The notes under the pieces are model-generated. The model saw nothing but the letters and a program-made list of their open reading frames with translations, made no database searches and was not told the origin of the DNA. This document shows, piece after piece, positions 1 through 34,839 of a stretch of 34,839 nt of DNA. Both the position numbers and the translations under genes were made by a program. This DNA is from Bacteroidota bacterium (GTDB lineage: Bacteria; Bacteroidota; Bacteroidia; Chitinophagales; Saprospiraceae): positions 1-34,839 of the forward strand of contig JAJRXG010000134.1 of the NCBI GenBank assembly GCA_024276375.1, in the 5' to 3' direction. The stretch's first letter is position 1. Each line of letters starts with the position of its first letter.

Positions 1-31
1 AGATAGTTTTTAATTTAACAAAAATCACCCT

Positions 32-430
32 ATGAACTTACTTACTTTAGAAACTTCCATTCAACTATTGTGTCTTGCCATCCTGTCGATCCTCTTTCTT
101 CAGTCAGGATTCAACAAGGTTTTTGACTACAAGGGCAATCTGCAGTGGTTAAGAACTCATTTTGCTAAGTCTCCATTGAGCAGAAGTGTCGGCATTTTAT
201 TTCCCATCCTGACCACCATTGAGGTGGCAGCCGGATTGTTTTGTGCAGTAGGATTAGTGGTGCTGGTTATGAACGGTGACACAAGCATTGGTCTAATGGG
301 CGCACAGTTGGCAGCATTATCAATTGTGGTGTTGTTTTTTGGTCAACGCCTCGCTGAGGATTACGAAGGAGCTGCCAGCTTAATGCCATACTTCATCGTA
401 TGCCTTATCACTATTTATGCATTGGGATAG
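32..430 (+). CDS. DoxX-like integral membrane protein
   Basis: A 132-residue hydrophobic protein with about four membrane-spanning segments (near residues 10-26, 50-80, 88-106 and 115-131). The stretch FLQSGFNKVFDYKGNLQWL after the first segment is the pattern seen in DoxX/DoxD-like proteins of Bacteroidota, where a short helix with Asn-Lys follows membrane helix 1. The family is small and sits in the cytoplasmic membrane; proposed roles are in redox or oxidative-stress membrane complexes, but no enzymatic residue can be assigned here. The ATG follows an A/T-rich leader with no Shine-Dalgarno, as is common in this phylum. It is monocistronic as far as can be seen: the next gene is on the opposite strand and converges on it. 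The family call is fairly sure, the function is not. Confidence 0.8.
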   Translation: MNLLTLETSIQLLCLAILSILFLQSGFNKVFDYKGNLQWLRTHFAKSPLSRSVGILFPILTTIEVAAGLFCAVGLVVLVMNGDTSIGLMGAQLAALSIVVLFFGQRLAEDYEGAASLMPYFIVCLITIYALG

Positions 431-517
431 AAGCCGATCAATACACTCGGTATTTCGTCACAAATGGCTGCGTAGAGCTTACCTCATTATACGTGCTACC
501 GACTAAATTCTAAACCA

Positions 518-1897
518 TCATGCATCCTTATCCCCAACGACATTTTTTAAATCATCGATTGCCTCGGATATATCCTCTTGTACTTCCCTTTGTATATCTT
601 TGGTTTTTTCGACAATTTTATCCTTAATATCAGCTCCGGTATCCCCTATTTTAGATACTCCTGATTTTACATTTTGTGAGATATTGTCAGATACGTCACT
701 AACTTTTTTGATTGCTCCCTCTGCTATATCTCCGGCTTTGTCCGCTGCGGATTCTATTACATCCCCTGCTTTCTCCTTTATCCCAGCGCCCGTCTCGATT
801 ACTTTTGATGCCCCGTCCTTGACATTATCGACCAAATCTCCGGCAACATCCCCGACAGAATCGACAATATCACCGGCCTTTTCTTTTAGATTGTCCATGA
901 GTCCGGCTCCTGAACTGGCCAGCCCTCCCATTAATCCTCCAGCTTTCTTGGTGATATCCATCGCACCTTTTTTTATCTTCTTTGCGGTCTCTTTGCTACC
1001 TTGCTCAATCGAATCTACAATATCACTACCTTTTTCATCAATCTCTTCTACTATAGCATCATCGATCAATTCATTGCCGTCTCCATCACGATCCTCAAAT
1101 CCAGCAGCTTTACTGGATGTTTTTGGAGATTTATGCTCGGTTTTAGAGATTGTGATCCTGCCTTCTTGAGCACCATCATAGTCACCTTGAGCGTATTTCT
1201 CTGCTTTTGCAAAAAAGTCTCCTTTGTCTTCCAGAAGTGATCCTTTGTTCTCATCTAGAACATCCCTGAGATCTTTTTTGGGTTTTGATGATTCTCGGGC
1301 TTCTACTTCTTTGCCTTGGGCGATGACATCATCAATTTTTTCATTGAGATCTCCCATGAGATCTTCGGCCTTTTCAACCAATTTCTCTTTGGCTTCCAAT
1401 ACTTTGGATCCAAGGCTTTCGGTAAAGTCTTTGGCTTTATCCAAGTTTTCATTGTTCTCTCCAAGAATTTTTTCGCCAAGGGATTCCACAGCTTGACCTC
1501 CCTTGGTCAACAATTCTTCGCCTTTGGACAGGATAGATCCGCCTACTCTCTCAGTGCCTTCCACAATATTTTTTATAGTTTCATTCTTGTTGATCATTTT
1601 GGTTGTTCCTTCTGCTGAATGTAGGATTGCATCTCTAAGTCCCGAAGTTTTATCCGCAAGATCCTCCCCGAGATCACCTATTTTGTCCTTCAAAACATTG
1701 CCGATGTCGCCACTTTTGTCAAGCACTTCACTTCCCAATTCACTTGCAGATTCTTTAAGTCTTGATCCTATATCTGCACTTTTATCTATTAGGTCTTCTC
1801 CCATATCCTTTGCCATATCCAAGCCCTTATCCGCTGCTGATTTGGCTACTGAGGAAGAGACAAAAAACAGTTTTTTCAATTCACTGAATATTCCCAT
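518..1897 (-). CDS. LEA-like repetitive amphipathic-helix protein
   Basis: 459 residues, highly charged, rich in Lys, Asp, Glu, Ala and Gly, with no Cys or Trp. Two long helical blocks (about 20-200 and 290-459) are built from degenerate 11-residue units such as AGDIVDSVGDV / AGDLVDNVKDG / ASKVIETGAGI. That periodicity is typical of LEA group 3 and apolipoprotein-like helices that lie on membranes or stabilise proteins under desiccation. A hydrophilic linker (about 200-290) separates the blocks and holds an acidic DRDGDGNELIDD loop near 269-280 resembling a calcium-binding loop. The first 17 residues (MGIFSELKKLFFVSSSV) are amphipathic rather than a clear signal peptide, so a cytoplasmic or membrane-surface location is likely. 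The frame is unbroken with the biased composition throughout, so the overlapping plus-strand ORFs are shadows. Stress-protectant function is an inference from repeat type only. Confidence 0.75.
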   Translation of the reverse strand: MGIFSELKKLFFVSSSVAKSAADKGLDMAKDMGEDLIDKSADIGSRLKESASELGSEVLDKSGDIGNVLKDKIGDLGEDLADKTSGLRDAILHSAEGTTKMINKNETIKNIVEGTERVGGSILSKGEELLTKGGQAVESLGEKILGENNENLDKAKDFTESLGSKVLEAKEKLVEKAEDLMGDLNEKIDDVIAQGKEVEARESSKPKKDLRDVLDENKGSLLEDKGDFFAKAEKYAQGDYDGAQEGRITISKTEHKSPKTSSKAAGFEDRDGDGNELIDDAIVEEIDEKGSDIVDSIEQGSKETAKKIKKGAMDITKKAGGLMGGLASSGAGLMDNLKEKAGDIVDSVGDVAGDLVDNVKDGASKVIETGAGIKEKAGDVIESAADKAGDIAEGAIKKVSDVSDNISQNVKSGVSKIGDTGADIKDKIVEKTKDIQREVQEDISEAIDDLKNVVGDKDA

Positions 1898-2295
1898 TAT
1901 TATAACTTTATTGATTTTTAAAATTTAAAGGCATAAGTTACCTCCAAATTATGTATTAGGCAAATACTAAAGGATGATAACTATTATTTTCTCATTTGTG
2001 TAGGTATAACTTTCTTTGCATATTCTTCATTGTGTAGATGAGATAATATACCATTGATAGTCGTGTCATCAATTGACAGGTTATCGTCATCAGGATCCAA
2101 GTCTTACTATGTCAATCAACCATATTATGCCGTTAAAACATACCTTTATATTACTTTTTATGCCGTGGACTTGTGATTTCGTTCTATATGCAGAGCCTAT
2201 CATTTGACACCTCATGAATTGATGGAAGCTGTACATCTGCTCCTATTGGGAAATGAGAACGAGGCAAATCAAGGCGTGTCAACAGATTTATACCT
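1898..2295. other. intergenic region with a possible gene remnant
   Basis: About 400 bp, A/T-rich, without a substantial ORF. The last 120 bases are open in the frame that ends at the TGA at 2297-2299, which overlaps the ATG of the next gene as ATGA. Read from the ATG at 2222 this gives a 25-codon ORF (MEAVHLLLLGNENEANQGV...); the open frame extends upstream to a stop at 2174-2176. The overlapping stop/start is the arrangement expected of translationally coupled genes, so this may be a tiny leader ORF or the tail of a decayed upstream gene. No recognisable family. Confidence 0.3.
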
Positions 2296-2790
2296 ATGAC
2301 TTCTATACAAGAACAGATTCAGAACACCATTGAGGAAATCGTTCGCCTTGACAAGGCAGAAAAACAGCTGAGCATTACACAAGAATCCCTTGATACAGCA
2401 TATCAAGCTAAGGAAGACATGAATAAGCTACTTGACAAGGAGTTGAGAGATATTGAAAAGCTTGAGGGTTTTAGCACTAAGGCTATATTCTACAAAGTTC
2501 TTGGAAGCAAACAAGAACAAGTGGAAAAGGAACGGCAGGAATATCTAGAATTGGTGCTCAAGTCCGAAGATATCGACAATGAAATCCAGTTATTGGAATA
2601 TGAGGTAAATCTACTGGAAGCCAAGGTTGGATCCCGTGAAGAATTCGAAGCCAATCTCGAAAGACTAAAACTGGAGAGAGAAGCCGAAATCATTGAGACC
2701 GACCCCGGATTGAGATCTGCATTACTAAAAATCAGCAATCACCTTGAAAACCAATATTATCTAAAGCAAGAAATAGAAGAAGCCATTTAA
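2296..2790 (+). CDS. coiled-coil protein, N-terminal part (interrupted by an in-frame stop)
   Basis: 164 residues, almost entirely predicted coiled coil, rich in Glu, Lys, Leu and Gln, with no signal peptide or membrane segment. It ends at a TAA (2788-2790), but the same reading frame stays open for another 146 codons and continues the protein without a shift (EEAI-stop-VGKVAHNLLQQ). In related Bacteroidota and Firmicutes proteins, as I recall them, a coiled-coil N-terminus runs into a segment with an S-x-x-NWG-x-W motif and then a F-x-D-x-FF-x-x-x-I-x-DW motif, all in one polypeptide. The second half here carries exactly those motifs. The gene is therefore probably one 310-codon gene with a nonsense mutation, unless the stop is read through or is a sequencing error. 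Function unknown. Its ATG overlaps the stop of the small upstream open frame. Confidence 0.7.
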   Translation: MTSIQEQIQNTIEEIVRLDKAEKQLSITQESLDTAYQAKEDMNKLLDKELRDIEKLEGFSTKAIFYKVLGSKQEQVEKERQEYLELVLKSEDIDNEIQLLEYEVNLLEAKVGSREEFEANLERLKLEREAEIIETDPGLRSALLKISNHLENQYYLKQEIEEAI

Positions 2791-3228
2791 GTAGGGAAAG
2801 TAGCACACAACCTCTTGCAGCAAGTCACCCGCCAATTATCACAAGTTCAAAATTGGGGACGTTGGCCATCTCAATCACATGGTCGGATGAGACGAGTGCA
2901 ACGTCGCAGCTCGATAGAACGAGCACGAAACCTTACCTTTCAAGTAAAACACTATCTGAATCTCTTTGATAAAGAACTGAAAGACATCGGACGTCGCTTG
3001 GAGATGCAAATAGACACATCCAGCTTTGCCAATTTTAGTGATTTTTTCTTCAACAATATCATCACAGATTGGATATTGAACCAGCAATTGGTAACAGCCA
3101 TTGGCGCTGCGGACAATGCTAGGAATTATGTCAACGAGATGCTTATTGACCTTCAAGCCGAATTGAACGAAGTACTCACCAATATCTCAGATAGTCGTCA
3201 AAATAGAGAGGAAATATTGTTAGGTTAA
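2791..3228 (+). pseudogene. C-terminal part of the coiled-coil gene, downstream of an in-frame TAA
   Basis: In frame with the preceding ORF and starting directly after its TAA. The ORF track begins at a TTG (2815), but there is no ribosome site to support an independent start, and the codons between 2791 and 2815 read as natural protein (VGKVAHNLL). It contains SQVQNWGRW, a basic stretch (HGRMRRVQRRSSIERAR), a long helix, then SSFANFSDFFFNNIITDW and a final helix. These are the conserved C-terminal elements of the same protein family. The stop TAA (3226-3228) shares the palindrome TTAA with the stop of the convergent response regulator. If the stop is real, this half is either lost, made by readthrough, or made from the internal TTG as a separate subunit. 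Confidence 0.6.
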
Positions 3229-3944
3229 AGTTTTTTAGCATTGATAATCGCTGTCAATTCATCTCGATAGTTTTTGCCGATGGGTATCATTTTTTTCTGA
3301 CCTTTCTCCTTCAATTCGACCATATTACCTTCTATGGCGCGGAGCTTGGTAAGGTTGAGTATGTAAGAGCGATGAATACGCTTAAACATAGATGAAGGTA
3401 GTTTGACCTCTAGGCTTTTCATAGTCTGCAAGGTAATCACTCGTCCTTCCTCCAACCGGATAATCACATAGTCTTTCAAGCCTTCAATATAGAGTATATC
3501 CTTGTAGAAGACTTTCATCATTTTTTTGTCACTCTTGACAAAAAAGAAATCCATAGCTGCATCCAAAGCATCTGTTGATCCACGGAGGTTTTTAAATTTG
3601 TCAATAGCTTTGTTGGAGGCCTTGAGAAAGCGTTCAAAACTAATGGGTTTTAACAGATAGTCTAGTGCCTCTAATTCAAATCCATCAACAGCATATTCGG
3701 CGTAAGCTGTAGTAAATATCGTCATCGGTGGATGTGTCAAGGATCTAAGAAATTCCATACCCGTCAGCTGGGGCATTTGAATGTCCAAAAACATGAGATC
3801 TACGTTTTTTTCGTTTAGAATCTGATTGGCCTCTATGGCATTGGAACAAGAAGCTAGTAATTTTAATTGGGGCGTATTGGCGATATGAACTTCAAGAATA
3901 TCGCGTGCCAAGGGCTCGTCGTCAACAATAATAGTATTGATCAT
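3225..3944 (-). CDS. LytTR-family response regulator
   Basis: 239 residues. The N-terminal receiver domain (about 1-120) has the acidic pair DDE at 8-10, the phosphoacceptor Asp54 in LMFLDIQMP, a Thr in the TTAYAEYAVDGF segment and the Lys in YLLKPI. A LytTR DNA-binding domain follows (about 140-235), with the hallmark IEGLKDYVIIRL and FKRIHRSYILNL segments. It is the cytoplasmic output partner of the LytS-type kinase immediately upstream, whose stop overlaps its ATG by 4 bp (ATGA), so the two are translationally coupled. LytTR regulators usually bind pairs of short direct repeats. The target genes cannot be told from the window. Confidence 0.93.
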   Translation of the reverse strand: MINTIIVDDEPLARDILEVHIANTPQLKLLASCSNAIEANQILNEKNVDLMFLDIQMPQLTGMEFLRSLTHPPMTIFTTAYAEYAVDGFELEALDYLLKPISFERFLKASNKAIDKFKNLRGSTDALDAAMDFFFVKSDKKMMKVFYKDILYIEGLKDYVIIRLEEGRVITLQTMKSLEVKLPSSMFKRIHRSYILNLTKLRAIEGNMVELKEKGQKKMIPIGKNYRDELTAIINAKKL

Positions 3945-5101
3945 GATGTATAGTTTACTGATTTAGTGTTATGCTTGTTTAATTTTTTTGATCTAGTTCC
4001 CTTTAGGGACAATGTTACCTTATACTTTGCCCCTTGATGTTCAGTTTTAAGATTAAACCGGTTGGGGTATAATATATTCAACCGTCTGCGTACATTGGTC
4101 AATCCGATACCGCCTACTTTCTTGTCTGAATAATTAGGTTTGAGACTATGACCGGGGACTCCATTGACAACTTGCAATACGATATCAGTTTCATTGATCT
4201 TGAGAATGATATTGATATATCCCGATTTCAACTCGTGATCAAGGCCATGCTTAAAACTATTCTCCAAGAAAGGGATAAACAATAGGGGTGCAATCTTATG
4301 TCCTTGCGGGTCTCCTATGATATCGATGGACATCTTGAAGTTTTCTCCATGACGGATTTGCTCGAGCTCTAGGTAGCTCCGGATAAACACGATCTCTTGT
4401 TGAAGAGAGATGGTTCTCTCGTTGCTTTCGTACAACATATATCGCATCATGTCGGACAATTTGAGAACGATCTCAGGAGCCTTATCGGATTTTTTCAAGG
4501 TAAGTGCGTATAAGCTGTTGAGCGTATTGAAGAAGAAGTGTGGGTTTATTTGATTTTTAAGAAATCGCAATTCGGATTTCAGGTTCTGCCGATGTAGATC
4601 CTTCCGCTCACGTTGATGCACCATCCAATCGTTGATGATTTGATATATAGATGACGAAAAAGCGACAAAAAAGATATTTAAGAAGTAGGCAGCATTATTG
4701 CGCAACGTAAATACTGCATCAAAAGGTGCTCTTTTGTAAGTGTGTATCATATAATGCATGATCACCTCCAATGGAGTCACAATAAAGCACATAAGAACTA
4801 ATGTAAAAAGATAAGTGTAGAGTCGATCCTTCTTGAGCAGTCTAGGAAAAAGGTAGTAAATATTGATGTTGACAACAACGATAAAAAAAATGAGACGGAT
4901 ACCATGCTTGATGAGTTTTTCTCCCAAGTCAGCATTGCCATCAGCGATGACTAGAAACAAGTAAAACACCACCCAAAAGAACAAATGATAGAGCAATCCT
5001 CGCTGAACCGCTTTCTCAAAAGTCTCATAAAAAGTATTGTTATTGTCTAATCCCGCAAACATTGGATTAAACTTAACTTTAAGAATAGACTTCGAGAACA
5101 A
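3941..5101 (-). CDS. LytS/YehU-type sensor histidine kinase
   Basis: 386 residues. Four membrane segments lie near 36-53, 67-84, 94-113 and 136-154, with short external loops and no large periplasmic sensor domain. The cytoplasmic part is the His_kinase type (PF06580-like): LKNQINPHFFFNTLNSLYAL with phospho-acceptor His188, the N box FIPFLENSFKHG (Asn281) and the G box GGIGLTNVRRRL (330-341). It would phosphorylate the LytTR regulator encoded next to it. A second Met at residue 14 (MFAGLDNNN) is a possible alternative start. The promoter must lie in the 430-bp gap shared with folE, which holds an inverted repeat TGTTATCAC-N11-GTGATAACA and a mobile element. Confidence 0.9.
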   Translation of the reverse strand: MFSKSILKVKFNPMFAGLDNNNTFYETFEKAVQRGLLYHLFFWVVFYLFLVIADGNADLGEKLIKHGIRLIFFIVVVNINIYYLFPRLLKKDRLYTYLFTLVLMCFIVTPLEVIMHYMIHTYKRAPFDAVFTLRNNAAYFLNIFFVAFSSSIYQIINDWMVHQRERKDLHRQNLKSELRFLKNQINPHFFFNTLNSLYALTLKKSDKAPEIVLKLSDMMRYMLYESNERTISLQQEIVFIRSYLELEQIRHGENFKMSIDIIGDPQGHKIAPLLFIPFLENSFKHGLDHELKSGYINIILKINETDIVLQVVNGVPGHSLKPNYSDKKVGGIGLTNVRRRLNILYPNRFNLKTEHQGAKYKVTLSLKGTRSKKLNKHNTKSVNYTS

Positions 5102-5183
5102 AAACAGATGAATTCTGTAATCAATTCGATCAAAGTTGTGTTATAGACGGTTTATGAAAATGCATTTTAGCATATTGTACTAT

Positions 5184-5212
5184 TGTTATCACTATTTTTG
5201 CCCGTGATAACA
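5184..5212. promoter_or_regulatory. 9-bp perfect inverted repeat upstream of the LytS kinase gene
   Basis: TGTTATCAC and GTGATAACA separated by 11 bases, about 83 bp upstream of the kinase start codon. The arms extend further (CTATTG / CAATAG) if a two-base bulge is allowed. Position and symmetry suit a dimeric-repressor operator or an RNA hairpin in the kinase leader. There is no T-tract after it on either strand, so an intrinsic terminator is unlikely. Confidence 0.4.
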
Positions 5213-5325
5213 GCAATAGATTTTTCTATGATGCAGAATACAAAGCTGCGACCTCACGCGAACATAATTCATGCTTCGGGGGTTATTTTAACGACGTACA
5301 GATGTGTACCGGATTGCAGAGGTAA

Positions 5326-5486
5326 GTTACTATTCAGGTAGGCGTCATTTTGGCTAAAAGAAACACTTTCCTCGTCATATTTCCGCTATTTTTTTCGCCG
5401 TAGCGCTGCTATGCCTCAAAAAATAAGCGTCATCTGACGAAAAAATTGCCATTTTTTATCTCAAAAGCACCCTCCTGAATAGTAAC
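5326..5486 (+). mobile_element. palindromic MITE, copy 1 (161 bp)
   Basis: First of four closely similar elements in the window. The ends are GTTACTATTCAGG and its exact complement CCTGAATAGTAAC. It is flanked by AGAGGTAA (5318-5325) and AGAGGTAG (5487-5494), an 8-bp direct repeat with one mismatch, as expected for an older target-site duplication. No ORF of note inside. It lies 48 bp upstream of the folE start codon, in the divergent lytS/folE promoter region, so the folE promoter is either squeezed between element and gene or supplied from within or beyond the element. Confidence 0.88.
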
Positions 5487-5534
5487 AGAGGTAGATGAGT
5501 TTTAATAAAAATCGAATGTTGTATAATTGTAACC

Positions 5535-6131
5535 ATGGGATATAGCAAAAAAGAAGAATACACAGAAGAAACGACGGAAGCGCTGATCAAAAGCTATGAA
5601 CGTATATTAATGGAAATAAATGAAGATCCCAATCGCGAAGGATTGACCAAGACTCCTGAACGTGCAGCTAAGGCGATTCAATTTTTAACACATGGATATG
5701 ATCAGGATGCAGAATCTATACTGAGAAGTGCTTTGTTTCAAGAGGACTATAGTGAGATGGTTATAGTCAAAGACATAGAACTGTACTCTTTATGTGAACA
5801 TCATATTTTGCCTTTTTTTGGCAAAGCACATATTGCTTATATTCCCAATGGATACGTAGTAGGGTTGAGCAAGATACCACGTATTGTCGATGTTTTTGCT
5901 CGCAGATTGCAAGTTCAAGAGCGACTGACCGATCAAATACTACATTGTATCAATGATACGCTACGCCCCTTGGGAGTGGCTGTTGTCATAGAAGCAGCCC
6001 ATATGTGCATGATGATGCGTGGTGTTCAGAAGCAAAATTCCCTGACAACGACATCTGCATTTATCGGTGAATTTCATAAAGAAGAAACGAGGAGTGAATT
6101 TCTTAATTTAATTAGTTCAAACTTGAGATAG
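5535..6131 (+). CDS. folE: GTP cyclohydrolase I
   Basis: 198 residues, normal length. Converts GTP to 7,8-dihydroneopterin triphosphate, the first step of tetrahydrofolate (and pterin) synthesis. Zinc ligands are visible as Cys87 and His90 in [10 protein letters not shown] and Cys158 in HMCMMMRG. The substrate-binding segment [24 protein letters not shown] and the QERLTDQI helix are intact. It heads a compact plus-strand group with fabD (5 bp apart) and yqgE. folK and folD, also folate genes, lie elsewhere in the window but not in the same operon. The start ATG has no Shine-Dalgarno. A MITE copy ends 48 bp upstream and may have altered its promoter. Confidence 0.97.
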
Positions 6132-6136
6132 AGCAT

Positions 6137-7033
6137 ATGAGTAAAGCATTACTATTTCCGGGTCAAGCTGCCCAGTTTATTGGAATGGGCAGTACCCTCA
6201 GTCGGCATTCTGAGAAAGCCAGAGGCATTTTGGATACCGCTGATGATATTTTGGGATATCGCTTAAGTGAGATCATGCACCATGGCCCCGAAGAGCGCCT
6301 TAAAGAAACTATTTATACTCAACCTGCGGTGTTTGTTCACTCCTACCTCGTCTATCAGGAGCATAAGAAAGAATTGGATGTGAATGCTGTCGCAGGACAT
6401 TCATTGGGTGAGATTACCGCTTGTGTAGCTGCCGGTGTCTTGGGATTTGAAGATGGATTGAAGTTGGTTCAAGCAAGAGCCAACGCGATGCAGGATGCCT
6501 GTGTGTCCACCCCTTCCACAATGGCTGCAATACTTGGCATGGAAGATCGAGTGGTAGAAGAGATCTGTGCCGACATTGATGATGTTGTGGTTCCTGCCAA
6601 CTACAATTGCCCGGGACAGCTCGTAATTTCAGGATCAAAAACCGGTATCGCATCGGCGATTGAAGCATGCAAGGCAGCGGGAGCGCGCAGAGCCTTGGAA
6701 ATTCCTGTTGGTGGAGCCTTTCATTCGCCTATAATGGAACCGGCAGTAGAAGATTTTAAGATAGCCATAGAATCGATGCATTTTAGCGATGCTGAGGTCG
6801 CTGTATATCAGAATGTTGATGGGCTCCCACATTTTGATGCAAGGCAAATCAAAGCGAATCTCATACAGCAAATCACCCATCCAGTACTTTGGACGAAGAC
6901 AATCAACAACATGATAGCAGATGGAATCACTCATTTTGTTGAGGTCGGTGGCAAGGGCAAAGTACTCATGGGCATGTTGCGTAAAATTTCAAAAGAAATA
7001 GATGTAGAACTGTGGAAGGAAGAAGAAAAGTAG
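6137..7033 (+). CDS. fabD: Malonyl-CoA:ACP transacylase
   Basis: 298 residues. Moves the malonyl group from CoA to acyl carrier protein for fatty-acid elongation in the cytoplasm. Begins LLFPGQAAQFIGMG, the FPGQG-type N-terminus. The nucleophile Ser89 is in GHSLGE, Arg114 in QARANAMQ binds the malonyl carboxylate, and His196 in GGAFHSPIM completes the dyad. The C-terminal FVEVGGKGKVL segment is also typical. It lies 5 bp after folE and 2 bp before the preferred start of yqgE, so all three are likely cotranscribed. Confidence 0.96.
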   Translation: MSKALLFPGQAAQFIGMGSTLSRHSEKARGILDTADDILGYRLSEIMHHGPEERLKETIYTQPAVFVHSYLVYQEHKKELDVNAVAGHSLGEITACVAAGVLGFEDGLKLVQARANAMQDACVSTPSTMAAILGMEDRVVEEICADIDDVVVPANYNCPGQLVISGSKTGIASAIEACKAAGARRALEIPVGGAFHSPIMEPAVEDFKIAIESMHFSDAEVAVYQNVDGLPHFDARQIKANLIQQITHPVLWTKTINNMIADGITHFVEVGGKGKVLMGMLRKISKEIDVELWKEEEK

Positions 7034-7035
7034 AA

Positions 7036-7584
7036 ATGATCGCTCGAGGCAAACTCCTGCTGGCGGATCCTTATCTATATGATCCGCATTTTAAAAGATC
7101 CGTTGTTTTTATGACGGAATACAGTCCAAAAGAAGGTGCCGTTGGATTTATTCTCAATAAGCCCATCTCCATGAAAATCAATGAGTTAGTTAGTGATTTT
7201 CCAGAGATTAATTCGGCCGTTTACTACGGTGGTCCTGTAGCACCGGATACCTTGCACTACCTCCACGATGCAGGTGATATCGTGGATGGAAGTGTACATA
7301 TGGGCTCTGGTCTCTATTGGAGTGGTGATTATGAGAAACTGAAGTTCTTAATTCAATCCAAACTCATTCTCCCGCACAACATTAGATTCTATGTAGGCTA
7401 TTCCGGTTGGTCACCGGGTCAACTTGAGGACGAGCTAAAAAGTGGTTCTTGGGTGGTGACAGATATGGAAGCCAATTATATCTTTAAGACCCCATATCAT
7501 GAGTTATGGAGTGAGGCCATGAAGAATAAGGGAGGGCTCTATACTGTCATCGCGAAGATGCCCGATAGTTTTCTACTTAACTAA
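7036..7584 (+). CDS. YqgE/AlgH family protein
   Basis: 182 residues from the ATG at 7036. I prefer this start over the GTG at 7012 in the ORF track because family members begin close to the (L)L(L)xxPYLxDPxF motif (here KLLLADPYLYDPHF), and because the GTG start would overlap the fabD reading frame. Other family signatures are VGFILNKP, YYGGPV and FYVGYSGWSPGQLEDEL. The family is widespread and soluble. AlgH was first linked to alginate regulation in Pseudomonas, but the molecular role remains unclear. It follows fabD by 2 bp, with a purine-rich stretch (GGAAGAAGAAAAG) just upstream. Confidence 0.9.
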   Translation: MIARGKLLLADPYLYDPHFKRSVVFMTEYSPKEGAVGFILNKPISMKINELVSDFPEINSAVYYGGPVAPDTLHYLHDAGDIVDGSVHMGSGLYWSGDYEKLKFLIQSKLILPHNIRFYVGYSGWSPGQLEDELKSGSWVVTDMEANYIFKTPYHELWSEAMKNKGGLYTVIAKMPDSFLLN

Positions 7585-7709
7585 TCCTTCTCCCGAGAAC
7601 TTCCTTTTATGAGTTTCATGCTTTCTAGTAACCTGAGATACTGCACTAAAGCTGCAAATCAAAAAACTTTCGACCCAATGTGCTGAGCGCACTACTGATA
7701 TACAACTCA

Positions 7710-8360
7710 CTACATACGCAGACTCACTTGGTGAACACCCGGAAGATACTCTCTTGAAATAATGTGCTTGATCGCCTCATATCCCGAACGGTCTGCTACA
7801 AAGTTGATGTCATGGAGATCGATAATAACTACCGGAAACGTAAGGATATTTTTAAAATACTCGAAGTAGGTATGCTGTATGGCCAGCAAATATTCCGGTT
7901 TGATGAGCTGTTCATATGCCCGACCCCTTTCCTTGATCATAAGCTCCAACTGATCTATGGATCTATGAAAATATACAAGAATATCAGGTTTAGGAAATGG
8001 ATTATTCAAAACTTGCCAGAGTTGTTGAAAAAGACGATACTCTTCATCCATAAGGTTGTTCTTGGCAAAAAGCAAAGATTTAACGAACGAATAATCCGCA
8101 ATGGTAAATTCTTGAAATAAGTCTCGGTTGAGCAATTTCTGCTGAAGTTGTTTGTACCGCTCAGTCATAAAGAACAATTCAACAGAGAAGGCATATCGTT
8201 CCTTATTCTTATAAAACAAGGGCAAGAAGGGATTGTCCTGAAATTCTTCGAGTATTAATTCGCAGTTAAATTCGGATCGAATCATCTGAACGAAGGTCGT
8301 TTTACCTGTTCCGATATTGCCTTCAACGCAAATATATTTGTATGGTATTGAAACACGCAT
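7710..8360 (-). CDS. Deoxynucleoside kinase (dNK family)
   Basis: 216 residues. P-loop near residues 14-21 (GNIGTGKT) after YICVEGN, the start typical of deoxyadenosine/deoxyguanosine and deoxycytidine kinases. ADYSFVKSLLFAK corresponds to the DRS-like segment, and the lid motif ERGRAYEQLI is present. It would phosphorylate salvaged deoxynucleosides to monophosphates in the cytoplasm; substrate preference cannot be read from the sequence. It follows folK by 9 bp and ends the folK-dNK unit, the same pairing seen in many Bacteroidota. Confidence 0.88.
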   Translation of the reverse strand: MRVSIPYKYICVEGNIGTGKTTFVQMIRSEFNCELILEEFQDNPFLPLFYKNKERYAFSVELFFMTERYKQLQQKLLNRDLFQEFTIADYSFVKSLLFAKNNLMDEEYRLFQQLWQVLNNPFPKPDILVYFHRSIDQLELMIKERGRAYEQLIKPEYLLAIQHTYFEYFKNILTFPVVIIDLHDINFVADRSGYEAIKHIISREYLPGVHQVSLRM

Positions 8361-8369
8361 CCTTATTAT

Positions 8370-8870
8370 TCAACTTCTATACAGAACAGCTCCTCTGTCT
8401 ATGCACATATCTTTTAGTTCACTAATGGTACGTCCCGAAATCGGATGAACTAGATCTCCGGCGATTTCGGCTAAAGGTATTAAAACAAAATTTCTGTCCG
8501 TCATTCTTGGGTGAGGTATCGAAAGGTTTTTTTCTTTGATGATTCTGTTCTGATAGAGCAGGATATCCACATCGATAGTTCTTGGACCCCAATGCTCGGT
8601 TACCAGCTTGCCCATTCGATTTTCGATCAGTTGTGTTTTAACTAAGAGATCATGGGGTGTTAGCCCGGTCTGAACGATCAATGCTTGATTGACAAAGAGA
8701 TCTTGGTCTTCATTGCCCCAAGGACTGGTTTCATATACTTTGGACGCAAGTGATATTGTACCGATATGTATGGATATCAGAATTCGAGCTCTGCGCAGGT
8801 GGTCTCTTTTATCTCCCATATTAGATCCCAAGAGAAGTGCCACATGATATGTACGATTATGAAGGGACAT
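8370..8870 (-). CDS. folK: 2-amino-4-hydroxy-6-hydroxymethyldihydropteridine pyrophosphokinase
   Basis: 166 residues, full length. HPPK transfers pyrophosphate from ATP to hydroxymethyldihydropterin ahead of dihydropteroate synthase. Signatures are the N-terminal ALLLGSNMGDKRDHL, YETSPWG, the metal-binding TIDVDILLY, and IPHPRMTDRNFVLIPLAEIA. It is the first gene of a two-gene minus-strand unit with the deoxynucleoside kinase. Its upstream region carries terminator-like hairpins that face the other way. Confidence 0.95.
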   Translation of the reverse strand: MSLHNRTYHVALLLGSNMGDKRDHLRRARILISIHIGTISLASKVYETSPWGNEDQDLFVNQALIVQTGLTPHDLLVKTQLIENRMGKLVTEHWGPRTIDVDILLYQNRIIKEKNLSIPHPRMTDRNFVLIPLAEIAGDLVHPISGRTISELKDMCIDRGAVLYRS

Positions 8871-9067
8871 ACTGAGATACGAACATATGAAGAATTTCTA
8901 TAATGCTAAATTTTAATGTTGTATGACATAGGGGATATCCAAGGTACGCTTGTCTTATCTATGGATTTTTTTATTATCCTCCTGTTTCATTGGACTTGAT
9001 TGACACTTGCATTAAAGGGATTAAGGAATGGTGATTAATTAAAGGAACTCAGGAGGAACCCCAAAAG

Positions 9068-9104
9068 AACCAATTGAACTATAAAGATAGTCAATGGTTT
9101 TTTT
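9068..9104 (+). terminator. terminator-like hairpin with T7 tract
   Basis: AACCAATTGAACTAT, loop AAAG, then ATAGTCAATGGTT: thirteen base pairs with two single-A bulges, followed on the plus strand by TTTTTTT. On the minus strand it is followed only by CTTTT, so it may work weakly in that direction for the AGCS gene as well. Confidence 0.5.
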
Positions 9105-9120
9105 ACAGCTCTTTACGTTG

Positions 9121-9158
9121 GAAGGCCACATCACATACGTGTTGCGGCCTTCTTTTTT
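9121..9158 (+). terminator. terminator-like hairpin with T6 tract
   Basis: GAAGGCC and GGCCTTC arms with an 18-base loop that contains a smaller CAC/GTG stem, followed by TTTTTT on the plus strand. On the minus strand no T-tract follows the stem. It lies 17 bp after the AGCS stop codon. Confidence 0.5.
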
Positions 9159-9175
9159 ATAATATGTAGCCGGCT

Positions 9176-10810
9176 CTACTCTTGTGAAGTTCTATATGCT
9201 TTGATGGCACCTAGATAACGCTCCAATTCTTTTTTGACCACAGGGTACAAGAAGAAAAGTCCTATCATATTGGGAAATACCAATCCTAAGATCATCGCAT
9301 CCGAAAAACCCCATACCGAACTCATATCCGCTGCAGCTCCAATTACCACAAAGACTAGAAACAATAGTTTGTATGTAAGATCAGAAATCTTGCTTTTGCC
9401 AAACAAATACATCCAAGACTGTAAACCATAATATGACCATGAGATCATCGTACTCACAGCAAACAGAACAACTGCAATTGTCAAAAACGGCCCCGCAAAT
9501 GGTATGTATTTGCCAAATGCAGCTGAGGTAATACCAGCACCCTCTAATGATTCTCCATTGATGATAACGGCTCCGGATCCATCTCCTCCATACATAAATT
9601 CACCACCACCCGTATTGAAAATAATAATCACTAACGCCGTCATTGTACAGATGACTACTGTATCAATAAATGGCTCTAGGAGCGCAACCAATCCCTCAGA
9701 TGCCGCATACTTTGTCTTTACCGCAGAGTGAGCAATCGATGCCGATCCAGCACCAGCCTCATTGGAGAATGCCGCTCGCCGAAACCCCGTAATCAGGACT
9801 CCCATAAGTCCGCCTAGGCCGGCTTGAGGATTAAAAGCTTGTGTAAATATTTGACCTATAGCATCGCCTAAGAAAGTATAATTTACTCCTAAAATATACA
9901 AGCAAGCTAAGATGTACATGAGTGCCATAAATGGCACAATCTTCTCTGTTACCGACGCGATTCTTTTTATGCCTCCGATAATAATGATTCCCACAAAAAC
10001 CATCAGAATTAATCCAATAATAGTCCTTGCCGCTCCCCCTGTCATGCCAAAAGAGCCGGCAAGTTGCATAGCTGCCTGATTGGACTGAGCAGCATTTCCT
10101 CCTCCAAACGAAGCTCCTATACATAAAACCGCAAACACAACAGCCAAAAACTTTCCTAAACTTACAAAACCTCGTTCCTTTAACCCTTTTGTGAGGTAGT
10201 ACATCGGACCTCCATACACGGTTCCGTCCGGACCAATATCACGATACTTCACACCAAGTGTACATTCGACAAACTTGGTGGACATCCCCAAAAGACCACA
10301 GAGAATCATCCAGAATGTCGCTCCCGGACCACCTATGGCAATCGCCAAAGCTACACCAGCTATATTGCCATTGCCCACCGTACCCGAAACTGCCGTTGCC
10401 AATGCTTGAAAGTGTGAAACCTCACCCTCATGACTTTCATCTCTAATTGTATCTACTATATCTCCATCTGCAACGTTTACCTCTGCTTTCTCTACAACTC
10501 CATGACCCTCTACTTCGTCATAGTGACCTCTGACCACACTTATTGCCAGCGGAAACTTTACGATGTTGATAAAACCAAAGTATATCGTAAAAAACAACGC
10601 TCCACATACCAGTAGTATAATGATCGTTGGAATATCTGTGAACGGAAAATTGTGTAGTATAATCCCCAAAAATCCATCCGCTATGGGGGTAAACCACTCA
10701 TTGATTCTTTCGTCCAATCCCTGCTCCTGAGAAGAAGCCAAGAAAGGCATTGTTAATAGTCCTGTGGTCACCCACAACAATCTCATTACTCTACTTTTGT
10801 TCATATACAT
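9176..10810 (-). CDS. Alanine/glycine:cation symporter (AGCS family)
   Basis: 544 residues from the ATG at 10810. The track's longer start at 10861 would put a hydrophilic tail in front of what looks like a cleavable signal peptide (MRLLWVTTGLLTMPFLASSQ), so the ATG at 10810 or 10804 is preferred. It is a polytopic inner-membrane transporter that takes up small neutral amino acids with Na+ or H+. Family signatures are GTVGNGNIAGVALAI, GGPGATFWMILCGLLGMSTKF, the YGGPMYYL segment and the highly conserved AAFSNEAGAGSASIAHSA. A charged insert (about 95-125 from the preferred start; HYDEVEGHGVVEKAEVNVADG) lies before the first family block, which I recall as common in Bacteroidota versions. It appears monocistronic. 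Confidence 0.93.
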   Translation of the reverse strand: MYMNKSRVMRLLWVTTGLLTMPFLASSQEQGLDERINEWFTPIADGFLGIILHNFPFTDIPTIIILLVCGALFFTIYFGFINIVKFPLAISVVRGHYDEVEGHGVVEKAEVNVADGDIVDTIRDESHEGEVSHFQALATAVSGTVGNGNIAGVALAIAIGGPGATFWMILCGLLGMSTKFVECTLGVKYRDIGPDGTVYGGPMYYLTKGLKERGFVSLGKFLAVVFAVLCIGASFGGGNAAQSNQAAMQLAGSFGMTGGAARTIIGLILMVFVGIIIIGGIKRIASVTEKIVPFMALMYILACLYILGVNYTFLGDAIGQIFTQAFNPQAGLGGLMGVLITGFRRAAFSNEAGAGSASIAHSAVKTKYAASEGLVALLEPFIDTVVICTMTALVIIIFNTGGGEFMYGGDGSGAVIINGESLEGAGITSAAFGKYIPFAGPFLTIAVVLFAVSTMISWSYYGLQSWMYLFGKSKISDLTYKLLFLVFVVIGAAADMSSVWGFSDAMILGLVFPNMIGLFFLYPVVKKELERYLGAIKAYRTSQE

Positions 10811-10861
10811 TTTATTTTCGTGGCGGGAAGATAATAAGAATGATGATATATAACACGTCAT

Positions 10862-11293
10862 TACTCTTCCTAAGAAGTTATGTAATACTTACCAATGATA
10901 CTATGCGCAGTACCAGCAATAAAATATGACCAAAACTTAACATAATATATAGTGTTTATTATTACTCGTTGTGATTTTTGCATCTTACCTTTATATACCG
11001 ACTCGTAGAAGTGATTTAAAACTAAAACTATTGGGTTTGCTACTGAGAATCTCCCGAAAGGAGTGCTTCAATAGTATATCCTCAAGAACTAATACCAACT
11101 CGTTGATTTACAAGTACTTTTGTTTACTTGCTACCATGATTTGCAAGCAAATAAAAAGGCATCATATCTCTATGATATGGACGTATTGAGACGCATCTAC
11201 CCCAATGAAGTGACATACTATCTTTGTATTGCATAATGATTGATTATAGACCCGTACTCAACACATATTTTATTGTAACCTAATTTTTCTCAT
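10862..11293. other. divergent intergenic region between AGCS gene and lipoprotein gene
   Basis: About 430 bp with no supportable gene; the 72-residue ORF in the track has no protein-like features. It contains nested inverted repeats: ACTATTG/CAATAGT enclosing CTCC/GGAG near 11027-11073, TTTGTTTACTTGC/GCAAGCAAATAAA at 11119-11155 (one mismatch, one G-T pair) and CATATC/GATATG near 11163-11180. A TATCTTTG at 11220-11227 fits the Bacteroidota -7 box, but no well-spaced TTTG precedes it. Confidence 0.35.
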
Positions 11294-11803
11294 ATGAGCT
11301 TTACAGCAAAATTTATCTTTTGTTATTTACTTATTGGATTGATCTGTCTATCCTGTGAGAAACCTAAAAAAGCAACACCAACCGATGGCCTATTGGTAAA
11401 AATAGATCATAGCAGTGGGGATGACTTTTACTACGATGTCGGTGAAGAGAGAACTTATTTTGCTCCTTATCCCTTCAATCATGCCACCATAAGTTTCAAT
11501 GGTCAAACATATGAAATGATCATACTATCTAAGAAAGTAACGCGTGGCAAGACAATCAAGATCAGGCCGATAGCACAATTTACGCTAAGTGATCCGGATC
11601 GGGGAGATTCTTTTGTCCTTGTAGCCGTACCCACAGAGATGGATTTGCAAATCACACAGATCAAAGATTACTACGAAATGACAGTTAAGCAATTTTATTT
11701 TAAACAAATGGTTCAGTATTGGTATTCTAATCGGTATGGATTGAATGGCACTGTCGTAAAAGGCTGGGAGCCTGTCAGCCTAATGGATTTTACAGAACAA
11801 TAG
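11294..11803 (+). CDS. Inorganic pyrophosphatase-like lipoprotein, catalytic motif lost
   Basis: 169 residues. Lipoprotein signal with lipobox ICLSC (Cys21), so exported and lipid-anchored. The mature part lines up with family I inorganic pyrophosphatases: APYPFNHATI for the YPxNYGxI strand, GKTIKIRPIAQFTLSD for GxVxxxRPIGVLxMxD, SFVLVAVPTE for the KIIAVP strand, ITQIKDYYEM for the IKDxxDL segment, and MVQYWYSNRYGLNGTVVKGWEP for the FFxxYK...VxGWE end. The central DGDPxDxL aspartates are missing (here NGQTYEMII), and the lysine of DxKL and the YK pair are replaced. The protein is therefore probably not a pyrophosphatase any more. This is from memory of E. coli Ppa and of lipoprotein PPases in Bacteroidota; distant homology could be misjudged. 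It is followed 2 bp later by an acyltransferase gene. Confidence 0.6.
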   Translation: MSFTAKFIFCYLLIGLICLSCEKPKKATPTDGLLVKIDHSSGDDFYYDVGEERTYFAPYPFNHATISFNGQTYEMIILSKKVTRGKTIKIRPIAQFTLSDPDRGDSFVLVAVPTEMDLQITQIKDYYEMTVKQFYFKQMVQYWYSNRYGLNGTVVKGWEPVSLMDFTEQ

Positions 11804-11805
11804 AT

Positions 11806-13065
11806 ATGACCGCTCCGTCTGTTACACGTTCAGGGATTAGCAAGATGTTGTGCCTGCAACGCAATGCCCCTCAATTGTCCCGATTATCAATCCCAAATCA
11901 AGATCTTCAGTTCAGCTATACACAGGATATAAGCACTATCTCGGAGATTTGGGACAGGCATGTACCCAATGAAAAATTTGCCCAAAGTAGTTATCTCAAA
12001 GCCTTAGATCTATCTAATCCGGATCATCTTTCCAATATATATATTGTAATTTCCGATCGCCAAGAGAATGTTGTGGGTGTCTTGTTGTTGCAACATGCCG
12101 TGTTGGATTTTTCGCGAAGTTTTAAATATGAAAACTATTCGACCGATCATTCATTCTGGTCGAGGTTGTGGCAGAGGTTTAGACAAGTTTCTGTGTCTTG
12201 GGTACGATTCAGAATGATGGTGGTCGGCAATCTATACCTCACCGGACAATACGGCATACATCTTTCGGGCAGTATGTCCGATAGATTTGACGTTGTTCAA
12301 GGTATAATGCAAAGGCTAAAAAAGGAGTTCTGTAGGACTTCATTAAGATTCAGCGGTATATTGTATAAGGATTATTTTGTTACAGAGGCATTAGAGAATC
12401 CTTCTGCCGGGAGACTATTAGTCCTTGAGCCGGATCCCAATATGATTTTACCATTGCGATCGTCATGGACAAATTTTGAAGATTATCTCAAGGATATGAA
12501 GTCCAAATATCGTATTCGCTTGAAAAGCGCTCGAAAAAAATTCAGTGGGGTCACCCGAAAGACCTTGACAACAGCAGATATTCAATACTACAATGATCGG
12601 CTCTATGAATTGTATGAAAAAATACTCAACGGATCGGGATTTGTATTGGCCAAAGGAAAGCAAAACTACTTCAAAACCCTACGAAAAGAATTGGGCAACT
12701 CCTACCAGATAATTGGATATTTCATCGGGGATCACTTGGTGGGTTTTTACTCATGGATATTAGAAGAGGACAAATTAGATACGCACTTTATAGGTATTGA
12801 GCCCTCCTTAAATACAAAACATCAATTGTATCTCAACATTCTACTAGATCTTGTGTCTGACGGAATCGAGAACAAGGCAAGACGTATATTCTTCTTCAGA
12901 ACAGCATTGGAAATCAAGAGCTCGATCGGAGCCATACCGTATCGTATGGTTTGTTATTTTTGTCATACCAGTTATCTTATCAACAGTTTGCTTCCCATGG
13001 CCTTTAAGTATTTTGTTCCCAAGCAGTCTTGGACGCAGCGTCATCCTTTTAAAGAACCGCTATAA
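11806..13065 (+). CDS. GNAT-fold acyltransferase (BioF2/FemAB-like)
   Basis: 419 residues, soluble. The C-terminal half (about 220-400) looks like the Acetyltransf_6 / FemAB-like domain: FEDYLKDMKSKYRIRLKSARKKF, then the YYNDRLYELYEKIL helix, then strands YQIIGYFIGDHLVGFYSWIL and KLDTHFIGIEP, followed by the helix LYLNILLDLVSDGIENKARRIFF. Proteins of this fold transfer acyl or aminoacyl groups to cell-envelope or lipid substrates; the substrate here is unknown. The N-terminal half (1-210) is probably a second, degenerate GNAT lobe. The ATG lies 2 bp after the lipoprotein stop, so they are almost certainly cotranscribed. Confidence 0.7.
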   Translation: MTAPSVTRSGISKMLCLQRNAPQLSRLSIPNQDLQFSYTQDISTISEIWDRHVPNEKFAQSSYLKALDLSNPDHLSNIYIVISDRQENVVGVLLLQHAVLDFSRSFKYENYSTDHSFWSRLWQRFRQVSVSWVRFRMMVVGNLYLTGQYGIHLSGSMSDRFDVVQGIMQRLKKEFCRTSLRFSGILYKDYFVTEALENPSAGRLLVLEPDPNMILPLRSSWTNFEDYLKDMKSKYRIRLKSARKKFSGVTRKTLTTADIQYYNDRLYELYEKILNGSGFVLAKGKQNYFKTLRKELGNSYQIIGYFIGDHLVGFYSWILEEDKLDTHFIGIEPSLNTKHQLYLNILLDLVSDGIENKARRIFFFRTALEIKSSIGAIPYRMVCYFCHTSYLINSLLPMAFKYFVPKQSWTQRHPFKEPL

Positions 13066-13090
13066 ATATATAAGGCCATCCTAAGAGGTG

Positions 13091-13426
13091 TTATGATTTC
13101 TTGGCATGCCTACTGACAAAGATACTTTCTTGGATTTCATGATATTTCTCCAACCTTTGGATTTCGTCTTTGGTAAAATACGGACTGGAGCTCAAGTCTA
13201 AATCTATAACTTTATAACGGTTGATCTGCAACCAAAGAGAGGCCAACAAGATCATCAATACAATAATGCTGGCGGCGACTTTCAGCTTTGATCCCCAATG
13301 CCAGCCATCTTTCTTTGGTGCGTCATATTCTAAACGTCTTTCCAAGCGATGCCAGAGTTCTTTGCGCAGCGGTATCGGTTGTTGCGTCACTCCGCTCGCT
13401 ATAATATCGTCTATACTTTTCTTCAT
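13091..13426 (-). CDS. Small single-span membrane protein, probable anti-sigma factor
   Basis: 111 residues. The cytoplasmic N-terminal part (about 1-48) is helical and charged (LRKELWHRLERRLEY), followed by one membrane segment (about 50-66, VAASIIVLMILLASLWL) and a short outer tail ending in charged residues. It lies 33 bp downstream of an ECF sigma factor in the same direction, the usual place for an anti-sigma factor. The classical zinc-binding HxxxCxxC motif is absent, so the call rests on position, size and topology. Confidence 0.6.
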   Translation of the reverse strand: MKKSIDDIIASGVTQQPIPLRKELWHRLERRLEYDAPKKDGWHWGSKLKVAASIIVLMILLASLWLQINRYKVIDLDLSSSPYFTKDEIQRLEKYHEIQESIFVSRHAKKS

Positions 13427-13459
13427 CTTAATGGATTATTTTTACTTAACAATTCATAC

Positions 13460-13999
13460 TTATGCGATTCTGCTACGATTATATTTTTTTTTAATAACAT
13501 TTTGCAGTTTTCGGCGACCAAGTAGGAGTTGAGACTTGGAAGTATTGATACTAATGCCGAGCATTTCAGCGATTTCTCTGTGTTTGTATCCTTCTATGAC
13601 ATAGAGATTAAAAACGGTACGATATCCTTCCGGCAACTGATTTAGCAAATCCAGAATTTCTTCATATTCCAACTGATAATCCCACTCGATCATCGGCTCA
13701 TCGGTGATTTTGTCCAAAGAAACTGTCAAGAACTGAGATTTCCTCTTGCGTAGCTCCATGAGACATTCATTGATAACAATTCTTTTTAACCATCCTTCAA
13801 AACTCCCGTTACCCTTAAAAGTGTCAACCTTGCTGAAAATTTTGTAAAAGGCTTGCACCAAAATATCTTCAGCTGTCTCCACCTGCTTTAAATAACGCAG
13901 ACATATGGACATCATCAAGGGAGCATATTGACGCCACAATTGATTTTGTGCCTTGCGGTCATTTCGCTGACATCGTTCAATCAATTGTACTTCGTTCAT
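13460..13999 (-). CDS. ECF-type RNA polymerase sigma factor
   Basis: 179 residues. Region 2 (about 10-80) has RNDRKAQNQLWRQYAPLMMSICLRYL, AEDILVQAFYKIF and GSFEGWLKRIVINECLMELRKRK. Region 4 (about 115-170) has LNQLPEGYRTVFNLYVIEGYKHREIAEMLGISINTSKSQLLLGRRKL, a clear helix-turn-helix. It directs RNA polymerase to a small regulon, usually including its own operon. The next gene is the likely anti-sigma factor. A MITE copy begins 49 bp upstream of the start codon, so the native promoter may have been displaced or may lie in the narrow space left. Confidence 0.93.
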   Translation of the reverse strand: MNEVQLIERCQRNDRKAQNQLWRQYAPLMMSICLRYLKQVETAEDILVQAFYKIFSKVDTFKGNGSFEGWLKRIVINECLMELRKRKSQFLTVSLDKITDEPMIEWDYQLEYEEILDLLNQLPEGYRTVFNLYVIEGYKHREIAEMLGISINTSKSQLLLGRRKLQNVIKKKYNRSRIA

Positions 14000-14048
14000 C
14001 CGCCGCTATGGTTTATTGCTAGTCTCCGGAGATATTGTTTACTAAAAT

Positions 14049-14209
14049 GTTACTATTCAGGTAGGCGTCATTTTGGCTAAAAAAAACACTTTCCCCGTCA
14101 TATTTTCACTATTTTATTCGCCGTAGCGCTGCTATGTCTCAAAAAATAAGCGTCATCTGACGAAAAAATTGCCTTTTTCTATCTCAAAAGCACCCTCCTG
14201 AATAGTAAC
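14049..14209 (+). mobile_element. palindromic MITE, copy 2 (161 bp)
   Basis: Same element as copy 1, with intact 13-bp ends GTTACTATTCAGG / CCTGAATAGTAAC. It is flanked by a perfect 8-bp direct repeat ACTAAAAT (14041-14048 and 14210-14217). It lies between the divergent sigma-factor gene and ade, close to the sigma gene. Confidence 0.92.
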
Positions 14210-14595
14210 ACTAAAATACTTAGTTCTGAAATATCTTGCCATTAACTTTCAAAAATATACTTGCCTATATAATAGTAGATGATCTATAACCCCTAAATGG
14301 TGTATCAAAGGTGAGGTCTTTTCATAAAGAAACTCAATATCCGTTGTTATCATAGCTACTCACCTGCCATCGCGTCCAATCCAGATACCTCTTCGGTCTC
14401 TTCAATACCATAAATGATAACAACAATATTAAATGGACAGTCGCAACGATTTTAACTATACCTCTCAAAATACACACTTCCTTGAAAGTAGCCTTACTTT
14501 TGTGACAGAAGAAGGCTACCACTCAGTAGAATAGCGGGATAAAACAAACAAAAGAGGATCGACATTTCGGATTCATCCTACATTAATCGTTCATT
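14210..14595. other. ade upstream region
   Basis: 386 bp after the MITE with no convincing gene. The minus-strand 62-residue ORF has one hydrophobic stretch but no homology I recognise. An 8-bp inverted repeat GTAGCCTT (14488-14495) / AAGGCTAC (14512-14519) sits about 80 bp before the ade start and could be a regulatory hairpin or operator. A TACTTTTG (14495-14502) inside it fits the -7 box, but no TTTG is seen at proper spacing. Confidence 0.3.
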
Positions 14596-16221
14596 ATGAA
14601 TTCTATCAGAGGACATTATATTGACATCTACAATCGACGTACGTATAGCGCAGAAGTCACCATACACGATGGATGTATTCACTCTATCAACGCGATTACA
14701 GAGTCTGTCCCACAACAATATATCTTGCCGGGATTTATCGATGCACATATCCATATCGAAAGTTCGATGCTCGTCCCATACGAATTTGCGCGTATCGCAT
14801 TGAAGCATGGTACTGTTACCACGGTTTCGGATCCTCATGAGATTGCCAATGTCATGGGGGTGCAAGGCATACAATACATGATCGATAATGCGCGTGATGC
14901 ACTTTTGAAATTTCACTTCGGTGCACCAAGTTGTGTTCCCGCTACATCTTTTGAAACAGCCGGTGCAAATATTGATCCCCCTCAAATCAAAGAACTCCTT
15001 GCCTCCGAGGATATCTTCTATCTCGCAGAGATGATGAACTATCCCGGGGTACTCAATCAAGATCCTGATGTCATAAAGAAGATAGAATATGCCAGACTAG
15101 CTAACAAACCGATAGACGGCCATGCTCCGGGACTCCGTGGGACACAAGCTCGAGAGTATGTCAGCGCCGGTATAACAACCGACCACGAATGCTATACCTT
15201 GGATGAAGCTCTCGACAAACTCAAATTTGGCATGAAAATCATCATCCGCGAAGGTAGCGCTGCAAAAAACTTTAACGCTTTGCATCCGCTGATTGCCTCC
15301 CACACAGATCGTATTATGTTCTGTAGTGACGACAAACATCCCGATGATCTGATCGAAGGACACATCAATGAATTGGTAGTACGATCCTTGCAATTGGGAT
15401 ATGATCTATACGACATCCTTCAGATCGCCTGTATCAATCCCATAGGACATTACAATCTTACAACGGGCAGCTTGAGAGTCGGAGACCCCGCAGATTTTAT
15501 CACGGTGCGGGATACCGAAAATTTTGAAGTGATTTCTACATACATCAATGGCCGTTGTGTTATGCATAATCATCAGACTGAACTGCCACAAAAAGTACAT
15601 CCCATCATGAATCAATTTAACATCAAGAAAACGACCCGGGATGACTTTATCATCAAAAACAACACTTCACAAGTACCTGTTATCCAAGCGATTGATGGTG
15701 CCTTGATCACTGAAAAATTTAATTGGATTCATGGTCAAAAAGCGGAAACTCTTCACTCGAATTCTCGTCAGGATATATTAAAAATCGCTGTCATCAACCG
15801 CTATCGTCCTGCTCCCGTTGCACTTGGATTTATCAAGGGATTTGGGATTCAATCGGGAGCCATAGCAAGTACTGTGGCCCATGACTCTCACAACATCATT
15901 GCAGTCGGCGTTGATGACGCGGATATATCCGCAGCAGTCAATCTACTTGTAAAATCCAAAGGAGGATTGTCAGCCGTACGCAACAACCATAGTATCACAA
16001 TTGCCTTGCCGATCGCCGGATTGATGAGCGACCAAAGCGGTCAAGAAATAGGACAACAATATGCCACTATCGATCAATATGCAAAAGACATGGGCTGTAC
16101 CCTTACAGCGCCGTATATGACCTTGTCGTTTATGGCACTTCTCGTCATTCCCAAGATAAAGATCAGCGATCTGGGTATGTTTGACGCTGAAACTTTTACA
16201 TTTTATACATCGACTCAGTGA
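14596..16221 (+). CDS. ade: Adenine deaminase
   Basis: 541 residues. Converts adenine to hypoxanthine plus ammonia in purine salvage. It has the amidohydrolase fold: the metal site begins with His51 and His53 in LPGFIDAHIHIESSML, followed by TTVSDPHEIANVMG, AEMMNYPGVL, the DGHAPGL and TTDHECYT segments, and CSDDKHPDDLIEGHI. The C-terminal ade domain (about 370-541) includes NRYRPAPVALGFIKGFG, GAIASTVAHDSHNIIAVG and LTAPYMTLSFMAL, which separates true adenine deaminases from other amidohydrolases. Normal length. It stands alone, with a MITE on each side. Confidence 0.96.
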   Translation: MNSIRGHYIDIYNRRTYSAEVTIHDGCIHSINAITESVPQQYILPGFIDAHIHIESSMLVPYEFARIALKHGTVTTVSDPHEIANVMGVQGIQYMIDNARDALLKFHFGAPSCVPATSFETAGANIDPPQIKELLASEDIFYLAEMMNYPGVLNQDPDVIKKIEYARLANKPIDGHAPGLRGTQAREYVSAGITTDHECYTLDEALDKLKFGMKIIIREGSAAKNFNALHPLIASHTDRIMFCSDDKHPDDLIEGHINELVVRSLQLGYDLYDILQIACINPIGHYNLTTGSLRVGDPADFITVRDTENFEVISTYINGRCVMHNHQTELPQKVHPIMNQFNIKKTTRDDFIIKNNTSQVPVIQAIDGALITEKFNWIHGQKAETLHSNSRQDILKIAVINRYRPAPVALGFIKGFGIQSGAIASTVAHDSHNIIAVGVDDADISAAVNLLVKSKGGLSAVRNNHSITIALPIAGLMSDQSGQEIGQQYATIDQYAKDMGCTLTAPYMTLSFMALLVIPKIKISDLGMFDAETFTFYTSTQ

Positions 16222-16277
16222 TAGTGCTCTTGAAAAATGAGCCCTCTCCGCTGCGTGACTATTTTATCAAAATAGAT

Positions 16278-16393
16278 GTTACTATTCAGGTAGGCGTCAT
16301 TTTGGCTAAAAAAAACACTTTCCCCGTCATATTTCCGCTATTTTTTCTGCCGTAGCGCTGCTATGCTTCAAAAGCACCCTCCTGAATAGTAAC
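16278..16393 (+). mobile_element. palindromic MITE, copy 3 (116 bp, internal deletion)
   Basis: Intact 13-bp ends and a perfect 8-bp target duplication AAATAGAT (16270-16277 and 16394-16401). Forty-five bases of the right arm are missing compared with the other copies. The missing piece is bounded in full copies by the repeated heptamer CTCAAAA, which points to a deletion between short repeats after insertion or in the source copy. It lies between the convergent genes ade and prmA. Confidence 0.92.
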
Positions 16394-16417
16394 AAATAGA
16401 TTAATCTGAAGGAGATT

Positions 16418-17311
16418 TTACTTTTCGAAATAGTGAGCGCTCATGTATTGATCGTTGGCAAGTGAAGACTGATGCAATTGCAGTTGAATACAAAGCCAGC
16501 CACCCTTCTGTTGCGTTGACAAATGGCGGAAGCCCACTTGTTCAAAGGTCGTAAGAATCGTTGTTTCATCGCCTTCCAATATACCTGAAAGTAAAACAAC
16601 CCCACGATCTTTAAGCATAGTTGACATTTGATATGCACAATCTATCAGCACGTTTCTATTGATATTGGCCAGAATAAAATCGTAGCGATATGCCTTCAAT
16701 AGATCGAGCTCACCGGTAAAAAGTTTTATGCGCGTAGCACTATTCAATTGGAGACATTTTTTAGCACAATCGATGGCTTGAGGATCGTTGTCGATGGCAT
16801 CTACTGATGTCGCACCAAGCATCTCCGCCACAATGGCCAGCAGTCCAGTACCACATCCAAAATCCAAGACAGTGGTTTCGGTAAAATCCATGGATTTCAT
16901 ATTTTCGATCATCTGATAAGTGGTTTCGTGATGTCCTGTACCAAAAGCCATCTCGGGATCTATCGTAACGATGAGTGGTGTATCAAACTCAGCCTTGTGA
17001 AAAGTCGCTTTTATCGCGCAAAACCCAGGAATCACTATCGGTTTAAAGGAAGATTCCCATACCTGATTCCAGTTCTGATTTGGCAAGTTGATCAATTTAA
17101 AATCTTCAACTCCGATACCATCGAGCCTATCCGAAATATGTGATTGTGCTCGCATGAGAAAATCAACGTCTTCATGAAACAGATACAAACTGTGCTCTGC
17201 TTCATGGATTGCTTCTACCCCAAAGGAATCTAGCAAGGCTATGGTGATATCCCTTCTTTGTGCTGACAAATTATCAATAGAGAGCTTATAAACAACCTCC
17301 GGATTATCCAT
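16418..17311 (-). CDS. prmA: Ribosomal protein L11 methyltransferase
   Basis: 297 residues. SAM-dependent methyltransferase that trimethylates ribosomal protein L11. The N-terminal substrate-recognition domain (about 1-75) is followed by NWNQVWESSFKPI and the family-specific IDPEMAFGTGHHETT (118-131). The SAM-binding motif is VLDFGCGTGLLAIVAEMLGA (148-167), the acidic loop is DAIDNDPQA, and the active-site region is ILANINRNVL. Its start overlaps the end of folD by 8 bp, so the two are translationally coupled. The end lies 24 bp from a MITE. Confidence 0.94.
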   Translation of the reverse strand: MDNPEVVYKLSIDNLSAQRRDITIALLDSFGVEAIHEAEHSLYLFHEDVDFLMRAQSHISDRLDGIGVEDFKLINLPNQNWNQVWESSFKPIVIPGFCAIKATFHKAEFDTPLIVTIDPEMAFGTGHHETTYQMIENMKSMDFTETTVLDFGCGTGLLAIVAEMLGATSVDAIDNDPQAIDCAKKCLQLNSATRIKLFTGELDLLKAYRYDFILANINRNVLIDCAYQMSTMLKDRGVVLLSGILEGDETTILTTFEQVGFRHLSTQQKGGWLCIQLQLHQSSLANDQYMSAHYFEK

Positions 17312-18185
17312 AAATCTCTTTCTTGGCAGCCTTTAGGGTATTTAGCAGCAGAGAAGTTACGGTCATCGGACCGACACCGCCCGGCACGGGAGTAATAAAG
17401 GAAGTTTTGGGTGCTACATGCTCAAAATCCACATCACCTACGAGGCGATATCCACGCTTTCTGGACGCATCATCAACTCGATTGATGCCAACATCAATGA
17501 CCACTGCACCTTTCTTAATCATATCTGCTGTCACAAAATGAGCCCTACCGATAGCTGCGATCACAATATCCGCACTGAGGATTTCATCAGCGACATTCTT
17601 GGTACGGCTATGCACGATTGTCACTGTACAATTGCCGGTATCTCTTTTTTGGCTCATGAGAATCCCCATAGGCATCCCGACAATATTGCTTCTCCCTACC
17701 ACAACGCATTTTTTTCCACTAGTCTCGATGCTATAGTGCTTAAGCATATGCAATATCCCTTGCGGTGTAGCAGGAAGGTATGCCGGAAGCCCGAGTGTCA
17801 TTCTACCAAAATTCATTGGATGAAAACCATCGACGTCCTTCTTGGGATCAATAGCCAAATTGATCTTGTCCGGATCAATGTGCCCGGGCAATGGAAGTTG
17901 AACGATATAGCCATCGATGGATACATCTTCATTCAAATCTCTGACAATATCGAGAAGCTCTGCCTCACTGATCGATTGATCTTTCTTTATGAGGGTAGAT
18001 TCAAAACCCACCTCCTCACAAGATCTAACTTTACTTCGCACGTAGGATTGGCTCGCAGGGTTATCCCCTACCAACACTGCTGCCAAATGGGGAACTTTAT
18101 ACCCTTGTTGTTTAAGCGACTCAACTTCCTTAGCGATATCTGCCTTTACTAACGCTGAGAGCTTTTTTCCATCGATTAAGGTCAT
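17304..18185 (-). CDS. folD: Bifunctional methylenetetrahydrofolate dehydrogenase/cyclohydrolase
   Basis: 293 residues. Interconverts 5,10-methylene- and 10-formyl-tetrahydrofolate in one-carbon metabolism. Signatures are AAVLVGDNPASQSYVRSKVRSCEEVGF with the catalytic Tyr and Lys, GYIVQLPLPGHID, PKKDVDGFHPMNFG, the NADP-binding VVVGRSNIVGMPMG, and the C-terminal TPVPGGVGPMTVTSLLLNT. The PCTPxG motif reads PATPQG, with Ala in place of Cys, a tolerated variant. First gene of the folD-prmA unit. Confidence 0.96.
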   Translation of the reverse strand: MTLIDGKKLSALVKADIAKEVESLKQQGYKVPHLAAVLVGDNPASQSYVRSKVRSCEEVGFESTLIKKDQSISEAELLDIVRDLNEDVSIDGYIVQLPLPGHIDPDKINLAIDPKKDVDGFHPMNFGRMTLGLPAYLPATPQGILHMLKHYSIETSGKKCVVVGRSNIVGMPMGILMSQKRDTGNCTVTIVHSRTKNVADEILSADIVIAAIGRAHFVTADMIKKGAVVIDVGINRVDDASRKRGYRLVGDVDFEHVAPKTSFITPVPGGVGPMTVTSLLLNTLKAAKKEIYG

Positions 18186-18334
18186 ACAAATATATATTTC
18201 TAGAGCTTGAATTTGCTATCGTGTCAATGATTCGCCACATTTGTGAAAATCAAAAAATAAAGTTTCAAAAATAAGCCTATACTTGAAGGCGTTATCATGA
18301 AATTCTTCTTTTTTTTTCATCTAATCTATAAAAA

Positions 18335-19387
18335 TTGAAACTAGTAAAATTGTTCATCATCTTGCTAACGGTATCACTTTTTACCAATTGCAGTACCGGA
18401 AAAAGTAGTTCAACGGCTTCTCCCAAAAGCGAACTTACGATAGCATTTGGATCCTGTAACCGTCAGTTGGAAACTCAACCCATATGGAAATCCGTATCTA
18501 AAAACAAACCGGATCTATGGATTTGGTTAGGAGATATCGTATATAGCGATACGGAGGATATGGGAAAGATGAAGCAGGACTATGATACCCAAAAGCACCA
18601 TCCGGACTATGCTCCATTTGCCCAAGAAACCAAGATTCTGGGAATCTGGGATGACCATGATTACGGAATCAATAATGGTGGAAAAGAGTATCCAAAAAAA
18701 GACTCCAGCAAGTTGTTGTTATTTGATTTTTTAGATCTCCTTCAAGACAGCATAAATATGGCACATGATGGAGCTTATCAATCGCATACAGTAAGCAGTG
18801 GCAATCTGAAAATAAAAATACTCTTGCTGGATACCCGTTATTTTAGAGATACTCCGCATACAACAAGAGCTTCAATCCTAGGACAGAAACAATGGCAATG
18901 GCTCGTGGGTGAATTACGGGAAAATGATGCAGATGTCCATATTTTAGCTAGTGGCGTGCAGATACTCCCCGAAGAACATGAATTTGAGAAATGGGCAAAT
19001 TTTGGAACAGATAGAACTAGACTTTTACAGATATTGGACATTATGGAGGTCAACAACCCGATATTGTTGTCCGGAGATAGACACCTTGCAGAGGTGTCTT
19101 TGGCTCCATTCCCTCAGTCCGGCAGGCCGATTGTTGAGATTACATCCAGTGGTTTGACACACGCATACACTGATTTTACGAGTGAGGCCAACCAATATCG
19201 TATCGGACAGGTCTATGCTGACAAAAATTTCGGTTTGCTAAAAATCAACAAACAGGCTAATACTGTCAACTATACAATAGAAATACGTACTGAATCCAAT
19301 AAAAAAGTTGCTTCCGTAGATTCCGACGAATTGAGTTTAATCCTCAAGCAAAGAGGAGCTAAATCAAAATCCGGTACATCTAAATAA
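18335..19387 (+). CDS. PhoD-like phosphatase lipoprotein
   Basis: 350 residues starting at a TTG. This start gives a good lipoprotein signal (KLFIILLTVSLFTNC, lipobox Cys19), and no in-frame ATG lies upstream, so TTG is accepted. The body is a metallophosphatase of the PhoD/alkaline phosphatase D type: IAFGSCNRQ (37-44), WIWLGDIVYSD (63-72), ILGIWDDHDYG (101-111) and the C-terminal LLSGDRHLAEVS. It would hydrolyse phosphomono- or diesters outside the cytoplasmic membrane; the substrate is unknown. It lacks the long N-terminal beta-domain of classical Bacillus PhoD. The last codon and stop codon lie inside the target-site duplication of MITE copy 4. Confidence 0.85.
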   Translation: MKLVKLFIILLTVSLFTNCSTGKSSSTASPKSELTIAFGSCNRQLETQPIWKSVSKNKPDLWIWLGDIVYSDTEDMGKMKQDYDTQKHHPDYAPFAQETKILGIWDDHDYGINNGGKEYPKKDSSKLLLFDFLDLLQDSINMAHDGAYQSHTVSSGNLKIKILLLDTRYFRDTPHTTRASILGQKQWQWLVGELRENDADVHILASGVQILPEEHEFEKWANFGTDRTRLLQILDIMEVNNPILLSGDRHLAEVSLAPFPQSGRPIVEITSSGLTHAYTDFTSEANQYRIGQVYADKNFGLLKINKQANTVNYTIEIRTESNKKVASVDSDELSLILKQRGAKSKSGTSK

Positions 19388-19389
19388 AA

Positions 19390-19550
19390 GTTACTATTCA
19401 GGTAGGCGTCATTTTGGCTAAAAAAAACACTTTCCCCGTCATATTTCCGCTATTTTTTTCGCCGTAGCGCTGCTATACCTCAAAAAACAAGCATCATCTG
19501 ACGAAAAAATTGCCTTTTTTTATCTCAAAAGCACCCTCCTGAATAGAAAC
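19390..19550 (+). mobile_element. palindromic MITE, copy 4 (161 bp)
   Basis: Full-length copy with left end GTTACTATTCAGG; the right end has one change (GAATAGAAAC instead of GAATAGTAAC). Perfect 8-bp duplication AAATAAAA (19382-19389 and 19551-19558). The left duplicate contains the AAA codon and TAA stop of the PhoD-like gene, so insertion occurred at the stop codon and the duplication kept the gene intact. The following 220 bp up to bshC hold nothing recognisable. Confidence 0.92.
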
Positions 19551-19774
19551 AAATAAAAAGGAAATAACTATGCTTATGGCATGTTATACGGATTCTCAAA
19601 TACATACTTGACTATATCCGATTCAATGAGGAAAGTGTATTCACGTCTATTTGGATTATGAGTTTATAACAAAGATTAAGTTGTATTTATCACTTGATAT
19701 GGAAGGGATAACCACCAAGGTGAACAATTTAGCGTAATCTTGCATTTTTTTGTGCAGTACTTACCGCGACCAAT

Positions 19775-21373
19775 ATGTATAGAAAGTATCCTTTACCATT
19801 TAGGGAGATTCCTCAACTCTCAAGCCGTGATGTTGATTATCAATCCCAATCCCCTAGGCTCTCACCGTTTTACAAGCACCCTGTTGCGTTGGAAGCCTTC
19901 GAGAATGTCGTCAAAAATCGAAAATCTTTTGACACGCCGAGACAATTACTTTACAACAGTCTCAAAGCACAATACGATACTCTGCCGATCTCGGCAAAAA
20001 CGAGCGACCACATTGAGCTTCTACGTCAAGACAATACCTTTACGGTAGTCACCGCACACCAACCCTCCTTACTCACCGGGCCGCTATACTATATTTATAA
20101 GATATGTAGCGTCATCGCTCTATGCAAACAACTTAATACTCACTATCAAGACTTCCGCACCGTCCCCGTATTTATTATCGGAGGTGAAGATCACGACTTT
20201 GAAGAGATCGCTACATTGCATTTGTTTAATCGCGATTTCACCTGGACGACAGATCAAAAAGGCGCTACCGGACGTATGACGCTCGAAGGCCTACAAGAAG
20301 TCATCCGGCAAGTACAAGACACATTTGGCAATCTTCCCTTTGCGGAAAATATGAAACAAATCATTGACGAGGCATTGGACGCTGCCAAAAATTATGGTGA
20401 CTTTATGATCCGTCTGACCAATGCCATATTTGCCGAATATGGACTAATTATATTGAATATGGACAATGAGGTGCTCAAAACTCAGCTCCTCCCTTACATC
20501 ATCCGGGACCTCAAGAATGAAGAATCCCAAAAGTATGTACAACAAGATCAAAATGAATTGCTCGCTCAAGGATACAAACCACAAGCACACGCCCGTCAGG
20601 TCAATTTCTTCTGGCATGGTGACGATAGATACAGAGTGATCAAAGAAGATGACAATCGATACCGCATCAATGATCAAGATTTTACCCGGACTGCCCTCAT
20701 CGACAATATATCTAAGCGACCATCCTCTATCAGTCCCAATGTGATCCTCAGACCGGTATATCAGGAGATCGTCCTACCCAATCTCGCGTACATAGGCGGA
20801 GGTGGAGAATTGGCCTATTGGATGGAACGCAAATCGCTTTTTGAGGCTTGGGACATCCCTTTTCCAATGCTCATCAGAAGAGACAGCGTTCTCATTATAG
20901 ATCAGAAAAACGCCAAGTTTCTCAAAGACAATAAAATCAATTTTGCGGATTTGTTTGATAGAGAAGAACAACTCATTGCACGATTCACTCGCCAGCAATC
21001 AGGCGATGATTTTAATCTGGATCACATGAAATCTTCCATCCGGCAAATATTTGATGGTATCAAAGTTCAGGCCGAAGAACAAGACAAAACCCTTGGCAAG
21101 CTAGTCCTCGCGGAAGCTAGCAAATCACTCAAATCCATCGATATGATTGAACATAAAATGCTCAAAGCAGCCAAACAACGCAATGAAGTCAACAATCGAC
21201 GACTACTCAAACTTAAACAACGTCTCTTTCCTTCCAACAACGGACTCCAAGAACGCTACAACAACTTCATACCCTATTACCTCAAATATGGAAGTGCTTG
21301 GCTCGACCAACTGATAAAACAACTGGATCCACTGGATAAATCCTTTAAAATACTCATAGAAGAATCCCACTAA
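19775..21373 (+). CDS. bshC: Bacillithiol biosynthesis cysteine-adding enzyme
   Basis: 532 residues, the normal length for BshC, which adds cysteine to glucosaminyl-malate as the last step of bacillithiol synthesis. Signatures are TAHQPSLLTGPLYYIYKICSVIALCKQL (the TGQQPGLFTGPLYTIYK motif), VPVFIIGGEDHDFEEIATL, SPNVILRPVYQEIVLPNLAYIGGGGELAYW, and a C-terminal coiled coil (about 430-500). The ATG at 19775 is preceded by A/T-rich sequence without a Shine-Dalgarno. bshA and bshB are not in the window. The track ORF at 19740 is a shadow in another frame. Confidence 0.93.
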   Translation: MYRKYPLPFREIPQLSSRDVDYQSQSPRLSPFYKHPVALEAFENVVKNRKSFDTPRQLLYNSLKAQYDTLPISAKTSDHIELLRQDNTFTVVTAHQPSLLTGPLYYIYKICSVIALCKQLNTHYQDFRTVPVFIIGGEDHDFEEIATLHLFNRDFTWTTDQKGATGRMTLEGLQEVIRQVQDTFGNLPFAENMKQIIDEALDAAKNYGDFMIRLTNAIFAEYGLIILNMDNEVLKTQLLPYIIRDLKNEESQKYVQQDQNELLAQGYKPQAHARQVNFFWHGDDRYRVIKEDDNRYRINDQDFTRTALIDNISKRPSSISPNVILRPVYQEIVLPNLAYIGGGGELAYWMERKSLFEAWDIPFPMLIRRDSVLIIDQKNAKFLKDNKINFADLFDREEQLIARFTRQQSGDDFNLDHMKSSIRQIFDGIKVQAEEQDKTLGKLVLAEASKSLKSIDMIEHKMLKAAKQRNEVNNRRLLKLKQRLFPSNNGLQERYNNFIPYYLKYGSAWLDQLIKQLDPLDKSFKILIEESH

Positions 21374-21520
21374 ATCACGACCTCCCCTACCTTACTTTCA
21401 CAACGAAACAGAGATTCACTTGGATGGCGCTTACAGGACGCACCTGCGGAGCTTAAAAATGATGACCCAACTCATTGTTACTATCAGGGCGCTCCCTTGG
21501 AGCTTTTGGATATCCGCTCA

Positions 21521-21600
21521 AGCAACAACTCCGACAAATCCACAACCCCACAACTCCACAAATCAACAACCCCAACAAATCAACAACCCACAACTCCCAT
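21521..21600 (+). repeat. G-depleted CAAC/CAAATC imperfect tandem repeat
   Basis: About 80 bases made of degenerate units such as CAACAACCCCAACAAATC and CACAACTCC, with a single internal G on the plus strand. It sits directly upstream of the promoter of the TPR gene and downstream of bshC. An inverted repeat GCTCC-CTT-GGAGC lies just before it (about 21491-21503). A 60-residue ORF covering this block reflects the repeat only. Confidence 0.6.
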
Positions 21601-21613
21601 AAACCACCATGAT

Positions 21614-21644
21614 TTGTGATTTACAAAAGTAATAGTATCTTTAC
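21614..21644 (+). promoter_or_regulatory. Bacteroidota-type promoter for the TPR gene
   Basis: TTTG (21614-21617), a 19-base spacer, then TATCTTTA (21637-21644), matching the phylum's TTTG / TAnnTTTG pattern in all but the last base. Transcription would begin about 10 bp before the ATG at 21663, or slightly upstream. Confidence 0.5.
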
Positions 21645-21662
21645 ATATTATATATTTTTATT

Positions 21663-24659
21663 ATGTGTAAATCTCTACATTACAAGCACTTGTTTCTATC
21701 TATCGGCACACTTCTGGCGATAAGCCTACAAGGGCAGCAATCATCTCCCATTCATGCCGACCGATCCCTTGATTACGAGATGGCTATCGAAGAGGATCTC
21801 TATGCCATGATTCTGTCCAACAAAGATCTATATGGTCACGTTGATCAGGATTTTTCCATCCAAACAGATGCCATAGTCAGCCTTCTTCACACCAGATATC
21901 CCGAATTGTCATACATGATAGAGAGCACGCCCACAAATATTTTGAATCAGCCGGAGATCTCAGATCTACTCCTCCAACTGTTGAAGGAGGAAACGGCCAA
22001 TGGCATCGCGGATCAACAAAGTGTCGCTTGGCATAAGGTACAAGACCTAGATCTGAACCAACAAGAAACCGCGACACTTGAGTTTCTGTATGGATATGAG
22101 CTCTTCAAGAAAAAAAGATTTGAACAAGCACGCCAGAAATTGAACCGCTTAGGTAAGTTGCGTAAAGGTCCGTACGAGTATGCCCTGTATTATGAAGGCC
22201 TCTCATCGATGATGCTCAAGGACTATACACATGCCATCACGTCTTTAAAGGCCATAGGCAAGAATAAAATCCTAATAAAGCATACCCCTTACTATCTTGC
22301 TGCGGCCCACTACGGTCTAAAAGACTATACTCTAATACTCAAATACTATGCTCCTCGCATCGATGACAATATGCTATATAATATTTCCGGTATTTGCAAA
22401 ATCGTCGCATATGCACAGTACCACCTTGGTCACTATCAAGACGTGATAGCCTCTATGTCAGTACTTCAAAAATACCGATCATTGTCTGAAGAAGAGTTGT
22501 ACATTCTGGGCAAGGCACATCAGAGCGCAGGTCATGAGCATCAAGCACTTGAAATATTGGCTCAAATCAGTGAAAAACCACAAAGTGCCTCCATCGGACA
22601 ATCCGCTACGCTCGAATATGCCCTCAACTTGAGCCGCGCAGGACACTACGATCAAGCCATACGCTCATACCAAAAAGCAATCGATCAAGGCACCAACAAT
22701 CCCAATCAAGTGCAATACAATATAGCTGTTCTACTGGCCAAATCAGGAAACTATATAGAAAGTGCCCATCAGGCGCTCGAATTGCTCCATACAAGTGTAG
22801 CGTCCAAAACAAGGAACTTGCTCACGCAATATCTCAATCATATTGAAGATAGTGATTTGTATCTACAGGTGATAGATGCCATTGAGGGTCAAGAGCCAAA
22901 CAATCATCAGATAAAAACTTCATTGTATCAAAAAGCATTGCTGGCGTTGAAATCCGGAAATATAGAAAAAGCAAAATTCTATTTTGGCAAACTATCTGAC
23001 TTAGATCCACTTATTGAAAAGAGAGGTGCGGTAGCCGGGTGGATGGGTATCATGGCGTACCACGACAAAAAATATAATAAATCTAAAAAATACTTGCATA
23101 GTTTTCTAAAAAGTCAACCTCCAAATATAGAGGACAACACTCAAAATGATCGGCAACTCAATTTTTACGCACAATATTACTTAGCTTATAGTTACTTCAA
23201 ACTCAAAGATCACAAAAAGGCATTGGGATACTATTCCAAGGCTCTCACCGCGACAATCAATGACGTTGATATAGAATTGCTTGAAGATTTACATCTCAGA
23301 ATCGCAGACAATTACTTCCTGCTCAACAATTATAATCAAGCGATCAAGGCTTATCTTCAAGCCGAACAACTCAACGCTAGTCATGCATCCTATGCCACTT
23401 GGCAACGATCAGTAATACTTGAGTTGCAAAACAAACCTTACGATCAGATTCTTCTCCTCGAATCCATAATAGACAATTCATCACAAGACCCATTTTATAA
23501 CAAGGCTGTTTATAGTATTGCCAACACCTTGTTCGCTCTAGGCAAATACGATAAAGCCTCCTCATTTTATATACATCTTAAAGAATCCGATGCGCCTCTC
23601 CCCCTAAAAGAGAAAGCCACCATTCAATTGGGTCTAATCAGTGTCAATGCAGGTGTTTATGACAAGGCTAAACACTATTATAATGACATATTGAAAACTT
23701 CCGACGATCCGGAAATACGTAGGCAAGCTCAGATTGGGTTAAAAGAAATTTACGCAAATTTTACCGGTGATACTGATGCCTATATTAAAGTAATAAAAGA
23801 AGAAGTAAATGGTAACGTTCCCAAGGTAGATTCTATATTGTTCGATCTCGCTATCAACAACTATGAATTGAACAAATACGAAAAAGCCATTGAACAATGG
23901 AACAAATTGTTGAAGGAATATCCTACAAGTCCGCTTAAAATCAAGTCATTCTATCATCTAGGATTGGCACAACAAAAAAAGAAACAATTCCACCAAGCAA
24001 TGACATCATTGCGCAAGGCAATTCATGCAAATCAACAACCATGGTTGGGATTAGCATTTGACAATCTCCAATCCATCACCATTGATAGTCTTAATGATGA
24101 CGCTACTTTCTTGCAAATATTAAGTGAAAGAAAACATCTCGAACCCGGATTCCGACCTGATGGCTCTACATTATCAAAAGCCATCAACAGTGCTCTCAGA
24201 TTGAAAGAACACAGTATGGCAATACAATATTTTGATCAGTTGTACAGAGATTCCGACCTCCCTAAGTCCATCAAACACAAAAAACTAAATGAATTGACAC
24301 AACAATTTATGGTTGATAAAAAGTGGTCACTAATCACAAAGATTTATAATTTGGATGCGGTTAGCGAATACGTACTTACACAACCCAAATATATATACTA
24401 TCAAAGCCTCAGTCTTATGAATCAGAATAAAGACTCTGAGGCGTTGACCAATATTGCCGGCAACTATGACATTCTACTGAATGATCCGGCTTGGCTCGCC
24501 AAAAGCATCATCCTGATGGCTGATATTTACGTTTTACAAAAAGATACGGATAGCGCTATAGCAGCTCTACAAGCGCTCGTAGAAACCAAAAGCCAAGTAC
24601 CTCCTTCGCTGATAAAAATGGCTAAGAACAGACTCAATCTCATCAAACCCAACAATTGA
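21663..24659 (+). CDS. Large tetratricopeptide-repeat protein, exported
   Basis: 998 residues. A signal peptide covers about 1-24 (HLFLSIGTLLAISLQGQQ); there is no lipobox and no later membrane span, so it is periplasmic or attached to the outer membrane through partners. Nearly all the rest is TPR helices, for example YEYALYYEGLSSMMLKDYTHAITSLKAIGK, ATLEYALNLSRAGHYDQAIRSYQKAI, FYAQYYLAYSYFKLKDHKKALGYYSKAL and FDLAINNYELNKYEKAIEQWNKLLKEYP. Proteins of this length and repeat content encoded next to a mid-size beta-barrel are a recurring pair in Bacteroidota as I recall. The arrangement resembles, but is not proven equal to, TPR proteins serving outer-membrane machines such as PorW/SprE. A promoter is visible directly upstream. 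Confidence 0.85.
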   Translation: MCKSLHYKHLFLSIGTLLAISLQGQQSSPIHADRSLDYEMAIEEDLYAMILSNKDLYGHVDQDFSIQTDAIVSLLHTRYPELSYMIESTPTNILNQPEISDLLLQLLKEETANGIADQQSVAWHKVQDLDLNQQETATLEFLYGYELFKKKRFEQARQKLNRLGKLRKGPYEYALYYEGLSSMMLKDYTHAITSLKAIGKNKILIKHTPYYLAAAHYGLKDYTLILKYYAPRIDDNMLYNISGICKIVAYAQYHLGHYQDVIASMSVLQKYRSLSEEELYILGKAHQSAGHEHQALEILAQISEKPQSASIGQSATLEYALNLSRAGHYDQAIRSYQKAIDQGTNNPNQVQYNIAVLLAKSGNYIESAHQALELLHTSVASKTRNLLTQYLNHIEDSDLYLQVIDAIEGQEPNNHQIKTSLYQKALLALKSGNIEKAKFYFGKLSDLDPLIEKRGAVAGWMGIMAYHDKKYNKSKKYLHSFLKSQPPNIEDNTQNDRQLNFYAQYYLAYSYFKLKDHKKALGYYSKALTATINDVDIELLEDLHLRIADNYFLLNNYNQAIKAYLQAEQLNASHASYATWQRSVILELQNKPYDQILLLESIIDNSSQDPFYNKAVYSIANTLFALGKYDKASSFYIHLKESDAPLPLKEKATIQLGLISVNAGVYDKAKHYYNDILKTSDDPEIRRQAQIGLKEIYANFTGDTDAYIKVIKEEVNGNVPKVDSILFDLAINNYELNKYEKAIEQWNKLLKEYPTSPLKIKSFYHLGLAQQKKKQFHQAMTSLRKAIHANQQPWLGLAFDNLQSITIDSLNDDATFLQILSERKHLEPGFRPDGSTLSKAINSALRLKEHSMAIQYFDQLYRDSDLPKSIKHKKLNELTQQFMVDKKWSLITKIYNLDAVSEYVLTQPKYIYYQSLSLMNQNKDSEALTNIAGNYDILLNDPAWLAKSIILMADIYVLQKDTDSAIAALQALVETKSQVPPSLIKMAKNRLNLIKPNN

Positions 24660-24789
24660 AGCAGTCACACGATACAAACGTCGAAATCAAAAAACGAATC
24701 GCATCAATACCAATGTAAATATATGGAATGTAACCAATTTAGAAATGTCATTTGGAGTCAATATAATTTATATCAAAATAAGAAATATA

Positions 24790-26415
24790 ATGATTAGGTT
24801 TATCTGCGTAATACTCTCTGTAAGTTCTATACACTCAATACAAGCACAATCCGAAGTCAATAAAGATCGTGAGATACGCGTCCATAAAGATTACAACAAT
24901 GAGATTTACAAACCTCAACCTGTTTTTGATTTCAATCAAATAGTGGTTGCTCCTACGGAGCCGAACAATATAAACATAGATTCTATATCTGCTGTAAATC
25001 AATTCAATCCACCTATTGATATTACGATTCAACCCTTGTCATTTCGTACAGATGATCAAGATGATGGTTACAATGGGATGGTAAAAATAGACCGTGGCAC
25101 ACTGAACCCCCTTCATGCTCAAGGAGATTATACTTACACCAGACCCAATTATTATTCGGTGTGGGCCAGTGCTCAATACGATCACTGGAAGAGTGCTCTT
25201 ATCCCCGACAAGTACCAAAGTGACATAAAAGGAAAAATTGGTTTTAAATACTATATCACTCATGAGATTCAATCTAAGATCGACTTTAGATACACGAATC
25301 GCAAATATGGAATTTATGGCAACCAAAACAAGGAAAGCCAAGCCAACAACAGATTCAATCAATATCAAAATATTGGAGCCAAACTGCTTCTGGCTACTTT
25401 TAGAACGATGCCAAAAAGAGTAAATTTTTCAATTGTTGCGGACATCAACAATTGGTCTTATAAAGAAGATCAAAAAGAAAATAACTATAATGTACAAGGT
25501 AATATTCGATACCGGCCAAAGTCCAATATAAGTATTCGTTTAACTCCCCAAATATCGTATTCAGCCAGCGATACTTATAGCAATAATCAGTACTTTAAAA
25601 ATACTTTGTCCATTCAATCAGATCATAAGAATAGCAATATATCTGTGGGCATATCGGCAAGTAGATTCAATCAGAATTGGGTGATTTGGCCCGAAATCAC
25701 CACAACTTGGAAGCCGAGCACAAGGATGAATATACTCATGTCCTCTACTCATACAGTAGATATTCAAGGAGCACAATATCTAACTGATCAGAATCCCTAC
25801 ATTGACACGAGATCATTGGTACAATGGATCAACAATAACGAAAGAGTTAAAAATATCAGGAGCGATAAGAGTACATCCATCAAGTCAACCCACACCTTGA
25901 CTGATGCATTGACTTTTCATGCAATTTTGAATCACCACATAGTCACCGGAGCGTCTAACTACGCTACCATTAATGCGGATCAATTGTTGGAATATACAAT
26001 TGTAAATTACAATTTGTTTTCTACGGACTTTGGCGCACAATATGAGCTTTTAGAAAACATGGTTCAGAGTGGATTAAGTATAACCTACAATCAATACTAC
26101 AATCAAAGTGCTCCATTGATACACAAACCAAAGTGGTTATTTTCGCCATTTGTCAAAGGTCAACTACTCAACAATAAGCTCGTATTAACACTAAGAGGCT
26201 ATGTCAACAGTCCTCAAATGCTGAGCAAAGTCGGCACTTCAGAAGTTTATTCCACATGGCGAAAAAACTTCTCTTTCAATACTCGGTATCAAATACTAAA
26301 TCGTGCTTCCTTATATCTAGATATTGACAATGTTCTCAGTGATTCATATTCTTTCTGGAATGGATATGACAATTTTGGTAGAAACGTATCAGGAGGTATA
26401 TTGGTTAAGTTTTAG
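24790..26415 (+). CDS. Outer-membrane beta-barrel protein
   Basis: 541 residues from the ATG at 24790. The track's ATG at 24745 adds 15 residues ahead of a clear signal peptide (MIRFICVILSVSSIHSIQAQ), so the later start is chosen. After a periplasmic stretch with EIRVHKDYNNEIYKPQPVFDFNQIV, the protein is a run of alternating amphipathic strands rich in Tyr, Asn and Ser and ending in an aromatic (GGILVKF), the usual C-terminal barrel signal. It resembles the group often labelled TonB-dependent receptor-like or putative porin in this phylum, but no plug domain or TonB box is evident. It follows the TPR gene by 130 bp in the same direction. Confidence 0.8.
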   Translation: MIRFICVILSVSSIHSIQAQSEVNKDREIRVHKDYNNEIYKPQPVFDFNQIVVAPTEPNNINIDSISAVNQFNPPIDITIQPLSFRTDDQDDGYNGMVKIDRGTLNPLHAQGDYTYTRPNYYSVWASAQYDHWKSALIPDKYQSDIKGKIGFKYYITHEIQSKIDFRYTNRKYGIYGNQNKESQANNRFNQYQNIGAKLLLATFRTMPKRVNFSIVADINNWSYKEDQKENNYNVQGNIRYRPKSNISIRLTPQISYSASDTYSNNQYFKNTLSIQSDHKNSNISVGISASRFNQNWVIWPEITTTWKPSTRMNILMSSTHTVDIQGAQYLTDQNPYIDTRSLVQWINNNERVKNIRSDKSTSIKSTHTLTDALTFHAILNHHIVTGASNYATINADQLLEYTIVNYNLFSTDFGAQYELLENMVQSGLSITYNQYYNQSAPLIHKPKWLFSPFVKGQLLNNKLVLTLRGYVNSPQMLSKVGTSEVYSTWRKNFSFNTRYQILNRASLYLDIDNVLSDSYSFWNGYDNFGRNVSGGILVKF

Positions 26416-26436
26416 GATAACGGAGGCAGTCAGCAT

Positions 26437-26599
26437 GTGTGTATAACATACTGACCTTTATCAGCTGGCAATGTGTGGTGGAGAGGTGTTGATTTGTATC
26501 GCTCATCAAGGGAGACTCTATATGAGGAGTTCTTAAACATATGAGGACAGAGGCTTACCGGATCAACATCCTCGTTTTATACAATTTTGTTATACACAC
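26437..26599. mobile_element. second MITE-like element (163 bp)
   Basis: Perfect 12-bp inverted ends GTGTGTATAACA (26437-26448) and TGTTATACACAC (26588-26599). The flanks are GTCAGCAT (26429-26436) and GTCAGTAT (26600-26607), an 8-bp direct repeat with one mismatch. An internal pair GAGGTGTTGAT / ATCAACATCCTC also shows inverted symmetry. There is no ORF inside. The ends are unrelated to the four-copy family. It lies in the convergent gap between the beta-barrel and AAA+ genes. Only one copy is in this window, so the call rests on ends plus flank duplication. Confidence 0.5.
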
Positions 26600-26676
26600 G
26601 TCAGTATTTCTCCTCGGTTAAGTAATATTTGGTATATTTCCACACATGGTGTCAAATCAGATAGTCCAAGAAGTGA

Positions 26677-29295
26677 CTAAAAACTGATTCCCCTGCGTTG
26701 GTATCCTTTTTCGGATTTAAAGACTTCCAATGTAGCGGTCACATCTACCTTTTTGATCAGGTAGATATATCGTGAACCTTCTCTGAACCCTTCAGTCCCA
26801 AGTCTCAAATTTTGCTGTTTGATAACCTCGTAGCAATATTGTCTTACGCGGCGTGCATTGCCAAAATGTTTGTCTCGACGCAGATGTTCCGACGCGAGTT
26901 GCTCATGAAGCAATTGAAGCGCGGAGGAAGAAATCTTGTAACCTTCTCTCTGAATAAAGGACAGGGCTATGTCCCTCAATTGTTCGGAACTAAAATCCGG
27001 AAATGTAAGGTAGTGATCAAATCTTGATTTTAGTCCGGGATTGCCGGATAAGAACTGCTCCATTTCCGCGGGATATCCGGCAACAAAGACATAAAAGTCA
27101 CCCCGCTTGTCTTCCATTAATTTGAGTAGTGTTTGAATAGCTTCATCGCCAAAGTCATTGGAGGAGCCTACTTTGGTTAAAGCATAAGCTTCATCGATAA
27201 ACAACACACCACCGAGGGCTGATTCTACGACATCCGTCGTTTTAATAGCTGTCTGACCTACGTAACCTGCCACCAATCCCTGTCGATCAGTCTCAATAAT
27301 ATGACCTTTGCTCAAAACCCCGAGGCTTTTAAAAATTTTTGCAAGAATCCGAGTGACCGTAGTCTTCCCCGTGCCCGGATTACCGACCAAAATAGTGTGC
27401 ATATTGAGACCTCCGGTCACTTTTACTTTGTTGGACAGTCGATATCGAACGATACGTACAAGTTGATGGATCTTTTCTTTGATTTGATCCAATCCAATGA
27501 GCGCATCCAACTCATCAAGGGCTATTTTTAATTGTTCAGAATCGATCTGTATGTTTTCAATTTTTTGATCTTTGTGAGTAGAAATTCGAAGTACATCACG
27601 TTGATGTATTCTCTGCAAGGCCTCATCTGTTGGAGTCTTGGTCACGATTTCTTCCATCAGACGAATCCCCATATTGATTTTAGCTTTTTCCAACAGACGC
27701 TTGATGTATCTTGCATTGCCAAAATTTTCATTCCGATTACGGAAAGTCTCTTGAATGATGCCCTCAAGAACATCCCGAGCTTTGGGTGTGAGTGTTACAT
27801 TTAACTCTTTGCATTGTACATCCATAATTTGGTACAATTCCGAGAGCGCATAGTCGGGAAAATGATAGTGATATTTGAATCTTGAACGCAATCCCGGATT
27901 GGAGGCGATGAAGCTGTCCATATGCTTGGGATATCCGGCGACAACAACCATGATCTCAGAATCTGGATCCCCCATTTCTTTTACTAAAAGCTCTATTACT
28001 TCTTTTCCAAAATCCTTAGTATCATCACCTGCCCTTGCCAAAGAGTAGGCCTCATCTATAAACAACACACCTCCCTTGGCCTTGCGAATGGCTTCTTTCA
28101 CTTTAGGTGCTGTTTGACCGATATACTCCCCTACCAAATCCACTCGATCTACTTCGTGTACATGTCCTTTGGTCAGCAACCCCATACTGCGATAGATGGC
28201 TCCCATCATCCTGGCCACCGTTGTTTTTCCAGTACCCGGATTGCCTGAAAACACACAATGCAACCCCATACGGCTATCCGATTCCAATCCACGATCTACG
28301 CGCATCTGTAGAAACCGTATGTATTTAGTGTGCTCGGATATCTGTCTCTTGATCTCCCTCAACCCTACCATCGCATTCAATTGTTTGAATGCCTCTTGAC
28401 TACTAAGTCCAATACTCGTGTCAGGTATGATCGGATTGTCTGTCTCGCCATCCTGGAAAACAGATATATCCCCTTCAACAAAATCATCACCTATCAGAAA
28501 GGTAGATTCGGAAATCAGCTTGTCTTGAAAAACCACTTCAATCGAATAAAGCCCTTTGCGCCAAGATCCTTTAACATTGGAGCCCCAACCGGCTGAAATA
28601 TGAAGTTCATCATTGCCCTTACTCATTTTCTGGAGTCGAATCACTTCACCTTTCAATTCTCTTCCCTCATTGCAGAATCGTATAAACAGCTCACTATACC
28701 ACTCGTGATCAGGCAACAGATTGACGACCGTAAGCTCTGCAAAGACATATCTCGTCTCCTTTTGAGAAAACTCAGTATAGTAAATGTGATCATCCGTACG
28801 TTCATTGTGATCAAATTCTCCTTCATAAAACCCAATAGATTGAACCTTGAGTGCATGCGATACATCCTTATCACAATGGCTTTTTAAATCTTCAACGTAA
28901 AAATATTTAGTTGCAATTTTTTTCTGCTCGATGTACACTTCCCATACATATTTTCCGCATTGCCAAAAACTCCCTTTGTCCTTGTGTCCCCAGCCCTCTC
29001 TGATGTAAACCATATGGTCATGCCGGGATACCTGACGATTGATCTGTAGCGTACAAACGTTCTTACGAACCCGCCCCAATTTAATGCACTTGAGGGTTAG
29101 ATTGACATTCCAAGTCTCTTTTTCAAAGACCTTGTTGATTAAGGCAAGTTCTACGTAGATATAGCTTGTTCGACTTTTTTCAAATACTTGTCTGTATTTC
29201 TTCCGATTATGGGCCAACCACTCTGTTGATGCATATATCTTGAGGCTATGGTACTTATATTTTGCTGCAACTTGCTTATTGTCGGATTGTATCAA
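26677..29295 (-). CDS. Double-AAA+ ATPase of the CbxX/CfxQ (SpoVK/EccA-like) type
   Basis: 872 residues. Two tandem N-terminal modules of about 120-130 residues (about 15-136 and 150-272) resemble each other: each has E-L-(A/T)-x-(I/V)-N early, a GWG segment (REGWGHKDKGSFW / SAGWGSNVKGSWR) in the middle and a final F-x-x-x-D. Two AAA+ domains follow: AAA1 with Walker A GNPGTGKT (351-358) and Walker B LFIDEA (411-416), AAA2 with Walker A GNPGTGKT (638-645) and Walker B LFIDEA (698-703). Both have GYIGQTA/GYVGQTA loops and sensor/arginine segments NPGL(R/K)SRF, the pattern of CbbX, SpoVK and EccA. Such ATPases usually form hexamers that remodel a partner protein. No Rubisco or type VII secretion gene is nearby, so the partner is unknown. 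No signal peptide. Confidence 0.85.
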   Translation of the reverse strand: MIQSDNKQVAAKYKYHSLKIYASTEWLAHNRKKYRQVFEKSRTSYIYVELALINKVFEKETWNVNLTLKCIKLGRVRKNVCTLQINRQVSRHDHMVYIREGWGHKDKGSFWQCGKYVWEVYIEQKKIATKYFYVEDLKSHCDKDVSHALKVQSIGFYEGEFDHNERTDDHIYYTEFSQKETRYVFAELTVVNLLPDHEWYSELFIRFCNEGRELKGEVIRLQKMSKGNDELHISAGWGSNVKGSWRKGLYSIEVVFQDKLISESTFLIGDDFVEGDISVFQDGETDNPIIPDTSIGLSSQEAFKQLNAMVGLREIKRQISEHTKYIRFLQMRVDRGLESDSRMGLHCVFSGNPGTGKTTVARMMGAIYRSMGLLTKGHVHEVDRVDLVGEYIGQTAPKVKEAIRKAKGGVLFIDEAYSLARAGDDTKDFGKEVIELLVKEMGDPDSEIMVVVAGYPKHMDSFIASNPGLRSRFKYHYHFPDYALSELYQIMDVQCKELNVTLTPKARDVLEGIIQETFRNRNENFGNARYIKRLLEKAKINMGIRLMEEIVTKTPTDEALQRIHQRDVLRISTHKDQKIENIQIDSEQLKIALDELDALIGLDQIKEKIHQLVRIVRYRLSNKVKVTGGLNMHTILVGNPGTGKTTVTRILAKIFKSLGVLSKGHIIETDRQGLVAGYVGQTAIKTTDVVESALGGVLFIDEAYALTKVGSSNDFGDEAIQTLLKLMEDKRGDFYVFVAGYPAEMEQFLSGNPGLKSRFDHYLTFPDFSSEQLRDIALSFIQREGYKISSSALQLLHEQLASEHLRRDKHFGNARRVRQYCYEVIKQQNLRLGTEGFREGSRYIYLIKKVDVTATLEVFKSEKGYQRRGISF

Positions 29296-29485
29296 ATCTC
29301 AGTTCTTTATGAATAAATAAGTTCTTGTATTGAGCAATAGAGCATAGTGCTATTGATTTCAGATGTGCGACACTCACACGAAGTTCATAACGCTGTGTCC
29401 TACTTTATTTGGTATGCATTAAGGATATCGTATCAACTTAAAATTGGCACATCTTCCACAATATTTCTGATGAAAGTAGTTAATA

Positions 29486-29520
29486 TTTGTATCATTTAAG
29501 CCACTTTTACATCAATTTTG
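29486..29520 (+). promoter_or_regulatory. possible promoter for fdx-iscX
   Basis: TTTG (29486-29489), a 23-base spacer and CAATTTTG (29513-29520), one base off TAnnTTTG. It is 35 bp upstream of the ferredoxin start codon. The long spacer and imperfect box keep confidence low. Confidence 0.3.
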
Positions 29521-29555
29521 AACTGAACTGGGATAAGAATTGTTAAGCAGCCCAT

Positions 29556-29897
29556 ATGGCAAGAGTTAAATTTAGATTTGAAGATACGTCAATTCCTGAA
29601 AAGACGATCGAGGATGTTCCTGTTGGAGACAGCATATTGGATGTTGCCGAAGACAATGATGTCCACTTAAATCACAACTGTGGTGCTGTATGTGCTTGTA
29701 GCACATGTCATGTCTATGTCGAAAAAGGCGAAGATGAACTAAAGGAAATTTCGGATCGCGAAGAAGATTTTATTGACCGTGCGATCAATCCGCGACTCGA
29801 ATCTAGATTGGGCTGTCAATGTGTGATCATTGAATCCTCAGCCGATATCGAGATATTGATTCCGGATCAATCGCAAATCATCGGACACGAACATTAA
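29556..29897 (+). CDS. fdx: ISC-type [2Fe-2S] ferredoxin
   Basis: 113 residues. Cluster ligands are Cys42, Cys48, Cys51 and Cys87 in NCGAVCACSTCHVYV and LGCQCVI, the same spacing as adrenodoxin-type Fdx of the E. coli isc operon. The RLGCQ segment and the acidic helix (DELKEISDREEDFID) that docks redox partners are present. It supplies electrons for Fe-S cluster assembly or similar reactions in the cytoplasm. iscX follows 25 bp later, which supports an Fe-S assembly role even though iscS, iscU and hscAB are not here. Confidence 0.93.
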   Translation: MARVKFRFEDTSIPEKTIEDVPVGDSILDVAEDNDVHLNHNCGAVCACSTCHVYVEKGEDELKEISDREEDFIDRAINPRLESRLGCQCVIIESSADIEILIPDQSQIIGHEH

Positions 29898-29922
29898 CCT
29901 ATACCATCGGAATAAAAGTATT

Positions 29923-30168
29923 ATGGCATTTGAAGAAATTAATAACCTTCCATTTGGTTGGAACGATCATGAAGATATCGCCATTGGTCTCTACGAAAAG
30001 TTTGGTGATGATTTTGGCGAGAGCGAGATCTATCGCATACGTTTTACCGATCTCCTTGATTGGATTTTATCTCTTCCCAATTGTGAGGGGCTACGCGAAG
30101 ATTCCAGTGAGGGACACCTAGAGCAAATCCAAGCCAAATGGGTTTACGAATGGAGAGATAATCAATAA
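29923..30168 (+). CDS. iscX: Fe-S assembly protein IscX
   Basis: 81 residues, acidic. GWNDHEDIAIGLYEKFGDDF...YRIRFTDLLDWILSLPNCEG...HLEQIQAKWVYEW matches the IscX/YfhJ family (E. coli: WTDSREIGEALYDAYPD...VRFTDMHQWICDLEDF...ILEAILLVWLDE). IscX binds the cysteine desulfurase IscS and iron and tunes cluster assembly. Its partner ferredoxin is directly upstream. The stop codon overlaps the next ATG by one base (TAATG). Confidence 0.9.
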   Translation: MAFEEINNLPFGWNDHEDIAIGLYEKFGDDFGESEIYRIRFTDLLDWILSLPNCEGLREDSSEGHLEQIQAKWVYEWRDNQ

Positions 30169-31097
30169 TGATCGCCCGGTTGATGGCGATTGGTACATTG
30201 ATACGCCTCCCCAATCTACTAATCCTTGTTGTCGCTGTTTATCTGTATAGTTTTGGGATTCTATACCCCGCTCTGATTTCAGGTCAGATTGTACCCCTTA
30301 TGGGAAAAAAGGATTTTTGGCTATTCTTGTTTATCATTATCTGCACTAGTGCAGGAGGGTATGTTCTCAATGATATTCTGGATCGAAATACAGATGCCAT
30401 CAATGACAAAAGACAAGTCATCGGAAGTGCTATCACCTCCAAATTGGCTTGGCTATACTACTTATTTCTGGCACTGGCTCCAATCCCTCTCGTGTACTCT
30501 CTTGGTGTCGAATTTGACTCTCAAATATACATGCCGGGGTACTTGGCCGTTGTAGCCATTCTGTTTTTATACAACACCATCTTAAAACGACTGCCCTTGC
30601 TAGGAAACATTGTCGTGGCTGCGCTCTGTGCCTTTGTAATACTTCTGCCATATCTCATCGAATACCAAGGTTTGCAACAACTCCAACTATCCAATCAATC
30701 CTCCCTGTTACGAGCTACTCATATCACTTGGGTCTTTACCTTATTTACTTTCACCACACACCTCATAAGGGAAATCATCAAAGATGTTGAGGATCTTAAG
30801 GGTGATGCCGCAGCAGGATTTTATACCATACCGGTAGTCTTAGGTATTCAACACACTAAAACTCTAATTCTTATTCTTGAAGTCATATTGCTCTTCACCA
30901 TTCTATATTGGATTGTAAGTTCCGAATATATAGCTCCCTATCGGTTTTGGCATGGGTTGATTTTGATCCCGGTTTTACTTCTGATCATTTACAAAAGCAT
31001 CCTTGCATCGGATCCCGCTTTTTATACATTGCTCGGCCACCTCCTCAAAGTTCTGATGCTAGCGGGACTAGTCTCTCTATACTTGTTAAGTTTGTAA
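30168..31097 (+). CDS. UbiA-family prenyltransferase
   Basis: 309 residues, about eight membrane segments. The first aspartate-rich motif, NDILDRNTDAINDK (about 68-81), is the prenyl-diphosphate/Mg2+ site of UbiA enzymes. The second, REIIKDVEDLKGDAAAG (about 201-217), is also intact. It belongs to the type often annotated in Bacteroidota as geranylgeranylglycerol-phosphate geranylgeranyltransferase-like; the acceptor cannot be read from sequence alone. It is translationally coupled to iscX by TAATG and followed 1 bp later by maf. Confidence 0.85.
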   Translation: MIARLMAIGTLIRLPNLLILVVAVYLYSFGILYPALISGQIVPLMGKKDFWLFLFIIICTSAGGYVLNDILDRNTDAINDKRQVIGSAITSKLAWLYYLFLALAPIPLVYSLGVEFDSQIYMPGYLAVVAILFLYNTILKRLPLLGNIVVAALCAFVILLPYLIEYQGLQQLQLSNQSSLLRATHITWVFTLFTFTTHLIREIIKDVEDLKGDAAAGFYTIPVVLGIQHTKTLILILEVILLFTILYWIVSSEYIAPYRFWHGLILIPVLLLIIYKSILASDPAFYTLLGHLLKVLMLAGLVSLYLLSL

Positions 31098-31098
31098 G

Positions 31099-31719
31099 AT
31101 GACTCCCAATCCCTTGTTTGTAGTGTCTCAGAAGCATCGTCTCATACTCGGATCTATGTCACCGCGCCGTGCCGAATTGCTCCAAGGGCTCGGGCTCACT
31201 TTTGATGTCTGGGACAGCCAGGCCGATGAAAGTGTCCCCGATCGTATTCTTCCAGAAGACCACCCTGCCTATCTTTCAAAACTAAAAGCCAAGGCCTTGT
31301 GCCATACCTTGCAACCGGAGGACATCCTCATTACCGCCGATACCGTTGTCATACACAACGGTGCTATCCTCAATAAACCCGACAATCAGCAAGATGCCAT
31401 TGATATGCTGCAGGTACTATCCGGATCTAAGCATCAAGTCATCACTGCGGTGACGATCACTACACAGGAAATGACAACGACCAAAGTCGATCGAGCCCTT
31501 GTCGAAGTATTGCCACTTTCAAATCAAGAAATTCGATACTACATTGATCAACACCAACCCTGGGACAAAGCGGGTAGTTACGGTATCCAAGAATGGTTTG
31601 GCCTAACCAAAATAAAATCCATCCAAGGATCTTACTATACCATCATGGGACTACCGACACATATCGTTTATGATTTGCTTCTATCCATCCTCAGACCTCG
31701 TGATCATACACAATTTTAA
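31099..31719 (+). CDS. maf: Maf-family nucleotide pyrophosphatase
   Basis: 206 residues. ILGSMSPRRAELLQGLGL holds the SxRR nucleotide-binding motif. ITADTVV and LNKPDNQQDAIDMLQVLSG follow (catalytic Asp and the KP segment), then WDKAGSYGIQ and KSIQGSYYTIMGLP. It hydrolyses non-canonical or excess nucleoside triphosphates to monophosphates; the set of residues fits the dTTP/UTP (YhdE-like) branch. It is the last gene of the fdx-iscX-ubiA-maf group and converges on the D-amino-acid operon with a 16-bp gap. Confidence 0.93.
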   Translation: MTPNPLFVVSQKHRLILGSMSPRRAELLQGLGLTFDVWDSQADESVPDRILPEDHPAYLSKLKAKALCHTLQPEDILITADTVVIHNGAILNKPDNQQDAIDMLQVLSGSKHQVITAVTITTQEMTTTKVDRALVEVLPLSNQEIRYYIDQHQPWDKAGSYGIQEWFGLTKIKSIQGSYYTIMGLPTHIVYDLLLSILRPRDHTQF

Positions 31720-31735
31720 GCCCCCTCTCTCCCTA

Positions 31736-32845
31736 TCATGAGATAATGGTATCATGTAGCAGTAGATCCCGAGCGGCAACATGCCACTTATCCACGACCT
31801 TGTGATCCGAAACCACAAGGACTTCACGATACAATGCTACTGTCGGACATATGTGTCGTGGAATGCCATACACCACTTGCCCTATACTGTATTGAACAGG
31901 TTCATGAAATCTCAAAACCAAATGTTCTTCGCTATGACCTATCTGGTCATATAGAGTTGCATCCAAAAGGTGAATCTGTGGAGGGATCCCTTCAGACGCG
32001 ACGTGCTTATGTCCCAAATCAAAACAGTACGTTCTGTCATCAATTTTGGATATCACTCGAGTAGCTAGGACTGCGGCAAATTCAAACTTATAATCCGGGC
32101 ACATCGTCCGATATCCATGATCCCAAAAGACAAAGGTTCCCGGACTACAGACTCGATCTCGATGGTGCGCATGAATGCCAAAAGAAGGGCTTCCTCCTAC
32201 GACTATCTCCACGGCTCGATTCAACTCCAAGTCTTCAATGTACCGGATCGCCCTTTCTATTCCCGCCTCACACAAACGCTTTCTATCCTCGAACCTTGGT
32301 GCCCTGATGTGACCGTCATAAAGATGAAAACCCTTTAACTTGATCTCATTTCTCCTCAAAATGTACTTGACCAATGTTATAAATTCACTTCCCGGGCTGA
32401 CTCCTGTCCTATGCTGACCAACATCTATATCCACATAGACCTCTATGGTACTCTTTTCTTCAGAGGCTTCCACAAGTGCATCAACAGAATTGATATTGTC
32501 CACGAGACTTGAAAAAACCGTTTGGGGATACGCCCCCATCAACTGCACCAGTTGGCCAAGCCTAGTCCCGGTGAGTTGGTAAGCGATCAATACATCTTGC
32601 ATTCCCACACGAGCCATCAGTTCTGCTTCCGCCAGTGTAGCACACTTCACTTTGGTGATGCCCGCATCCAACAACATCCGACCTACTTCAGCCATTTTAT
32701 GTATTTTGACATGTGGTCTCAGGCGATTGATATCACCCACTATCTTTATAGCTTGTGTGATATTGTGTTTGATACGTTGGGGAAATACTAACAACGCCGG
32801 AGTGGAAAGATACCCAAGCGATTCGATGGAATACCACTTCTTCAT
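31736..32845 (-). CDS. Fold-III PLP enzyme: D-serine dehydratase / D-threonine aldolase family
   Basis: 369 residues. An alanine-racemase-like N-terminal barrel begins TPALLVFPQRIKHNI, with the PLP lysine in RPHVKIHK (Lys47, less likely Lys50). KCATLAEAELMARVGMQDVLIAYQ and YVDIDVGQHRTGV are family hallmarks. The C-terminal beta-domain has a metal site His331-x-Cys333 in RHICPTVALY. As I recall, zinc-dependent D-serine dehydratases use His-x-Cys while D-threonine aldolases use His-x-Asp, so D-serine dehydratase (giving pyruvate and ammonia) is favoured. It overlaps ridA by 4 bp, and a GntP-family transporter is upstream. Alternative: another D-3-hydroxy-amino-acid dehydratase. Confidence 0.82.
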   Translation of the reverse strand: MKKWYSIESLGYLSTPALLVFPQRIKHNITQAIKIVGDINRLRPHVKIHKMAEVGRMLLDAGITKVKCATLAEAELMARVGMQDVLIAYQLTGTRLGQLVQLMGAYPQTVFSSLVDNINSVDALVEASEEKSTIEVYVDIDVGQHRTGVSPGSEFITLVKYILRRNEIKLKGFHLYDGHIRAPRFEDRKRLCEAGIERAIRYIEDLELNRAVEIVVGGSPSFGIHAHHRDRVCSPGTFVFWDHGYRTMCPDYKFEFAAVLATRVISKIDDRTYCFDLGHKHVASEGIPPQIHLLDATLYDQIGHSEEHLVLRFHEPVQYSIGQVVYGIPRHICPTVALYREVLVVSDHKVVDKWHVAARDLLLHDTIIS

Positions 32846-33303
32846 TTCAATAAAAACTGCGCCTCAATTTCAACAGGAATGTTGTCCGGAAGCGAATCCA
32901 TACCAACGGCACTTCTCACTCCTATGCCCTTCTCCTCACCCCAAATCTCAGCAAACAATTCGCTACATCCATTGATAATCTCAGGATGACGCTCAAAACC
33001 CTTGCTAGCATTGACCATACCCAATACCTTTACAACGCGATCGATACGGTCCAAACTGCCCAAGTTATCTCTAAGGGTAGCCAATATGGCCAAACCAACT
33101 TGATGAGCAGCGTTTCTGCCATCGGTCATATCCATATCAAGACCTATCCTCCCGATAATGAGACTTCCATCACTCTGTACGGTGCCATGGCCGGAGACGT
33201 AAACCATTTTCCCCACTTTCAAAAAAGGCTTATAAACCCCTATGGGTTTGGGCGGCGGCGGTAGATTGAGATCTAATGCTTGCAATTTTTCTTCAGCTGT
33301 CAT
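32842..33303 (-). CDS. RidA/YjgF-family enamine/imine deaminase
   Basis: 153 residues. VGKMVYVSGHGTV, NAAHQVGLAILATLRDNLGSLDRIDRVVKVLGMVNA and GVRSAVGMDSLPDNIPVEIEAQFLL are characteristic; the conserved arginine is in GVRSAVG and the glutamate in VEIEAQF. RidA hydrolyses reactive 2-aminoacrylate made by PLP-dependent serine/threonine dehydratases. That fits its 4-bp overlap with the adjoining fold-III PLP enzyme and a shared operon. It is the longer subtype with an N-terminal extension (LPPPPKPIGVYKPF). Confidence 0.92.
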   Translation of the reverse strand: MTAEEKLQALDLNLPPPPKPIGVYKPFLKVGKMVYVSGHGTVQSDGSLIIGRIGLDMDMTDGRNAAHQVGLAILATLRDNLGSLDRIDRVVKVLGMVNASKGFERHPEIINGCSELFAEIWGEEKGIGVRSAVGMDSLPDNIPVEIEAQFLLK

Positions 33304-33318
33304 AGCAAATAAAAAATA

Positions 33319-34638
33319 TTAAGTTATAAAATAATTGAGTGTCAATATACCTATTAATCCCACTACGGATACGATGGTTTCCATGATAGACCAAGTCTTC
33401 AATGTATCCATCACCGTCATATTAAAAAACTCCTTGAACAACCAAAACCCCGAATCATTAACATGAGAGAACATCAGACTACCTGCCCCTGTGGCCAATA
33501 CCATCAGATTGGGTTCAGCTCCCGTAAGTGGAATCAATGGTGCTACAATTCCCGCGCTGGTGAGACCCGCTACAGTGGCAGATCCCACACAGACTCTGAT
33601 GACTGCTGCTATACCCCAAGCCATCACTAGGGGTGAAAGATCCATACTCGCCAATTTTTGACCGATAAATGCACTTACTTCACTCTCCACAAGAATAGAT
33701 TTTAGTGCTCCCGCACCTGCGATAATCAACAGAATCATGGCGATTCCCTTAATCGCACTTTCAAGTGATTTGCTTACCTCCGGGATGCTTCGACCTTGAA
33801 ATGTTCCAAGAGTGAAAATAGACACTAGGATAGATACAATCATCGCCATGACCGGGTCTCCGATAAATCGAATGATGGGCAAAAAGGATGACCCTTCATC
33901 TACTACGAGATTCAGTATGGCTCCCGATCCCAACAAAACAACAGGCAACAAAGCCGAAAAAAGACTCAATCCCAATCCCGGCATTTCCGCATCCGTAAAT
34001 CGCTTGGGATTCATAAACTCCGCTAACGGCTTAGGATTGTAATGCTTCAATGTCTTGGCAAATACAGGCCCTCCTAGGACTATTGCAGGGATCGCAACGA
34101 TCAAACCATACAGCAGAGTCGTGCCTATGTCTGCTCCAAACTGGCCGACCAATGCCGTAGGTGCAGGATGCGGAGGCAAGTAACCATGCGTTACCGACAA
34201 TGCCGACAACATCGGCAATCCTATATACAACAACGGCAATCGCGTCGCAGCTGCAATGGTAAAGACCAGTGGTACCAATATGACAAATCCCACCGAATAA
34301 AACATTGGAATACCAACAAGAAATCCCGTCAGAACGACAGCCCACTGTATGTATTTACGCGGAAAAAAAGCAATCAAACTGTCTGCAATGCGTTGTGCCG
34401 CTCCACTGTCAGCAACTAACTTCCCCAACATCGCTCCGCATCCCAATATAATCACCAAAAACCCCAAGGTGCTTCCAATCCCTTTTTGCAAGGCAGCAGA
34501 AACCTCCGATATAGACATTCCGAGACCTAAGCCAATACCGGCAGATACCAAGATAAATGACAGGAACGTATCAAACTTAAAATACCCAATCAAAATCACC
34601 AACCCTACGATACCCAATAACACAATTATCAATGACAT
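33319..34638 (-). CDS. GntP-family transporter (gluconate / D-serine type)
   Basis: 439 residues, about 12 membrane segments, ending LIGILTLNYFIT. Family blocks include GFLVIILGCGAMLGKLVADSGAAQRIADSLI, FLVGIPMFYSVGFVILVPLVF, HGYLPPHPAPTALVGQFGADIG, RVCVGSATVAGLTSAGIVAPL and GAGSLMFSHVNDSGFWLFKEFF. The GntP family takes up gluconate and relatives, and also D-serine (DsdX). With ridA 15 bp downstream and a D-amino-acid dehydratase after it, D-serine uptake is the more likely job, but substrate is not decided by sequence alone. Confidence 0.9.
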   Translation of the reverse strand: MSLIIVLLGIVGLVILIGYFKFDTFLSFILVSAGIGLGLGMSISEVSAALQKGIGSTLGFLVIILGCGAMLGKLVADSGAAQRIADSLIAFFPRKYIQWAVVLTGFLVGIPMFYSVGFVILVPLVFTIAAATRLPLLYIGLPMLSALSVTHGYLPPHPAPTALVGQFGADIGTTLLYGLIVAIPAIVLGGPVFAKTLKHYNPKPLAEFMNPKRFTDAEMPGLGLSLFSALLPVVLLGSGAILNLVVDEGSSFLPIIRFIGDPVMAMIVSILVSIFTLGTFQGRSIPEVSKSLESAIKGIAMILLIIAGAGALKSILVESEVSAFIGQKLASMDLSPLVMAWGIAAVIRVCVGSATVAGLTSAGIVAPLIPLTGAEPNLMVLATGAGSLMFSHVNDSGFWLFKEFFNMTVMDTLKTWSIMETIVSVVGLIGILTLNYFIT

Positions 34639-34685
34639 GAATCGCTATAGATTTAAACGTTTTAAGGTATGCCACAAGATATACT

Positions 34686-34839
34686 TTAATCCAACAGGTC
34701 AGGTCTGCGCTCCTTAGTTCTTTTCAATGCCTGCTCTGCTCGCCATTGAGAGATGCGGGCATCATGACCCGAAAGCAATACAGTGGGTACCTTCCACCCT
34801 TTGTACTCCGCAGGTCGTGAATATACAGGCGCCGACAAC
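34686..34839 (-). CDS. trmD: tRNA (guanine-N1)-methyltransferase, C-terminal fragment
   Basis: Partial: the window edge cuts the 5' part, and the last 51 codons are present up to TAA (34686-34688). [45 protein letters not shown] matches the C-terminal domain of TrmD, which methylates G37 of tRNAs to keep the reading frame. It was not in the ORF track. The gntP-family gene starts 47 bp downstream. Confidence 0.9.

Follow-up and report, generated by a model that had tools for sequence, protein, structure and literature searches.

A 161-bp palindrome without a gene of its own stands at positions 5326-5486 of the window, the whole stretch of 34,839 nucleotides analysed here, and recurs further along it. 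The question is what this palindrome is, and whether its fold serves the genes beside which it lies or the element itself. The original prediction had read it as one long imperfect palindrome, and this was borne out. The reverse complement matches end to end (70% identity, blastn E 1e-6), and the alignment of arm against arm scored 63, whereas 300 shuffles averaged -11 and reached 8 at most. The extended imperfect hairpin expected from it was also recovered, with -61.5 kcal/mol on the minus strand (z -7.5) and -51.2 on the plus strand (z -7.7), the z-scores being computed against dinucleotide shuffles of both strands; 0 of 200 shuffles were as good. The apex, placed near base 80, is TAGCGCTGCTA at bases 76-86 of 161 (centre 81), and CGTCAT was rightly counted three times in the plus strand (5343, 5373 and 5428). 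Two details required small corrections: among the arm sequences quoted, the copy at 5326-5486 has TAAAAGAAA where the consensus has TAAAAAAAA, and the copy at 16278 is a deletion form of 116 bp. The target duplications, the strand asymmetry and the relatives with other ends were absent from that prediction and were found here. The features of the window are as follows.

5326..5486, plus strand: full-length element, 161 bp, three changes from the genome consensus (plus is defined as the strand with the apex TAGCGCTGCTA)
5326..5338, plus strand: left terminal inverted repeat (TIR), GTTACTATTCAGG
5474..5486, minus strand: right TIR, plus-strand reading CCTGAATAGTAAC
5318..5325, plus strand: left target duplication, AGAGGTAA
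5487..5494, plus strand: right target duplication, AGAGGTAG, one mismatch
5349..5464, minus strand: conserved folded core, match to covariance model R1 with 47 bits
5401..5411, plus strand: apex TAGCGCTGCTA, stem TAGC/GCTA with a 3-base loop
14049..14209, plus strand: second full-length copy, duplication ACTAAAAT at 14041-14048 and 14210-14217, core match at 14072-14187 on the minus strand
16278..16393, plus strand: 116-bp copy flanked by the duplication AAATAGAT (16270-16277 and 16394-16401); two TCAAAA repeats delimit an internal deletion of its right arm
19390..19550, plus strand: third full-length copy, right TIR with one mismatch, core match at 19413-19528 on the minus strand
19382-19389 and 19551-19558: duplication AAATAAAA of the third copy, the left one overlapping the stop codon of a PhoD-like gene

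By its anatomy, the element at 5326-5486 is a non-autonomous mobile element, a MITE. This class is defined as short (70-300 bp) and without coding capacity (PMC3733652); the element falls within the size range, and the longest ORF wholly inside it has 25 aa. Its TIRs are a perfect 13 bp, and 8-bp target duplications flank all four copies of the window (one of 116 bp, the others full-length), three of them exactly. Both flanks were present for 68 copies, a few of them possibly entered once per strand; in 51, the duplications had no more than one mismatch, compared with 29 of 4556 flank pairs taken from different copies. The TIR, with at most one mismatch, matched the genome 128 + 124 times, versus 6 + 1 for a reversed control. 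At least 51 full-length copies were examined in this genome; they are consistently oriented and have 1-13 changes relative to their consensus, a pattern like that of a recent burst. Relatives of the same genus are about 70% identical, with synteny broken beside the insertions, which blocks an empty-site comparison, so the evidence of insertion is carried by the target duplications. The element had no match in the five same-genus genomes searched. A BLAST search of plasmids gave no match for the element or for one from Phaeodactylibacter, and BLAST gave none for plasmid or phage carriage of the element. Two pattern matches in viral contigs were not elements. Elsewhere in the window, an 872-aa protein (26677-29295, minus strand) contains two AAA ATPase modules, which form a diverged direct repeat (DNA repeats D2 and D3).

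The genome, G000, also carries several variants, and the deletion forms show that the palindrome rearranges. A 55-bp derivative that keeps only the ends gave eight pattern matches (L091-L098; one measures 57 bp), six of them with exact duplications of their own. The 55-bp form has therefore itself moved, and the core is thus unnecessary for the transposition reaction itself. At 55-57 bp, this core-less form, present in at least eight places, lies below the MITE size range and ranks among the smallest mobile pieces of DNA that could be encountered. A second subfamily has the TIR GTAACTATTCAGC, a length of mostly 162 bp, exact 8-bp duplications and the same core fold (L200-L204, L207 and L215, on contigs C58, C182, C239, C282, C412, C171 and C54). 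Additionally, two loci of a further type (L216 and L218, on contigs C228 and C92), with ends GTTACTAATCATTGGRTATG, gave the best core-model scores of the genome (54-56 bits); they have no clear duplication, so their true ends may differ. Two other rearrangements were observed. In one element, of a different type, the right end (L052:145-186, contig C40) has a 29-bp tandem duplication of the terminal 13-bp repeat, and L037, L101 and L111, from G007 and a relative, have an insert of about 24-25 bp (…GTGCTGAGCTTGCCGAAGC…) to the right of the apex, which is itself palindrome-like.

For the source of movement, we searched this genome (414 contigs, 93% complete) for an autonomous IS with the same TIRs, and none was found. 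Unpaired TIR ends, considered as candidates, were truncated or rearranged copies or contig ends instead. Contigs such as C293, C42, C186 and C399 often end at or within elements; the repeats thus break up the assembly, in which an autonomous partner may lie hidden. The IS66 domain PF03050 had no match in the genome, and no IS66 element with these TIRs was present among 30 loci inspected from 198 genomes of the family. The IS66 family resembles the element in its 8-bp duplications: an IS66 element of a family relative (L065) has the TIR GTAACTGGTTAGCC, which begins GTAAC, as does the TIR of the second subfamily, and an exact 8-bp duplication, and another begins GTAAGCGTA, also with an exact 8-bp duplication. 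The main TIR, however, begins GTTAC, and the element has no transposase. An IS66-type enzyme may be the mover or the parent.

The exact apex pattern was searched across one genome per species (85,462 species) and resulted in 41 loci, hosted by Saprospiraceae, Pontibacter, Botryobacter, Microscilla, Flavobacteriaceae and Chitinophagales, and by MAGs named Desulfobulbaceae, Desulfuromonadaceae and Pseudomonadota. Almost every one of these loci is a palindrome of about 158-164 bp centred on the apex, and a few reach about 185 bp. The pattern fixed the apex in this first sample, and apex variation is known from other matches only, such as GATGC-TGG-GCATC in L033. Saprospiraceae relatives, the family being judged by record names, match the element mainly near the apex. 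The TIRs of the relatives are GAGCATGTTTRRA-like, GAAGTTGTTTAA, AGTGCCAAGGCATAATTA and GAGGCTGTCCGAGAA, with GAAACTGTCTGG from a later search. Their duplications, where readable, are of 3 bp (8/13, 8/18 and 4/5 exact at length 3), whereas the family studied here gave 18/29 exact at length 8 in the same test. The GAG..TGT TIRs with a 3-bp duplication we take to suggest IS5-family transposases. These relatives agree with the element in core fold and total length and differ from it in TIR sequence and duplication length.

A covariance model built from the GAGCATGTTTRRA-like elements only recognised the minus strand of the full-length copies in the window with 45-47 bits (E about 2e-9 to 8e-9). 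Matches of the model numbered 132 in this genome, whose copies it was not built from; a Phaeodactylibacter MAG had 137, a Microscilla genome 130, Flavilitoribacter nigricans 91 and a Desulfuromonadaceae MAG 17. These figures are matches rather than exact copy counts, as palindromes can match both strands. In a model census of 397 Bacteroidota genomes, with nine candidates scored per genome, at least eight were reported. Many members come from MAGs, and binning errors may lie behind some of the assignments to Desulfobacterota or Pseudomonadota that depend on a single contig, although several matches per MAG and the Geobacter report discussed below support them. The ends are exchangeable and the core is not: the outer 20 bp or so, which form the transposon ends and the stem base, would vary with the transposase family, whereas the inner rod-like hairpin of about 120 bp is conserved, with its internal loops fixed. 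Judging from the model scores, a convergent, separate origin of some differently ended cores is unlikely. A common core with quite different ends in distant bacteria implies that something preserves the fold while the moving machinery changes.

The proposed hairpin called for compensatory changes between the arms, and these are strongly present across diverged elements. In a set of 32 elements less than 90% identical, with the alignment fitted to the model and a null that keeps the tree and the substitutions, 18 of 41 pairs covary at E<0.05, and standard pairs fill 1128 cells, compared with 581 +/- 32 under the null. Eight of about 6400 other column pairs passed the threshold, several of them mutually opposite in internal loops. 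In the 23 elements not used for training, pairing holds in 85.6% of cells, versus 62.7% when shuffled and 44-54% when slid, and 29 of the 41 pairs show two-sided exchange. A broad MAFFT alignment, in which the arms were shifted, was left out of the pair counts. The fold is also polar. With orientation set from the apex alone, the minus strand has 141 G.U versus 24 A.C and 59 G.A versus 11 U.C oppositions, its fold is the more stable one in 24 of 24 elements, and 2x2 GA/GA and 3x3 GAR/RAA loops occur at fixed positions. This strand asymmetry is evidence against selection for a DNA cruciform; a cruciform would use both strands, so the polarity indicates a single-stranded one. Covariation, G.U pairs, G.A loops and strand preference together suggest that a single-stranded fold is under selection. 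This is most likely RNA, which is favoured by the share of G.U, about 12% of pairs. No Rfam 15 family reached its gathering score in the window, and seven loci gave no relevant Rfam match at E up to 1.

Paired changes might also come from an ordinary IS-derived palindrome whose arms are corrected by template switching alone, without selection on the fold. The deletion forms do show rearrangement, and arm correction would yield paired changes too. However, such a palindrome should have near-perfect arms and no strand preference, and the elements instead conserve purine-purine loops at fixed places and wobbles on one strand, despite unrelated ends; we disfavour this explanation as highly improbable. 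Folded single-stranded DNA is a different matter: the minus strand could be recognised as a hairpin at replication forks or during transposition or transfer, with RNA uninvolved. DNA folding parameters reproduce the strand preference seen with RNA parameters, tandem G.A pairs are stable in DNA too, and in the complete genome G289 the model strand lies on the G-rich strand of the replichore in eight of nine copies. That bias was absent in G167 and in 51 copies of the genome studied here (mean skew -0.004, p 0.76), so it is possibly due to chance in G289; the other 62 loci were marginal (p 0.049). With target duplications that point to double-strand DDE transposition, and with the G.U share given above, we regard recognition as single-stranded DNA as unlikely.

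The original prediction had suggested that the element may be a portable regulator. On this reading, every copy would end, cleave or stabilise its host transcript, as Correia elements do in Neisseria through RNase III. The hairpin is stable on both strands, the Correia elements provide a precedent (PMC2649163), and the copies are mostly intergenic, between divergent, co-directional and convergent genes, and often upstream of genes (one lies 49 bp before folE). Nevertheless, no intrinsic terminator, that is, a G+C-rich hairpin followed by a T run, was present in 5100-5700. With genes called by ORF length only, neither an orientation bias relative to flanking genes (12 to 5 in this genome, 13 to 12 elsewhere, pooled p 0.28) nor a preference for gene 3' ends was observed. 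Moreover, pairing was kept in 36% of the 107 distinct substitutions of the own-genome copies versus 33% by chance (p 0.15), a number that gives this neutral-decay test modest power; when every occurrence was counted, it was kept in 43% versus 38% (p 0.04). There is no detectable constraint on pairing after insertion, and individual insertions are therefore not evidently selected for the hairpin. The portable regulator is thus unsupported, and we consider it distinctly unlikely. Given pairing at the chance rate, no gene-orientation or consistent replication bias and no terminator, selection appears to act on still-spreading lineages and not on each insertion, so the fold probably serves the persistence or spread of the element itself.

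The reading that we consider probable is that of a non-autonomous DDE-type MITE, a local branch of a superfamily with exchangeable ends, whose inner fold is selected in single-stranded form, most likely as RNA. A transposase acting in trans would move the gene-less element through its 13-bp TIRs, with 8-bp duplications. Across the broad superfamily, the ends would swap between transposase families while the inner hairpin stays, and selection would act on one strand of this hairpin (here the minus strand) in lineages that keep spreading rather than at each insertion site. The role of the core may lie in persistence, in control of spread or in transfer between genomes. More tentatively, the element could be an RNA module of defined structure that spreads in the form of a DNA transposon; the fold would then be the conserved and inherited unit and would persist across phyla as the stem base adopts the ends of the available transposase (IS5-like or IS66-like).

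Among known repeats, the Correia elements of Neisseria have a target duplication of TA, compared with 8 bp here. The Correia repeat enclosed elements, or NEMIS, are restricted to Neisseria, form classes of 153-157 and 104-108 bp, and are acted on by RNase III, as has been shown; they share with the element similar size classes, TIRs, target duplication, a palindromic transcript and internal deletion forms, whereas their core end motifs CCGGTACGG and TCAGGACAA are absent from it (PMC2649163). They are the nearest analogue in behaviour, with different ends and core (PMC2649163; review PMC10969869). REP and the GTAG- and CGTC-tagged repeats are likewise multicopy intergenic palindromes, and GTAG and CGTC strings occur in the element too; REPs, however, have 20-40 bp and neither TIRs nor target duplications, whereas the element has 161 bp and both (PMC3733652). 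A likeness in sequence was seen with the "24 predicted short RNA elements" of Geobacter metallireducens, an intergenic multicopy family reported in 2009 with the central palindrome GRCGTAGCGCTGCTACGCC (PMC2700814, Additional file 4). Compared at the apex only, the core GCCGTAGCGCTGCTATGCC is alike at 17 of 19 positions, and the authors of that study call their elements RNA; the legend of the file mentions no TIRs, target duplications or Bacteroidota (PMC2700814). The central palindrome had been noted there before; the elements described here form a superfamily of MITEs whose fold is conserved and polar and whose ends can be exchanged.

These results bear on how small bacterial repeats are understood. 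The usual view of bacterial MITEs is that they are insertion sequences in decay, with debris between their ends; in the elements described here, it is the inner part that is conserved and the ends that change. If the fold is indeed RNA, the elements would represent an RNA family absent from the catalogues, of which some genomes hold well over a hundred copies. The coexistence of core-bearing (161 bp) and core-less (55 bp) forms in one genome offers a natural comparison. An old question thereby becomes testable: whether small bacterial repeats have a function of their own, one that concerns the element rather than the host gene beside it.
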